The notes below the pieces were generated by a model. That model was given only the letters and a program-made list of their open reading frames with translations, had not been told where the DNA came from and did not search any database. DNA of 64,000 nucleotides, from contig NZ_CP013655.1 in the NCBI RefSeq assembly GCF_001465345.1, forward strand, positions 2,738,102 to 2,802,101, read 5' to 3'. This DNA is from Enterococcus rotai. GTDB lineage: Bacteria > Bacillota > Bacilli > Lactobacillales > Enterococcaceae. This document shows positions 1-64,000 of the stretch, one piece after another; position 1 is the stretch's first letter, and each line of letters begins with the position of its first letter. The position numbers were made by a program, and so were the translations under genes.

Positions 1-672
<672 letters not shown>

Positions 673-680
673 ATAAGATA

Positions 681-723
681 AAAGGACAAAAACGAGAAAA
701 AAACTCGTTTTTGTCCTTTTTTT
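681..723 (+). terminator. Rho-independent terminator after GH1 gene
   Basis: Perfect stem AAAGGACAAAAACGAG / CTCGTTTTTGTCCTTT with an A-rich loop, running into a T tract, right after the GH1 stop codon. Confidence 0.92.
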
Positions 724-885
724 GTAACCTGTTACGTAAAATGGAACAAAATACAAGCTACTGTTCTTCTCATCAAGAGTTTAGAAACCGCTTTAAAAAG
801 AGTAGACTTCGAGGTATGCTTATCTCGTCAAAAGGAAAACTCGAGGACTCCGACATTAAAAATCAAAAATAGATTGGTGGAAGAC

Positions 886-1914
886 ATGATGAAAAAAAGA
901 GACTTTGTCGATACAAATGATTTTACGAAAGCAGAAATCGATTTTATGATCCAATTGGCTTTAAAATTGAAAGAATCCATTAAAAATGGCTATTATCCTC
1001 CGCTCTTAAAAGATAAAACGCTTGGAATGATTTTTGAACAATCGTCAACTCGTACCAGAGTATCATTTGAAACCGCCATGACCCAGCTCGGCGGACATGC
1101 CCAATATTTAGCACCGGGTCAAATTCAATTAGGTGGGCATGAGTCTTTAGGAGATACAGCCAGAGTATTATCCCGATTAGTCGATATTTTAATGGCTCGT
1201 GTTGAACGCCATCAAACAATCGTTGATTTAGCTAAAGACGCAACGATTCCAGTTATCAACGGCATGAGTGATTATAATCATCCAACACAAGAATTAGGCG
1301 ACATTATTACCATGACAGAACATTTACCAGTAGGTAAAAAACTCAGTGATTGTAAAATTGTCTTTGTTGGAGATGCGACTCAAGTCTGTGTGTCTACAAT
1401 GTTTATGGCAACAAAAATGGGGATGGATTTTGTTCAGTTCGGACCAAAAGGATTTCAAATCAAAGCCGAAACTCTTGCTATCGGCAAAAAAAATGCTGAG
1501 CTTTCTGGCGGTAGTGTCTTAATTACAGAAAATGCTGAAGAAGCGATGAAAGATGCTGATTTTATTTATACAGATGTTTGGTACGGTTTATATGAAGCGG
1601 AACTATCAGAAGAAGAGCGAATGGCGACATTCTATCCGAAGTACCAAGTTAATAAATCATTGATCGATATGGCTGCACCTCACGTTAAATTTTTACATTG
1701 CTTACCTGCAACCAGAGGAGAAGAAGTCACCGATGAAGTCTTAGATGCTCCTTACTCTGTTGTTTTAGATGAAGCTGAAAATCGTTTAACAGCCATGCGT
1801 TCATTATTAGTCTATTTCATGAATCCGTATTTAGATTATGCCAGTGAAGCAGTTGGTGAGCAGTATGATGCGGAATTTGAATTAATGTTAAGAAATGCTG
1901 TAGTTGCTAAGTGA
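886..1914 (+). CDS. ptcA: putrescine carbamoyltransferase
   Basis: Cytoplasmic enzyme of the agmatine deiminase pathway: it phosphorolyses carbamoylputrescine to putrescine and carbamoyl phosphate. The 342-residue protein has the carbamoyl-phosphate motif SSTRTR near residue 55, HPTQE near 130 and [10 protein letters not shown] near 270, plus [13 protein letters not shown], which I recognise from enterococcal PTC rather than ornithine carbamoyltransferase. Length agrees with the family (about 340). The start is ATG 886, with TGGTGG just upstream; a TTG at 874 is in frame but has no better site. It is first in the ptcA-aguD-aguA-aguC-aguA2-rpiR cluster, which supports PTC over OTC. Sometimes named aguB or agcB. 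Confidence 0.93.
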
Positions 1915-2006
1915 TTTTAAAGAAATAATGGAATAGAAGCAGAACTGATCGTTAATTGTTTTCTCCTTCTATTTCCATTTTCTTTAATGAAAGGTGCGTA
2001 CAAAGC

Positions 2007-3413
2007 ATGAAAGAAAAAAAGAAATTTCGGTTGTTTGACGCAGTTCTAATGGCGGTTGTTGTCATCCTTGTTGTGGAATCTGCCGCTCCAGCCGCTGCTA
2101 TTGGCTCCTCGCAATTTTTCTGGTGGGGGATTTTACTTATTTTGTTCTTTTTACCGTATGGTTTAATTTCAGCTGAACTAGGGACGACGTATACTGGAGA
2201 TGGAGGAATTTATGATTGGGTAAAAATGGCTTTCGGTCGTCGCTGGGGTGCTCGAGTAGCTTGGTTTTATTGGATCAATTTCCCAATTTGGATGGCAAGT
2301 TTAGCTGTTTTATTTACAGAGGTCATGACTCAAATTTTCGGATTAGAATTAGGGACACCCGTTTTGATCGTAGGACAGTTAGTCTTTATTTGGGCCGTTA
2401 CGTTTATTAGTTGTTTTCCAGTTAGTGATAGTAAATGGATCTTAAATCTAGCAGCATTTGCTAAAGTAGCCATCATGGTTTGTTTAGGTGTTTTAGGAAT
2501 TTATCACGCTGTGACCAAAGGGATGGCAAACGATTTTTCTGGTAGAGCGTTACTGCCAAGTTTTGATTTGGAAAGTTTAAGTTTTATTTCGGTGATACTA
2601 TTTAACTTTTTAGGGTTTGAAGTGGTCACAACACTTGCCAGTGATATGGAGAATCCTAAAAAACAAATTCCTCAAGCCATTATTTTCGGTGGTATTTTAA
2701 TTGCCTTCTTCTATCTCTTTGCTGCATTTGGGATGGGAGCAGCAGTTCCAGCAGATCAATTGTCGACATCTGGTGGTTTGATCGATAGCTTTATTTTATT
2801 GGTTGGTGGAATCAATCCATTTGTCATCATAATTGGGTTATTGTTTATGTATACATTAGCAGCAAATCTGATTTCTTGGGCTTTAGGAGTCAACTATGTT
2901 GCCTTTTACGCTGCTAAAAATCATGATATGCCAAAAGTATTTGCAAAAGAAAATCCTAAAAATGAAATGCCAGTAGGCGCATCTATCGTCAATGGAATCG
3001 TCGCTTCAGTCTTAGTGATTGCAGCACCCTTTATTCCAAATGAAAATATTTTTTGGGCCTTCTTCGCTTTAAATGTGGTGGCATTATTAATTTCATATAT
3101 TATGATGTTCCCAGCTTTCTTAAAATTACGTAAAATCGATCCTGATCAAGAACGACCGTTTAAAGTACCAGGTGGGCCAACTTTACTAAAAATAATTGCC
3201 TATGTACCATTTGTTTTATTAGTTATTACCTTATTTTTCTCAGTCGTACCATTATCTAGTACGGAATTTAGTGAGAAAATCCCGATTCTAATTGGAACAG
3301 TTGTTGCCACGATCATAGGTGAAATTTGTATTCGTCTAGGCGATAAAGAATATGCTAAAAAACAAGTAGAAAAAAATCAAGATAAAAGGAGTGTCGAACA
3401 TGAAAACAATTGA
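2007..3413 (+). CDS. aguD: agmatine/putrescine antiporter (APC family)
   Basis: A 468-residue membrane protein with about 12 hydrophobic segments and an APC-superfamily N-terminus ([20 protein letters not shown]). Its place between putrescine carbamoyltransferase and agmatine deiminase identifies it as the exchanger that brings in agmatine and exports putrescine. The start is ATG 2007, preceded by GAAAGGTG; an in-frame upstream extension to 1956 has no ribosome site. The last 14 bases overlap aguA, which suggests translational coupling. The C-terminus is charged and cytoplasmic. Substrate assignment rests on operon context; the fold is clear. Confidence 0.88.
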
Positions 3414-4491
3414 TAGCTCACCAAAAAAAGATGGATTTCGGATGCCAGGAGAATTTGAACCTCATCAAGGAGTCTATATCTTATGGCCGGAACGTCCAGA
3501 TAATTGGCGAAATGGTGGTAAACCAGCTCAGAAAACCTTTGTAGAGGTAGCCGTTGCAATCAGTGAATTTGAACCTGTGACGGTTGGTGTATCTGCTGAA
3601 CAATATGATAATGCTCGTCATATGTTACCTGAAAGTGTTCGGGTTGTTGAAATAGCGAATGATGATGCTTGGGTTCGAGATTGTGGACCGACCTTTGTCA
3701 AAAACGACGAAGGGGAAATCCGTGGTGTGGATTGGACCTTTAATTCATGGGGCGGCTTAGTCGACGGTCTTTATTTCCCTTGGGACAAAGATGATCAAGT
3801 AGCACAAAAAATTTGTGAAGTAGAGTGGAAAGATCGTTATCGCCTAAATGATTTTGTCTTAGAAGGTGGTTCAATTCATGTGGATGGTGAAGGGACGTTA
3901 ATCACGACAGAAGAGTGCTTACTTTCAGAAGGTCGAAATGCTCAACTTTCAAAAGAACAAATCGAACAAGTCTTAAAAGAATATCTTTCATTAGAAAAGA
4001 TTATTTGGCTAAAACGCGGTATTTATCTAGATGAAACGAATGGTCACGTAGATAATATCGTTAATTTTGTAAAACCAGGTGAAGTCGTTTTGGCTTGGAC
4101 GGATGATCAAAATGATCCACAATATGAAATTTCTAAAGAATGCTTAGCTATTTTAGAAAATGAAACAGATGCTAAAGGTCGAAAACTGGTTATCCATAAA
4201 TTATATGTACCAAAACCTATTTTGATTACTGAAGAAGAAAGCTTCGGTGTTGATGCAGTAGCAGGTACATTACCGCGAGAAAAAGGGGACCGTTTAGCTG
4301 CCAGTTATGCAAATTATTATACGGCCAATGGTGGGATCGTTTTACCGTTATTCGATGATCCAAATGATGAAAAAGCCATAAGTTTATTGCAAGAATTATA
4401 TCCTGATAGAAAAGTTGTTGGTGTACCTGCAAGAGAAATTCTTTTAGGTGGTGGCAATATCCATTGTATCACCCAACAAGTACCAAAATGA
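3400..4491 (+). CDS. aguA: agmatine deiminase
   Basis: Hydrolyses agmatine to carbamoylputrescine and ammonia; member of the guanidine-modifying (peptidyl-arginine-deiminase-like) superfamily. The 363-residue protein keeps the expected active-site set: WVRDCGP (Asp94), LEGGSIH (Glu155, Gly157), NGHVDN (His216, Asp218) and GGNIHC with nucleophile Cys356 near the end. Start ATG 3400 is preceded by AAGGAG and overlaps the aguD end. Contrast with the paralogue at 5564, which has lost several of these residues. This copy is predicted to be the active enzyme. Confidence 0.95.
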
Positions 4492-4501
4492 GGTGGAACC
4501 T

Positions 4502-5440
4502 ATGAAAAAACGTATTGTAGTAGCTTTAGGAGGAAATGCGATCCTGACAACGGATCCTAGTGCTAAAGGTCAGCAAAAGGCTTTAGCGCACACGGCGTAT
4601 TATTTAGCTGATTTTATTGAGGCAGGACATGAATTGATCATCACGCATGGCAATGGTCCACAAGTTGGCAACTTATTACTGCAGCAGCAATTAGGAGCAA
4701 CAGAGAAAAATCCAGCTATGCCAGTTGACACAGCTGTTGCAATGACTCAAGGCAGCATTGGCTATTGGTTAGAAAATGCATTAGTAGCTGAGTTGAAAAA
4801 AAGAAATCTCTCTAAAAATACCGCTACAATTCTAACTCAAGTCGTTGTTAGCGAAACTGATCCAGCATTTCAAGCACCAAGTAAACCGATTGGTCCTTTT
4901 TTAAGTAAAGAAGAAATGGAAGTCGAAAAACAACAGACATCTGCCGTTTTTGTCGAGGATTCAGGCCGAGGTTTTCGTAAAGTGGTTCCTTCACCAAAGC
5001 CAATCGATATCGTTGAATATCCTGTGATCCAACAAATGGTAGAAAACGGGATTATCACGATTGCTGGAGGTGGAGGTGGCATTCCCGTAGTGATCAAAGA
5101 GGGAATTTATCAAGGAGTTGAAGCTGTCATCGATAAAGACTTTGCTTCTGAAAAAATCGCGGCTTTAGTGCATGCAGATATGTTGGTTATATTAACAGGT
5201 GTAGATCATGTTAGTATCAATTTTAATCAACCAAACCAAGCGGATTTAACTAAAGTTCGTGTCGCTGAAATTGAAAAGTATATTGAAGACAATCAGTTTG
5301 CACCTGGCAGTATGTTGCCAAAAGTTCAAGCAGCAATAACCTTTATTAAAGAAAATGCTAAAGGTAAAGCGGTGATTACCTCCTTAGAAAATATCAAAAA
5401 TTTATTAGAAGAAGAAACCGGCACAATCATTACTGCTTAG
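4502..5440 (+). CDS. aguC: catabolic carbamate kinase
   Basis: Converts carbamoyl phosphate plus ADP to ATP, carbon dioxide and ammonia, the energy-yielding last step of agmatine catabolism. The 312-residue protein has the amino-acid-kinase opening [20 protein letters not shown] near residue 50, AGGGGGIPV near 210 and [13 protein letters not shown] near 270, all typical of carbamate kinases. The start is ATG 4502 after GAGGTGG, 10 bases behind aguA. A terminator follows, so aguA2 beyond it may be partly uncoupled. Confidence 0.95.
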
Positions 5441-5448
5441 TTTTAATA

Positions 5449-5487
5449 AGAAGAGTAGGGGCAAAAACTAGTTTCTACTCTTTTTTT
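5449..5487 (+). terminator. terminator between aguC and aguA2
   Basis: Stem AAGAGTAG / CTACTCTT with a 16-base loop that can itself pair, followed by seven T. It would reduce read-through from the first four agu genes into aguA2-rpiR. Confidence 0.8.
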
Positions 5488-5563
5488 CTGATATATTAAA
5501 AATATATCGCTTACATACTGAAATAATAAAGAGTGACCGATAAAGTAAAGGAGTGCAGCTCGT

Positions 5564-6661
5564 ATGAAATTAACAACTAGCAATCCTAAAGAGGATGGCT
5601 TTTTTGCACCAGGAGAATTTGATCCACATGAAGAAACATATCTGATTTGGCCGGAGCGAGCTGATAATTGGCGTAATGGTGGGAAACCTGCTCAAGCAGC
5701 CTATGCAGCCGTAGCTAAAGCAATTGCATTGTTTGAGCCTGTTACTATGTTGGTTTCTGCTAAACAATACAAAAATGTCCGCCAATCATTACCAGAAAAA
5801 ATCAGAGTACTGGAAATGAGCAATAATGATGCTTGGATCAAGGATTATGGTCCAATTTATGTAACGAACGAAAAAGGGGAAGTTCGTGGAGTTGACTGGC
5901 GCTTTAATGCTTGGGGCGGCTTATTAGATGGACTATATTTTCCTTGGGATCAAGATGATTTGATTGCTGAAAAATTATGCGAGTTCAATCGAATCGATTA
6001 TTATTCTTTGAAGGAATTTATTTTAGAGGGGTGTTCTATTCATTTAGATGGAGATGGAACATTGTATACAACTGAAGAAGTTTTACTTTCAGAAGGTAGA
6101 AATGGTAAACTCTCTAAAGAGGAAATCGAAACGATCTTAAAAAGCTACTGTAATGTAGAAAAAATCATTTGGCTAAAACAAGGCTTCTTTTTAGACGAGA
6201 CGAACGGTGATATTGATAATATGCTCAATGTGGTACGACCAGGTGAGCTTGTTTTGACGTGGACAGATGATCCTGAAGATCCTCAGTATGAGATTTCTAA
6301 GGCTGCTTATGAACAATTAAAAAATGAAACGGATGCCAAAGGTCGAAAATTGACTATTCACAAAATGTTGATGCCTGAACCCATGTATATTACAACCGAA
6401 GAAAGTCAGGGAGTAGACCCAGTCAATGGCATGTTGCCAAGATTTCCTGGAGATCGACTGACTGCTAGCTATGTTAGTTATTATACGGCGAATGGCGGTA
6501 TTATCTATCCCTTATTTAATGATAAAAATGATCAGGCAGCTGGAGAATTATTGGAAACATTATACCCAGACCGCAAAATTATCGGCGTTCCTGCTAGGGA
6601 AATTTTATTAGGCGGTGGAAATATTCATTGTATTGCACAAAGTATTCCTAAAATTAGGTAG
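5564..6661 (+). CDS. agmatine deiminase paralogue, probably catalytically impaired
   Basis: A 365-residue homologue of the aguA product, colinear over its whole length. Several active-site positions differ: WIKDYGP replaces WVRDCGP (Arg93 to Lys, Cys95 to Tyr), LEGCSIH replaces LEGGSIH (Gly157 to Cys), and NGDIDN replaces NGHVDN, so the catalytic His216 is Asp. The nucleophile Cys356 (GGNIHC) is kept. From memory, Listeria monocytogenes has the same gene order, and its AguA2 with Cys157 was reported inactive. The start is ATG 5564 after AAAGGAG. Its frame is intact and it is followed directly by the regulator gene, so a sensory, structural or altered-substrate role is possible. I infer weak or no deiminase activity. 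Confidence 0.85.
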
Positions 6662-6672
6662 GAGGGAAATAG

Positions 6673-7470
6673 ATGGACTTTTTTGAAGTGGTAAACCCTC
6701 ATGTTTCAGAGTTAACAAAAAATGAGCACCTATTATTTGACTATGTTGTGAAAAATTTGAATGAAATTAAAAATAAAAGTATTCGAGAAGTAGCTGATGA
6801 TTGTTTTGTTTCCACAACGACTTTTTTGAGATTTGTTAGAAAAATTGGGTTTTCTGGTTATAGTGAATTTACAACTGTAATCAAATATACTCTTTTAAAC
6901 CAGAAAAAAGAAGAGAAAGTCAGTCCCTTTGTTGTGTCGCAAAAGGATTATCGGGAAGAGTATTTAAAGAATATCAATGAATCCGTTCGCGTGATCGATA
7001 AAAATAGTTTGCTCAAAGTCGGCGAATTTTTGAAGAAAAAGCCGATTATTTATTTATTTGCTAAAGGCATGAATAAACAGCTGATGCAATACGTAAAGTA
7101 TCTATTTGTCGCAGCTGGATTTTTAGTCGTATTTCCTGAAGATCAGTCGATGCGGGCAATTGTGCAACGGCAGATCAAATCAGAGGATATGGTATTTATT
7201 TTAACGTATCAAGGAAAAGATGAAGAATGGATTCAATTGATGCAATACTTAAAAAATGCGGCTCATCCACTGCTTGTTTCGATCACAGGAGCTGATAATA
7301 ACGTCGTACAAAATATGAGCGATATTAATTTTTATGTATTTACAGATGAACTTTTTTTAAATAAGATGGAAATTACGTCTCATATTTCAATGTTGGCGAT
7401 CATGGAATTGATTTTATATCAATATTTAGATAATGCTGAAGAAGGGGAGTATCATTTAGTTTTTAAATAA
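6673..7470 (+). CDS. RpiR-family transcriptional regulator of the agu cluster
   Basis: A 265-residue protein with an N-terminal RpiR-type helix-turn-helix (residues 1-75, including SIREVADDCFVSTTTFLRFV) and a C-terminal SIS-like alpha/beta domain (about 110-245) that normally binds a phosphosugar. The start is ATG 6673 after TAGGAGGGAA, 11 bases behind aguA2. It is the only regulator in the agu cluster, so it is the likely controller, though the ligand of an RpiR protein over an agmatine operon is not obvious. The SIS-like domain lacks a clear GxGxS sugar-phosphate signature. Confidence 0.8.
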   Translation: MDFFEVVNPHVSELTKNEHLLFDYVVKNLNEIKNKSIREVADDCFVSTTTFLRFVRKIGFSGYSEFTTVIKYTLLNQKKEEKVSPFVVSQKDYREEYLKNINESVRVIDKNSLLKVGEFLKKKPIIYLFAKGMNKQLMQYVKYLFVAAGFLVVFPEDQSMRAIVQRQIKSEDMVFILTYQGKDEEWIQLMQYLKNAAHPLLVSITGADNNVVQNMSDINFYVFTDELFLNKMEITSHISMLAIMELILYQYLDNAEEGEYHLVFK

Positions 7471-7512
7471 CTAGCCCTCATTTATATTTGTGAAATATTT
7501 ATCGAAAATAAC

Positions 7513-7555
7513 AAAAAAAGTTGCCTTGAACAAGCATCGTTCAGGACAACTTTTT
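7513..7555. terminator. bidirectional terminator
   Basis: Stem AAAAAGTTG-CCTTGAAC / GTTCAGG-CAACTTTTT between the convergent rpiR (+) and the small ORF (-). T runs lie on both sides. Confidence 0.88.
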
Positions 7556-7557
7556 GA

Positions 7558-7665
7558 CTATAGTTTGCCATAATCATGTTGATGTTTTGGTGTATGCTTC
7601 AACAATGAATAGGCAGCCAGCGTGATCGCAGATAATGTTGCTCCTGTAACTAAAATTTTTTTCAT
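7558..7665 (-). CDS. small single-span membrane peptide (35 aa)
   Basis: Reverse-strand ORF beginning MKKILVTGATLSAITLAA and ending HQHDYGKL. One hydrophobic segment covers residues 4-20, followed by a basic/histidine-rich tail. AAGGAATG lies upstream of the ATG and the gene ends at a strong terminator. I do not recognise the family. Signal-anchor organisation suggests membrane attachment with the tail outside or inside. It is real enough to annotate because of start site, terminator and composition, but no function can be given. Confidence 0.6.
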   Translation of the reverse strand: MKKILVTGATLSAITLAAYSLLKHTPKHQHDYGKL

Positions 7666-7725
7666 AAACATCATTCCTTTCTATAAAAGCGTCTATCTAT
7701 ACTTAAGTGCAAAAACTGCACATAC

Positions 7726-7814
7726 GTGGACGGTAGGATTCGAACCTACACCTCATCAGGTCGAGAATAAACATCCGTTAGTCCTCAAAGAGTTTTAACA
7801 CCACGTTCATCCAC
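7726..7814 (-). ncRNA. tRNA-like element with non-canonical D and anticodon arms
   Basis: Read on the minus strand, the 89-nt segment has a 7-bp acceptor stem (GTGGATG / CGTCCAC, one G-U), a perfect T arm (GTAGG TTCGAAT CCTAC) and a 4-bp variable-arm hairpin (ACCT GATG AGGT). The part that should hold D and anticodon arms instead folds as GTTA-CTC-TTT-GAG-TAAC plus a 14-nt loop closed by GAGGA/TTCTC. No CCA is encoded. It may be a decayed class II tRNA, a tRNA with an insertion, or a dedicated tRNA-like RNA. A short hairpin with GTGCA/TGCAC follows the 3' end. Confidence 0.55.
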
Positions 7815-7981
7815 AAAGTTATTGGTTGTTTACTATGATTAAACTATAACCTTAATAGATTAAATCAAACATAAAAAAGCTTGAAGAAAGTGTGAATTCG
7901 TTTGAACTTGTTATGAAGAGTATGAATATCTTTGCGAATAAAAAAACAAACGACTTAGAAAGGAAACGGATTACTCTGTGC

Positions 7982-7987
7982 TATAAT
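7982..7987 (+). promoter_or_regulatory. extended -10 box before fRMsr gene
   Basis: TGCTATAAT, an extended -10 with a perfect TATAAT; no good -35 hexamer is visible. It lies about 38 bases upstream of the start. Confidence 0.6.
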
Positions 7988-8024
7988 AAAAAGTAAATGA
8001 CTAGAAAAGAGCGTGACAGGAATA

Positions 8025-8501
8025 ATGTGGAAAACAACTGAAGAGAAAACAGCAGCCTACCAATTGCTAGTACAGCAACAAGCAGCAATCATTGAAATTG
8101 AGCATGATAAAATCGCTAATCTTGCAAATTCTTCTGCCTTATTAGCCGATGCCTTACCTCATACTGTTTTTGCAGGTTACTATTTATTTAATGGGGAAGA
8201 ATTAGTTTTAGGGCCATTTCAAGGAAAAGTTTCTTGTACACGAATCACGATGGGGAAAGGGGTCTGCGGAGAGTCAGCTGAAAAGCGTGAAACGTTAATC
8301 GTTGAAGATGTTAAAAATCATAAAAACTATATCTCTTGTGATTCAGCTGCTCGTTCTGAGATTGTTGTGCCGATGGTTAAGGATGGGAAGCTATTAGGTG
8401 TGTTAGATTTGGATAGTTCGATCACTCACGGCTATGACGAGGTGGATCAAACGTACTTGGAACAATTTGTTGAAGCCCTGTTAAAGAATACTGATTTCTA
8501 G
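8025..8501 (+). CDS. free methionine-(R)-sulfoxide reductase, GAF domain
   Basis: A 158-residue single GAF-domain protein. It has the fRMsr pattern [18 protein letters not shown], then [21 protein letters not shown], which supply the three conserved cysteines used for catalysis and disulfide exchange. It would reduce free methionine sulfoxide in the cytosol with thioredoxin. The start is ATG 8025 (AGGA just upstream); GTG 8013 is possible. It stands alone with its own extended -10 promoter. Assignment to MsrC/YtsP is from motif memory. Confidence 0.85.
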
Positions 8502-8579
8502 TTTAAGTTGAGCGTTCTTTTCGCGTAATCTATTTTGCCATGAGATAATCATTAAAAATAGAGCGAGAGGATGATTAAC

Positions 8580-9002
8580 ATGTTAGAAGTGTACTTGAAT
8601 TTTAAGAATGAGGCAAAGGCCGCGATCGCTTTTTATGAAACAGTGTTTGATGTGAAAAATGAAGGCATTATGACATTCGCAGATGCACCGGCAGATCCCG
8701 AACACCCAACGCCGGAAGCTTGGAAAGACTTGGTCATCAACTCTTCGATAACAATCGAAGGTGTACCTGTCATGATATCAGATGTACCAGATGGTATGGG
8801 CTTGACGTTTATTGAAGGCAATAATGTTTCGCTAGTAATCAATACAAATGATGAGGCAAAAATCGATCGAATTTTTAATCGTTTAGCAGAAGGTGGTAAA
8901 ATATCGATGCCGCTTGGGGAAACTTTTTGGGCTAAAAAATATGGTATGGTCGTTGATAAATTTGGAATCAATTGGATGCTTAATTACTCTGATGAGGCTT
9001 GA
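8580..9002 (+). CDS. VOC/PhnB-like protein
   Basis: A 140-residue vicinal-oxygen-chelate fold protein of the PhnB type: YLNFKNEAKAAIAFYETVF at the start, EGVPVMISDVPDG in the middle, and the closing FWAKKYGMVVDKFGINWML typical of this family. ATG 8580 is preferred over 8571 because GAGAGG sits nine bases before it. It has no pathway context. Proteins of this type are often labelled 3-demethylubiquinone-methyltransferase-like, which should not be taken as function. Confidence 0.82.
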   Translation: MLEVYLNFKNEAKAAIAFYETVFDVKNEGIMTFADAPADPEHPTPEAWKDLVINSSITIEGVPVMISDVPDGMGLTFIEGNNVSLVINTNDEAKIDRIFNRLAEGGKISMPLGETFWAKKYGMVVDKFGINWMLNYSDEA

Positions 9003-9031
9003 TTTTAAAGTTTAACACTATACATTTAATG

Positions 9032-9080
9032 AAAGATCACCAAGCTAGCACAAACTGCTGCGTTTATTGGTGGTCTTTTT
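9032..9080 (+). terminator. terminator after VOC gene
   Basis: AAAGATCACCAA / TTGGTGGTCTTT stem with one G-U pair, then T5. Confidence 0.85.
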
Positions 9081-9131
9081 ATGTTCGTAGCAAGTACTTA
9101 AGATCATTGTTTCATTTGGTTTGATTTCTGC

Positions 9132-9137
9132 TATAAT
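9132..9137 (+). promoter_or_regulatory. extended -10 box before SMR gene
   Basis: TGCTATAAT about 30 bases before the TTG start; no strong -35 seen. Confidence 0.5.
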
Positions 9138-9167
9138 GATTGAGGAAATAGTAAGGAGTGAGCGAGT

Positions 9168-9494
9168 TTGATTGGTTATCTATATCTTTTTGTAGCTATA
9201 ATAAGTGAGGTCATTGCCACAAATTTATTAAAAGCGACGGATGGTTTCAGTAAATTAATTCCATCTGTAGAATGCTTGATCGCTTATGTAGTTTGTTTTT
9301 ACAGTTTATCAAAAGCAATAAAATATATGCCATTAAATGTAGCGTATGCATTATGGGGAGCAGTGGGTATCATCTTAATTACTGTTTTTTCTGTTGTCTA
9401 TTGGAAAGAACAAATCAATACACCCACGATTATCGGACTTGGCTTTATTGTGATTGGAACGGTTTTAGTGAATGTATTTGGAACAGGTCATTGA
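9168..9494 (+). CDS. small multidrug resistance (SMR) transporter
   Basis: A 108-residue membrane protein with four hydrophobic helices. Glu14 lies in helix 1, where SMR proteins keep the proton/substrate-coupling acid, and the AYALWGAVG block lies in helix 3. It would act as an antiparallel dimer exporting cationic compounds in exchange for protons. The start is TTG 9168, nine bases after AAGGAG. It is a single gene, so not an EbrAB-type heteromer. Substrate is unknown; a guanidinium exporter is also possible. Confidence 0.85.
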   Translation: MIGYLYLFVAIISEVIATNLLKATDGFSKLIPSVECLIAYVVCFYSLSKAIKYMPLNVAYALWGAVGIILITVFSVVYWKEQINTPTIIGLGFIVIGTVLVNVFGTGH

Positions 9495-9570
9495 TTTTTA
9501 GAGCCAAAGTCAAATAAGAGAAGCTTGTTATCTTGTTCAGCTAAAAGGTGGAAGAAGCAACGTTTGATCC

Positions 9571-9599
9571 TTTAAATGTTTAAAAAAATATGTTATACT
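9571..9599 (+). promoter_or_regulatory. ssrA promoter
   Basis: TTTAAA (9571-9576), 17-bp spacer, TATACT (9594-9599). The mature RNA begins about 35 bases downstream, as expected for RNase P processing. Confidence 0.65.
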
Positions 9600-9633
9600 A
9601 ACAAAAGCGTATAGTATGCTATTTAATCTTAAC

Positions 9634-9998
9634 GGGGACGTTACGGATTCGACAGGCATAGTTGAGCTTGAATCGCGTTTCGTAGGTTACGTCTACGTAA
9701 AAACGTTACAGTTAAATATAACTGCTAAAAACACAAACAATACTTTCGCTCTAGCTGCGTAAAAACAGCGGGTGAAGATCCTCTCGGCATCGCCCATGTG
9801 CTCGAGTAAGGGTCTCAAATTAAGTGGGATACGCTAAATTTTTCCGTCTGTAAAATTTAGAAGAGATCATCAGACTAGCGAGAGTTTGGGCCTGTTATGC
9901 GGCATAAGCTTCAGCGAAACCTTAAAATAGTATGACTATGAACGTAGAAGTTTAAGTGACAATGTGTTTGGACGCGGGTTCGACTCCCGCCGTCTCCA
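9634..9998 (+). ncRNA. ssrA: tmRNA
   Basis: The tRNA-like ends pair (GGGGACG with CGTCTCC) and the T arm GCGGGTTCGACTCCCGC is present near the 3' end. The internal reading frame from 9724 codes AKNTNNTFALAA followed by TAA, the enterococcal degradation tag with its ALAA end. Length of about 365 nt is normal. It rescues stalled ribosomes with SmpB. CCA is not encoded. The 3' end is a classic integration site for phages and islands, and accessory genes follow. Confidence 0.97.
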
Positions 9999-10032
9999 TT
10001 TTTAGTAAATGTGAGAAGAAAAGTTGAAATGT

Positions 10033-10079
10033 AAAAACAGTTATAAATGCTTTTGTATAGGCGTTTATAGCTGTTTTTT
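10033..10079 (+). terminator. ssrA terminator
   Basis: Inverted repeat AAAACAGTTATAAATGC / GCGTTTATAGCTGTTTT with G-U pairs and a T6 run. Confidence 0.82.
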
Positions 10080-10278
10080 GTTTTTGGAGAAAAGTTAAGA
10101 AAAAGAAAGTAACGCAAAAGTGAGTATAAGCGTACCTGTATTTTTTTGTAAAGATTAAACTAAGTAATATATTAGTAAAATGGTACCACCATTAACCATT
10201 CAACATTTTTTACAACTCCGCTCAACCACTATAAACTAAAAAAAGAACACCTATCTATGTGTTCGTCATAATCATCAG

Positions 10279-10306
10279 CCGCTCTTTCATCAGGGCGGTT
10301 TTATTT
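10279..10306 (+). terminator. orphan terminator
   Basis: CCGCTC / GGGCGG stem followed by TTTTATTTT; no gene ends upstream. Confidence 0.7.
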
Positions 10307-10398
10307 TGCGTTTGACTTTTAGGTGTACCTAACTTATTATAGGAGTATCTTCTTTCAGTGTAAGTAAGAAGATTCCCTAGAATAATTATTTATTGTTT

Positions 10399-10425
10399 AC
10401 CGTCTCTTACGAGGCGGTTTTTTTG
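10399..10425 (+). terminator. orphan terminator
   Basis: ACCGTCTC TTAC GAGGCGGT stem (one G-U) and T7. Confidence 0.8.
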
Positions 10426-10611
10426 TTTACATTTTTTTAATAAAAAGGCAAAGTGTTAACATTGTATGTGGTTGGTTTCATAAGCTAAATCCGTTAAATT
10501 CGATTCGTTTATAATTAATTCGACCTTAATACCTAGTTCTTTATTTCTAATATATAATATAGTATACTTAATGTGTGTTTCTGAAACAGATTATACTATT
10601 TGGAGGTTGAG

Positions 10612-11055
10612 ATGAAAAAAGTTAAAATAATACTTTTGGTAGGGGTTATGATTCTCATTGGCGTTGGAGGGTGTAAAATGAAAGAAGATTATACAAAAGA
10701 TACTGAAATTTATATCAACAATACAAGTTCAAACAAAACTAATGTCATTAATAAATCTTTTTTTGGCAAGTGGTATAATGAAAATGATGATTTTGAAGTA
10801 ACAATTAAAGAGTCAGACAATTCACAAAAAGCTAGTTTAAATTTTTCTGATGATAACATGATTTCAGGAGAAAATTTAAAAGTCAATAGAATTCAAGATA
10901 ATACAATTGATGTATTAGGTACAAATAACGATACGATCTATTCGTTTACCTTAAATGACGATAGTACATTAGTTTTTTCCGAGAGCTCTAAGCATTCAAA
11001 TGCTGAAAATATTCCTAGTGTTTCGGCTCCTATAACTTTAAAAAAGAGACTTTGA
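10612..11055 (+). CDS. small lipoprotein, unknown function
   Basis: A 147-residue protein with a lipoprotein signal peptide (KKVKIILLVGVMILIG, then VGGC as an imperfect lipobox, Cys22). After it come a Ser/Asn-rich linker and a beta-rich domain with the pattern GKWYNENDDFEVTIKE, like the small lipocalin-type lipoproteins of Gram-positives. The start is ATG 10612 after GGAGG. Its stop codon lies inside the terminator hairpin. I do not recognise a named family. It lies in the accessory segment after ssrA. Confidence 0.8.
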   Translation: MKKVKIILLVGVMILIGVGGCKMKEDYTKDTEIYINNTSSNKTNVINKSFFGKWYNENDDFEVTIKESDNSQKASLNFSDDNMISGENLKVNRIQDNTIDVLGTNNDTIYSFTLNDDSTLVFSESSKHSNAENIPSVSAPITLKKRL

Positions 11056-11069
11056 ATAGTCTCTTTTTT
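11039..11069. terminator. bidirectional terminator
   Basis: AAAAAAGAGAC / GTCTCTTTTTT between the convergent lipoprotein and protease genes. Confidence 0.9.
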
Positions 11070-11087
11070 AAAGATGTAAATTTCATA

Positions 11088-12212
11088 TTACCAATTAGTA
11101 ACAGAATAACGCCAAACAAAACTCGAACCAACTAAATAATAAGTATTGTTATCTGAATTACAAAGTTCAGGGTAAGTATACCAAGGATTCCAAACAAAGT
11201 ATGCTCTTTGTTCTCCACCACCCCATCCAGGAACTTTGTATGTTCCTATAATGTCAAGAGCATGCCATTTACCTTGATAGTTTCCACCAAAGCCTTCCCA
11301 TGCTCCCCAAATGGCATTACTTTTTCTAACTTGTGTTAGAACTTCTTGCCAATTCATAGGGCGATTAACATAATAAGGATAAACACCTCTAGAGTTTGCG
11401 TATTCAATAACATTCTGTGCGCTTAAAGCTTGATTTTTGTTTTTTCCTGCGAATTGAGCCATTTGTTTTGCAGTGGTTGGTCTAGCATCATTTTTGTTGT
11501 TCAAAATCATTGCTGCGGCATAAGCTGAACACCACTGCTCGTCTGATTTTTGAGTTTCTGTTACATTCCAATTAATTTTAGTACCAGTTTGATCCACCGT
11601 TATCGATCGACTATTAACGATATTTGATTGTTTAATGCTACTCAATTCGTCAAGCTCGACACTTGTAGTTAAAGAGGAATCCACTTCTTGTCTCAAAGTA
11701 TCTTGACTCACATTTTCTTCAATAGTTGGTCTCATTGGAGAAGTATAGATTTTAGTAATTGAATCATCATTTTCAATGTATATATCTCCATTTTTTTCTA
11801 TAAATGTTATTGTTGCATTATCATAAGTAGACTTTAAACTTTCAATTTCATTTGCTAAAAATTTTGAAAGTTTAGTAGAATAATTCCCGTCTTCCGTTAA
11901 ATTAACGGAAAATACATATTTTACAATTCCGTTTTCACTAACTGGAAATATATTTGTTTTTTGTTCGTTACTTTCGCTAATCATTTGAAAAGGTTCTAAT
12001 AACTTATAATCTGCCATGTTAATACTTCTACCTTCAAAAGACAAATAACCAGTCAAATAACTTTCTATGTTATCTTTGGCATAATTTTTGACAACATCAC
12101 TGACTTCAGGAGTTGCAATATGGATTTGATTTTCCGCAGCCATAGCGTTTTCTCCAAACAACATAAAATTAAACAAACATAGACCTAATACTAACAACTT
12201 TTTCTTAAACAA
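11088..12212 (-). CDS. secreted papain-like cysteine protease (C39/C47-like)
   Basis: A 374-residue exported protein with a signal peptide (KKKLLVLGLCLFNFMLFG, cleavage after AMA), a pro-region of about 170 residues and a C-terminal catalytic domain. QWCSAYAAAMILN near residue 228 supplies the nucleophile Cys, WHALDIIGTY near 312 the His, and VWNPWYTYPE the Asn. The order and spacing resemble staphopain-type (C47) and C39-like proteases. The start is TTG 12212, eight bases after AAGGAG. It is probably secreted as a zymogen; no inhibitor gene resembling staphostatin is obvious next to it. It lies in the accessory region after ssrA. Confidence 0.82.
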   Translation of the reverse strand: MFKKKLLVLGLCLFNFMLFGENAMAAENQIHIATPEVSDVVKNYAKDNIESYLTGYLSFEGRSINMADYKLLEPFQMISESNEQKTNIFPVSENGIVKYVFSVNLTEDGNYSTKLSKFLANEIESLKSTYDNATITFIEKNGDIYIENDDSITKIYTSPMRPTIEENVSQDTLRQEVDSSLTTSVELDELSSIKQSNIVNSRSITVDQTGTKINWNVTETQKSDEQWCSAYAAAMILNNKNDARPTTAKQMAQFAGKNKNQALSAQNVIEYANSRGVYPYYVNRPMNWQEVLTQVRKSNAIWGAWEGFGGNYQGKWHALDIIGTYKVPGWGGGEQRAYFVWNPWYTYPELCNSDNNTYYLVGSSFVWRYSVTNW

Positions 12213-12328
12213 TTAAATCACTCCTTAATAATATTTTATTCAAACAATTGTATTACATAAATAACTATATGTCATTCTATTGTGTCTGCCAATATATGCT
12301 TTTTTCGCAAAATTCGGCAATCTTATTC

Positions 12329-12454
12329 TCAACTTAGCACTAGCAATTTATACAACTCTGCAGCATCCTCTAGATCCTCAAACTCCCAACTAGCCGATCC
12401 ACCATCGCTAACCAAGCCTACTACATTACCGTCTAATATAATTATCTGATCCAC
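12329..12454 (-). CDS. small acidic protein (41 aa), phage-like
   Basis: Reverse-strand ORF with a GTG start seven bases after AAGGGGG. It begins MDQIIILDGNVVGLVSDGG and continues with an acidic stretch SWEFEDLEDAAELYKLL. Such short proteins are common in phage early or lysis regions. No family is recognised. The strong start site and soluble, non-random composition support it. Confidence 0.5.
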   Translation of the reverse strand: MDQIIILDGNVVGLVSDGGSASWEFEDLEDAAELYKLLVLS

Positions 12455-12518
12455 ATAAAAACCCCCTTACGATAATATACGCAAGGAGGGGAGGAAATTA
12501 TTAATCTTTTTACAAATA

Positions 12519-12543
12519 AAAATCCCTACTGTAAAAGTAGGGG
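12519..12543 (-). terminator. terminator of the phage-like gene
   Basis: On the minus strand CCCTACT TTTAC AGTAGGG is followed by ATTTTTATTT. Confidence 0.75.
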
Positions 12544-12548
12544 AGAGG

Positions 12549-13055
12549 TCACTCTATAAAATCGCCATCATCAAAGTAACTAGCACAAAAATCATTAATA
12601 TCTTGAGTAATCTCTAAATCCATACCATTGTAGGGATCCTCATCATGTTTATTAGACCACTTGGTGAAGTTATGTACTATCATGTGGCGTAAGTCATTAA
12701 AATCGATGTACTGATCGTATTGCTTGGCCCCGTCTGTAGAGTTTATCACTGCAGTGTTGAGATCTGCAAAACCGCGAAATGTGCCAACTACGTGATCCTT
12801 AACTCGTCCAAGGTGATCTCGAATGTTTAGTTGGATCTCAAGAACTTTATTTTGTTTGATTGATCGCTCAAGACAACGTTCGATATATTGTAAATCTTGC
12901 TGAGGTAGGCGAGGGATGTTTTTCATAGCTTCAGCTTTTACTTTATTGATTGCTGCAGTTAACTCACCCAAGGCAAAAGCGGTCATCCATTTTTTCATCA
13001 CACGATCTGCATATTTCAAAAAATAAGTATCGTTTAGATCTGGTTTATCTGACAT
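12549..13055 (-). CDS. hypothetical protein, phage-like (168 aa)
   Basis: A soluble, helix-rich protein with an amphipathic middle (PRLPQQDLQYIERCLERSI) and a DLRHMIVHNFTKW motif near the C-terminus that recalls HEPN-like or RiboL-PSP-like helical folds, though not enough to name it. The start is ATG 13055 after GGAGGG. It has its own terminator. Position in the ssrA-linked accessory segment and the small neighbour suggest phage or island origin. Function unknown. Confidence 0.65.
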   Translation of the reverse strand: MSDKPDLNDTYFLKYADRVMKKWMTAFALGELTAAINKVKAEAMKNIPRLPQQDLQYIERCLERSIKQNKVLEIQLNIRDHLGRVKDHVVGTFRGFADLNTAVINSTDGAKQYDQYIDFNDLRHMIVHNFTKWSNKHDEDPYNGMDLEITQDINDFCASYFDDGDFIE

Positions 13056-13258
13056 CGTAAACACCCTCCGTTTATTTAAGGTGCTTTTATTGTGCAAACG
13101 TTTGTTCTCGTTTGTCTAGCGTAAGATACTTTCCTAAAAGATAAGAAGTGAATAAATGAATTTGCATTAATTTTGCATTTGTATTTATAAAAAGATGGAA
13201 AACCCAGTATTTTCAAAGTAGGTTAAAAGAACGCCGTCTCTATAACTTTTATGGAGAC

Positions 13259-13318
13259 AGACAGTAGAAACGTTGATGTACAGAAGTTTGTACAGCGTTT
13301 CTACTGTCTATTTTTTTG
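13259..13318 (+). terminator. long hairpin terminator
   Basis: AGACAGTAGAAACG / CGTTTCTACTGTCT with an inner TGTACA...TGTACA palindrome, then T7. Confidence 0.85.
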
Positions 13319-13395
13319 TAATGAATGCCATTTCCATAATTAGCAAACAAAGCAGTAATCTATTCCTGTTTTTCCTTTATATTAACATTTACCTC

Positions 13396-13426
13396 TTGCA
13401 TTATAGTGTACTTTAAGTTGTATAAT
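13396..13426 (+). promoter_or_regulatory. MerR-type promoter of aldo/keto reductase with AdhR-like operator
   Basis: TTGCAT, 19-bp spacer, TATAAT. The spacer holds ATTATAG-TGTA-CTTTAAG, an imperfect 7-4-7 inverted repeat matching the operators at 15559 and 17636. A 19-bp spacer is the hallmark of promoters activated by MerR-family proteins. Confidence 0.75.
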
Positions 13427-13464
13427 AAATAATAAACAAGTAGTAGATTGAGAGGATGATAAGA

Positions 13465-14445
13465 ATGGAGTATACGAAATTAGGTAATACTGGACTAGAT
13501 GTTTCAAGAATTTGTTTAGGTGCAATGAGCTTTGGAGACCCTAAAAATTGGATTCATAAATGGGTACTTGAAGAGGAAGATAGTAGACCGCTAATCAAAA
13601 GAGCCCTAGAACTAGGCATAAACTTTTTTGATACTGCCAATGTTTATTCTTTGGGTAGAAGCGAAGAAATTTTAGGGAAAGCGTTGAAGGACTACGCAAA
13701 CCGAGATGAAATTGTACTAGCAACGAAAGTTCACCAAAAAACGTTTGATGGTCCAAATGGACAAGGATTATCAAGAAAAGCGATTATGTCTCAAATTGAT
13801 CAGAGTTTGAAGCGTCTGCAAACAGATTATGTGGATTTATATATCATCCACCGTTGGGATCCTTATACACCAATTGAAGAAACTATGGAAGCACTAAATG
13901 ACGTTGTCAAAGCTGGAAAAGCAAGATATATTGGGGCTTCAGCGATGTATGCTTATCAATTTCAACAAGCAAACAATATAGCAGAAAAGAATGGTTGGGC
14001 AAAATTTGTTTCTATGCAAAACCACTTAAATTTGATTTATCGTGAAGAAGAACGTGAAATGATTCCCTATTGTCTTTCTGAAAAAATTGCACTTACACCT
14101 TATAGTCCAATGGCATCAGGGCGATTAATTCGAAGTGCCACAGAAGCAACCAAACGAAGCACCACTGATGATGCACAAAAAGCTAAATATGATGAAACCG
14201 CGGATAAAGATCAGATGATTATAGATCGCGTTGCTGAATTGGCTGCCAAATATGAGACCAATAAAGTGAATATTGCCTTAGGATGGTTACTACAAAAAAA
14301 TCCAGTAGTTGCACCTGTTATTGGCGCAACAAAAATGAATCATATCGAAACAGCGGTTGGCGCGGTAGATTTTAAATTAAGTCAAGCAGATGTACTTTAT
14401 TTAGAAGAACCTTATATCCCACACAAAGTAGTGGGACATGTCTAA
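13465..14445 (+). CDS. aldo/keto reductase
   Basis: A 326-residue NAD(P)H-dependent oxidoreductase with the AKR barrel signature: INFFDTANVYSLGRSEEILG (Asp and Tyr of the tetrad), the Lys in VLATKV, the His in YIIHRWDP and the C-terminal NPVVAPVIGATKMNHI. It would reduce aldehydes or ketones in the cytosol. The start is ATG 13465 (GAGAGG nine bases upstream). Its promoter carries an AdhR-like box, so it is a likely target of the MerR regulator at 15643, which fits aldehyde detoxification. Confidence 0.92.
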   Translation: MEYTKLGNTGLDVSRICLGAMSFGDPKNWIHKWVLEEEDSRPLIKRALELGINFFDTANVYSLGRSEEILGKALKDYANRDEIVLATKVHQKTFDGPNGQGLSRKAIMSQIDQSLKRLQTDYVDLYIIHRWDPYTPIEETMEALNDVVKAGKARYIGASAMYAYQFQQANNIAEKNGWAKFVSMQNHLNLIYREEEREMIPYCLSEKIALTPYSPMASGRLIRSATEATKRSTTDDAQKAKYDETADKDQMIIDRVAELAAKYETNKVNIALGWLLQKNPVVAPVIGATKMNHIETAVGAVDFKLSQADVLYLEEPYIPHKVVGHV

Positions 14446-14627
14446 AAAAATGAGGCCGAGACAAAAGCGTTTAGCTCCGAGAAATAAGAGGGAATTCACG
14501 AAAATTACTTTTCAAATTTTTGTGAATTTCAGCTTATTTCCGAAGGAGCTGCTTTTTTGTCGCCGTTTATTCGGATTTAGAGCGCGAAACAAAACTTTTT
14601 TTTAGTTTTGTCCCACGCTCATTTTTT
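14444..14627. repeat. long palindromic interspersed repeat acting as bidirectional terminator
   Basis: The outer arms AAAAAATGAG...GACAAAA and TTTTGTC...CTCATTTTTT pair, and nested arms (AGCTCC/GGAGCT, GAAATAAG/CTTATTTC, AATTCAC/GTGAATT) follow inside. The segment fills the gap between the convergent AKR and MBL genes. A shorter relative is at 45937-46000. I recall similar elements dispersed in enterococcal genomes. Confidence 0.8.
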
Positions 14628-14628
14628 G

Positions 14629-15429
14629 CTATTTTCTTAAAATGAAACGATCTCCAGCAGCCATTATCTGGATTCTTTCAGGATTGGTTACTCTATGAAT
14701 CAGATCAGCTGGATTTCCATTGAAAACATTCATATGAGGAGCATCCACTGTTCCCCAATGAGACAAAAGTAAAGCAGCATTTGGATAAGTGTTAGCAAGT
14801 TTAATCGCATTATCTAAGCCAATATGCCATTCGTTATCAGAAAAATCAAAGAGAATCGCATCAGGTTCAGGCATTTCTAGATGGGATGTTAATAACTTGG
14901 AGTCGCCAGGAATCCACATGGTTCCATCTGGTGTTTCAATCCAAAATCCACAAAAGTCCTCTAATTTAAAGACACGATTGTATTTTTTACTTTCATTTTG
15001 CCATAAATGGTCAGCAGGTGTTAATGTTATTTTTAATGGATCTTCTTTAAAAGAAGCATGTATTTCATGACCAAATGCTTCAAACATCATTTTTTCTTTA
15101 ACTAGTCCAGCAACATATTTAGGTGCGTGTAGAGCATTTGTCAGCGGTAGTAATTTTTTTAAGGTTGCTATACTAAAATGATCATTGTCAGCATGGGTGA
15201 TAAGTATACTATCCAGATGCGGCACTTGATCCGTTTTGATTGGCATTTCAATTAACAAAGGCAAATCAAATCCTTCTAATACTGGATCAACCATCATACA
15301 ATAGCCTCTGCTATTTAAAAATATACCTGAATTTCCTAGCCAGCGGATTTCAGTATGATGATTCACTTGAAAGGCTTCTGCGCCAAACGGAATGGTTTTT
15401 GGTGGTGTTGCTTGTGATTGTTCGTTCAT
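14629..15429 (-). CDS. MBL-fold metallohydrolase
   Basis: A 266-residue metallo-beta-lactamase-fold protein of the UlaG/YtnP-like type. The metal motif is ITHADNDHF near residue 77, followed by the conserved Asp in WIPGDSKL near 168 and a late His (LLSHWG). It would hydrolyse a small ester, lactone or phosphodiester in the cytosol. The start is ATG 15429 with GGAG six bases upstream; an in-frame TTG at 15477 is less likely. It is transcribed from a 19-bp-spacer promoter with a near-perfect AdhR-like operator shared with the divergent merR gene. Confidence 0.88.
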   Translation of the reverse strand: MNEQSQATPPKTIPFGAEAFQVNHHTEIRWLGNSGIFLNSRGYCMMVDPVLEGFDLPLLIEMPIKTDQVPHLDSILITHADNDHFSIATLKKLLPLTNALHAPKYVAGLVKEKMMFEAFGHEIHASFKEDPLKITLTPADHLWQNESKKYNRVFKLEDFCGFWIETPDGTMWIPGDSKLLTSHLEMPEPDAILFDFSDNEWHIGLDNAIKLANTYPNAALLLSHWGTVDAPHMNVFNGNPADLIHRVTNPERIQIMAAGDRFILRK

Positions 15430-15470
15430 TATTTTCTCCTGTCCAAGAACATTATTTTGTATAACTATTT

Positions 15471-15518
15471 TTAGCAATAGTAAAAGTTAATCAAATCTTG
15501 CTGTAATGTTAGCGACAA
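15471..15518 (-). CDS. possible 15-codon leader ORF before the MBL gene
   Basis: A consensus AGGAGG lies seven bases before a TTG, which opens a short frame coding MSLTLQQDLINFYYC and then TAA. It sits in the mRNA leader of the MBL gene, whose own start has a separate site. It may be translated as an upstream ORF; equally it could be a chance ORF behind a good Shine-Dalgarno. Function unknown. Confidence 0.3.
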   Translation of the reverse strand: MSLTLQQDLINFYYC

Positions 15519-15549
15519 TTGATAACCTCCTAATGTTGCATCTGTTTAA

Positions 15550-15580
15550 AGTATACACCTTAAAGTGCACTTTAAATCAA
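15550..15580 (-). promoter_or_regulatory. MBL-gene promoter with AdhR-like operator, divergent to merR
   Basis: On the minus strand: TTGATT, 19-bp spacer, TATACT. The spacer holds TTAAAGTGCACTTTAA, a perfect palindrome that forms the 7-4-7 repeat CTTAAAG-TGCA-CTTTAAA (15559-15576). The plus-strand merR promoter (TTTAAA, 17 bp, TAAGAT) overlaps its right edge, so autoregulation is likely. Confidence 0.85.
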
Positions 15581-15642
15581 GTGGAAATACTGGTAAGATA
15601 GAATGACCAAATACTTAAATGATAGAAGAGGGATTGATTACT

Positions 15643-16029
15643 ATGAATATTTCAGAAGTTGCAGCAAAATATGATATGACACCTGCTACGATTCGCTACT
15701 ATGAGAGTCAAGGATTAATGCCTGCAATTACCCGTAACCAATCAGGAATTAGAGATTTTCAAGAAGAAGATTTAATTTGGGTTGAATTTATTAAATGCAT
15801 GAGGGATTCAGGTTTGTCTATTCATTCTCTTTCAAAATATTCAGAATTATATCAAATGGGGGAACAAACGTTGGTCCAAAGAAAAGAGATTTTGGTGAAT
15901 GAATATCAGAAACTTTTAAAGAAACAGGCATTAATTAATGGTACTGTGGCTAAATTAGAGAAGAAAATCGAGGATTATGATCATAAAATCAAAGAGTGTG
16001 AGGAAAATATATTTAAGGAAAAGAACTAG
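15643..16029 (+). CDS. MerR-family regulator, AdhR/NmlR-like
   Basis: A 128-residue protein with an N-terminal winged helix (ISEVAAKYDMTPATIRYYES), a coupling region and a C-terminal coiled coil from residue 80. Cys52 (FIKCMRDSG) is the single thiol in the place where Bacillus subtilis AdhR uses Cys52 to sense reactive aldehydes. As I remember it, the AdhR operator is CTTAAAG-N4-CTTTAAG; that pattern occurs in three local promoters. The start is ATG 15643 after GAGGG. I infer activation of the AKR, MBL and phosphatase genes under aldehyde or electrophile stress. Confidence 0.88.
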   Translation: MNISEVAAKYDMTPATIRYYESQGLMPAITRNQSGIRDFQEEDLIWVEFIKCMRDSGLSIHSLSKYSELYQMGEQTLVQRKEILVNEYQKLLKKQALINGTVAKLEKKIEDYDHKIKECEENIFKEKN

Positions 16030-16056
16030 GCTAGTTTAAACTGGAGGGAAATGAAA

Positions 16057-16950
16057 ATGTATCTTTTTCAAAGAATTGAAGAAGCAGTTTTTAAGCAAAA
16101 TGATGCCCGACGAGTGATTGGCGAATTTATTCTTGAAAATCGTGACCAACTAAAATCTTACTCGATGGAAGAGATTGCCAAGAAAACCTTTACGTCTAAG
16201 CCAACCTTAGTTCGATTTGCGAAATATTTTGGCTATTCGGGTTGGAAAGAATTTATGTATGCTTTTACTCATGAAGTGGCCTATCATGACGACAATGCTT
16301 ACGTAGATGTTGATCCTAACTTTCCTTTTTCAGCTGAACACGATACGTTAGAAATCATTGAAAGTATTGCGACTTTAAAAATTCAGAGTATCAAAGATAC
16401 TGTTTCTTTGATTGCTATAGAAGATCTTAACAAAGCTGCAGAACTTATTCATGGTGCAAATAGCGTTGTGATTTATGGGACGAGTCCAAATTATTATTAC
16501 GGTGAACTGATTAAGAGAAATTTGTTATCGATTCAAAAGAAAGCAATTATGGCCAATTCGGGTGAAAGTGGTATTATCACACAAACAGTGAATAACAAAG
16601 ATTGTGCGATTGTGATTTCTTATTCTGGGAGTAGCTTTGATGACAACCCAACTAGCAATGTAAAATTATTAATGAAAAATTCTGTACCAATCATTAGTAT
16701 CACAAGCGGTGGTGAAAACTATTTAAGGGATTACTCAGATGTTGTTCTTAATATTTCTAGTAAAGAAAAATTGTATTCCAAGATAGCCAATTTTGCGACA
16801 CAGGAATCCATTCTATTTATTCTCGATGCTCTGTTCGCAAAAGTATTTTCACTTGATTATGAAGTCAATAGAAGGAATAAAATTACAAATTCAAAATTAT
16901 TAGAGTCTAAAAGACAAGCAACCTTTAAACAATTATCTGAAAAATTTTGA
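16057..16950 (+). CDS. RpiR-family regulator, probably of the beta-glucoside PTS
   Basis: A 297-residue regulator with an N-terminal RpiR helix-turn-helix (SMEEIAKKTFTSKPTLVRFA near residues 35-55) and a C-terminal SIS domain (VVIYGTSPNYYYGELI, then CAIVISYSGSS, IPIISITSG-like) that binds a phosphosugar. The start is ATG 16057 after GGAGGG; ATG 16051 is too close to the site. It lies upstream of the PTS and 6-phospho-beta-glucosidase genes, so a phosphorylated glucoside is the likely ligand. It follows merR by 27 bases and may be cotranscribed with it. Confidence 0.85.
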   Translation: MYLFQRIEEAVFKQNDARRVIGEFILENRDQLKSYSMEEIAKKTFTSKPTLVRFAKYFGYSGWKEFMYAFTHEVAYHDDNAYVDVDPNFPFSAEHDTLEIIESIATLKIQSIKDTVSLIAIEDLNKAAELIHGANSVVIYGTSPNYYYGELIKRNLLSIQKKAIMANSGESGIITQTVNNKDCAIVISYSGSSFDDNPTSNVKLLMKNSVPIISITSGGENYLRDYSDVVLNISSKEKLYSKIANFATQESILFILDALFAKVFSLDYEVNRRNKITNSKLLESKRQATFKQLSEKF

Positions 16951-16954
16951 TCAT

Positions 16955-16991
16955 AAAAAGCACTTGGATATTTTGGGCCAAGTGCTTTTTA
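16955..16991. terminator. bidirectional terminator
   Basis: AAAAAGCACTTGG / CCAAGTGCTTTTT between the convergent rpiR and phosphatase genes. Confidence 0.92.
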
Positions 16992-17009
16992 CCTGTCTTC
17001 ATAACCAGA

Positions 17010-17606
17010 TTAAAGAATACTTTTTTTACTTGAGGGGTCAATAATGTCAGTGAGGTCAAAATGATATTTTTCATAAGTGTAAATAAAAATGGCACAGTTT
17101 GGCAAATGAATAGGAATTTTTCTATCAGAATGCTTCCAAATAGAGTTTAAAAAGTAAAAACACGCACCATTGTGCGATATTGCCAAAACCTTTTGATGAT
17201 CTTCCTGCTCCATAATCGAATGAAGTGTTTTAATCATTCTATTTTGAACGTCAGAAGCTTTTTCGCCTCCAAATTGTTCATAGAAAGTTTCAAAATTGTG
17301 GGGACCTTTTGGCTGTAGCTCCGAACTTTCTCCCTCAAATCGTCCAAAATTCATTTCTTTCAACCCTTTTTTTCGTTGATAAAAGTGATTGCTGTTTGTA
17401 ATGATTTCCAATGTGTCGCAAGCACGCTCTTGGGTTGATGAGTAGTAATGATCAAAGTGAATTTGATTTTCTTGAAAAAATGTTGCTGCTTGCTTTGCTT
17501 GTTTTTTTCCTTTATTTGTTAATGGGGAATCACATGCACCTTGGATTTTACCCAACTGATTAAAAAGTGTTTCTCCATGACGCATCAGATATAACTGTTT
17601 TTTCAT
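17010..17606 (-). CDS. histidine phosphatase family protein
   Basis: A 198-residue member of the phosphoglycerate-mutase-like superfamily. LYLMRHGETLFN near residue 6 carries the phosphorylated His, LKEMNFGRFEGE is the mid motif, and VLAISHNGACFYF carries the second His. It acts on a phosphorylated metabolite in the cytosol; the substrate is unknown. The start is ATG 17606 after GAGGAGG. The promoter has a 19-bp spacer with the AdhR-like operator, which links it to the MerR regulator. Confidence 0.88.
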   Translation of the reverse strand: MKKQLYLMRHGETLFNQLGKIQGACDSPLTNKGKKQAKQAATFFQENQIHFDHYYSSTQERACDTLEIITNSNHFYQRKKGLKEMNFGRFEGESSELQPKGPHNFETFYEQFGGEKASDVQNRMIKTLHSIMEQEDHQKVLAISHNGACFYFLNSIWKHSDRKIPIHLPNCAIFIYTYEKYHFDLTDIIDPSSKKSIL

Positions 17607-17626
17607 TTGAACACCTCCTCAAGCTC

Positions 17627-17657
17627 ATTATAAATCTTAAAGTGAGCTTTAAGTCAA
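17627..17657 (-). promoter_or_regulatory. histidine phosphatase promoter with AdhR-like operator
   Basis: On the minus strand: TTGACT, 19-bp spacer, TATAAT, with CTTAAAG-TGAG-CTTTAAG at 17636-17653. Both half-sites are the perfect consensus. Confidence 0.87.
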
Positions 17658-17756
17658 TCATTTCCGTTAAAAATTCAAGGAAATATGAAACGGATTTCAA
17701 TAATGTCAACTTTTTCCTTTATTTTCCGAAATATGTTTCGAGATGTTTTGAAACTA

Positions 17757-17772
17757 TTGGTAACGCTATCAA
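17757..17772 (+). promoter_or_regulatory. cre site (CcpA) upstream of the PTS gene
   Basis: TTGGTAACGCTATCAA fits the relaxed cre consensus WTGNNANCGNNWNCAW at every position. It is 85 bases before the bglP start and overlaps a possible promoter (TTGAAA, 17 bp, AATAAA). This indicates carbon catabolite repression. Confidence 0.7.
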
Positions 17773-17856
17773 TAAATGGTAAAGTTCGATTAGAAACAAG
17801 AGTTGAATAACCGGTTGATTCAAAATAGGATCTTGTTACATTGAAGGGAGAAATCC

Positions 17857-19704
17857 ATGAGTAAAAAATATGAACAGTTGGCCCAAGAGATTATTGAGAC
17901 GTTAGGTGGAAAGGAAAATATTGCAGATGCCTATCATTGTCAAACACGCCTTCGTTTTAAACTAGTAGATGAACAAAAAGTTGACAAAGAAGGTCTTGGT
18001 GAATTAGAAGGAGTCGCAACTTATTTAGTTAATGCAGGTGTTCATCAGGTTGTCATAGGAACGCATGTGAAAGATGTCTTTGAAGAGATTGAGAAAAAAA
18101 TCGATATTACTGCAAAAAATGAACCATCATCTGAGAAAAAAGGCATATTTAATAGCATTATTGAGTTTGTAGCTGGTACATTCCAGCCAATTATTCCTGC
18201 ATTATCTGGAGCTGGAATGGTTAAAGCTGTTCTAGCATTGTTAGTTGTTTTTAAGGTTGTTTCTGTCGAATCACAAACGTATTATTTATTGAATTTATTT
18301 GCAGATGGCGTGTTTTTCTTCTTACCGATGATCTTAGCTTTTACAGTTGCTCAAAAATTGAGATGCAATCCTATCTTGGCAGCATCTGTCGCAGCAATGA
18401 TGATGCATCCAAATTGGGGGGTATTAGTCACAGCAGGAGAGCCAGTTAAATTCTTTGATCTTATTCCTTTTACCTTAGCTACTTATACTGGTTCTGTTAT
18501 TCCGATTCTTTTAATTATTTTCGTTCAGTCTTATGTAGAGAAATTTCTCAATCGTGTGATACCAAAATCAGTTGAATTAGTCTTTGTACCAATGTTGACT
18601 TTTCTAATTATGGGAACTTTGGCGTTTTCAGTACTAGGTCCGATTGGCAGTATTATTGGTGGTTATCTGGCAGCATTCTTTACGTTTTTAAGTGTAAATG
18701 CTAGTTGGGTACCAGCAGTCTTGATCGGTGGTTTTCTGCCGATTATGGTGATGTTTGGTCTTCACAATGGTGTTGCTCCTTTAGGGGTGATGCAAATGGC
18801 AGAGCTTGGTTATGATAGTATTTTTGGGCCAGGCTGTGTTTGCTCAAATATTGCTCAAGCAACGGCTTCTGCGGTAGTTGCATTTAGAACAAAAGATAAA
18901 AAATTGAAGCAATTAGCTGTTTAGGGTTCAATTACTGCATACATGGGGATTACTGAACCAACATTATATGGTGTGAATTTACCTAAAAAATACCCGTTGA
19001 TTGCAGCTATGATTGGTGGTGGAGCAGGTGGTTTATATGCTGGATTAACGAATACACATCGCTTTGCAACAGGATCATCTGGTTTACCTGCAATTTTACT
19101 TTATATTGGTGATAATTCGATGGCTTTTTTCTGGAATATTATGATTGCTTTGATCATTTCAGCAGTCGTATCAGCCGTATTAACCTATGTGTTAAGTTTT
19201 AAATTTGAAAAAGAAGTAACAGTACCATCAGTTAAAGAAATTATTTTAGAGGATACAATAATTGCTAATCCTATTAAAGGGAATGTCATGTCCTTGAGTG
19301 AAGTACAAGATGGCGCTTTTGCATCGGAGGCTCTTGGTAAAGGGTTTGCTATTGAGCCAATAGAAGGAAAAGTAATTGCACCATTTAATGGGAAAATCGA
19401 GGCTATTTTTCCAACAAAACATGCAATTGGACTTGTGTCGGATACTGGAATAGAACTTTTGATTCATGTAGGTTTAAATACTGTAGAGTTAAAAGGTCAA
19501 TATTTTGATACTTTGGTAGAGTCGGGGCAAACAGTAAAAAAAGGGCAGGTAATCCTAAATTTTGATTTGGAAAAAATAAGAGAAGCTGGCTATGAAACGC
19601 AAGTGCCAGTTGTGATAACTAATACCCCTCAATACTCTTCAATTGAATTAACAACTAAAGGACAATTAGCAAATAACGAAGAAGTATTGATCGTTAAAGT
19701 GTAA
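17857..19704 (+). pseudogene. bglP: beta-glucoside PTS EIIBCA, interrupted by an in-frame TAG
   Basis: The frame codes a complete EIIBCA permease of about 615 codons except for TAG at codon 356 (18922-18924). EIIB (1-85) has the phosphorylatable Cys28 in YHCQTRLRF; EIIC (about 100-450) continues after the stop with YMGITEPTLYGVN; EIIA (about 475-615) has its His in LLIHVGLN. The stop replaces a residue that is Ser in remembered homologues (LAL-S-AGIT). The second half has no ribosome site, so without read-through the transporter is lost. It could also be a sequencing error. The pair with the GH1 gene implies import of beta-glucosides as 6-phosphates. Confidence 0.88.
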
Positions 19705-19756
19705 AGATAATAGAATAATCATCTAAATGGATAATAATTAAGATTAATAGTTTTGA

Positions 19757-21229
<1,473 letters not shown>

Positions 21230-21254
21230 GATATCAATTTAAGAGGTAATAATA

Positions 21255-21292
21255 GAATCAATCATATAGAAACTAGTCCATATGATTGATTC
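21255..21292 (+). terminator. inverted repeat after GH1 gene
   Basis: GAATCAATCATAT / ATATGATTGATTC; the following T tract is weak (TTCATTG), so termination may be inefficient. Confidence 0.6.
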
Positions 21293-21310
21293 TTCATTGT
21301 AATAAACTAT

Positions 21311-21353
21311 ATACAACAATAGCTTGCGCTCGTTGTGCCATTGTTGTATTATT
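21311..21353. terminator. second inverted repeat, between convergent genes
   Basis: ATACAACAAT / ATTGTTGTAT arms with a GC-rich loop, overlapping the 3' end of the lysR gene; likely bidirectional. Confidence 0.6.
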
Positions 21354-22218
21354 TTGCATTCTTTAACAAACGCAGAAACTCTTTTGAAGCATTGGAAAAA
21401 ATTTGATTCTTTTTCCAAACAATATTGATGTTTGCAGTCAAGGATGGTGAAAAAGGAATAAACGTTAGGGAGGTATCGGCGGTATTCACAATTCCATCAA
21501 TGCAAAGTGCACTAGCAACACCTTGTTTTACTAGCAAAGAGGCATTATAAAGAAGATTATAGGTTCCAATGATAGTAAAGTGTTCTATATTTCCTCCAAG
21601 CCACTCTGATAGTTGATTATCAACTAAAGATTGATTGGAAATCAGTAGAGGGGTATGCAAGAGATCTTTTGGTTGGACTGTTGGTTTTTCAGCTAGAGGA
21701 TGTGATTTATTTACTAGAATGCCCCAGCTATCAAACAAAGGTAAGCGGATATATTCATATTTTTGTTTTTCAACAGGATCAATCACCAAACCAAAATCTA
21801 ACAGACCTTTATCAATTTTTTCTAAAACATCATCAGCATTTCCACTATAAAGATGAATAGTGATTTCTGGATGGTGTTCTCTTAATTCTTCCAACAGTTT
21901 TCCAATAAATTCAAAAGCGCTCGTTTCACCGCCTCCAATCGTTATTTCTCCACTGATTACATCATTTTTGGTAAGATTTGAGGTTGTTGCTTCAACTAAC
22001 GATAGAATTTCTTTTCCTCTATTCATTAAGTAGATACCCTCTTCTGTTAATGAGATAGCTCGATTTCCACGAATAAATAATGTAACACCAAGCTCGTCTT
22101 CTAATTCTTTTAATTGTTTTGAAAGTGTTGGCTGAGAGAGGTTTAAAACTTCAGCCGCTTTACTAATAGTTTTTTCTCTTGCTACTGCTAAAAAATACGT
22201 TAAGACACGAAGTTCCAT
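21349..22218 (-). CDS. LysR-family transcriptional regulator
   Basis: A 289-residue protein with the LysR winged helix (AVAREKTISKAAEVLNLSQPTLSKQLKELE, residues 12-41, written here in part from the frame) and a periplasmic-binding-like co-inducer domain from residue 90. It is divergent from the acetyltransferase / cyclophilin-like / SDR genes, the usual arrangement for a LysR protein and its targets. The start is ATG 22218 after GGAAGGAGTG. The effector is unknown. Confidence 0.9.
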   Translation of the reverse strand: MELRVLTYFLAVAREKTISKAAEVLNLSQPTLSKQLKELEDELGVTLFIRGNRAISLTEEGIYLMNRGKEILSLVEATTSNLTKNDVISGEITIGGGETSAFEFIGKLLEELREHHPEITIHLYSGNADDVLEKIDKGLLDFGLVIDPVEKQKYEYIRLPLFDSWGILVNKSHPLAEKPTVQPKDLLHTPLLISNQSLVDNQLSEWLGGNIEHFTIIGTYNLLYNASLLVKQGVASALCIDGIVNTADTSLTFIPFSPSLTANINIVWKKNQIFSNASKEFLRLLKNAK

Positions 22219-22333
22219 TTTAGCACTCCTTCCTATAACTTTTACGAATAGTTAGCTATGTTTTATTGGTATTAGTTAAGTATAAACGATTCAGGTATAA
22301 TTTGGATAGTAGAAACGAAAGGATGGAATAAAA

Positions 22334-22912
22334 ATGCTAAATAGTGAGCTGCAAAAGAAAATTGTTGGCAAAGAAATTTTAAAGGATTCTCCTTTATTTG
22401 AAGAAATTCATTACGCAAAACATGAAAACGAACAATTGATAATGAAACTAAATGCGCAGTATTATCCGAATAAAGAGGTTTTAGCACTTTTGGAGGAAAT
22501 TACGGGGAAAACAATCGATAGCTCAGTAAAAATTTCCCAGCCTTTTTATAGTGATTTTGGCAAGCATATCACATTTGGAAAAGAAATATTTATTAACCAA
22601 AACGTGACTTTCGTAGATTTAGGTGGTATTACGATCGAAGACCAGGTTTTGATTGGTCCTGGTTCTAGATTGGTCACTGTTAACCATTTAGTTTCTCCTA
22701 AAAATAGACGGGGAATCAAAGTAGAGCCGATTCATATTAAGCAGAATGCTTGGCTTGGGGCAAATGTCACAGTCTTGCCTGGGGTTACGATTGGAGAGAA
22801 TTCGATTGTTGCTGCTGATTCAACGGTGACAAAAGACGTGCCTGATAATGTGATTGTAGCAGGAAGCCCAGCTAAAGTGGTTCGGAAAATTGAAGAAGAA
22901 AAGAGAACATAA
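22334..22912 (+). CDS. sugar O-acetyltransferase, left-handed beta-helix type
   Basis: A 192-residue maltose/galactoside acetyltransferase-like protein. It has an N-terminal helical cap, hexapeptide repeats (VLIGPGSRLVTVNH, AWLGANVTVLPGVTIGENS) and the ending VPDNVIVAGSPAKVVRKI. His in VNHLV is the expected catalytic base. It acetylates a sugar or related acceptor from acetyl-CoA; the acceptor is unknown. The start is ATG 22334 after GAAAGGATGG. It is the first gene of a probable LysR-controlled operon and overlaps the next ORF. Confidence 0.88.
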   Translation: MLNSELQKKIVGKEILKDSPLFEEIHYAKHENEQLIMKLNAQYYPNKEVLALLEEITGKTIDSSVKISQPFYSDFGKHITFGKEIFINQNVTFVDLGGITIEDQVLIGPGSRLVTVNHLVSPKNRRGIKVEPIHIKQNAWLGANVTVLPGVTIGENSIVAADSTVTKDVPDNVIVAGSPAKVVRKIEEEKRT

Positions 22913-23351
22913 AATAATATTCGCTATTCTTTGCTTATTACTTCTAGTTGTAAAGAGGGGGGAGGGTGATGTGATTACGTCTTATATCAATGAAAGTGAA
23001 ACGGTGTCTACAATAAATGGCATAATTGAAAACAAACGATTTCATATTGAGCTAACACCCAATTCAGCAACGAAAAAAATGAGAGAACACCTTCCACTAA
23101 ACATAAGGATGGCTGATTTAAATGGTAATGAAAAATATGCGTATCTATTAGAACATTTACCGACACAAAGAGAACAGGTTAGAAGAATAGAAAAGGGCGA
23201 TGTGATGCTTTTTGGCTCCAACTGTTTAGTCATCTTTTATCAAACATTTTCTACCAATTATTCATATACTAAAATAGGAAAAATAAAAGAAGTAGAACAA
23301 CTTGATTTCATGTTAGAAACAGATGCAGTCAATGTCCTATTGACACCATAA
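22890..23351 (+). CDS. cyclophilin-like domain protein
   Basis: The C-terminal 115 residues form the small cyclophilin-like fold found in bacterial proteins of this kind: NIRMADLNGNEKYAYL, then GDVMLFGSNCLVIFYQTF, then SYTKIGKI. The N-terminus is uncertain. A TTG at 22890 gives a hydrophobic lead (IIFAILCLLLLVV) with no clear lipobox, while a GTG at 22972 follows a striking GGGGGGAGGG and would give a cytosolic 126-residue form. Homologues I recall are lipoproteins, so a small indel in the G-rich stretch may have damaged the export signal. It is cotranscribed with its neighbours. Confidence 0.72.
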   Translation: MKKKREHKIIFAILCLLLLVVKRGEGDVITSYINESETVSTINGIIENKRFHIELTPNSATKKMREHLPLNIRMADLNGNEKYAYLLEHLPTQREQVRRIEKGDVMLFGSNCLVIFYQTFSTNYSYTKIGKIKEVEQLDFMLETDAVNVLLTP

Positions 23352-23372
23352 AAATGAAAAGGAGCAAGACAG

Positions 23373-24119
23373 ATGGCGATTAAAGATAAAGTAGTAGTTA
23401 TTACAGGAGCTTCATCAGGAATTGGAGAGGCAACTGCGATGTTGTTAGCCGAAAAAGGAGCAAAACTGGTACTAGCAGCACGAAGAAAAGAAAAATTAGA
23501 ATCAATTGTTGAAAAAATCAAAGAAAAATCTGGTGATGCAGTATATTTAGTCACGGATGTAACGAAGAGAAAAGATAATCAAAACTTGGTAGATTTCGCT
23601 ATTGAAACGTATGGGAAGGTAGATGTTCTCTTTTTAAATGCTGGTATTATGCCAAATTCGCCCTTGTCCGCACTTAAGGAAGAAGAATGGGACCAAATGA
23701 TTGATATAAACATTAAAGGAGTTCTCAATGGGCTTGCAGCTGTACTTCCATTGTTTATCGAACAAAGATCAGGACATGTGATTACAACATCCTCCGTTGC
23801 GGGGCTGAAAGCCTACCCAGGAGGTGCTGTTTATGGCGCGACTAAATGGGCAGTTCGCGATTTAATGGAAGTATTGCGAATGGAATCGGCACAAGAGGGA
23901 ACGAATATCCGAACAGCTACAATCTATCCAGCAGCAATTAAAACAGAATTACTGGATAAAATTACAGACCAAAAAACTGCCGCAGGAATGACTGATTTAT
24001 ATGATAGATATGGTATTTCCCCTAAACACGTGGCAAACATTGTTGCTTATGCGATTGAACAACCTGAAGAGGTTACGATAAATGAATTTACAGTAGGACC
24101 AACAAGTCAACCTTGGTGA
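23373..24119 (+). CDS. short-chain dehydrogenase/reductase
   Basis: A 248-residue classical SDR: the nucleotide motif TGASSGIG at residues 12-19, LNAGIMP near 90, and catalytic Ser...YGATK near 155-160. It reduces or oxidises a small carbonyl/alcohol with NAD(P). The start is ATG 23373 after AAAAGGAGC, 21 bases behind the cyclophilin-like gene. With the acetyltransferase and LysR gene it forms a compact stress- or metabolite-responsive cluster often seen with SDRs. The substrate is not predictable. Confidence 0.92.
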   Translation: MAIKDKVVVITGASSGIGEATAMLLAEKGAKLVLAARRKEKLESIVEKIKEKSGDAVYLVTDVTKRKDNQNLVDFAIETYGKVDVLFLNAGIMPNSPLSALKEEEWDQMIDINIKGVLNGLAAVLPLFIEQRSGHVITTSSVAGLKAYPGGAVYGATKWAVRDLMEVLRMESAQEGTNIRTATIYPAAIKTELLDKITDQKTAAGMTDLYDRYGISPKHVANIVAYAIEQPEEVTINEFTVGPTSQPW

Positions 24120-24308
24120 TAGAATAGTTGTTTTAAAGCAAGCGATAGAAATTATTCATTGGGATAGAGGACGGAGGAGGTACCTACCTACCTTTAAAGA
24201 CAAAGAAAGAAGTTTTTTTGCGTAAGTAAAGTAAAAAAATAGTGTTAGAAACGAATTTTTTAATCAATCACTATAAATAGATGAACTATACCGAATGACC
24301 AGCTTGCT

Positions 24309-24354
24309 AATAGAGGATACAGTCTCTTATTTGTGACGGTATCCTCTATTTTTT
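24309..24354 (+). terminator. terminator after the SDR operon
   Basis: Perfect stem AATAGAGGATAC / GTATCCTCTATT followed by T4. Confidence 0.88.
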
Positions 24355-24386
24355 GAAAGCAGTATGTTAGATAAGAGCTATTGATT

Positions 24387-26021
24387 TTATCTTCTTTTTT
24401 TTAGTCTGTTATACAAAACCAATGTTCCAGCCGTTATAAAAGAGAAAATAACTGATAATTTCTGGATGTTGGTTTTTTTATAAAAAATTTCGATTGAATG
24501 CACACCTGGATCAAGTGTAACGGTCAGTAATCCATTTTTGTTATAAGCCTTAGCAACTTCTTGGTCCACTTTCACTTCATAACCTTTGTAATAAAACTTA
24601 GGTAATTGGACTTCTTGATTGCCATTTATCCGCACAGTATAGTTGCTATGATCATAGTTGTTTTTTATTTGATTAGGAGTAGAAGTATAAGGAATTCCAT
24701 CAATTATCAGACCTGGTGCAGCAAAATATTTTTTAAAATCAGTATCTTTTACTAAATATTCTTTGCCATGACCAATTTCGGATTCATAAAAAACAGAAAC
24801 ATTGTTGTTGGTCACAGTTATGTTGTGTTGCTCTGTACTTTGCACCAAATTATTAACATTGAATCCTAGTGTTAATAAGCTGGTAATCAGAATAAAAACA
24901 ATCACCATTTTTGTTGATAGTAAGCGGAATTGCTCAATCATACCAACAGCTAATAAGCTAGCAAAAAAGGATGCGAATAATAACATTCTCCAAGGAAATT
25001 GAATCTTTGCTATGATCGACAGTTTAAAGAGTCCCCAAGGAAATAAATTTGTGGCTAGTACAATGAGTAGAAATGTAACGACAGCAAGACGTTTATTTAG
25101 AGTAGTCAATTGTCGAAAATGGATACCAGCAATTATGACAAATACGATAAGTAGAAGACCAATATTTGGTTTTAACTCAGTAAAAGGGGCACTTACATTA
25201 GCAAGACTGTTCACAATTAAATTTGCCAAACTAAAGTTCAAACCACTGGACCATAAAGTTGTGTTACTGAAATTGAATGTTAGCTGAGTTACTTGTTCCA
25301 AATAAGGAAATAAAAACCATGCAGACAAGCATAGTGTTAATAAACCAGATTGAATCAAAGACTTGACTTGAGCTAGTTTACTTTTTTTCCAATTGATCAA
25401 AATGAAGAACATTAGAAAAATAAACGAATAAAAGGCTGTAATCAAGTGACTGGCAATCAACAAAGTCGTAGCGACAGCTAGCAATTGCCAGCGATGTTTA
25501 GTCGTATAAACAATCGAATACACGCCAAGTGCAAACAAGGGGAGAAATGCAAAAGCTAGCGTTTCTCCAAGAGCTGCTCGGACGGATTGGTCGATCAATC
25601 GATAACTAGAGAGAGTATAGAAACAAGCGAATAAAAGTGCTTGTTTTTTTGATTTTTTTATAGAGTAAAGAAAATAATAACTAGTAGCTGCAGTAACAAA
25701 ACTGATCAAAAACTGATACAAGTAATAAGAGGGTACAAAAGCAAGTCCTACGATCCTAAAAAGTGCAAAAGGTAGCAATAAGATCGACGGATAAAACAAG
25801 TCTGCAGCGTAGCCAAAATTGAGTCCCATAGTAGGAAAGACCCGAGGGAAAAAATCTAAATGTCTGATTGCTTCAGTGTAGCTTTCCAATCTAGTTCGGT
25901 GAAATAGAAGATCGTCCTGACTGAAAATATAATTATTGAAAAAATAAGGAAAAATAGAGAGGATACTGATAAATAATAATATCAATAAAATGATACTTCT
26001 TTTTTTATATACTATATTCAA
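24387..26021 (-). CDS. large polytopic membrane protein, GT-C/YfhO-like
   Basis: A 544-residue protein with about 12 hydrophobic segments from the N-terminus to residue 390, an extracytoplasmic beta-rich domain (about 400-510, e.g. SNYTVRINGNQEVQLPKF) and a last membrane helix followed by KKRR. Early acidic residues in FSQDDLLFHRTRLESY lie where GT-C glycosyltransferases keep catalytic Asp. It resembles the family labelled 6-pyruvoyl-tetrahydropterin-synthase-related membrane proteins. It may transfer a lipid-linked sugar to a surface polymer. The start is TTG 26021 after GAAGG. Confidence 0.7.
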   Translation of the reverse strand: MNIVYKKRSIILLILLFISILSIFPYFFNNYIFSQDDLLFHRTRLESYTEAIRHLDFFPRVFPTMGLNFGYAADLFYPSILLLPFALFRIVGLAFVPSYYLYQFLISFVTAATSYYFLYSIKKSKKQALLFACFYTLSSYRLIDQSVRAALGETLAFAFLPLFALGVYSIVYTTKHRWQLLAVATTLLIASHLITAFYSFIFLMFFILINWKKSKLAQVKSLIQSGLLTLCLSAWFLFPYLEQVTQLTFNFSNTTLWSSGLNFSLANLIVNSLANVSAPFTELKPNIGLLLIVFVIIAGIHFRQLTTLNKRLAVVTFLLIVLATNLFPWGLFKLSIIAKIQFPWRMLLFASFFASLLAVGMIEQFRLLSTKMVIVFILITSLLTLGFNVNNLVQSTEQHNITVTNNNVSVFYESEIGHGKEYLVKDTDFKKYFAAPGLIIDGIPYTSTPNQIKNNYDHSNYTVRINGNQEVQLPKFYYKGYEVKVDQEVAKAYNKNGLLTVTLDPGVHSIEIFYKKTNIQKLSVIFSFITAGTLVLYNRLKKRR

Positions 26022-26165
26022 ATAAATACGCCTTCTTTACGTAGTTTCTCTTTATTTTAACAGAAAAGTAAGCAATTATATAAAAATATCATTTTTTGCT
26101 TAGAAGGGGGACGGTCTAATGTGTCATTTGGTAATGAGTAAAAAATGAGTGACGTGTTTATCTAT

Positions 26166-26477
26166 TTAAAAGTCATTCACCAAATCAGTATAATACAGAA
26201 CTTCCTTTTTTAAAGAGTGGGCAAATTCAATTTCATTTCTCGTACTATTGCCTATATAGCTATCTATATCAATGACGAGGATGGCATCTGATAATTTTAT
26301 TTTTTCCTTATGCATGTTACTAAGTATAGCTAGCTCTTTCTCAGAAAACTCTTCTTTAGTCTTATTTATCGGAAATATTGGAAGTAATATGACATGCCCT
26401 GCGAGTTCCATCTGCAGACCAAGTGTCATCATCTCATCTTTAAATTTTAAACTACCGCAAACAGTAATGACGTTCAT
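26166..26477 (-). CDS. nucleoside 2-deoxyribosyltransferase-like small protein
   Basis: A 103-residue Rossmann-like protein beginning MNVITVCGSLKFKDEMM, with KEKIKLSDAILVIDIDSYIG and STRNEIEFAHSLKKEVLYY, the SxR-x-E-x-x-x-A arrangement found in nucleoside-2-deoxyribosyltransferase-like and DUF4406-type proteins. It may bind a nucleotide or nucleotide sugar. The start is ATG 26477 after AAAGGATTAAG. It is a single gene. Confidence 0.72.
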   Translation of the reverse strand: MNVITVCGSLKFKDEMMTLGLQMELAGHVILLPIFPINKTKEEFSEKELAILSNMHKEKIKLSDAILVIDIDSYIGNSTRNEIEFAHSLKKEVLYYTDLVNDF

Positions 26478-26639
26478 TTAACTTAATCCTTTCTTGGTGG
26501 GGTTCATCTTTCCTGTTTTAATGTACCGCTATGAGAAGTATAGTAGAGGGGGAAATCATTGTTTATGGTCTGAAATCTTTGATTGGGTTTTGAATATGAG
26601 AAATAATATTTAAAATAAAGCGATTTGAGAACTTTAGGG

Positions 26640-26668
26640 TTGATATTCGTTACACTTTGTAGTATTAT
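26640..26668 (+). promoter_or_regulatory. promoter of candidate sRNA A
   Basis: TTGATA, 17-bp spacer, TATTAT; no ORF follows, only the structured element. Confidence 0.65.
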
Positions 26669-26672
26669 AAAT

Positions 26673-26748
26673 GTACCCTAACAGTATTTTCATTTTACTC
26701 AATCCGAGTAATACTCCTTATCCCACCTTTAATAGGTGGGATATTTTT
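26673..26748 (+). ncRNA. candidate small RNA A (about 76 nt)
   Basis: Between a good promoter and a terminator lies a short sequence: 5' segment GTACCCTAACA, hairpin TTACTC-AATCC-GAGTAA, an unpaired pyrimidine-rich linker ACTCCTTA, and the terminator TCCCACCT / AGGTGGGA with a T5 tract. The same order and much of the sequence recur at 29119-29199. The CTCCTT/TCCC segment is complementary to Shine-Dalgarno sequences, as in many trans-acting Gram-positive sRNAs. It ends just before the convergent Rgg-like gene. Confidence 0.6.
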
Positions 26749-26768
26749 GAAGTAACTGAAATAGTATA

Positions 26769-27683
26769 CTAAGATTCTTTCAATAGGCCGACTGCATAGC
26801 TCTTTAGCATTTTTTCACTATCACGTTCATGAGTAAGCATCTTTACTTCTGTTTTTACTTGTTCAGCTTGTAAAGTATCACCAGTATTTTCTAGTAGATG
26901 TATAAAATCATAAACACGCTCCATGTAGACTGGTTCGCCTTCGAGAATATAATTAAGGAGATTTGTTAAGTATTGAAGATTCAATTTGAAGCTGTAGTTT
27001 TCGTTTTGTTTATCTTGTTTTTTAGCAAGGCGTATATATCTTTCGGCACTTTCGTAATCTTTTGCATATAAGCGCATGGATATCAGATTGATAAGAATAT
27101 TATGAGCAAATTTCTTAGTCGTGAAGTCTCGTTGATCTTCATATTTTATCGGAAACATTCTTGCAAGCAATAAATCAGCCTGCTTTGCGCTAAAAAAACG
27201 GATTAGATTTGCAGTGATAATGTAATCATATTGGATGTAGAATGTTTTATTCAGCAGGTCTTCAAATATCTCCTTTATTTCCTCAAGAGTTACTGGATCA
27301 ACTTCATCCCAATGAGCGTTGAAAAAATTTTTGATGGCGATATAATTTGATAATTCCCGTAAGGATTTCTTTTCTTTATCTTTTACGCCAAAATAATAGT
27401 TAAGTAATTTTTGTTTAGTACTTTTATTTTCTAAGTGAGCACCACAATAATAAAAAGTTTCCCTGAAATCTTGTTGTTGTTTGTCAAAAGTTGTAAAACT
27501 AAAAAACTCATCAACATTGATAGAGGTTTGATTCAATATTTCCTCTAACTCATTTACTTTTAAAGATCGTTTGCCACTTTCAATTTTTGAATAGGTAGAT
27601 GGGTCAGTATAGTCAGACATCATTTCTTTTTGAGTTAACTTTAATTTAAGTCTAAAAAAACGTAATGTTTCTATGATATTCAA
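26769..27683 (-). CDS. Rgg/RRNPP-type transcriptional regulator
   Basis: A 304-residue protein with an N-terminal XRE helix-turn-helix (LTQKEMMSDYTDPSTYSKIE, SGKRSLKVNELEEIL), followed by an all-helical domain of about 230 residues like the repeat domain of Rgg, PlcR and related peptide receptors. The start is TTG 27683, six bases after GGGAGAG; ATG 27701 would lie inside that site. An extended -10 (TGCTATAAT, 27707-27712 on the minus strand) precedes it. The nearest divergent gene codes a 21-residue hydrophobic peptide, the usual layout for a cognate signal. No peptide-export gene is adjacent. Confidence 0.82.
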   Translation of the reverse strand: MNIIETLRFFRLKLKLTQKEMMSDYTDPSTYSKIESGKRSLKVNELEEILNQTSINVDEFFSFTTFDKQQQDFRETFYYCGAHLENKSTKQKLLNYYFGVKDKEKKSLRELSNYIAIKNFFNAHWDEVDPVTLEEIKEIFEDLLNKTFYIQYDYIITANLIRFFSAKQADLLLARMFPIKYEDQRDFTTKKFAHNILINLISMRLYAKDYESAERYIRLAKKQDKQNENYSFKLNLQYLTNLLNYILEGEPVYMERVYDFIHLLENTGDTLQAEQVKTEVKMLTHERDSEKMLKSYAVGLLKES

Positions 27684-27853
27684 GAGTTTCTCTCCCTTCA
27701 TATGCGATTATAGCATGAAATGAATAAAAAAATCTCAATTTTCGTAAAAAAGTAAATAATTTATCTGAATTTTATGCCAATTTCGCACTTTTCAATTTTA
27801 CTACTTTATTTTTTTAAGCTTGTTTGTTATTCTTTACCTAAGGGAAATTATTT

Positions 27854-27863
27854 GTTTGCAAAC
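27854..27863. promoter_or_regulatory. palindrome between regulator and peptide gene
   Basis: GTTTGCAAAC, a perfect 10-bp palindrome 35 bases before the peptide start; a candidate operator for the Rgg-like protein. Confidence 0.35.
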
Positions 27864-27898
27864 GTTGATTTCAAAAATTGATGAGTGGAGGTGTGTTG

Positions 27899-27964
27899 AT
27901 GATTTCATTTATAGCTGTTGTAGCAAGTGTTATTTCGGTATATGTAGTTACAGGTGGAGCATAA
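27899..27964 (+). CDS. 21-residue hydrophobic peptide, putative signal of the Rgg-like regulator
   Basis: ATG 27899 lies seven bases after GGAGG. The peptide starts MISFIAVVASV and ends ISVYVVTGGA; it has no charged residue. The Gly-Gly near the C-terminus and the beta-branched run before it recall SHP-type pheromones of Rgg systems (which end in VGG). It lacks the Lys-rich N-terminus usual in SHPs. An alternative is a type I toxin, but those have a charged tail. Confidence 0.6.
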   Translation: MISFIAVVASVISVYVVTGGA

Positions 27965-28064
27965 AACGTATCTAATATTATCAAAAACAAATTTTGCAAA
28001 CAAAAAATTTAACTAAAAAATTTCTAAATGTATAAGTAAAAAGTGCGTAACAAAAAAAGTGCAA

Positions 28065-28122
28065 AATAATAGCTTCTGATTTACTTTTCCTGTTGAATGA
28101 AGTAAATCAGAGGCTGTTATTT
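28065..28122. terminator. large bidirectional hairpin
   Basis: AATAATAGCTTCTGATTTACTT pairs with its complement near 28100-28120 with a few G-U and mismatches (arms given by position: 28065-28086 and 28100-28121), followed by TTTGTTTTG. It ends the peptide transcript and the convergent minus-strand gene. Confidence 0.8.
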
Positions 28123-28131
28123 GTTTTGTCT

Positions 28132-28473
28132 TCAATTTTCTGCTGAAAAGTCTTCTGCAAGCTCTGGTGAAATTACGTATTGTTCTATGTGATAGTGTTC
28201 TGTAAGTGATTTTGAATAGTTTTTTTCTTGAACTTCCTTCATATACTGAAAAAAAGCAATTTCACTTTCAGACGGTTTTGTTTTTTCTAAGATTTCTTTT
28301 TCGTAGGTCAACGCAATCGCTTCAGAGAAATAGTAGGAATCATTTTTACTGATAGAAAGTCGCAATGTATCGCCAAATAAAATATTATTTTCTCTGGAAA
28401 AACGATCTTCTTTCTCATTGATCAACCAGGTATTGTGGAAGGTTGTAGTTATTTTTATTAGTTTTTGCTCCAT
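28132..28473 (-). CDS. hypothetical protein (113 aa)
   Basis: A soluble, mixed alpha/beta protein beginning MEQKLIKITTTFHNTWL and ending acidic (SPELAEDFSAEN). There are no membrane segments and no recognised motif. ATG 28473 follows GGAGA by seven bases. It may be an enterococcal protein of unknown role; its position facing the peptide gene, with a shared terminator, does not show a functional link. Confidence 0.6.
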   Translation of the reverse strand: MEQKLIKITTTFHNTWLINEKEDRFSRENNILFGDTLRLSISKNDSYYFSEAIALTYEKEILEKTKPSESEIAFFQYMKEVQEKNYSKSLTEHYHIEQYVISPELAEDFSAEN

Positions 28474-28633
28474 AATCAAATCTCCAATCGCTAAATATAG
28501 TGACTATTCTTTTATATTATACCAAAAAGTCGCTCATTTTGGACGTAAAGATTGACAAAAACTTTATTTATAGATATTTTTTTCTTTCTATTGATTTAAA
28601 AGTAAAAGGAAGAACGTTTTTGTTCGATCAAGA

Positions 28634-28662
28634 TTGTGTCTAATTGAATTGTTTGATATGAT
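28634..28662 (+). promoter_or_regulatory. promoter of the 28737 gene
   Basis: TTGTGT, 17-bp spacer, TATGAT. Confidence 0.55.
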
Positions 28663-28736
28663 AAACAAATCTAAGGAATAGAAGACGATTGCAATGGAAA
28701 ATTGTAAGTAAAGATCATCAAAGGAGTCAAATCATT

Positions 28737-29054
28737 ATGAAAAAAATTACGACGAAGATGTTTATTACATTAATAGAAAATAAAGAAGAACATTTTGCGG
28801 TTATTATCAATCACTGGTTTTATTACATAGAAAAAGGACGCATTTATCGATTTCAACAGCATAGTAATAGCAAGATTATGACTACGTTAGGACTATTTTA
28901 TGATGGGGAGATTGATAATGAAATGATGATGGTTGAGTTAAAAAAAAGTATTCTCAATCAAATTCAATATGATTGGTTTACAGATGTATGGAAAGAATCT
29001 ATTCTTGAACGTGTCAGCCGTTCACCTTATGAGTTAGAAGCATTCTTTTTTTAA
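28737..29054 (+). CDS. hypothetical protein (105 aa)
   Basis: A basic, aromatic-rich protein (MKKITTKMFITLIENKEEHF, then HWFYYIEKGRIYRFQQ). The start is ATG 28737, ten bases after AAAGGAG, behind a reasonable promoter. No domain is recognised and no membrane segment is clear. The transcript ends into the region that holds sRNA B, with no separate terminator seen, so sRNA B may also be made by processing. Confidence 0.6.
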   Translation: MKKITTKMFITLIENKEEHFAVIINHWFYYIEKGRIYRFQQHSNSKIMTTLGLFYDGEIDNEMMMVELKKSILNQIQYDWFTDVWKESILERVSRSPYELEAFFF

Positions 29055-29085
29055 GCGGATAAAGTGCAATTTGGATGCATATTAT

Positions 29086-29114
29086 TTGTAAAAGAAAAAC
29101 TAGGATAGTAAGAT
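29086..29114 (+). promoter_or_regulatory. promoter of candidate sRNA B
   Basis: TTGTAA, 17-bp spacer, TAAGAT; same geometry as at sRNA A, and the same hexamers recur at 29240-29268. Confidence 0.6.
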
Positions 29115-29118
29115 AAAT

Positions 29119-29199
29119 GCATCCTAACAATAATCTTTTTTTCATTTACTCTCATGAGTAAAACTCCTTTCCCATCTTTTTTGAAGATGGGATTTTTTT
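29119..29199 (+). ncRNA. candidate small RNA B (about 81 nt), paralogue of A
   Basis: It aligns with RNA A from the -10 onward: AAATG, then ATCCTAACA, hairpin TTTACTC-TCAT-GAGTAAA, linker AACTCCTTT and terminator CCCATCTT / AAGATGGG with T7. The hairpins are kept by paired changes while loops differ, which argues for a conserved RNA. It has no ORF. An SD-complementary linker suggests base pairing with mRNA. Confidence 0.62.
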
Positions 29200-29239
29200 G
29201 TTAGCAATCTACGTTAGATAAAGTTGACACAGAAAGCAG

Positions 29240-29268
29240 TTGTAATTTTGTTTTTTTTTTGCTAAGAT
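29240..29268 (+). promoter_or_regulatory. promoter of ntp leader RNA
   Basis: TTGTAA, a 17-bp spacer that is nearly all T, and TAAGAT. A TTGACA at 29224 is too far from this -10. Confidence 0.55.
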
Positions 29269-29274
29269 ACACTC

Positions 29275-29370
29275 ATATGAATAAAAATGGTTGGGCGCAA
29301 GCTTCAAGGATCAGATTCTTCAAGGGGTGAGAAGAATGGTTTTTTGAACTTACGCCCTTTTTTATTTTTT
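29275..29370 (+). ncRNA. structured leader RNA with terminator upstream of the ntp operon
   Basis: GGGCG-AAG-TTCAA pairs with TTGAA-CTT-CGCCC around an inner hairpin ATTCTTC/GAAGAAT whose loop is AAGGGGTGA; a T-rich tract follows. It could be a small RNA or an attenuator of the V-ATPase operon. No known riboswitch class is recognised. Confidence 0.5.
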
Positions 29371-29420
29371 AGGGAATAAGTTGTGCATCTTGTTAACAAA
29401 GCACAGGTTATTCCCTTTTT
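29371..29420 (+). terminator. second terminator in the ntp leader
   Basis: AGGGAATAA-TTGTGC pairs with GCACA-TTATTCCCT, followed by T5. It comes directly after the first hairpin and 70 bases before ntpF. Confidence 0.7.
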
Positions 29421-29492
29421 GTTTGTAATAAAAAAGGATACGTTCAATAATAAGGTTGAATAAGATCAAGACAAATGATAGGGGGGAGAAAA

Positions 29493-29819
29493 TTGGTTTT
29501 AGAAGCATTGAATAAGATTCGTGAAGCAGAAGAAAATGTAGAAAAAATGCGGCAAACAGCGAAAGCAGAAGTGAGTGCGTATGAGCAAAAAAAAGCGGAA
29601 GAATTCAAACAAAAAAAAGCGGAAAGTCAAGAAAAAATAACAGATTTGCTTCAAACAGTAGAAACCCAAAAGAATGAACAACTTCAAAAACAAAAAGATA
29701 TTTTGTTGAGTGACGCAGCAGAACAAACACAGGAGTTCAAAGAAAAATACGAAAAAAACAAAGACTCTATCATTGATTACGTAATAGAAAGGGTGAAAAA
29801 AATCTATGGCAGTCAATAA
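29493..29819 (+). CDS. ntpF: V-type Na+-ATPase subunit NtpF (peripheral stalk)
   Basis: A 108-residue, nearly all coiled-coil protein with long Lys/Glu/Gln heptads (KAEVSAYEQKKAEEFKQKK), the G/H-type peripheral-stalk subunit that pairs with subunit E and ties the head to subunit I. The start is probably TTG 29493 close behind GGGGGGAG; the ATG 29475 lies before that site. It is the first gene of the ntp operon, with a 14-base overlap with ntpI. Confidence 0.88.
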   Translation: MVLEALNKIREAEENVEKMRQTAKAEVSAYEQKKAEEFKQKKAESQEKITDLLQTVETQKNEQLQKQKDILLSDAAEQTQEFKEKYEKNKDSIIDYVIERVKKIYGSQ

Positions 29820-31797
29820 GATGGAAAAAATGACGATCATAGCAGCTTCTGAACAGGAAGAAACAATTCTTCAAGCAATTCAGGGGTTACAGACTATTGA
29901 GATCAAAGATTTTTTTCATTCAAATGTAGATAGCTCTTACATCGAAAAGCATTTTGCTTCAACGTTATTAGAAAGCGATGAACGCCAAAAAAAGCAATTT
30001 CAAACGATGTTGACAGAGATTCAAGAGGCGTTGATCTTCATTGAAAGATTTGCTGAGAATCCTTCAAAAAAGAAACCCATCAAAAGACAAGTACGTACCT
30101 TACGTTCCTTGGAAGAAGGATTTAATGAAGCGATAATAAGTGGGTATTTAAACGAAATCAATGCAGTAAAAAATAGTTTGGCATCACTTGAAACAACGAG
30201 AAAAGAACTTTTAGCGAAAGAAAAATGGTTAGCTCGTTGGCAGTATTTAGATATCATTCCACACAAAAATGCTATGGAAAATGCTGAACTTCTACTTGGA
30301 TCGATCAATTCAGCGAATCAAACCTTGTTTGTAACGGAGTTAAAAAATCTTGATTCTATTTATATAGAAGAAGTTTATCATAGCGAACACCATGTCTACT
30401 ACAGCTTAGTATTTTTAAAAAATCAGGCAGAAGAAGTAAGTGAGATTACGACCAAGTATAGTTTTGATCCATTTAGTTACCCTTATGCTATTTTGCCTAA
30501 AGAAGCTTACCAACGAAATAAGGAAGAGTTAGCTGAGCTTGTTACGGAAGAAAAAACGTTGAAACTCAAACTAGCTTCATATCGGGAACATTTAGAAGAA
30601 CTGTACTTAGCTGAAGAGATGACGTATGCATATATCCATCGTGAAGAAGCAAAAAAACAGTTGCTAAATACTTCTTATTTTTTCATCATGCAAGGTTGGA
30701 TTCCAATTGATGAGAAACGTTCCTTACAAACTGTACTGCCAACTGATGAAGTATATATAGCGTTCGATCAGCCAACAGAGCAAGAAATTCAAACAGATAT
30801 ACCCGTGAAGCTTAAAAATAATTCTGTGGTCGCTCCTTTTGAGATGTTGACCGAAATGTATAGTTTACCAAAATATGATGAGATTGATCCAACACCGATC
30901 ATGACCCCTTTTTATATGGTATTTTTCGGCATGATGGTCGCTGATATTGGATATGGCTTACTGATGTTACTAGGTGCTTTACTTGCGCTTCGATTAATGA
31001 TTTTACCGCGAGGGATGAAGCGATTTGCTAAATTCTTTTTAATCTTATCATTTCCAACGGTGATTTGGGGATTTATTTATGGCTCGATTTTTGGTGCGGC
31101 TTTGCCAAAAGTATTCCTCGGCATTCAGCTACCGTTTCCCATTTTATCAACAACTGAGGATGTCAATACGATTTTGATTTTATCTGTTGTTTTTGGATTT
31201 ATCCAGTTGTTAACTGGATTGATGGTCAACGGAATCGAATTGACTAAACGTAAACGCTATTTGGATAGCATCAGCGAAAGTTTTGCGTGGCAAGGTCTCT
31301 TAATCGGGATTTTGATTATTGTTTTGGGGATGTTGTTATTTAGTAATGACGGACTAGTTACAACTGGAATCGTAGTGGCGATTATCTCTGCGTTATCGAT
31401 TGTCATCGTACCGATCATCCAAACTAAGTCAAAAGTTAAAGGTCTAGCAAAGGGTCTTTATGGGTTATATGGATTGACTAGTTATATTGGTGATTTGGTT
31501 AGTTATACTCGTTTGATGGCTCTGGGAATTTCAGGTGGAAGTATTGCTGCCGCATTTAATATGTTAGTAGCCTTTATGCCACCTATAGCTAGGTTTACTG
31601 TTGGGATTATATTGATTATTGCGTTACATGCGTTGAATCTATTTTTAAGTTTACTAAGTGCATATGTCCATGGTGCTCGTTTACAATATGTCGAATTTTT
31701 CGGGAAATTTTATACTGGTGGAGGACGTGCATTCAAACCGTTAAAAACAGAAGAGAAGTACATGAATATTGAAAAAAATCAAAAAGTAAAAGAATAG
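29806..31797 (+). CDS. ntpI: V-type Na+-ATPase subunit I (stator/ion channel subunit)
   Basis: A 663-residue protein with a cytoplasmic, coiled-coil-rich N-terminal half (to about 350) and a membrane half with about eight helices. SYTRLMALGISGGS near residue 570 holds the essential Arg that faces the rotor ring. It forms the ion path with NtpK. The start is ATG 29806, overlapping ntpF. Length matches E. hirae NtpI (about 660). Confidence 0.95.
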   Translation: MAVNKMEKMTIIAASEQEETILQAIQGLQTIEIKDFFHSNVDSSYIEKHFASTLLESDERQKKQFQTMLTEIQEALIFIERFAENPSKKKPIKRQVRTLRSLEEGFNEAIISGYLNEINAVKNSLASLETTRKELLAKEKWLARWQYLDIIPHKNAMENAELLLGSINSANQTLFVTELKNLDSIYIEEVYHSEHHVYYSLVFLKNQAEEVSEITTKYSFDPFSYPYAILPKEAYQRNKEELAELVTEEKTLKLKLASYREHLEELYLAEEMTYAYIHREEAKKQLLNTSYFFIMQGWIPIDEKRSLQTVLPTDEVYIAFDQPTEQEIQTDIPVKLKNNSVVAPFEMLTEMYSLPKYDEIDPTPIMTPFYMVFFGMMVADIGYGLLMLLGALLALRLMILPRGMKRFAKFFLILSFPTVIWGFIYGSIFGAALPKVFLGIQLPFPILSTTEDVNTILILSVVFGFIQLLTGLMVNGIELTKRKRYLDSISESFAWQGLLIGILIIVLGMLLFSNDGLVTTGIVVAIISALSIVIVPIIQTKSKVKGLAKGLYGLYGLTSYIGDLVSYTRLMALGISGGSIAAAFNMLVAFMPPIARFTVGIILIIALHALNLFLSLLSAYVHGARLQYVEFFGKFYTGGGRAFKPLKTEEKYMNIEKNQKVKE

Positions 31798-32286
<489 letters not shown>

Positions 32287-32289
32287 TCC

Positions 32290-32394
32290 AGCTAAACGGG
32301 CTATCCTCTCGGGAAAAAGAAAAATCTGCCTATGACAAAAAGCGTCACAAACATATCCCCCTATTTTTCTACGAGACGAAACGAGCCGCTACGC
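32290..32394. repeat. long imperfect hairpin between ntpK and ntpE
   Basis: Nested arms pair: AGC/GCT, GGCT/AGCC, CTCG/CGAG, AGAAAAAT/ATTTTTCT and GAC/GTC around AAAAAGC. The start (AGCTAAACGGG) matches part of the hairpins between ntpG and ntpA. Confidence 0.65.
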
Positions 32395-32416
32395 TTTTTA
32401 ATTTAGGAGGAAAAAA

Positions 32417-32998
32417 ATGGATGCAATCGAAAAAATTATCGAACAAATTCTAGAAAAAGGTCAACAGGAAGTTTCAGCTTTAAAGAAAGCAGAAACGGAT
32501 CGAATTGATCGAGAATACCAAGAACAGGAAGAGGCATTACTGTTACAAGAAAGTAAGATGATTGAAAAAAATCAAGAACAAACGAACAAAGCCTTTAAAC
32601 AAAAGGAAAATCGGCAACAATTAGAAATCAAACAAGCAACATTAAATCAAAAACAAGACTATCTAGAACGACTTTTTTCAGAGTCCGTTGAACGAATGAA
32701 TCAATGGAACCCAATTGAATTTCAACGCTTCGTGGAACAAATCATTTCTCAGTTACCACTTGAAGGAGAAGCCAATTTGAAATTAGGCGAACTTTCTAAA
32801 GTAAAATTATCGAGTCAGTGGTTGTCTGAGCATTCAACTGAAAAATTGAAGTTACGTTTAGAAGACGAGTTTTTACCAAATGTAGGCGGGTTTATTATTG
32901 CTAAAGAGGGCATTGAATATAACTTTTTATTTTCAAGTTTAGTTCAAGAAGTAAAAAAAATGGAAAGCTTCAGCATTGCGGAAATGTTGTTTCAGTAA
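32417..32998 (+). CDS. ntpE: V-type Na+-ATPase subunit E (peripheral stalk)
   Basis: A 193-residue protein with an N-terminal Glu/Gln/Lys coiled coil (to about residue 90) and a globular C-terminal domain, the pattern of V-ATPase subunit E. It pairs with NtpF to make the peripheral stalk. The start is ATG 32417 after AGGAGG. Position in the operon (K-E-C) agrees with E. hirae. Confidence 0.92.
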   Translation: MDAIEKIIEQILEKGQQEVSALKKAETDRIDREYQEQEEALLLQESKMIEKNQEQTNKAFKQKENRQQLEIKQATLNQKQDYLERLFSESVERMNQWNPIEFQRFVEQIISQLPLEGEANLKLGELSKVKLSSQWLSEHSTEKLKLRLEDEFLPNVGGFIIAKEGIEYNFLFSSLVQEVKKMESFSIAEMLFQ

Positions 32999-33092
32999 GC
33001 AGTGTTTATTTGGAGGAAACAATCTGAGACGCTGTTAGTAGTAGCTGAATTTACAGACTAGCTCGTTCATATTTTAGGTTAGGAGGAACAGG

Positions 33093-34088
33093 ATGAAAGA
33101 GACTGCATACAATCAAATCAATCCTTTGGTTCGCCTTAAAGAAACAGAACTTTTGAGTAATGCACAATACGAGCAATTGTTAAATGCCAAAAGTACAAAT
33201 GAACTCAAAGAAATTTTAAAAAATACAGTATATGGTCCTTATATGACATCAGATTTTACTGAAACCTTTGAATACATCTATTCAAAAGAAAAAGGAAAAT
33301 TATATGAATGGCTGTATGAAATGGCACCAGAGCCTGAGGTTATCACTATTTACACATCAAGAGCGACTTTTCATAACTTGAAAGTCCTGACAAAAGCAGA
33401 ACTGACAGGGAAAAATCTGGATCATTTATTTATTGAGGATGGGCGTTATTCTATCGAGACGCTAAAAAGTGCGATTCGAACAAGAGTTTCTACTGAATTG
33501 CCGCAACCATTGATGAATGCGATTTTGGAAGTTTTAGACTATTTTCAAGAATCTACTACGTTACAAGCGATTGATATTATTTATGATCGCAATTTTCTAA
33601 CATTTCAAAAATACTTAGCTGAAGCATTGAATGATCAAAATATCTTAGCTGAAGTTACGGCTTTTATTGATCTAACAAACATTTCTACAATGGCGAGAGG
33701 AATTATTCAAGGACAGCACGAAAATTTTTTATCTACAGTGCTGTCTAGCTCAGGAAGTATAAGCAAAGTACGCTTTTTAGACTATACAGAGCAGACATTA
33801 GCCAGTTTTACTGATTTTGTATTGACTACGGTATACGGCGGCTTAGTATTACCAATTGTTTCTGCCAAAACAAAAGAGATGGATTTAGTTGCTTTTGAAA
33901 AGGTTAAAGATGATTATTTAACAAGCTTATATGATAAGGCTAAAACGATGGCATTTGGTCCATTACCACTATTGGCTTTTCTAAATGCAAAGGAAGTAGA
34001 GTGGAAGAATTTACGCTTGCTTTTAGTCAGTAAGAGAAGTAATTTTCCGATAGAAATAGTAAGAGAAAGGATGCGAATGACAGAATGA
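33093..34088 (+). CDS. ntpC: V-type Na+-ATPase subunit C (d-type)
   Basis: A 331-residue helical protein ([20 protein letters not shown] at the start, [18 protein letters not shown] near the end) of the archaeal/bacterial C family that joins the central axle to the membrane ring. The start is ATG 33093 after TTAGGAGGAAC. Its stop overlaps the ntpG start by four bases (ATGA). It lies 94 bases after ntpE. Confidence 0.93.
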
Positions 34089-34396
34089 CGTATAAGATCG
34101 GTGTGATCGGTGATAGAGATTCTGTTATGCCTTTCAAATTGTTTGGTTTTGAGGTAGTGTACGCCGCTTCATCAAAACAAGTTAGAGAAACGATCGAATC
34201 AATGGCAAAAAATAATTTTGGGGTTATTTTTATTACCGAGGATGCTTCTGAACTTGTTGCTGAAACAATTGAGCGCTATAAAAGTGAAGTAACGCCAGCG
34301 ATTATCTTGATTCCAAGTCATAATGGAACAAAGGGAATTGGTTTGAAAGAAATTCAAGATAATGTTGAAAGAGCGGTTGGACAAAATATATTGTAA
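34085..34396 (+). CDS. ntpG: V-type Na+-ATPase subunit F (NtpG, central axle)
   Basis: A 103-residue Rossmann-like protein ([40 protein letters not shown]), typical of the F-type axle subunit that binds NtpD and tunes activity. The start is ATG 34085, translationally coupled to ntpC. A 280-base gap with tandem hairpins follows before ntpA. Confidence 0.94.
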
Positions 34397-34437
34397 ACAA
34401 TTGAGAAGCTTTAAAAGAAGTTTTTTAAATAGAAGCT

Positions 34438-34515
34438 AGCACTTCGAGGAAAAGATAAAATAAGAGTGAGGTAAAAAACACCTCAATCGTATTTTCCTAT
34501 TTTTCTGTCAGTGCT
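34438..34515. repeat. hairpin unit 1 between ntpG and ntpA
   Basis: AGCACT pairs with AGTGCT at the ends; inside, AAAATA/TATTTT and TGAGGT/ACCTCA surround an A-rich loop. Its core (34453-34503) is repeated, with changes, in unit 2. Confidence 0.7.
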
Positions 34516-34553
34516 GAGTGAGTCTGTTCAGCTTTACATTTGATCTAGCTTCA

Positions 34554-34649
34554 CGAACCAGCTTTTTCGGCAAATAGATAAAATAAGAATGAGGCAAAAA
34601 AACGCCTCAGTCGTATTTTCCTAATTTGCTCAAAAGCTAAACGGGTTCG
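34554..34649. repeat. hairpin unit 2 between ntpG and ntpA
   Basis: CGAAC/GTTCG, AGCTTTT/AAAAGCT, GCAAAT/ATTTGC, AAAATA/TATTTT and TGAGGC/GCCTCA pair in nested order. The GAGGT/ACCTC of unit 1 is GAGGC/GCCTC here, a compensatory change that keeps the pairing. Confidence 0.72.
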
Positions 34650-34678
34650 TTCAGCTTTTCTGAATAGGAGGAATGATT

Positions 34679-37829
<3,151 letters not shown>

Positions 37830-37835
37830 TCGTAA

Positions 37836-38471
37836 ATGGCACGTTTAAATGTGAATCCTACTCGAATGGAACTCTCTCGTTTAAAAAAGCAGTTGGGGAC
37901 CGCAACTAGAGGGCACAAACTATTAAAAGACAAACAAGATGAATTGATGCGTCGCTTTATTTTGCTGGTTAAAAAAAATAATCAACTCAGAATTGATGTA
38001 GAACACGAATTGACAACAGCACTCTCTAGCTTTGTTTTAGCGAATGCAACCTTGAACGAAGCATTTATCGAGGAATTAGTTGCTGTTCCAGCGAATGATG
38101 TCTCACTTGACGTAATCGAAAAAAATATCATGAGTGTGACAGTTCCGATTATGAACTTTCATTATGATGAGAGCATCGTAAATGCGCCATTAAATTATGG
38201 GTACCTTAATTCAAACGCTGAACTAGATGGTGCATTTGATAAAATTTCAACCATTTTACCGAAGTTGCTGGAATTAGCAGAAGTTGAAAAAACTTGTCAG
38301 CTGATGTCAGAAGAAATCGAGAAAACCCGTCGACGAGTTAACGCCTTAGAGTATATGACGATTCCTCAATTAGAAGAAACAATTTATTATATTCAGATGA
38401 AATTGGAAGAAAATGAGCGAAGTGAAATCACTCGCTTGATCAAGATCAAAAATATGGGCAGTAATACTTGA
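37836..38471 (+). CDS. ntpD: V-type Na+-ATPase subunit D (central axle)
   Basis: A 211-residue protein made of two long helices forming the rotor axle ([19 protein letters not shown] near the start; [19 protein letters not shown] near residue 170). The start is ATG 37836 after GGAGAG. It is the last gene: in E. hirae ntpH and the K+ transporter gene ntpJ follow, but here a terminator and a convergent hydrolase gene come next. Confidence 0.96.
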
Positions 38472-38479
38472 GCAAACTA

Positions 38480-38527
38480 AAAATAGAGCAAAGATAACGA
38501 TTGATGTTATCTCGGCTCTATTTTTTT
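38480..38527. terminator. terminator of the ntp operon (bidirectional)
   Basis: AAATAGAGC / GCTCTATTT outer stem and GATAAC / GTTATC inner stem, with T7. Confidence 0.92.
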
Positions 38528-39474
38528 GGATACTCGTTACTTTGAACAGTCCATAATTGATCTGTAAGTGTTGAAATAAATGGAATACCAGCATCTGTTT
38601 CTCCGTTTGTAAAGACGGTTAGAATAAAAGGATGTTCTGTTTCTAAGATCCCGATATCATGTAGAAAACCTGCGTAAGAGCCGATTTTATGCGCCACTTT
38701 ACCTGAAGTCGTAGGTGTTTCCATCCGTTCATGGAACACTGTGTTTTTCATATAGTTATAAATAGTCTGATACTCTTGGTTTGAAGATTTTTCTTCAAAC
38801 AAGATTTTAAGGATTTTAGCAGCATCTTCAGAAGTGAATTTTGCGTCATCCCAATCAGTTTCCTTTTGTAGAAAATGAGCATATAGTGCTTTCTTAGCTG
38901 CAACATCGCCACCAAATGTATCATATAACATATTTTTGGCGATATTATCTGAATAGGTAATACTATATTCCTGTAAAGTTCTTAAGGAATAGCTGGGTTG
39001 AATATTATTTATAATGATCCCAGTGCCATCTTCATAATCTTCTTTTTCATTAAAAGTCAGCTGATCATCCCATTTTAAATTACCAGCCTGGACTTTATCC
39101 GCAATCATCATAGCTAAAGGCACTTTGATTGTACTTGCACTGTAAAATTCTTTTGTCCCATTGACGGAAAGCTGCTTTCCTGTTGTCAAATCTACATAAG
39201 TTACGCCGACATCACCATTGAAGCTTTTTACAGTAGCTGTCATTGTTTGCTCTATTTTATGATAAAAAGCCATAAGTTCCGGACTTTCTTCGTCACTTGG
39301 TTCCGTATCCTTAACAGGTGCGGAAGCTATTTTTTTGACTGGTACATTGTTTTTCCCGCTTGTCTCTGTTTCGTTTGCATAGTCTACTGTATGAGTAGAA
39401 AAAAAGAACGATACGATCAAAAAGAAACAAATCGAGAAAATCATCCCGTATAGAGTCATTTTCTGTTTTTCCAA
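38518..39474 (-). CDS. class A beta-lactamase-like serine hydrolase, membrane-anchored
   Basis: A 318-residue protein with an N-terminal membrane anchor (MIFSICFFLIVSFFFS), a Ser/Lys-rich linker and a penicillin-recognising domain: SASTIK (Ser-x-x-Lys) near residue 113, YSDN near 175, and KIG in place of KTG near 270. I do not see the class A Glu166 motif, so it is more likely a cell-wall enzyme or inactive relative than a resistance lactamase. The start is TTG 39474 after AAAGGA, with rather long spacing. Confidence 0.85.
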   Translation of the reverse strand: MEKQKMTLYGMIFSICFFLIVSFFFSTHTVDYANETETSGKNNVPVKKIASAPVKDTEPSDEESPELMAFYHKIEQTMTATVKSFNGDVGVTYVDLTTGKQLSVNGTKEFYSASTIKVPLAMMIADKVQAGNLKWDDQLTFNEKEDYEDGTGIIINNIQPSYSLRTLQEYSITYSDNIAKNMLYDTFGGDVAAKKALYAHFLQKETDWDDAKFTSEDAAKILKILFEEKSSNQEYQTIYNYMKNTVFHERMETPTTSGKVAHKIGSYAGFLHDIGILETEHPFILTVFTNGETDAGIPFISTLTDQLWTVQSNEYPKK

Positions 39475-39504
39475 CGAACTTTCGATCCTTTCCCAAAAAA
39501 TCAG

Positions 39505-39735
39505 ATGATGGATCCTATTAATAGCTTAAGCAAAAAATACGACCACAACCATTTAATCATTTTTTTTGTAGATTTGCAAGGTTGGTTAAAGGTAGATGAA
39601 AAAAGAGCTAAGGGGAAGGTGATCGTTTATTTAGATAAACATCACTCTTTTGAGGTAACGATAAATCATTATCAGAGACAATTAAAAAAACTAAGACGAA
39701 AGATCATCAACGTCTTAGTTTTTACTTTTAAGTAG
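39505..39735 (+). CDS. doubtful small ORF (76 aa)
   Basis: An open frame beginning MMDPINSLSKKYDHNHLII and ending very basic (KKLRRKIINVL). It has no ribosome site and its 3' end runs through the fbp terminator and into the fbp stop. It could be a relic or noise. It is included because the stretch between the two minus-strand genes otherwise holds nothing. Confidence 0.25.
   Translation: MMDPINSLSKKYDHNHLIIFFVDLQGWLKVDEKRAKGKVIVYLDKHHSFEVTINHYQRQLKKLRRKIINVLVFTFK
39687..39722 (-). terminator. terminator of the ccpN-ppsR-fbp operon
   Basis: AAAACTAAGACG / CGTCTTAGTTTT; on the minus strand the stem is followed by T7. Confidence 0.85.
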
Positions 39736-41623
39736 AAGAAAATTTGGTGTGATTTTCTAACTGTTCTTTCAGTTGAGCAGTGTCCTGCAGTAAAGACAAA
39801 CCAATTGTTGTATCTCTAACTTGTAGGCGATTTACTTGGCGATCAACGATTTGACGAGTAGAAACAATATCATCATTGTTTTTGATCGCTGTTTCTTGAT
39901 CAGAAAATGGTTTATGAGCAGCAAGCTGCATACCAAAAGAATTATATAAAAGCGTATAACCAGCAATGCCTGTCACTTTCTGATAGGCACGAGAAAAGCC
40001 GCCGTCAATTACGATCATTTTCCCATCCGCTTTGATTGGTGATTCCCCTTTGATCAATTTCACTGGAGTATGTCCGTTAATGATATGAGCATCTGGCTGA
40101 TCAAGTCCAAAGGTCAGTAAAATCTGCTGGCAAATGTTCGCGTCGTTTCTTAATTTGTAATAGGCATTTTTTATTTCAATATGGGTGCTAGGTTCTTTAA
40201 TAAAATAGCGCTCAAATGTTTTCATGGCATTTTTACCAAAGAGGGAAGAGCGTTCACCACACCAAAGATACCAGATAACATCTGTTGAAAAATCATCTGT
40301 TTGCCATGGCCGATCAAAGGCTTTTCTGATGTTTAATTCAAAAAAATCAAGTAAGTCTTTGCCAGCATAGTCTTGATCGTTAAAAGTAACTGCTTGAAAT
40401 GAACCGTCTTCATTAAGTGGCATACAGCCATGAATCAATAAATTATGGTTATAAGAAAGATACAGAGAGCCTTTTTCCAGTAAAAAAGCCATATGCTGAT
40501 TCAATTTTTGAGAATGCTGGAATTGCTCTAGTAGATCATTTACAATCAACTCTTCTTCTGCAGATAGCTGATAAGGATCGTCCCAGTTGATCGTTTGAAA
40601 ACAAGGATTGATCAGTTGGTAAGAGAGGCCCTCGATCACGATTTGATTTCCTTGGATTTTATCGAGTAATCGTCTGTGCACCATATTAAATTCGGGTCGT
40701 CTTTGAATAACTTGGCCTTCTAGTTTTTCTTGAATGATCGCCATCGCTTGTTGCATTTTCATGGCATCTATCTTTTCAGTCGTTGTTAGTTGTTGATAAG
40801 GATTTTGCTTTGGCCTAAAATGCATATTTTCTTGATAGGTTTTGCGACTGAAGGATCTTAATCGATGTAAATCAATTTCGTAGGCTTCTTCCAAAAGATC
40901 AAGGTTCCCATAACGAGCGCAAATCCGCAGGACATTCGCCAAACAAGCTTTTGAGCCACTGACCGCTCCTAACCAAATAATGTCGTGATTTCCCCATTGG
41001 ATATCAAGCGAATGATACGTCATCAAAGAATCCATGATTTTATCAGGATGAGGCCCACGATCATAAATATCACCAATTACATGAAGATGATCGATCACAA
41101 ATCGTTGCGTTAAATAGGCTAAATCAGCGATAAACCGTTCCGCTTCGTTCAGTTCGATAATTTTTTTGATGATTTGCCGATAATAGGCTTTTTTATTAGT
41201 TGTTTCATCATATTGATAAATCAATTCCTCTAATATATAGGCATATGTTTTAGGTAAGGCTTTACGAACTTTAGAGCGAGTATATTTGCTTGATGAAAAG
41301 CGGACAATCACCAATAAATGTTCGATTGTTTCATACCACCACTGTTGCGTTAATTCTTGCTGTCGTTTTAAAGAGTGAATTTTTTCTTCAGGGTAATAAA
41401 TCAAAAAGCATAGTTCATCCATTTGTTCAGCGGAAAGTTCTTGGTTAAAAAGAGTATGGACTTTATCACGAATACTTCCAGAACCATTTCGTAAAATATG
41501 ATTGAACGCATCAAACTCACCATGAAGGTCACTGATAAAATGTTCAGTTCCTTTTGGTAAATTTAAAATCGCTTCTAAATTAATTATTTCGGCAATCAAC
41601 TCATTCGATTGTCTGTTACTCAT
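39728..41623 (-). CDS. fbp: fructose-1,6-bisphosphatase, class III
   Basis: A 631-residue Firmicute-type Fbp that dephosphorylates fructose-1,6-bisphosphate in gluconeogenesis. Calcineurin-like metal motifs are clear: ISDLHGEFDAF near residue 28, VIGDIYDRGPHPDKIMDSL near 175, QWGNHDIIWLGA near 205 and INGHTPVK near 530. The start is ATG 41623 after AGGAGTCC. It is the third gene of an operon with ccpN and ppsR, which places it under gluconeogenic control. Confidence 0.96.
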   Translation of the reverse strand: MSNRQSNELIAEIINLEAILNLPKGTEHFISDLHGEFDAFNHILRNGSGSIRDKVHTLFNQELSAEQMDELCFLIYYPEEKIHSLKRQQELTQQWWYETIEHLLVIVRFSSSKYTRSKVRKALPKTYAYILEELIYQYDETTNKKAYYRQIIKKIIELNEAERFIADLAYLTQRFVIDHLHVIGDIYDRGPHPDKIMDSLMTYHSLDIQWGNHDIIWLGAVSGSKACLANVLRICARYGNLDLLEEAYEIDLHRLRSFSRKTYQENMHFRPKQNPYQQLTTTEKIDAMKMQQAMAIIQEKLEGQVIQRRPEFNMVHRRLLDKIQGNQIVIEGLSYQLINPCFQTINWDDPYQLSAEEELIVNDLLEQFQHSQKLNQHMAFLLEKGSLYLSYNHNLLIHGCMPLNEDGSFQAVTFNDQDYAGKDLLDFFELNIRKAFDRPWQTDDFSTDVIWYLWCGERSSLFGKNAMKTFERYFIKEPSTHIEIKNAYYKLRNDANICQQILLTFGLDQPDAHIINGHTPVKLIKGESPIKADGKMIVIDGGFSRAYQKVTGIAGYTLLYNSFGMQLAAHKPFSDQETAIKNNDDIVSTRQIVDRQVNRLQVRDTTIGLSLLQDTAQLKEQLENHTKFSST

Positions 41624-41638
41624 CTAGAGGACTCCTGA

Positions 41639-42451
41639 CTATTGGTTTTGGGCTAAATCTTCAATAATAGTTGTTGTTTCTTCAATGGATTTTTTATCAA
41701 CGTTGATTACGAGTGCATTGTATTTTTCAAAAACACTATTTGCATAATCTAATTCTTCTTGAATACGATCGGCATTTGTATACGCAGAATCTTCTTTTAA
41801 CCCTAATGAATGTAGCCGTGATTTACGAATGTCCATCAAACTGTCCATACTAGTGGTCAAACCAATAATTTTTTTCGGGTTGATTTGATCTAATTCGGCA
41901 GGTAAAGAAACCTCAGGAATCAACGGTAAGTTGGCGACTTTATGATTACGGTTAGCCATATACATACTTAAAGGAGTTTTTGAAGTACGGGAAACGCCTA
42001 ATAACACATAATCAGCTTCTAAAAAGCCTTTCGAATCTTTTCCGTCATCGTATCTTACAGCAAATTCAATTGCAGAAACACGACTGAAATATTGTTCATT
42101 TAACTTGTGGATGGCACCTGGTTCTTGTAATGGTTGAACACCAAAGGTCCCTTCAACGATTTCACTTAAGGGGCTCATGTAGTCGACATATTGTAAGCCA
42201 GTTCTATTGGCAAAGTCTTTCACTAAGTTTACTAGTTTCTTATTCACTAACGTTGTAACAACAACAGCTTTATCATGTAAAGCATCTCTCAAAATTGGTT
42301 GCAGTAATTCTTCGTCTGTAATAAATGGGAAGCGCTGAATATCACTCATATCAATACTTGGGTATTGAGCTGAGACGGCTGAAATGATTTTTTGAGCGGT
42401 TTCACCGACTGAATCTGATACTAAATAAATTTTGATTTTGTCTTTTTGCAT
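41639..42451 (-). CDS. ppsR: pyruvate, phosphate dikinase regulatory protein (kinase/phosphotransferase)
   Basis: A 270-residue DUF299 protein: YLVSDSVGETAQ at the start and the nucleotide-binding GVSRTSKTPLSMYMAN near residue 150. Proteins of this family add phosphate from ADP to a Thr next to the catalytic His of PPDK, and remove it by phosphorolysis. The divergent ppdK gene codes the matching TSH target site. The start is ATG 42451 after TTAGGAGAG. Lies 41 bases after ccpN. Confidence 0.93.
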   Translation of the reverse strand: MQKDKIKIYLVSDSVGETAQKIISAVSAQYPSIDMSDIQRFPFITDEELLQPILRDALHDKAVVVTTLVNKKLVNLVKDFANRTGLQYVDYMSPLSEIVEGTFGVQPLQEPGAIHKLNEQYFSRVSAIEFAVRYDDGKDSKGFLEADYVLLGVSRTSKTPLSMYMANRNHKVANLPLIPEVSLPAELDQINPKKIIGLTTSMDSLMDIRKSRLHSLGLKEDSAYTNADRIQEELDYANSVFEKYNALVINVDKKSIEETTTIIEDLAQNQ

Positions 42452-42492
42452 GGTACACTCTCCTAATTTTTAAAGGTTTATTTTTTTGAAGA

Positions 42493-43128
42493 TCAATAAT
42501 TTTCTTTTTCAATATCATTACCGGCATTTATAAAATAAGACATGATCCTAGTCTTAGTTACTTTCCCAATGACTTTTTTCGGTTGATCGTTCTCAACAAC
42601 AGGTAAAGTATCAATATTATGTTGCATCAATAATCCACCTGCCTCTAAAATGGTGCGGTCGCGCGTAATCGTGATGATGTTGGGCATTCGACTCATGATC
42701 ATAGCAACAGGCGTTTTTTCTGTATTTGGGTTACTAATTGCTGCTCGTAATAAGTCTTTTCGTGATAAGACACCATTTAGTTCATCATTATCATCTTTTA
42801 CATAGAGTGAACCGACATCATACATAAATAAATTAGTAACGGCATCATAAACCGTTGTACTTTGATGAATCAGAATCGGTGGGAGCATGATATCTTCGAC
42901 TGTTTTTTTATACAGTTTTTCGTAGAGCAATGGTTCAATGGTTTGGCCTGTATAAAAATAGCCGACTTTTGGTCTTGCATCAAGCAAACCAGTCATCGTC
43001 AAAATAGCTAAATCGCTGCGCAAGGTTGCCCGACTTAACCCTAATGTTTTAGCGATACTATCACCGCTGATCGGTTCATTTTCCTTGACGATTTTGATGA
43101 TCTCTAATTGTCTTGAGGTAAGTTTCAT
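42493..43128 (-). CDS. ccpN: CcpN-like repressor, HTH plus two CBS domains
   Basis: A 211-residue protein: winged helix at residues 1-60 (SRQLEIIKIVKENEPISGDS) and two CBS domains (about 80-135 and 140-205) that sense nucleotides. In Bacillus subtilis, CcpN lies next to yqfL (ppsR) and represses gluconeogenic genes when glucose is present. Here it leads ppsR-fbp and faces ppdK, with matching boxes between them. The start is ATG 43128; upstream AAAGTAGG is a modest site. Confidence 0.92.
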   Translation of the reverse strand: MKLTSRQLEIIKIVKENEPISGDSIAKTLGLSRATLRSDLAILTMTGLLDARPKVGYFYTGQTIEPLLYEKLYKKTVEDIMLPPILIHQSTTVYDAVTNLFMYDVGSLYVKDDNDELNGVLSRKDLLRAAISNPNTEKTPVAMIMSRMPNIITITRDRTILEAGGLLMQHNIDTLPVVENDQPKKVIGKVTKTRIMSYFINAGNDIEKENY

Positions 43129-43149
43129 TTTATCGACCTACTTTCTAAA

Positions 43150-43193
43150 TGTGACACACTATTTATTATATATTTCTTATAAAAATAAAGCAA
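43150..43193 (-). promoter_or_regulatory. ccpN promoter with CcpN-like box
   Basis: On the minus strand: TTGCTT (43188-43193), 17-bp spacer, TATAAT (43165-43170). The box TGTGACACACT (+ strand, 43150-43160) lies over the start site, pointing to autoregulation. Confidence 0.75.
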
Positions 43194-43221
43194 CAATAAA
43201 AAAAAGTTACACTAATTCTTG

Positions 43222-43275
43222 TTGACATCCAATGTGATACACAATATAATCGTAAATAAGTTAATGTGATACACT
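43222..43275 (+). promoter_or_regulatory. ppdK promoter with two CcpN-like boxes
   Basis: TTGACA (43222-43227), 17-bp spacer, TATAAT (43245-43250). Box 1 TGTGATACACA (43233-43243) fills the spacer and box 2 TGTGATACACT (43265-43275) lies downstream of the start, 32 bp apart, about three helical turns. Both fit the remembered CcpN consensus TRTGHYATAYW with one mismatch. Confidence 0.82.
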
Positions 43276-43303
43276 ATTAAAAAACAAGAAGGAGAGTTTG
43301 CTC

Positions 43304-45913
43304 GTGAACTATGTGATTGATTTTTCTGAAGGAAGTAAAGAACAAAGTGATTTATTAGGTGGTAAAGGGAGCAATTTAGCGGAGATGACAAAGCTGAAGC
43401 TACCAGTACCAACAGGTTTTACAATCACAACAGAGGCCTGTTTGGATTACTTAAAACAGAAAGAACAGATGTCAGATGAACTAAATTTAGAAATTCGACA
43501 ACACATTGAGAGTATGGAAAAAAGAACGAAGAAGCGCTTAGGTGATGCTGTTGATCCATTACTGGTTTCAGTTCGAAGTGGTTCAAAATTCTCAATGCCA
43601 GGTATGATGGATACAATCTTAAATCTTGGCTTGAATGACGAAACCGTTCTTGGGTTGACACAAAAAACTGGAGATGCTCGTTTTGCTTATGATTGTTATA
43701 GAAGGCTTTTACAAATGTTTGGGGATGTTGTTTGCGGTATTGACAAAAATCGATTTGAAGAGCAGTTGGATTTTTATAAATCAAAGAAAGGCTATCAATC
43801 AGATATAGAGATGCAAGCTGAAGATTGGCAGGAATTGGTAGCGGTTTATAAAAACATTTTTCTAGAAGTAACTCATCAAGCTTTTCCTCAAGATCCTTAT
43901 GAGCAATTGCAATTAGCGGTCGAGGCAGTCTTTCGTTCGTGGAACAATCGTCGAGCGATCACTTACCGCCGGCTGCACGATATCAGTGATTCTTTAGGAA
44001 CCGCAGTTAATATTCAAGAAATGGTTTTTGGTAATTTTGGCTTGGATAGTGGAACAGGGGTAGCGTTCACTAGAAATCCGGCGACAGGTGAAAAGGGGAT
44101 TTTTGGAGAGTTTTTATTAAATGCTCAAGGAGAAGATGTTGTAGCTGGTATCCGAACACCGCAACCCATCAGTAAACTAGAATCATTGATGCCAGAAGTC
44201 TATCAGGAATTTTTAACGTTGAGTCATTTATTAGAGCGTCATTACAAAGATATGCAAGATATTGAATTTACGATTGAAAATCGTCAGCTGTATCTTTTGC
44301 AAACTAGGAATGGAAAGAGAACCGCTAAATCAGCTTTCAAAGTTTGTATTCAGTTAGTTGAAGAGGGGATTATTTCAAAAGCGGAGGCAATTCAACGCAT
44401 CAATCCAACGATGGTCACTCAATTACTCCATCCTGTATTTGAACTCGATCAGTTAAAGAATGCGGAAGTGTTTGCCACAGGATTACCAGCAAGTCCTGGG
44501 GCTGCGAGTGGAAACATCTACTTCACGGCAGAACGTGCAAAACAAGCAAGTGAACAGGGAGAAAAAGTTATTTTGATTCGACAAGAAACATCGCCAGAAG
44601 ATATTGAGGGGATGGTGGTCAGTGAGGCAATCGTGACCTCTAGAGGCGGTATGACCTCTCATGCAGCAGTGGTAGCTCGCGGCATGGGGGTGTGTTGTGT
44701 CGCAGGTTGTGAAGAGATTTATGTAGATGAATTTTTAGAACAGGCCACAGCAGGAGGCATTACCTTACATCAAGGAGACGTTGTTTCTGTAGATGGGACA
44801 ACAGGAACGATTTACAGAGGTGATATCCCTTATGTTGAAGGAGATGAGTGGCAACTGCTAGAAACAATCACAAACTGGGCCAAAGAAGAAGCGACTATTG
44901 GTGTCAAAGCCAATGCCGAAACACCTGCTGACATCAAAACTGCTTTGAAATTAGGGGCAGAAGGAATTGGTTTGGCACGGACAGAGCATATGTTTTTCGG
45001 TGAAGAGCGAATCTTTGAAATGCGTAAAATGATTCTTGCTGAAAGTGAGGATGCTTTAATGGCGCCTTTGAATCAGCTAAAAGAATTCCAAAAAGAAGAT
45101 TTTAGAACAATGTTTACGTTATTGAATGGAAAAGCTTGTACGATTCGTTTACTGGATCCGCCTCTGCATGAATTTTTACCGCAAACAGAGGCTGAAATAA
45201 CCCATTTAGCGGATGCGACCCAACGAACTGTAGGGGAAATAAAGCACCGCATAGAAGAGCTTCATGAACAAAATCCAATGCTAGGACATCGAGGCTGTCG
45301 TTTAGCTGTTACGACCCCTCAGATTTACGAAATGCAAGTAGCCGCCATTATAGAAAGTGCATTAGAGGTTGCTCAAAAAGGAAAAGACCTCACGATCATA
45401 CCAGAAATCATGATTCCTCTCATTGGTAGTCAAGAGGAAATGCGCTGGTTACGAGAGCGTTTAGATCAAACGATTCAAACTATTTTTTCAGAAAAAAATC
45501 AAGTAATTTCTTATAAAATCGGGACAATGCTAGAGATTCCAAGAGCTTGTTTAACTGCTGAAAAAATCGCTGAAGTTGCTGACTTTTTCAGTTTTGGTAC
45601 GAATGATTTAACTCAGTTGACTTATGGGTTTTCACGTGATGACTCGGGCAAATTTATTGGTGCTTATCAACAGAAACAATTGTTAAAAGAAGATCCATTT
45701 CAGCACATCGATGAAGAAGGAGTGGGGGCTTTGATGAGGATCGCGGTAGATAAAATCAAACATTTTGATCCGTCAATTAAAATCGGCGTTTGTGGTGAAG
45801 TTGGGGGAGATCCTCAATCGATTCGTTTTCTGAAAAAAATTGGTGTGGATTATATTTCATGCTCTCCTTATCGAGTTCCGGCAGCAATTTTAACGATTGC
45901 GCAAGAAAAATAA
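43304..45913 (+). CDS. ppdK: pyruvate, phosphate dikinase
   Basis: An 869-residue enzyme that interconverts pyruvate + ATP + phosphate and phosphoenolpyruvate. N-terminal ATP-grasp (LLGGKGSNLAEMT), central phospho-His domain (TSRGGMTSHAAVVARGMG near residue 450: the His is the carrier and the Thr two residues before it the regulatory site) and C-terminal PEP barrel (GTNDLTQLTYGFSRDD). The start is GTG 43304, nine bases after GGAG; TTG 43298 is too close. It is divergent from ccpN-ppsR-fbp. Confidence 0.96.
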   Translation: MNYVIDFSEGSKEQSDLLGGKGSNLAEMTKLKLPVPTGFTITTEACLDYLKQKEQMSDELNLEIRQHIESMEKRTKKRLGDAVDPLLVSVRSGSKFSMPGMMDTILNLGLNDETVLGLTQKTGDARFAYDCYRRLLQMFGDVVCGIDKNRFEEQLDFYKSKKGYQSDIEMQAEDWQELVAVYKNIFLEVTHQAFPQDPYEQLQLAVEAVFRSWNNRRAITYRRLHDISDSLGTAVNIQEMVFGNFGLDSGTGVAFTRNPATGEKGIFGEFLLNAQGEDVVAGIRTPQPISKLESLMPEVYQEFLTLSHLLERHYKDMQDIEFTIENRQLYLLQTRNGKRTAKSAFKVCIQLVEEGIISKAEAIQRINPTMVTQLLHPVFELDQLKNAEVFATGLPASPGAASGNIYFTAERAKQASEQGEKVILIRQETSPEDIEGMVVSEAIVTSRGGMTSHAAVVARGMGVCCVAGCEEIYVDEFLEQATAGGITLHQGDVVSVDGTTGTIYRGDIPYVEGDEWQLLETITNWAKEEATIGVKANAETPADIKTALKLGAEGIGLARTEHMFFGEERIFEMRKMILAESEDALMAPLNQLKEFQKEDFRTMFTLLNGKACTIRLLDPPLHEFLPQTEAEITHLADATQRTVGEIKHRIEELHEQNPMLGHRGCRLAVTTPQIYEMQVAAIIESALEVAQKGKDLTIIPEIMIPLIGSQEEMRWLRERLDQTIQTIFSEKNQVISYKIGTMLEIPRACLTAEKIAEVADFFSFGTNDLTQLTYGFSRDDSGKFIGAYQQKQLLKEDPFQHIDEEGVGALMRIAVDKIKHFDPSIKIGVCGEVGGDPQSIRFLKKIGVDYISCSPYRVPAAILTIAQEK

Positions 45914-45936
45914 AATCAAACAATAGACTAGAATAC

Positions 45937-46000
45937 GAGGTTGGGATAGAAGTGTTTGACTCCGAGAAGTAAGCAGGAGTTGCTTCTGTTCCAACCGTTT
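45937..46000 (+). repeat. short palindromic interspersed repeat, terminator-like
   Basis: GGTTGG-AGAAG pairs with CTTCT-CCAACC and a T5 run follows. The internal phrase CTCCGAGAA.TAAG also occurs in the larger element at 14444-14627. It ends the ppdK transcript. Confidence 0.72.
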
Positions 46001-46095
46001 TTAGGATTCTAAGTGCCTTTTTGTTTTATTAGTCTGCTTTTTTTCCAGCAAATGGTATAATTTAATAGAAGTTATTTGGGAAAGAAGTGAAGTAG

Positions 46096-47193
46096 ATGAA
46101 TTTGCGCTGGAAATGGTTCGTTTCATTGGGGATGCTCGTTTTATGTGTGATGTTGATCGGTCATTGGTTTATTAAACAGAAAAATGGTTTTTTTATAGAA
46201 CATTCGTCAAAAAAGCAAGCGTCTACTAGTTCAGAATCAAAAAGCAAAGAGACGATTAATCAGTTGATCGAAGAAGCTCATTTTCAAGGGACAGCGTTGA
46301 TTATCCATCAGGGACAGATTTTTTATCAACAAAGTTACGGATATGCTGACGCACGAACTAAAGTTCCCAATAAAAATGATAGCCTTTATCCAATTGCTTC
46401 TTTGCAAAAGATCATTACGGGTTCACTTATTCTAGAATTAGTGAAAGAGGACCAACTTACATTGGATACCACATTAGATCATTTCTACCCTGAAATCGAT
46501 CTTAGTCAGACGATCACGATCCAACAGTTACTTAATCATAACTCTGGCATTTTTATGGAAGAAAAAGAGCCAGAAGAACTTTTGTCAGATCAAGATAGTC
46601 AATTAGAAAATGCGTTGAATACCTTATCTACAACATCGAATAAGGAATTTTTGTATACAAATGGAAATTACACTTTATTGGCGGGGATTATTTCCAAACT
46701 TACTGGACAAACCTATGAAGAGGTTGTACAAAAAAGAGTGATCAATAAATTAGCATTGAGACACACTTATTTTTGGGATCAAGTCCCCAAAAATGAACCA
46801 CTACCAAAACCATATTTTTATATGGGACAGGACTATCAGGCAGATCCATTTCCAGCAAGTGAGAAACTTTTTTCAAGTTTGTTAGGAGCTGGGAATTTAT
46901 ATATGTCAACGGAAGATTTCTGGGTGTTTATTCAAAGTTTGGCTAATGGTCAACTTTTTGAGCAAAAGGAATATGCGCAACTTGCAAGTACTGAGCAAAA
47001 AGGCTACCAAGCTGGGCTGTTTTATTTTGATGATTTAAAATACTCTGAAGGGAATTTAGGAGGGTATGATACCGTGATCTATGGCGATCAAAAAAATCAA
47101 AATCTGGTGATTCTTTTTGCAAATCAGCCAGCATATGATGGGATGAACGAATTAAGTGAGACAATTTATCATACACTATTGGACGTTAACTGA
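46096..47193 (+). CDS. serine hydrolase (class C beta-lactamase / DD-peptidase family), membrane-anchored
   Basis: A 365-residue protein with an N-terminal anchor (FVSLGMLVLCVMLIGHWF), a Ser/Lys linker and a catalytic domain: SLQK (Ser-x-x-Lys) near residue 103, YTNGNYTLLAGII near 195 with the Tyr-x-Asn motif, and a late GGYDTVIYG in the place of the third motif. It probably acts on cell-wall peptides or esters outside the membrane. The start is ATG 46096; the ribosome site (GAAGTGAAG) is weak. Confidence 0.85.
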   Translation: MNLRWKWFVSLGMLVLCVMLIGHWFIKQKNGFFIEHSSKKQASTSSESKSKETINQLIEEAHFQGTALIIHQGQIFYQQSYGYADARTKVPNKNDSLYPIASLQKIITGSLILELVKEDQLTLDTTLDHFYPEIDLSQTITIQQLLNHNSGIFMEEKEPEELLSDQDSQLENALNTLSTTSNKEFLYTNGNYTLLAGIISKLTGQTYEEVVQKRVINKLALRHTYFWDQVPKNEPLPKPYFYMGQDYQADPFPASEKLFSSLLGAGNLYMSTEDFWVFIQSLANGQLFEQKEYAQLASTEQKGYQAGLFYFDDLKYSEGNLGGYDTVIYGDQKNQNLVILFANQPAYDGMNELSETIYHTLLDVN

Positions 47194-47304
47194 ATAAGCG
47201 TGTCACACTTACTGCAAAATATTGTGAAAATCATGAAAAATAGATAGGAAGTTTTTCATTTTTGTGCTATTATTTTTAATAAATCAATCGAAGAAGGTGA
47301 AGAG

Positions 47305-48606
47305 ATGCCACTATTATTTGGAACAGCAACATTTAATGAACAAGATCATTTAACGATCGGAGGCTGTGACGTTGTAGGTCTAACCGAGAAATACGGAACC
47401 CCTTTATTTGTTTACGACGTTGCGCATATCCGAGAGCGTGCTCGAGGATTTAAACAAACATTTAACGCTTTAGGAGTAAAAAATAAGGTTATCTATGCAA
47501 GCAAGGCATTTTGTTGTTTAGCTATGTATCAGCTTTTAGAAGAGGAAGAACTTGGCTGCGATGTTGTTTCTGCTGGAGAAATCTATACAGCGATCAAAGG
47601 CGGTATGTCCCCTGAAAATATCGAGTTTCATGGTAATAATAAGACGAAAGAAGAATTGTTATACGCTGTAGAGCAAGGTGTAGGAACGATCATTATTGAT
47701 AATTTTTACGAAATTGACTTATTGAGTACTATTTTGAAAGAAACTGGGAAGCAGCAAAATGTGATGTTCCGGATCACTCCAGGTGTTGATGCAGAAACCC
47801 ATGAGTACATTTTGACTGGGCAAGTAGATTCAAAATTTGGGTTCGATGTCAACAGTGGTCAGGCGACAGAAGCGCTAGAAAAAATCTTAGCGGATGAGCA
47901 TTTGATTTTAAAAGGTGCCCACTGTCATATTGGTTCACAGATTTTTTCAGCTGAAGGCTTTTTAGCTGCTGTAGAAAAAATGATGCTAATTTTAAATCAA
48001 TGGAAGCAAAAATTTGATTACACTGTAGAGATTTTAAATATGGGTGGCGGTTTTGGTGTGCAATATACTGAAGCAGATGATCCATTAGAACCAGAAGCGT
48101 TTGTCAAAGCGATTGTGAATGCAGTAAAAGGTCAATGTGAATTATTGAATTACTCATTTCCAGAAATATGGATTGAACCAGGCCGTAGTATTATTGCCGA
48201 AGCAGGTACAACGGTTTACACAGTTGGTTCGCAAAAAGTGATTCCTGATGTACGTCATTATGTGTCAGTTGATGGCGGAATGGGGGATAATATTCGTCCT
48301 GCTTTATACGATGCGCTTTATGATGGTTTTTTAGCCAATCGAATTAGTACGGAAACACCAGAAACGGTAAGAGTGGTTGGGAAATATTGTGAGTCCGGTG
48401 ATATCTTGATCAAAGAAATCGAATTACCGCCGATGGTAGCAGAAGATTTATTTGCTATGACTAGCACAGGCGCCTATGGTTATTCAATGGCAAATAATTA
48501 TAACCGTAATTTAAAGCCAGCCGTTGTTTTTGTTGAAAATGGACAGGATAAGTTAGTTATTCGCCGCGAAACATACGAAGATTTAATTTCTCTGGATTGT
48601 GAATAG
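47305..48606 (+). CDS. lysA: diaminopimelate decarboxylase
   Basis: A 433-residue PLP enzyme of the alanine-racemase-like fold that makes lysine from meso-diaminopimelate. YASKAFCCLAMYQ holds the PLP Lys near residue 60, HCHIGSQIF and MGGGFGVQY bind PLP phosphate, and CESGDIL near residue 375 is from the partner active site. The start is ATG 47305 after GAAGGTGAAGAG. It is a lone lysine gene here, with no other dap genes nearby. Confidence 0.95.
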   Translation: MPLLFGTATFNEQDHLTIGGCDVVGLTEKYGTPLFVYDVAHIRERARGFKQTFNALGVKNKVIYASKAFCCLAMYQLLEEEELGCDVVSAGEIYTAIKGGMSPENIEFHGNNKTKEELLYAVEQGVGTIIIDNFYEIDLLSTILKETGKQQNVMFRITPGVDAETHEYILTGQVDSKFGFDVNSGQATEALEKILADEHLILKGAHCHIGSQIFSAEGFLAAVEKMMLILNQWKQKFDYTVEILNMGGGFGVQYTEADDPLEPEAFVKAIVNAVKGQCELLNYSFPEIWIEPGRSIIAEAGTTVYTVGSQKVIPDVRHYVSVDGGMGDNIRPALYDALYDGFLANRISTETPETVRVVGKYCESGDILIKEIELPPMVAEDLFAMTSTGAYGYSMANNYNRNLKPAVVFVENGQDKLVIRRETYEDLISLDCE

Positions 48607-48610
48607 AAAA

Positions 48611-48646
48611 AACAAAAACCTTTTCCCTTTGGAAAAGGTTTTTGTT
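48611..48646 (+). terminator. terminator after lysA
   Basis: AACAAAAACCTTTTCC / GGAAAAGGTTTTTGTT perfect stem with loop CTTT. Confidence 0.93.
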
Positions 48647-48731
48647 CACTTATGTGCATTTGTACTTTTTTTCTGAAATAAGAGTATAATTAGAATAGAT
48701 AAAAAAATTTGTTAGAATTGAGGTGTCGTGT

Positions 48732-49700
48732 TTGAAGTGGGTTCTGTACGTTTTTGTTATTATAGTGATTTTGGTTATTGTAATTTCGGTCTATGCGGCT
48801 AATTTTTTCTTGAATGTCGCACTTTTTAGAAACAATAAATGGTATGACGAGACAGGTCATAAAATGATGAATCCAGATAATTTTAATAAAGGGAAGTCTC
48901 AGTATGATCTGATCGAGGAGCAACAAATTCAACAAGGTGATGCGTTTTGGCAATTAGCATTTGCGCAAGATCATTGGCTTGAAACAGGGGGAGAAAAATT
49001 ATATAGTCGTTTGATCATCCCGCATCCTGAAAGTAAAAAATGGGTGATTTGTGTTCATGGCTATCGCTCGTTTGGCAAGCGTGATATGGCATTTGTCGCT
49101 TCAAAATTTTCTGAACAAGGATACAATATCCTCGTGCCTGATTTGAAGGCGCATGGAAAAAGTACTGGAAATGTGATTGGAATGGGCTGGCTGGATCGTT
49201 TGGATTTATTAAAATGGATCCAAGAAGTACTCGTGATTGAGCCCACTGCAGAAATTATTTTGTTTGGCGGTTCAATGGGCGCGGCGACGGTGATGATGAC
49301 AAGTGGAGAAAACTTACCGGAAAACATTAAAGGATTTGTTGTGGATTGCGGTTATTCCTCTGTTTACAATGAATTTGGGGCTATGTTGCGTTCGGCATTT
49401 AAGTTGCCAGCATTTCCGATTTTGACGATTGCGAATGCTTTAGCTAAAAAGAAAGTGGGCTATTCGTTGAAAGATGCGTCTTCAGTTCGTCAATTAGCCA
49501 AAAATGAGTTACCAACTTTATTCATCCATGGGACAGGGGACAAATTTGTGCCACACCAAATGCTTTACGAGAATATGGAAGCGACGAAGGGTGTTAAAGA
49601 AAGTTTGATTGTTGAAAAAGCCCCGCATTTGTCTTCATTTATTTATGAACCAGAACATTATTTTGAGACTGTTTTTGAATTCATTCATCGTTATTGTTAG
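48732..49700 (+). CDS. alpha/beta hydrolase, membrane-anchored
   Basis: A 322-residue protein with an N-terminal membrane helix (VLYVFVIIVILVIVISVYAA) and an alpha/beta hydrolase domain: VHGYRSFGKRD (oxyanion HG), GGSMGAAT near residue 180 with the nucleophile Ser, HGTGDKFVP with the Asp and KAPHLSS with the His. Similar enterococcal proteins are annotated as extracellular esterase/peptidase-like. The start is TTG 48732, eight bases after GAGG; GTG 48723 is inside that site. The two small transporter genes follow closely. Confidence 0.9.
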   Translation: MKWVLYVFVIIVILVIVISVYAANFFLNVALFRNNKWYDETGHKMMNPDNFNKGKSQYDLIEEQQIQQGDAFWQLAFAQDHWLETGGEKLYSRLIIPHPESKKWVICVHGYRSFGKRDMAFVASKFSEQGYNILVPDLKAHGKSTGNVIGMGWLDRLDLLKWIQEVLVIEPTAEIILFGGSMGAATVMMTSGENLPENIKGFVVDCGYSSVYNEFGAMLRSAFKLPAFPILTIANALAKKKVGYSLKDASSVRQLAKNELPTLFIHGTGDKFVPHQMLYENMEATKGVKESLIVEKAPHLSSFIYEPEHYFETVFEFIHRYC

Positions 49701-49714
49701 GAAGGGGAAATTGT

Positions 49715-50083
49715 ATGGATGCAAAAAATAAACAACAGAAATTAAGCTTGGGAATTTTATTGATTTTAATTGCTGCAGCACTCAGTAGTTTAGGTCAGCT
49801 AGCTTGGAAATTTGGGGCAGATGGCACAGGCAGTTATGCCATTTTACTTTATCTTATTGGGTTTATAGCGGCAGGAGCTGGGATGTTTTTCATGATGGCA
49901 GCTTTTCGTTATGGTGAAGTGTCGATTTTGCAACCAATGATGAGTTTGGGTTTTGCGTTATCGATTGTTTTGGGTGCGTTATTTTTAGATGAAAGTATTA
50001 CTTGGTATAAGTTAATAGGAACAGGCTTCATTATTGCAGGTTCGATTCTTTTGGGGATTGAAGGAAATGAGGAAAGCACATGA
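49715..50083 (+). CDS. EamA/SMR-like transporter, subunit 1
   Basis: A 122-residue four-helix membrane protein of the drug/metabolite superfamily (half-size EamA; YGEVSILQPMMSLGFALSIV). It overlaps the next gene by four bases, so the two form a heteromeric half-size pair, as in ArnE/ArnF-type or EbrA/B-type systems. ATG 49715 follows AGGAAGGGG. The substrate is unknown, possibly a lipid-linked or cationic compound. Confidence 0.83.
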   Translation: MDAKNKQQKLSLGILLILIAAALSSLGQLAWKFGADGTGSYAILLYLIGFIAAGAGMFFMMAAFRYGEVSILQPMMSLGFALSIVLGALFLDESITWYKLIGTGFIIAGSILLGIEGNEEST

Positions 50084-50427
50084 TCAATTATGTTGCGATC
50101 TTAACGATCCTGATCATTACGACTTTTTCTGGTAGTGCAGGAGCATTGGCTTTGAAAAAGGGAATGAATGATCTACCTCAACTAACCTTGAAACGGGTCG
50201 TGACGAATGGTTGGATTTATTTAGGTTCCTTTTTATATATTTTAAGTGCTGTAACGAATATCGCATTATTAAAATTTTTGGACTATTCGATTGCCTTTCC
50301 TATGACTTCTTTGACTTATGTTTGGACAGTTATTATTAGTTATTTTATTTTTAAGGAAAAGCTGACTTTTCGCAAAGTACTAGCCGTTATTTTGATCATC
50401 ATTGGTGTGTTTATTATTAGTCAGTAA
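50080..50427 (+). CDS. EamA/SMR-like transporter, subunit 2
   Basis: A 115-residue partner of the preceding protein with four hydrophobic helices (LDYSIAFPMTSLTYVWTVII; YFIFKEKLTFRKVLAVILI). It starts at ATG 50080 in an ATGA overlap, a sign of coupled, equimolar synthesis. The shared start codon region and similar fold support a heterodimer. Confidence 0.83.
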   Translation: MINYVAILTILIITTFSGSAGALALKKGMNDLPQLTLKRVVTNGWIYLGSFLYILSAVTNIALLKFLDYSIAFPMTSLTYVWTVIISYFIFKEKLTFRKVLAVILIIIGVFIISQ

Positions 50428-50495
50428 GAGCTGTTTGGTGGTAAGTTAAACCATCTAGTTGTAAGATGAAACTATAAACAACAGGAGGTGTTACT

Positions 50496-50606
50496 ATGTC
50501 TACTAAAAGCAAAGGAATCGATAAAATCAAATTACTGCAGGCGGTAACAACGATCGTGACAGGAATCATTATGTTGAATGCAGTTTTGAAAGCAGCCAAA
50601 AAATAA
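50496..50606 (+). CDS. small membrane peptide (36 aa)
   Basis: Starts at ATG 50496, six bases after CAGGAGGTG, a near-ideal site. Sequence begins MSTKSKGIDKIKLLQAVTT and has one hydrophobic stretch (TIVTGIIMLNAVL) between basic ends (KSKGIDKIK and KAAKK). It has its own strong terminator. It could be a membrane regulator or antimicrobial-like peptide; no family is recognised. Confidence 0.7.
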   Translation: MSTKSKGIDKIKLLQAVTTIVTGIIMLNAVLKAAKK

Positions 50607-50618
50607 AAAGATATATGG

Positions 50619-50670
50619 AAAGCTTTACTGTGATTGTTCTTTGAAGAGCAATTGCAGTAAAGCTTTTTTT
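50619..50670 (+). terminator. terminator after the small peptide gene
   Basis: AAAGCTTTACTG / CAGTAAAGCTTT perfect arms, inner pairs, T7. Confidence 0.93.
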
Positions 50671-50757
50671 AGTAATAAAGTTGGGAGAATATTGAAGGTT
50701 TGTCTTAGCTAGAATCTTATATACTTAAAAAATAGTGAAGATAAAGGAGGGGAAATA

Positions 50758-50838
50758 ATGAGTAAAAAACTTAGGGTAGCACTATTTTTTGTTGTGATGG
50801 TGGTGCTATTGTCAGGATGCGTGATTGTGCGAATGTAG
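50758..50838 (+). CDS. mini-lipoprotein / signal-peptide-only ORF (26 aa)
   Basis: ATG 50758 follows AGGAGGGG. The product is almost only a lipoprotein signal peptide: basic start MSKKLR, hydrophobic core FFVVMVV and the lipobox LLSGC, then five residues. Cleavage before Cys would release a hydrophobic fragment ending VVLLSG; enterococcal sex pheromones arise from lipoprotein signal peptides in this way. It may also be a chance remnant of a decayed lipoprotein gene. A second such ORF follows 11 bases later. Confidence 0.55.
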   Translation: MSKKLRVALFFVVMVVLLSGCVIVRM

Positions 50839-50849
50839 GGAGGGAAAAG

Positions 50850-51296
50850 ATGAAAAAAATGTTGGTGCTGCCAATTTTGCTCTTATTTCTATTATCAGGT
50901 TGCAAGATTGAAAATAACAGTCCTTAAAGTGCTCGAGATGATAATTACGGAGTGAATCAAGGTAGCAATTATAGCTGCGAAAGTAGCAGTGATGCTCAAA
51001 CTATCGGGACTTCATTGGCAAGAACGGGTAATGGCGACGATGTAATTACTAATTTAGCTTTTAAAAAAGGACCTGTAGTCATTACGCTAACTTATAATGG
51101 AACGGCAAAATTCACCGTTAAATTATTGGATAGTGATGGAGAAATCATAGCAACATTGGTTGATAGAACTGGCAGTTACATAGGGAAGTTGGTTGTTCAA
51201 ATTCCTAAGGATGCTGATAACTATATCGTATCAGTTATTTCAGAAGGAGCATGGCAAGTAGCAACTACAAAAGCAGATGAGAAGGGGGATAATTAG
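50850..51296 (+). pseudogene. lipoprotein gene interrupted by an in-frame TAA
   Basis: ATG 50850 after GGGAGGG opens a lipoprotein signal peptide (MLVLPILLLFLLSGC, Cys18) and stops at TAA 50925-50927, after 25 codons. The same frame goes on open to 51296 with a soluble beta-rich domain (TGNGDDVITNLAFKKGPVVI; ATLVDRTGSYIGKLVVQIP). Restoring the codon gives a lipoprotein of about 148 residues. The second half could start at GTG 50952 but has no signal or good ribosome site. Function unknown. Confidence 0.75.
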
Positions 51297-51300
51297 CATA

Positions 51301-51346
51301 AAAGCTTTCAGATTACTATCACAATGATAGCAACTTGAAAGCTTTC
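51301..51346. terminator. inverted repeat between convergent genes
   Basis: AAAGCTTTCA / TTGAAAGCTTT with inner CTATCA/TGATAG; T tract short. Confidence 0.65.
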
Positions 51347-51379
51347 TAACTGTTCGTAATCAAAATAGTAAATAAAAAA

Positions 51380-51721
51380 CTAGCGAATACCCAAAGCAAT
51401 CCGAGCATAACGAGACATTTTATCCGTTGTCCAAGCTGGATACCAGACCAGTTTTACTTCTGGATTTTTTACTTCTGGGATTTCTTTCAACGCTTCATGG
51501 ATTTGATCCGTTAAAATATCAGCTAGTGGGCAACCCATAGTTGTTAGTGTCATTTTGATGACCGTATCGCCATTTTGCGCGAAGTCTACTTCATAAATCA
51601 ATCCTAAATTCACAATATCGATTCCCAGCTCAGGGTCAATTACTGTCTCCAGAGCAGTTAGAATCTCTTCTTTGATATCTTCAATCTCTTCAGCAGACCA
51701 TTCTTGATTTGTTTCAGTCAT
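51380..51721 (-). CDS. MIP18/SufT-like Fe-S assembly factor (DUF59)
   Basis: A 113-residue DUF59 protein: ALETVIDPELGIDIVNLGLI, MTLTTMGCPLADILTDQI (with the conserved Cys) and VKLVWYPAWTTDKMS. It helps mature iron-sulfur proteins, probably with the SUF system. The start is ATG 51721 after AAAGGAG; the longer upstream frame to 51799 lacks a site. It is a single gene. Confidence 0.92.
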   Translation of the reverse strand: MTETNQEWSAEEIEDIKEEILTALETVIDPELGIDIVNLGLIYEVDFAQNGDTVIKMTLTTMGCPLADILTDQIHEALKEIPEVKNPEVKLVWYPAWTTDKMSRYARIALGIR

Positions 51722-51846
51722 TGTATCTACTCCTTTATAGTTCGTTCTTCCCATATAATACCTTTTTTTAAAAGCTTTGTAAATGAGAATCTTTTTCAAT
51801 TAAATGCGATTGGCACACGAGTTACTCAGTGAAAAAAGGGCTAGAA

Positions 51847-52413
51847 CTAAAATTGCAAAGTAAAGAGCATCAACTCGTTTTCAGTAGCATTTATAATGTT
51901 ATGTTGAGTGAACGCTTCTAAAAATATTGCGTCCCCTTCGTGTAAGATAAGCACTTCATCTTGAAGTTCGATCGTTGCTTCACCTTTGATCACGTAATTG
52001 ATTTCACAAAGATTATGAGCAATTTTTCTTCCGCTAGAAGAGGACTGTGCATCAATATAAATTTTTGAAATCACCATGTTGTTCGTATGTACGGGTAAAT
52101 TAAACAAGGTATCATAATAAGTAGAATTTGTTTGCCAAGGATTGTAAATCTTACCTGAAGAGTTGCGAATAACTTTATAGCCATGAGCTGATGTTTCTTC
52201 GTCTTGGATCACTTGAGGCGCTTCATTCGCTAAAAGAGAAGCTACCGTGACATCAAGCGCATCTGCAATTTTTCGTAAAGCTTCTAGTGAGGGGCGATTC
52301 GTGCCACGTTCGATTTGCGATAAGAAGCTTGCAGAATAACCTGTTCTTTCACCAAGTTCCGTTAAAGTAATCTTTTTTTCTTTTCTTAAACTCTTAATTT
52401 TTCTAAATTCCAT
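51847..52413 (-). CDS. XRE-cupin transcriptional regulator
   Basis: A 188-residue protein with an N-terminal helix-turn-helix (TLTELGERTGYSASFLSQIE) and a C-terminal cupin (NLCEINYVIKGEATIELQ; LHEGDAIFLEAFTQHNI). It faces the epimerase / transglutaminase / oligopeptide-binding genes across a 304-base gap, so it is their likely regulator and probably senses a small cell-wall peptide or amino acid. The start is ATG 52413 after AAAGGACGG. Confidence 0.9.
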   Translation of the reverse strand: MEFRKIKSLRKEKKITLTELGERTGYSASFLSQIERGTNRPSLEALRKIADALDVTVASLLANEAPQVIQDEETSAHGYKVIRNSSGKIYNPWQTNSTYYDTLFNLPVHTNNMVISKIYIDAQSSSSGRKIAHNLCEINYVIKGEATIELQDEVLILHEGDAIFLEAFTQHNIINATENELMLFTLQF

Positions 52414-52717
52414 CTACAGCCGTCCTTTGTCTAAATTCCTTTTTTCATTCATATTATCTCGAATTCGTTACAAAATTACAAGCACTTGAATTTTAATGAA
52501 TAAAAACACATCGTAATCTCATTATTGTGTTGACATTTTCATATACTAAACTTAAAATTGTAACCAATAATTCAAATTTAACAATCAAATTTAATTCAAA
52601 ATTAAAAAAAGCGAGGTTATTTTTTCTTGTAGCATGATTTAATTTCAAAAACAATAAAGTAGAAGATTCACTGAAAATGAGTAAAAAATTAGAAGAAATA
52701 CTATTGGGGGAAAAAAA
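52414..52717. other. divergent control region between the XRE-cupin and epimerase genes
   Basis: No ORF. It holds the plus-strand promoter at 52530-52558, an AT-rich stretch with two direct copies of TCAAATTTAA near 52572 and 52584 that could bind the regulator, and a long A-rich leader. I see no riboswitch-like fold. Confidence 0.5.
52530..52558 (+). promoter_or_regulatory. promoter of the murein-peptide operon
   Basis: TTGACA, 17-bp spacer, TAAAAT, leading to the epimerase gene after a 160-base leader. Confidence 0.65.
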
Positions 52718-53782
52718 TTGAAAATAACAAAAATTAATGTAGCGCCCAAAGCTGTAAAACTAAAAGAACCAATCACCATTTCATTGGGAACGATCGAACA
52801 CTCGATGAGTGCAATTGTTGAAATTGAAACAGACGAAGGAATTATCGGTTATGGTGAAGGCTCTCCTGGGATTCTGATTACAGGTGAGACACTGAAGGGG
52901 ACAACGGAATGTATTCAATTATTTGAAAAACAATTGCTAGGTGTGGATCCATTAGATTTGGAGAAAGTTCACAGCATTATGAATTCTGTTGCGGCGCAAG
53001 CTCCCTCAGCCAAAACAGCGATCGATATTGCATGTTATGATTTGTTTGGGAAAAAGGCTAACCTTCCAGTGTATAAACTTCTAGGCGGTTTTGCTTCTTC
53101 TGTTAAAACAGATATGACGATTGGGATCGATACGCCTGAGATAATGGCTGAAAAAGCAAAATCAGCTATTTCACAGGGGTTTGATACGTTAAAAATAAAA
53201 GTTGGGACAGGGTTTGTATCCGATATTGCCAGAATCAAAACCATCAGAGAAGCAGTTGGCAGTCAAATCAAACTACGATTAGATGCCAATCAAGGGTGGA
53301 ACCCTAAGGAAGCTGTAAATACGATCAATCATTTAGCTCAATATGATATTGAGTTAGTTGAACAACCGGTCGCTTATCATGATATCAAAGGGTTGACGTT
53401 TGTTACAAATCATGTGACGACGCCAATCATGTCAGATGAAAGCTGTTTTAATTCTAAAGATGCCTTGCGTTTGATCAAAGCACGTGCAGTCGATTTTGTG
53501 AATATCAAGCTAATGAAATGTGGAGGAATCCATGAAGCGTTGAAAATCAATAGCATTTGTGAAGCGGCAGGCGTTGAGTGTATGATTGGATGTATGGTAG
53601 AAGAAACGAATATCGGAGTGACAGCGGCCGCTCATTTAGCTGCTGCAACTAAAAATATTACTAGAGCTGATTTAGATGCAACGTTCGGATTGAATGAAGT
53701 GGCAATTCCCGGAGGCGTTGGCTTGGAAGCGACTAGTTTGATTTCATTGTCAAACAAAGCTGGTTTAGGTTTGAGCAAATAA
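52718..53782 (+). CDS. L-Ala-D/L-Glu epimerase (dipeptide epimerase)
   Basis: A 354-residue enolase-superfamily enzyme. KIKVG near residue 162 gives the KxK acid/base pair; the metal ligands are in RLDANQGW, VEQPV and MSDES; KLMKCGG near 266 gives the second Lys. The late RADLDATFG (Asp-x-Asp) is the dipeptide-binding mark of Ala-Glu epimerases. It salvages murein peptides. The start is TTG 52718, seven bases after GGGGG. The following two genes fit the same pathway. Confidence 0.9.
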   Translation: MKITKINVAPKAVKLKEPITISLGTIEHSMSAIVEIETDEGIIGYGEGSPGILITGETLKGTTECIQLFEKQLLGVDPLDLEKVHSIMNSVAAQAPSAKTAIDIACYDLFGKKANLPVYKLLGGFASSVKTDMTIGIDTPEIMAEKAKSAISQGFDTLKIKVGTGFVSDIARIKTIREAVGSQIKLRLDANQGWNPKEAVNTINHLAQYDIELVEQPVAYHDIKGLTFVTNHVTTPIMSDESCFNSKDALRLIKARAVDFVNIKLMKCGGIHEALKINSICEAAGVECMIGCMVEETNIGVTAAAHLAAATKNITRADLDATFGLNEVAIPGGVGLEATSLISLSNKAGLGLSK

Positions 53783-53798
53783 GAAAGGGGAGTGTCAA

Positions 53799-55169
53799 AT
53801 GTATTATGATCTAAAATATATGAGTGTACCATTGCCAGAAGATGTCATTAAATTGAAAAATTACGGGGATTTTGATGGTGCAGGAAAGTTGATAGCTTAT
53901 CTATTAACGAGTGAATTACCTGAGTCGCTTAGAAAACGCTTGGAGATTGAACAAGACATCATCCGTATTGTTGGCATTAATGAATATCCATTTGACTTTA
54001 CAGAAGCAACCAAAATGATGAAAGAAACGTTTAAGGAATACGACGAGCAAGAACTGACTCATTTAAAAGAAACCGGAAAAGTAGATTGGCTTTATATCGA
54101 TGGAAAAGTCCATTTTCAGCGCCGCTTTTTAATGAATTTAATCAAGACACAAGCTGATTATGAAGCGAGATTGATTGTTAAAGAAGATAACAAAGTTGAT
54201 CGTTTACGCAAGCAAGAGCTGACAGAAAATGTCCAATGGATGAAAACGAAAGGCGGCAGAAAAGTCAAAATCCATTTAAAAACCAGCATTCAGGTAAAAA
54301 AAGAATATGAACGTCCAGGTGAAAAGGTGAAAGTCTATCTACCGTTGCCAAAAGAATGTAAACAAACATCAGATATTCAAATCTTGAAAACGACGCCTGA
54401 AGCAACTTTTATTGCACCGGAAGATGAAGCACAGCGAACAGTTTATTTTGAGACGATTCTTGAAGAAGGTCAAATTTTTTCAGTTGAGTACAGTTATATC
54501 AGCCAAGTGGATTATGTCGAATTAGATCCAGAAAAAGCTGCTGAGGTGCAGCCAGAATTTGAACTAAATGAACAACTGCCTCATATTCGCTTTACTCCAT
54601 ATCTGGAGCAACTGTTGGCTGAAATTTTAGCGGGTGAAACAAATCCAATTAAAAAAGCTCGGAAAATCTATGATTTTATTACAACCAAAGTCAATTACTC
54701 TTTTATGCGAGAATATTTTACGATCGAGAATATCTCAGAGTATGCTGCAGTCAATTTAAAGGGGGATTGCGGCGTTCAAGCCATTTTGTTCATTACGTTA
54801 TGTCGAATGGCTAAAATCCCGGCAAAATGGCAGTCAGGGCTCTATGTGTCGCAATACTATACAGGGTGTCATGATTGGACGCAATTTTATGTAGCACCGT
54901 ATGGTTGGGTTTTTGCGGATCTATCATTTGGCGGCGGCGCGCGTCGAAATGGGGATTTAGAACGGTGGAATTACTATTTTGGTAATTTGGATATATTTAG
55001 AATGCCGGCCAATAGTGAGATTCAAACGGATTTTAATCCACCAAAACAGTTTTTACGAGCAGATCCAATTGATAATCAGCGGGGAGAATTTGAATATCAA
55101 AACCAAGGTCTTCCGTATGCCTACTTAGAGGTGAAACAAGAACTCGTTTCAATGGAAGAACTTGTGTAA
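53799..55169 (+). CDS. transglutaminase-like protein, probable murein-peptide hydrolase
   Basis: A 456-residue cytosolic protein. The C-terminal half is a transglutaminase-like core: NLKGDCGVQAILFITLCR (Cys near residue 327), TGCHDWTQFYV (His) and WVFADLSFGG (Asp). The N-terminal half is a beta-sandwich-like extension. In this context, between the epimerase and a peptide-binding lipoprotein, it may cleave or modify an imported cell-wall peptide. The start is ATG 53799 after AAGGGGAG. Role inferred from context; the catalytic triad is visible. Confidence 0.85.
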   Translation: MYYDLKYMSVPLPEDVIKLKNYGDFDGAGKLIAYLLTSELPESLRKRLEIEQDIIRIVGINEYPFDFTEATKMMKETFKEYDEQELTHLKETGKVDWLYIDGKVHFQRRFLMNLIKTQADYEARLIVKEDNKVDRLRKQELTENVQWMKTKGGRKVKIHLKTSIQVKKEYERPGEKVKVYLPLPKECKQTSDIQILKTTPEATFIAPEDEAQRTVYFETILEEGQIFSVEYSYISQVDYVELDPEKAAEVQPEFELNEQLPHIRFTPYLEQLLAEILAGETNPIKKARKIYDFITTKVNYSFMREYFTIENISEYAAVNLKGDCGVQAILFITLCRMAKIPAKWQSGLYVSQYYTGCHDWTQFYVAPYGWVFADLSFGGGARRNGDLERWNYYFGNLDIFRMPANSEIQTDFNPPKQFLRADPIDNQRGEFEYQNQGLPYAYLEVKQELVSMEELV

Positions 55170-55201
55170 TAAATAAAAAAGAGAAGGAAATGGTGGAACG
55201 T

Positions 55202-56872
55202 ATGAAAAAAGGGTTAAAACAAGGGATCACTTTGGTGACAACACTATTACTGCTATCAGCTTGCGGGGGAAATTCAAGTAATAAATCAGCAGATAGTACA
55301 GATGATAAAGTTGCGACAGGACAGAAATCAGCGAAAGTCCTAAATTTAATGGAAGCATCGGAAGTAGGATCAATGGATACGATTTTTACGCAAGATGAGC
55401 CAAGTGTCAATGCTCAGTCGAATGTTTTTGAAGGATTATATCAATTAGATGAAAAAGACAATGTGATTCCAGCCGTTGCCAAAGAAATGCCGGAAATCTC
55501 TGAAGATGGTAAAACGTATAAAATCAAGTTAAGAGAAGATGCAAAATGGTCAAATGGTGACAAAGTAACAGCGAATGATTTTGTCTTTGCATGGAAGAAG
55601 ATGGCGGATCCTAAAAATCAAGCGAATTACTTCTTCTTGATGGATGGGACGATTCTAAACGGAACAGAGATCGTAAACGAAGAAAAATCAGCAGATGAAC
55701 TAGGGGTAAAAGCAATAGATGATTATACACTAGAAATCAAAATGGCAAAACCTGTCACGTATTTCACCTCACTACTAGCATTTTCTCCTTTCTTCCCACA
55801 AAATGAAAAATTTGTGACTGAAAAAGGCAAAGAATATGGGACTTCTAGCGAGAATATCGTCTCAAATGGGCCATTCTTAATGGAAAATTGGGATCAAGCG
55901 TCAATGTCATGGGATTTAGTTGCGAATCCAGAATATTATGATGCAGATAAAGTAAAATCAGAAAAAATTCATTTTGAAGTTTTAAAAGAAACAAACACAG
56001 TTTTCAACCTTTACGAATCTGGCGAATTGGATGTAGCGATTTTGACAGGAGACTTTGCCAAACAAAATAAAGACAATCCAGACTACGAAGCCATCCAACG
56101 TTCCAAAGTCTATTCATTAAGAATGAACCAAAAGAGAAATGACAAACCATCGATTTTCGCAAATGAAAATGTCCGAAAAGCAGTAGCCTATGCGCTTGAT
56201 AAGAAAAGCTTAATCGAAAATATCTTAGCAGATGGTTCAAAAGACATTTATGGATACATTCCTAAAGACTTTGTGGCTAATCCTGAAACTGGAGAAGATT
56301 TCCGAAAAGAAGCCGGCGATTTAGTAAAAACAGACGAAAAATTAGCCAATGAATACCTAGAAAAAGCGAAAAAAGAATTAAATGGTGATGTAACCATCGA
56401 ATTACTTTCTAAAGATGGTGATGGTGATAAGAAAGTAGCAGAATTTATTCAAGGACAATTAGAAAAAACGTTACCTGGTCTAAAAATCAATGTTAAAACA
56501 GTTCCTCTTAATAATTCCATCGAACTTATGAAAAAAGGGGACTATGAACTATCTGTCAGCATGTGGGGGCCAGATTATCAAGATCCAATGACTTTCTTAG
56601 AAAGCTCAGTCAGCACGAAAAATAAAACAAGCTATCGTAGTGAAAAATATGATCAATTGATTGATGACGCATCAAATAAATACGCTAATGAACCTGAAAA
56701 ACGTTGGGAAGCGTTGATTGCAGCTGAAAAAGTGTTGATCGAAGAAGACGTTGCCTTGATTCCTTTATATCAACAAGCCAGAGGGCAACTTGTTCGTCCA
56801 GGTGTTGAAGGAATTGAGTATCATAATTTTGGTGCAACGAGCACATACAAAAATGCTTACATCAAAGAATAA
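55202..56872 (+). CDS. oligopeptide-binding lipoprotein (OppA/MppA type)
   Basis: A 556-residue extracytoplasmic solute-binding protein, family 5. Lipobox LLSACGG (Cys near residue 20), then GLYQLDEKDNVIPAVAKE, YKIKLREDAKWSNGDKVTA, and VRKAVAYALDKKSLIENIL, all standard blocks of this family. No permease or ATPase genes are adjacent, so it must use a general Opp transporter. With the epimerase and transglutaminase it suggests capture of murein tripeptide. The start is ATG 55202 after GGTGG; ATG 55190 is in frame. Confidence 0.92.
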   Translation: MKKGLKQGITLVTTLLLLSACGGNSSNKSADSTDDKVATGQKSAKVLNLMEASEVGSMDTIFTQDEPSVNAQSNVFEGLYQLDEKDNVIPAVAKEMPEISEDGKTYKIKLREDAKWSNGDKVTANDFVFAWKKMADPKNQANYFFLMDGTILNGTEIVNEEKSADELGVKAIDDYTLEIKMAKPVTYFTSLLAFSPFFPQNEKFVTEKGKEYGTSSENIVSNGPFLMENWDQASMSWDLVANPEYYDADKVKSEKIHFEVLKETNTVFNLYESGELDVAILTGDFAKQNKDNPDYEAIQRSKVYSLRMNQKRNDKPSIFANENVRKAVAYALDKKSLIENILADGSKDIYGYIPKDFVANPETGEDFRKEAGDLVKTDEKLANEYLEKAKKELNGDVTIELLSKDGDGDKKVAEFIQGQLEKTLPGLKINVKTVPLNNSIELMKKGDYELSVSMWGPDYQDPMTFLESSVSTKNKTSYRSEKYDQLIDDASNKYANEPEKRWEALIAAEKVLIEEDVALIPLYQQARGQLVRPGVEGIEYHNFGATSTYKNAYIKE

Positions 56873-56927
56873 ATGAGACGAGCTTTATAACTTGACTAAA
56901 AAAATAAAAATCTTCCAATAGAAACAC

Positions 56928-56967
56928 TTGACCTCAAACAAATTTGCTTGTATTATACTACTTGGGC
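56928..56967 (+). promoter_or_regulatory. pyrG promoter with GGGC start region
   Basis: TTGACC (56928-56933), 17-bp spacer, TATTAT (56951-56956), and GGGC at 56964-56967, seven bases on. A GGGC start is required for CTP-dependent reiterative G addition at Bacillus pyrG. Confidence 0.8.
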
Positions 56968-56975
56968 ACCTTTAA

Positions 56976-58717
<1,742 letters not shown>

Positions 58718-58718
<1 letters not shown>

Positions 58719-58770
58719 ACAAAAAAGGTACGATGTCTCTCATTATGAGGATATCGTACCTTTTTTGTTT
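58718..58770. terminator. bidirectional terminator between pyrG and pbp1A
   Basis: AAAAAAGGTACGAT / ATCGTACCTTTTTT outer stem, inner pairs around CATTATG. Confidence 0.93.
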
Positions 58771-58775
58771 AAATG

Positions 58776-61112
58776 TCATTCAGGAGATGATCGTCGCCTG
58801 AATGAATTATTTTGTATAACGGGTGGTCCTGAAGATGATTGTGGTGGTTCACTGTTTGCCGGCTCTTCACTTGGCGTACTTGACGCTGGTGGTTCTGTTG
58901 GTGGTGTAGATGAAGCTGGCGGTTCACTAGATTGAGATGTTGGTGGTTCTGTTTGTGATGGAACAGTAGAACTGCTTGTAGTTGCAGGTTCAGAACTGAT
59001 AGGCGTTTCCCAAGAGGAAGACGTATCATAGCCTGTCGTACTTGAAGGCAATAGTTGCTCTTCATAAGCACCTTTAACATAGAGTTCACTACCAGAGCGA
59101 ATCACGGTATCTGGCATAGTCCAATCATCATTAGCAACACCTTCTGATAGATAAGTCATCATTTCTCTGTAAACATCAGAAGCAGTGCCCCAGTATTCAT
59201 AAGGAATAGGCGTTAAACGCTGCTTGTAGCCTGTCCAGACAGAAACTGCATAATGAGGCGTATAACCGACAAACGTGCTGTCAGGTGCAATACTGGATGA
59301 TTCAGAGACGCCAATATTGGCAAGATCGGCATCCGTATAATTAGCTGTCCCAGTTTTTCCGGCTTGGATCAATCCAGGTACACCTGCATTGAAGGCTGTC
59401 CCACCAGAAATAACATCTTTCAGCATGTCTGTCATCATGTAAGCCGTAGAATCTTTCATCGCACGTTTACTTTCTGTTTCAATGACATCTTCAGAGCCAT
59501 CTTGATAGACGACTTTGTTGACGTAATGTGGTTTGTTGTAGACACCCATATTTGCAAAAGCAGCGTAGGCAGCAGCTAATTTTAAGGAAGAAACACCATA
59601 TTTATTACCGCCTAAATCACTGGTATTACTAGAAATCGCATTAGCGGCAACTATTTCTTTAAACTCGATCCCTAAATCTTTAAGAAAGGCTGCAGATTTG
59701 TCACTACCAACAGCATCGAAGGTTTGAATTGCTGTCGTGTTACGAGAATACATGATTGCTTTACGCATTGTAAGTGCACCATAATATTGCATATCTGCAT
59801 TTGTAACAGGAATGTTCGTCCCTTCATAGGTAGTTGGTTTATCCATCATGATACGACCAGTTGAATAATTTAAGTTTTCGATAGCTGGGCCATAATCGGC
59901 TATCGGTTTCATTGTTGAGCCGACATCACGGTCAGTTTCGATCGCTTTATTACTGCCTAACTGAACATCATCAGGAATATTTCGTCCGCCAATTTGGGCT
60001 TTGACTTGACCTGTTTTTACATCGATTACAGTTGAAGCTACTTGGAGATCTTGGTCAGGATATTCTACATAAGTATCACTATTGATAATATCATAAAGAC
60101 GCTTTTGTGCATTCATATCAAGATTGGTATGGATATCTAAACCATCTGTGTAAGGGTTTTTGCCCATGCTTTCTACTTCAGCAATGACTTCTCTAATATA
60201 GTTATCAACGATCTTGCGATTTTCATTTGACTGTTTCAACGGTTGTAGACCATCGTCGATCGGTGTTGCTTTTGCATCTTCGTATTCTTTTTGCGTGATT
60301 TTATCGTTTTCTTTCATAGTATATAAAACGACATCACGACGTTCTTTCGCAACATCTGGTTTTACATATGGATCATAGTCATTTGGTGCTTGTGGCATAC
60401 CGGCAAGCAAAGCCGTTTGTGGAAGATTAAGTTCAGCTAAGGGTTTTCCAAAATAGGATTGTGCAGCTGTCTCCATGCCATATAAGCCATTAGCCATGTA
60501 TACCTTATTGATGTAATACGTTAAAATTTCTTCTTTTGATTTTTCTTTTTCTAATTCAATCGCAAGCCAAGCTTCTTGTGCTTTTCGTTTAAGGTTTTGA
60601 TCTTTCTCTTTTGTAGAGAAGTAAGAAAGTTTGATCAATTGCTGTGTCAGCGTACTACCACCTTGTAAACCGCCTGTTTTAAAATTCGAAAAAGCAGAGC
60701 CGAGAATTCGAATCGGATCAACACCGCTATGCTTGTAAAAACGCTTATCTTCGACCGATACAACTGCGTCTTTCAACAATTGTGGAACATCAGTTGGTTT
60801 GATCATCTCACGTTTTTCCGCACCTAATTCTTCAAAAACCTCATTATTTGCATCATAGAGTTTTGAAGACACAGTGGCGCTTAGCTTATCATCTTCTAAT
60901 TTAGGGGCGTCTTTTGCATATGACCAGAAAAGGCCTATTCCCGCTAGCAAACCTAAGACACCAAGTAAAACCAATCCTAGAAATAGTTTTAAGAGAATTC
61001 GTTTCTTCTTAGGTTTTTTACCACCATTAGTAGGTGGTGTATTTTCAGTATTGTTCGTTCCAGAAGTATGTCCGTGCCTGGCTGCACGTGAGCCTATTTC
61101 ATCAGTTGTCAT
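58776..61112 (-). CDS. pbp1A: class A penicillin-binding protein 1A
   Basis: A 778-residue bifunctional wall synthase. Membrane anchor at about 38-60 (LKLFLGLVLLGVLGLLAG); glycosyltransferase domain with EDKRFYKHSG and GGSTLTQQLIK; transpeptidase with Ser in STMKP near 410, SRN in YSRNTTAIQ and KTGT in AGKTGTANY. The C-terminal tail of about 80 residues is Ser/Thr/Pro/Glu low complexity with repeated EPPASSTP-type units. The start is ATG 61112 after AAAGGAG, overlapping recU by 11 bases; length agrees with enterococcal PBP1A. Confidence 0.96.
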   Translation of the reverse strand: MTTDEIGSRAARHGHTSGTNNTENTPPTNGGKKPKKKRILLKLFLGLVLLGVLGLLAGIGLFWSYAKDAPKLEDDKLSATVSSKLYDANNEVFEELGAEKREMIKPTDVPQLLKDAVVSVEDKRFYKHSGVDPIRILGSAFSNFKTGGLQGGSTLTQQLIKLSYFSTKEKDQNLKRKAQEAWLAIELEKEKSKEEILTYYINKVYMANGLYGMETAAQSYFGKPLAELNLPQTALLAGMPQAPNDYDPYVKPDVAKERRDVVLYTMKENDKITQKEYEDAKATPIDDGLQPLKQSNENRKIVDNYIREVIAEVESMGKNPYTDGLDIHTNLDMNAQKRLYDIINSDTYVEYPDQDLQVASTVIDVKTGQVKAQIGGRNIPDDVQLGSNKAIETDRDVGSTMKPIADYGPAIENLNYSTGRIMMDKPTTYEGTNIPVTNADMQYYGALTMRKAIMYSRNTTAIQTFDAVGSDKSAAFLKDLGIEFKEIVAANAISSNTSDLGGNKYGVSSLKLAAAYAAFANMGVYNKPHYVNKVVYQDGSEDVIETESKRAMKDSTAYMMTDMLKDVISGGTAFNAGVPGLIQAGKTGTANYTDADLANIGVSESSSIAPDSTFVGYTPHYAVSVWTGYKQRLTPIPYEYWGTASDVYREMMTYLSEGVANDDWTMPDTVIRSGSELYVKGAYEEQLLPSSTTGYDTSSSWETPISSEPATTSSSTVPSQTEPPTSQSSEPPASSTPPTEPPASSTPSEEPANSEPPQSSSGPPVIQNNSFRRRSSPE

Positions 61113-61743
61113 TAATCGCAACTCCTTTGTTTGATTGAATATGTTGCCGGACTGCATCCAAGTATGGTACTCGAGGTGCAATGCCAATTTGGATTTCTAT
61201 CCCATTTTTTTCAATAATAGATAAAGGCAACGATTTTTTTCCAGTACTTTCTTGTTCTGACCAATAGGTTACTAAATCTTCCCCGCTAAAAAAGAAACAT
61301 CTATTCAATGAAGAAAACCACATTAGTACAAAGCAAATTCCTTTTTGTGCCAAACATTGCTGAATATGGTCGATCTGGTGTTGGTGAAAGTTTTTTAAAG
61401 GGAAAGACGTTTTATTCTTCGTTTCTTTCGCTTCAAAATCCAGATAATAGCCATTGTAGACGCCGTTATAATCGGTCGTGGAGGCTTGTCTAAAGTAAGC
61501 TTCCTTGATTACGGCAGCACTGCGGCTTGGATAATCAACTTTGACAATTTGAACGGGAGTTGGCTTTTTATGAATGACCGCAGTATTGCGCGATAAATAA
61601 AAAGCATTACTTTTATTGATTTCTTCTTCGAAATCCATCCCTCGTTTACCAAATTGAATTGATTTGCGCTTTTTTACTTGTTTTTTTGATTGTGGTGCCT
61701 CATGATTATTATAGGGAGTACCATTAGGATAATGAAAAGCCAT
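61102..61743 (-). CDS. recU: Holliday junction resolvase RecU
   Basis: A 213-residue nuclease: RGMDFEEEINKSNAFYL near residue 35, PTPVQIVKVDYPSRS, and the catalytic core TDYNGVYNGYYLDFEAKE (Asp, Glu-x-Lys). It cuts recombination intermediates and helps chromosome segregation. The start is ATG 61743 after AGGAGTG. Operon with pbp1A, as in Bacillus (recU-ponA). Confidence 0.96.
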   Translation of the reverse strand: MAFHYPNGTPYNNHEAPQSKKQVKKRKSIQFGKRGMDFEEEINKSNAFYLSRNTAVIHKKPTPVQIVKVDYPSRSAAVIKEAYFRQASTTDYNGVYNGYYLDFEAKETKNKTSFPLKNFHQHQIDHIQQCLAQKGICFVLMWFSSLNRCFFFSGEDLVTYWSEQESTGKKSLPLSIIEKNGIEIQIGIAPRVPYLDAVRQHIQSNKGVAINDN

Positions 61744-61804
61744 TTCTATCACACTCCTAGCCAACATTATAACAAAAAATCTTTATGAAAGAAAAGGAAT
61801 GTCT

Positions 61805-62347
61805 ATGGAAAACGTAAAAACACTTTATGTGACTGGTTATAAAAGCTTTGAAATCGGGGCTTTTCAAGACAATGACCCTAAAATTACAGTTATTAAAAAT
61901 GTATTAAAAAAAGAAATTATAGGCTATTTGGACACTGGATTAGAGTGGGTTTTAGTTTCTGGCAACCTTGGAACAGAGATTTGGGCAGCAGAAGTTGTGG
62001 CAGAATTGAAAAATGATTACCCAGAATTAAAATTAGGACTGATTTATCCATTTAAAGAATTTGGAAGTAACTGGAATGAAAAAAATCGGGCAAATTTAGA
62101 AAAAATTGAACTTTTAGCAGATTTTGTGGAGTCTGTCAGTCATCAGCCGTATAAATCTCCAGCGCAATTAAAAATGCATACTCGGTTTTTATTAGATCAT
62201 TCCGGCGCTAGTTTGCTTGTTTATGATAAGGAATATCCTGGTAAGACGGAGTATTTTTTAAAGGATGCAGAACTTTTTTCTGAGAAATTTCCCTATGAAA
62301 TCCGCCTAATAACAATGGATGATTTACAAAACTCGATGGAATCGTGA
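61805..62347 (+). CDS. ypsA: YpsA-like SLOG-family protein (DUF1273)
   Basis: A 180-residue SLOG/Rossmann-like protein: LYVTGYKSFEIGAF at the start, EWVLVSGNLGTEIWAAEV near 45 and GASLLVYDKEYPGKTEYF near 135, fitting YpsA. YpsA affects cell division in Firmicutes and lies next to gpsB, as here. The start is ATG 61805, after AAAGGA; ATG 61799 is too close. Nucleotide or sugar-nucleotide binding is inferred from the fold. Confidence 0.93.
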   Translation: MENVKTLYVTGYKSFEIGAFQDNDPKITVIKNVLKKEIIGYLDTGLEWVLVSGNLGTEIWAAEVVAELKNDYPELKLGLIYPFKEFGSNWNEKNRANLEKIELLADFVESVSHQPYKSPAQLKMHTRFLLDHSGASLLVYDKEYPGKTEYFLKDAELFSEKFPYEIRLITMDDLQNSMES

Positions 62348-62441
62348 GAATCTGTTTGATTTTCTGACGATTTTCCGATACAATAATGCTGTTGAACTAT
62401 GAACTTTTATCCTAATCAAAGAAAACTAATGAGGTGTAAGT

Positions 62442-62876
62442 ATGGCAAATTTAGTATACAGTCCAAAAGATATTTTACAAAAAGAATTTAAAACAAAAAT
62501 GCGCGGTTATGATCCAGTTGAAGTTGATGAATTTTTAGATAACGTGATCAAAGATTATGAAGCGTACAACAAAGAGCTTTTAACATTGCAAGAAGAAAAC
62601 AATCGCTTACTAGCTAAAATTGATCAAGCATCTAAAGTACAACAAGCGATGCCATCACGTAGCACACAAGAAATGCCGAAAAGTGCTGCTGTCACAAACT
62701 TTGATATTCTAAAACGTTTGTCTAATTTAGAGCGTGAAGTATTTGGCAAAAAATTAGATGACACTCCTGCTTCAAACCCGATTTCAGGGATGAGCCATTC
62801 TAATCCATATGAAAGTAATTTGCATCATAACTCATATGAACGTGAAATTGATAACTCTGAAACACGTCAATTTTAA
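62442..62876 (+). CDS. gpsB: cell-division coordination protein GpsB
   Basis: A 144-residue DivIVA-like protein: membrane-binding N-terminus ([20 protein letters not shown]), a coiled coil to about residue 65 and a second helical domain ([19 protein letters not shown]), with an Asn/Ser/His-rich tail. It links division and wall synthesis enzymes such as PBP1A, which is encoded nearby. The start is ATG 62442 after GAGGTG. The tail is longer than in Bacillus. Confidence 0.96.
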
Positions 62877-62887
62877 TTTTTCTTAAT

Positions 62888-63326
62888 AACTTTTTGTAAT
62901 TTTCGGGTGATCGCGGTTTGAATTTATTCAGGCTGAGGAAAGTCCATGCTCGCACAGACTGAGATGTCTGTAGTGTTCGTGCTTAGCGAAATCATAAGCT
63001 AAGGTACTTGATATAGTAAGATGGGTAAGTTTTCGAACAAGCTGATTTTGCTATTTAGAGTAACGGCAGGAAAAATGACTAAGGTTTCGGCTATGTCAAA
63101 GTACCCTTGAAAGTGCCACAGTGACGAAGCAATTTTGGAAACGGAATTGGTGGAACGCGGTAAACCCCTCGAGCGAGCAACCCAAACAATGGTAGGGGCG
63201 CTCTTCTAAAGGAAATGAACGAGTAGAAGAGGCAGAATTATTTCTGCAGATAGATGATGACCGTCGTATGTCTTTCCCTGAGAGGCATTCGATACAGAAC
63301 ATGGCTTACAGAAAATTACAATTATT
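62888..63326 (+). ncRNA. rnpB: RNase P RNA (type B)
   Basis: Conserved blocks in order: GAGGAAAGTCCATGCTCGCAC, AGCGAAATCATAAGCTAAGG, ACGGCAGGAAAA, CTTGAAAGTGCCACAGTGACG, TGGAACGCGGTAAACCCCTC, GAGCGAGCAACCCAA, AGATAGATGATGACCG and ACAGAACATGGCTTACAGAA. The ends pair (TGTAATTTTC with GAAAATTACA). Ends are estimated. Gene order gpsB-rnpB-ypsC is the Firmicute standard. Confidence 0.96.
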
Positions 63327-63331
63327 CAGGA

Positions 63332-63366
63332 TGACCTTCCAACTCTGTTGTGAAGGCTTTTTTTAA
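63332..63366 (+). terminator. rnpB terminator
   Basis: CCTTC-AAC / GT-GAAGG stem with a short loop followed by CTTTTTTT. Confidence 0.85.
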
Positions 63367-63428
63367 AGTAAGAAATCATTTCAGATAGATAATCAAGTCG
63401 TTCTTAAATAAGAACAAGGGGAGATACG

Positions 63429-64000
63429 ATGACAAAAGAAAAAACATTCAAGCTTGTTGCAACAGCAGCGAGTGGTTTAGAAGCATTAGTAGGAAAAGAA
63501 CTACGTGATTTAGGGATTCCTTGTGAAGTCGAAAATGGGAAAGCCTTATTTGAAGGGACAATGGAAACGATTGCTACAGCTAACTTGTGGTTACGCACGG
63601 CGGATCGAATCAAGATTATTGTTGGTGAATTCGATGCATTTAGTTTTGATGAGTTATTTGAAAAAGTCAAAGCCTTGCCTTGGGAAGATTATTTACCAAT
63701 GGATGCTGAATTTCCAGTAGCTGGTAAATCAATCAAATCTAAACTATATAGTACACCTGACTGTCAATCGATTACTAAAAAAGCGATCGTCAATCGTTTA
63801 AGGGAAGTCTATCATCGTCCAGCAACTGTTCCTTTAGCAGAAACGGGCGCATTTTTCCAACTAGAGGTAGCTCTTTTGAAAGATCATGTGACAGTTACTA
63901 TCGATACAACAGGTCCTAGTTTATTTAAACGAGGCTATCGGATTGAAAAGGGTGGAGCTCCTTTGAAAGAGAACATGGCTGCGGCTTTAGTGATGCTGAC
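63429..64000 (+). CDS. THUMP-domain 23S rRNA methyltransferase (YpsC/RlmL-like), N-terminal part
   Basis: The first 190 residues of a class I SAM-dependent RNA methyltransferase that runs past the window. Blocks: KLVATAASGLEALVGKELRDL, LWLRTADRIKIIVGEF, LYSTPDCQSITKKAIVNRL and VTVTIDTTGPSLFKRGYR, which form the ferredoxin-like and THUMP domains of YpsC. The start is ATG 63429 after AAGGGGAG. The methyltransferase domain is outside the window; only its lead LKENMAAALVML is visible. Confidence 0.93.
   Translation, partial: MTKEKTFKLVATAASGLEALVGKELRDLGIPCEVENGKALFEGTMETIATANLWLRTADRIKIIVGEFDAFSFDELFEKVKALPWEDYLPMDAEFPVAGKSIKSKLYSTPDCQSITKKAIVNRLREVYHRPATVPLAETGAFFQLEVALLKDHVTVTIDTTGPSLFKRGYRIEKGGAPLKENMAAALVML

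Follow-up and report, generated by a model that had tools for sequence, protein, structure and literature searches.

A probable AdhR-type electrophile regulon at a beta-glucoside locus of Enterococcus rotai

MerR proteins activate promoters with 19-bp spacers, and the Bacillus member AdhR reportedly senses aldehydes through Cys52 and is said to bind CTTAAAG-N4-CTTTAAG. The AdhR regulon includes yraC, a carboxymuconolactone-decarboxylase (CMD) gene, AdhR induction needs Cys52, and the cysteine of the NmlR clade of MerR proteins is described as absolutely conserved (PMC4776306). In the present analysis the form of the AdhR operator rests on the adhR-adhA locus of Bacillus mojavensis, where the promoter and operator pattern studied here is found before adhR (1 mismatch) and before adhA (2 mismatches), and where AdhR itself was identified by its adhA-like and yraA-like neighbours. 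The window, by which we mean the whole stretch of 64,000 nucleotides of E. rotai DNA analysed, holds three such promoters, P1 to P3 (Table 1). We observed the promoter pattern, its conservation, the clade of the MerR regulator, the linkage of these genes and a similarity pointing to horizontal movement of the block, and we consider it probable that P1 to P3 form one small AdhR-type electrophile regulon that serves a transferable beta-glucoside module as its detoxification branch. A literature search returned no account of the present cassette that we could recognise among the matches listed.

Table 1. Features of the locus, in window coordinates.
Feature	Position	Strand	Description or basis
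Promoter P1	13396..13426	+	TTGCAT -35, TATAAT -10, 19-bp spacer with operator ATTATAG-TGTA-CTTTAAG; upstream of aldo/keto reductase
Aldo/keto reductase (AKR), 326 aa	13465..14445	+	Pfam PF00248, 257.7 bits
MBL-fold hydrolase (Lactamase_B_2), 266 aa	14629..15429	-	H-x-D-x-D-H motif; aligned with 12 relatives
Remnant of CMD-like (YraC-like) gene	15450..15530	-	Alignment to L147
Promoter P2	15550..15580	-	TTGATT -35, TATACT -10, 19-bp spacer with operator TTTAAAG-TGCA-CTTTAAG; through CMD remnant into MBL
MerR-family regulator, AdhR clade, Cys52	15643..16029	+	Pfam MerR_1 and tree
RpiR-family regulator (HTH_6 and SIS)	16051..16950	+	21 bp after merR, same strand
Histidine phosphatase branch 1 (HP), 198 aa	17010..17606	-	Pfam PF00300, 134.7 bits
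Promoter P3	17627..17657	-	TTGACT -35, TATAAT -10, 19-bp spacer with operator CTTAAAG-CTCA-CTTTAAG; upstream of HP
Beta-glucoside PTS EIIBCA gene	17857..19704	+	In-frame TAG at 18922-18924
GH1-type 6-phospho-beta-glucosidase-like protein	19781..21229	+	Named by eye from sequence and PTS context

The three 31-bp elements were found at the positions and on the strands given by the initial annotation, each with a spacer of exactly 19 bp. Their operators had been called identical, which is too strong because P1, P2 and P3 show 2, 1 and 0 mismatches to CTTAAAG-N4-CTTTAAG, respectively. With up to 3 mismatches allowed, the whole promoter and operator pattern occurs three times in the window against 0.01 expected, a value that tells how unusual the set is and is no blind test, because the pattern was drawn up from these same sites; none of 100 shuffles reached three matches. 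The genome-wide scan that the initial annotation had called for gave five matches at the same threshold and none for the reversed control. Four of the five have 0-2 mismatches, and the genes behind them encode AKR, MBL, HP and a paralogous AKR (AKR2). This fourth site lies about 25 kb outside the window, at AKR2, which adjoins a MerR gene without Cys52; the AdhA-type thiol-dependent alcohol/formaldehyde dehydrogenase and YraA are absent behind these four sites. The exact operator core is present at five places in the genome, and both -35 and -10 stand in register only at the two inside the window, as judged by eye from the 31-mers.

The bare palindrome behaves differently from the whole pattern. 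Eight copies with up to 3 mismatches were counted in the window against 7.35 expected, no significant excess, and the core with at most 1 mismatch occurs at 44 places in the whole genome against 57 for the control, so that scans with the palindrome, not above chance in window or genome, were dropped as evidence. A sigma-70 promoter scan of the region, limited to 16-18 bp spacers, gave 22 matches against 18.5 expected, again no excess. The palindrome frequency is what would be seen if the sites were AT-rich, promoter-like sequence arisen by chance, but that explanation is hardly credible given the rarity of the whole pattern in the window, its frequency in the family (below) and the persistence of the AKR site, P1, of whose 31 bases three relatives keep 26-28, whereas in its 80-base upstream flank only 25-29 positions match.

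The pattern matches in related genomes and the conservation of the sites are more independent support than the window statistic. Across 105 genomes of the family we found 78 matches (summed from the table of counts) against 1 for the reversed control, distributed over 45 genomes. They correspond to 76 distinct sites, of which 75 are followed by an open reading frame of 60 aa or more whose start lies no further than 260 bp downstream, and no further than 60 bp for 66 of the 75 (counted without a control). AKR, SDR or ADH proteins account for 38 of these 75 frames. By cluster, there are 30 AKR, 7 HP, 7 DXS/transketolase-like, 4 SDR, 3 CMD, 3+1 zinc ADH, 3 MerR and 2 MBL proteins, and 17 others in groups of 1-3. 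The proposed targets AKR and HP, and less often MBL, thus recur under the pattern elsewhere, but the direct assignment of P2 to MBL needs amendment: in L147, L148 and L067, P2 stands upstream of an intact CMD (YraC-like) gene, with MBL next. The L147 protein scores 74.8 bits against Pfam CMD, and the window copy has suffered an internal deletion of about 250 bp.

The best match of AKR among solved structures is DepB (8hwn), and those of HP are 1ebb and 1h2e, both labelled 'PHOSPHATASE'. The canonical MBL motif is HxHxDH, and in all 13 aligned MBL sequences Asp replaces the second His. A single-sequence search of the PDB gave no match for MBL at E<=0.001, and its profile matches are weak (CmlA, 2.7e-5; SaxA, E 0.002; UPF0173 protein TM_1162, 0.012). 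In PHROGs, MBL had no match, and HP and MerR matched families of unknown function.

The regulator scores 56 bits against Pfam MerR_1 (cut-off 21.6), and by sequence and alignment column its Cys52, claimed by the initial annotation, is correct if translation starts at the ATG at 15643. It groups with B. mojavensis AdhR (L090) in a group of 23 rows, in which the window is counted twice, with an SH-aLRT of 97; the tree was built by a quick method (LG+G4, SH-aLRT without bootstrap, midpoint root) from 66 of 141 MerR sequences. Cys52 is present in 15 of the 16 distinct MerR sequences with at least 60% identity, the window's own included, the exception being L202 (69% identity) with Tyr at position 52. 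At lower identity it occurs in 12/13 sequences (50-60%) and 54/54 (45-50%). Membership in the NCBIfam NmlR equivalog was considered and dropped, since the window MerR reaches 117.3 bits, under the cut-off of 175; B. mojavensis AdhR, at 147.5 bits, is also below it. The initial interpretation is supported in part: the AdhR type of the regulator is upheld by clade, Cys52, operator form, 19-bp spacers and the B. mojavensis locus, and the fourth site outside the window has to be added.

In some genomes the AKR operator is present although this MerR is missing, so that a single regulator acting at the three sites is likely rather than proven. The AKR site persists with 0-2 mismatches in four genomes (G006, G015, G016 and G020) where no AdhR-type merR was found at E<=1e-40, which weakens the strict one-regulator reading and suggests that another MerR may use this site; other MerR paralogues may share sites of the P1 to P3 type. 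The operators could indeed be real and mainly used by a paralogue, e.g. one 73 kb away without Cys52, with the local MerR one of several overlapping regulators. The nine MerR matches in the genome, the nearly identical operator of the AKR2 promoter and the four genomes above fit such an arrangement. The operators themselves argue otherwise, for TTAGAG is found in 10 of 11 AKR2-type operators and TTAAAG in 11 of 12 AKR1-type operators, the one exception being TTATAG in the window (Fisher p ~1e-5, sequences counted regardless of relatedness). Moreover, in L147, L148, L067 and L074 it is P2 that separates the local merR from the gene diverging from it, and we consider predominant use by a paralogue unlikely. 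At the Isobaculum AKR promoter no site was found within 5 mismatches.

By eye, a putative merR promoter (TTTAAA-17-TAAGAT) overlaps the P2 operator, and L147, L148 and L067 resemble the window over this stretch. Autoregulation of merR through it would be a guess.

Analysis of the neighbourhood associates these genes with beta-glucoside use. AKR, HP (any homologue, E<=1e-35), MBL or merR is found within 10 kb in 16 of 19 rpiR loci, and none of them in the other three (G015, G090, G100). In genomes with rpiR, 10 of 11 MBL matches lie at most 10 kb from it, and AKR is within 3 kb of merR in 15/18 cases. The PTS protein of L147 scores 679.4 bits against TIGR01995, over the cut-off of 614.7, and the GH1-like gene adjoins the PTS gene in relatives too. 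In the window the PTS gene is interrupted by its in-frame TAG, whereas it is uninterrupted in 6/6 relatives read, and because of this stop the module may be decaying in the E. rotai strain. Seven cassette proteins are 87-97% identical to those of Isobaculum melis (for the PTS protein, over the first 355 residues) and IleS is 74% identical; by this similarity, the block has probably moved between Enterococcus and Isobaculum.

That the regulon genes travel with beta-glucoside uptake genes suggests that the cell detoxifies what those sugars release. The linkage could also be a by-product of shared horizontal transfer, with the regulon serving as a general methylglyoxal/formaldehyde electrophile response functionally apart from the beta-glucoside genes. 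Methylglyoxal and formaldehyde both elicit a response from B. subtilis AdhR (PMC4776306), 10 of the 18 merR matches in the family have no rpiR orthologue within 10 kb (8/18 do), and several of the retrieved loci carry an AKR-merR pair without glucoside genes. Such independence is harder to reconcile with merR standing directly upstream of rpiR on the same strand in 8/18 cases, with HP and AKR of L213 and L214 being encoded immediately after GH1 in the same direction, and with MBL being found in the glucoside locus even without an AdhR-type merR (G006, G018, G033, G068, G070). In G068 and G070, however, no site was found within 4 mismatches upstream of MBL, which, like the siteless AKR promoter of Isobaculum, the three rpiR loci without any of the four genes and the stop in the window's PTS gene, speaks against the regulon reading favoured below. 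We regard the general response as a real possibility, short of probable.

Under the reading we favour, an electrophile regulon tied to the beta-glucoside module, the Cys52 MerR would sit on the pseudo-palindrome inside the over-long 19-bp spacer, and reaction of Cys52 with a reactive carbonyl or other electrophile would make it untwist the DNA, a mechanism borrowed from the family, allowing RNA polymerase to use both -35 and -10. The outputs would be AKR, the MBL hydrolase and HP, plus the YraC-like CMD protein in relatives. The merR and rpiR genes are probably co-transcribed, and the probable targets of RpiR are the beta-glucoside PTS and the 6-phospho-beta-glucosidase. The electrophile would most likely be a reactive aglycone or carbonyl from glycoside breakdown. 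Binding by the window MerR, the signal, the substrates, the RpiR targets and the aglycone link are what we infer here. More tentatively, and with less than even confidence, we propose a self-protecting glycoside-use module, in which the electrophilic aglycone freed by the 6-phospho-beta-glucosidase would be the signal for a Cys52 MerR co-transcribed with the sugar regulator and would induce its own destruction by AKR, CMD, the new MBL hydrolase and the phosphatase, the unit being passed between families of lactic acid bacteria.

If the regulon is as proposed, AdhR/NmlR electrophile regulons would no longer be confined to general aldehydes but would include one linked to a mobile module for sugar use, and HP and MBL would be two enzyme families likely to take part in the electrophile response. 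The short operator pattern would predict regulon members in Enterococcaceae with almost no background, as the family counts illustrate. The aglycone reading, if true, would explain how plant aryl-glucosides are used without self-poisoning.

Compared with known systems, the locus resembles the AdhR (YraB) regulon of Bacillus subtilis in the MerR clade, Cys52, the operator pattern seen in B. mojavensis and the CMD (YraC) target of close relatives. It differs in its putative targets, which are AKR, MBL and HP instead of AdhA, a thiol-dependent dehydrogenase, and YraA, a DJ-1-like protein, and in its link to rpiR, PTS and GH1 genes. With the NmlR regulons of Neisseria, Haemophilus and pneumococcus it shares a MerR clade with a conserved Cys, but the window MerR falls under the NmlR cut-off and the locus is without adhC-estD. 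The MBL protein has weak profile similarity to the SaxA isothiocyanate hydrolase, the CmlA diiron oxygenase and UPF0173, a similarity that is remote, for CmlA partial, and accompanied by Asp for the second motif His. Beta-glucoside PTS operons with a 6-phospho-beta-glucosidase share the TIGR01995-type EIIBCA, seen in L147, and the GH1-like gene, whereas the regulator at the present locus is of the RpiR type and a probable electrophile regulon is joined to the operon genes.

The promoter-operators P1, P2 and P3, which precede genes for an aldo/keto reductase (AKR), an MBL-fold hydrolase (MBL) and a histidine phosphatase (HP), lie exactly at the coordinates of the initial annotation, and its description of their operators as identical has to be corrected to 2, 1 and 0 mismatches respectively, counted against CTTAAAG-N4-CTTTAAG. 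The bare palindrome CTTAAAG-N4-CTTTAAG is not above chance, with 8 occurrences in the window against 7.35 expected and 44 places in the genome against 57 for the reversed control. In register inside a 19-bp spacer it was found 3 times in the window against 0.01 expected, which is far beyond chance, and the genome scan for such promoters proposed in that annotation recovered 5 in 3.75 Mb versus 0. The fourth good site is located about 25 kb beyond the window, before a paralogous reductase gene (AKR2, the window type being AKR1) that adjoins a MerR paralogue. Among the five exact cores of the genome, both boxes are in register only for the window's two (31-mers judged by eye), and of the remaining three, two fall within stop-to-stop frames longer than 400 codons. 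Since the pattern was derived from the window sites themselves, more independent weight comes from relatives.

Coordinates of the promoter-operators and associated features
Feature	Position	Strand	Mismatches	Remark
P1	13396-13426 (window)	+	2	before AKR
P2	15550-15580 (window)	-	1	before MBL
P3	17627-17657 (window)	-	0	before HP
Hairpin	14446-14640 (window)			between convergent AKR and MBL
In-frame TAG	18922-18924 (window)			in beta-glucoside PTS gene
LysR, acetyltransferase, small ORF, SDR (named by eye)	21349-24119 (window)			downstream of GH1 gene
Fifth operator site	1369217 (genome)		3	
Second HP with MerR paralogue (L246)	793433-794390 (genome)			HP 49%

At up to 2 mismatches the pattern gave 78 matches (table summed by hand) in 45 of the 105 family genomes, the window's own included, and the reversed pattern gave 1; fetching and de-duplication left 76 distinct sites. 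At 75 of the 76, an ORF of 60 aa or longer starts within 260 bp downstream, and at 66 of these 75 within 60 bp, counts that stand without a control set and come from a picker favouring ATG with a ribosome-binding-like stretch. The downstream proteins, named by similarity to window proteins, by Pfam for some representatives and otherwise by eye, comprise 30 AKR, 7 HP, 7 DXS/transketolase-like, 4 SDR, 3 carboxymuconolactone-decarboxylase-like (CMD), 3 zinc ADH, 1 AdhA-like ADH, 3 MerR, 2 MBL and 17 others, so that AKR, SDR or ADH together make up 38 of 75. The AKR promoter site is identical at 26-28 of 31 positions in three relatives, and the 80 bp upstream at 25-29 of 80, which is close to random. 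The closest relatives conserve the flanks of P2 and P3 as well as the sites; Isobaculum matches at 30/31 in the P2 site (flank 37/80) and at 26/31 in the P3 site, with both half-sites complete (flank 65/80).

The DXS/transketolase-like genes (L237, L238, L267, L272, L280, L289 and L291; 7 of 76 sites), a name for which Pfam was run on one of the seven, may form a so far unrecognised part of MerR electrophile regulons. At L282, L283 and L284, two aminotransferase-like genes and one ABC-transporter-like gene, named by eye, are preceded by the variant motif TTGACTTAAAGTWAAGGTTAAG and a spacer of 19 bp; the motif perhaps belongs to a related MerR with another half-site.

The window MerR falls in a 23-row group with Bacillus mojavensis AdhR (SH-aLRT 97) in a tree made by a quick method, where the window sequence is counted twice and the B. 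mojavensis protein is called AdhR from its adhA-like and yraA-like neighbours. Two promoters at the B. mojavensis locus fit the promoter-operator pattern, with 1 and 2 mismatches. Of 16 distinct MerR sequences with at least 60% identity, 15 retain Cys52 and one has Tyr. The sequence with Tyr (L202, genome G029) is a close relative, at 69%, and adjoins an AKR whose site has 3 mismatches (L236). Both the window MerR (117) and B. mojavensis AdhR (147.5) score under the curated NmlR cut-off of 175. Nine MerR matches were found in the genome, and in the paralogue beside AKR2 Gln replaces Cys52, as read from the sequence. TTAGAG occurs in 10 of 11 AKR2-type operators and TTAAAG in 11 of 12 AKR1-type operators, the twelfth being the window's TTATAG, a split that is consistent with separate specificities. 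An AKR1 site persists in four genomes (G006, G015, G016 and G020) that lack an AdhR-type merR at E<=1e-40, which argues against a strict one-to-one link. A second HP gene of the genome adjoins another MerR paralogue, and HP-MerR neighbours also occur in G002 and G006.

The merR gene ends 21 bp upstream of rpiR, beyond which lie the divergent HP gene and then beta-glucoside PTS and GH1-like genes. Matches to rpiR at E<=1e-70 occur in 22 of the 105 genomes; in the 19 with a match of at least 60% identity, weaker matches being dropped, AKR (76% at least), HP (every homologue at E<=1e-35 counted), MBL or merR lies within 10 kb of rpiR in 16, the exceptions being G015, G090 and G100. MBL is within 10 kb of rpiR in 10 of 11 matches in rpiR-bearing genomes, and the eleventh, that of G015, stops some 0.2 kb short of the end of its contig. 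Outside the 19, the MBL gene of G092 is near PTS and GH1 genes and adjoins an rpiR that is divided over two frames. HP and MBL are paired on one strand in G015, G018, G079 and G092, and the 19-bp spacing between the -35 and -10 boxes before HP is present even in cases of a drifted repeat; at L213 and L214 a GH1 gene is followed by HP and AKR on the same strand.

Seven proteins of the cassette share 87-97% identity with their counterparts in Isobaculum melis, filed under Carnobacteriaceae (PTS compared over the first 355 residues), whereas IleS, the one housekeeping protein compared, is 74% identical to I. melis; for G004 and G014, both close relatives, IleS identity is 97%. Judged by these identities, the block most likely moved as a unit. 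The LysR-to-SDR block, which in the window follows the GH1 gene, lies directly upstream of AKR in L147; in L067 only its LysR and acetyltransferase are listed upstream of AKR. Four SDR genes of other genomes carry the operator pattern.

In L147, L148 and L067 the gene adjoining P2 encodes a 105-aa protein and is followed by MBL; that of L147 is CMD by Pfam (74.8 bits) and the other two are alike. About 250 bp of the window CMD gene are gone, only both ends being left between P2 and MBL. The PTS gene with the in-frame TAG is uninterrupted in six relatives (about 614 aa), and in G014 merR is interrupted and HP was not found at the locus. The regulon may thus be partly decaying in some lineages, though the window's three promoters are intact and its AKR, MBL, MerR and HP frames are all open. 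The long, very stable hairpin (-66.9 kcal/mol, z -5.9), whose start has no other match in the window, could be either a repeat element or a terminator that serves both directions.

According to PMC5045206, untwisting of the DNA is how MerR proteins activate promoters whose spacers are 19-20 bp long, and in metal-type MerR subfamilies the distance from operator centre to -35 box is 7-8 bp; the window operators come close to this, with 7.5 bp (counted by hand). According to PMC4776306, formaldehyde induction via B. subtilis AdhR requires Cys52, and the AdhR regulon includes the CMD protein YraC. The window MerR would sense an electrophile and raise AKR, (CMD-)MBL and HP together; from the glucoside link, a glycoside aglycone may be this electrophile or give rise to it. 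The structure relatives of MBL are all remote (CmlA, E 2.7e-5, covering the N-terminal part alone; SaxA isothiocyanate hydrolase, 0.002; UPF0173 TM_1162, 0.012), and an electrophile hydrolase is a lead to which they point, short of assignment. Taken together, the module is a conserved AdhR-type regulon with predicted binding, signal and substrates, and what is distinctive against known AdhR-type regulons is its tie to beta-glucoside use.
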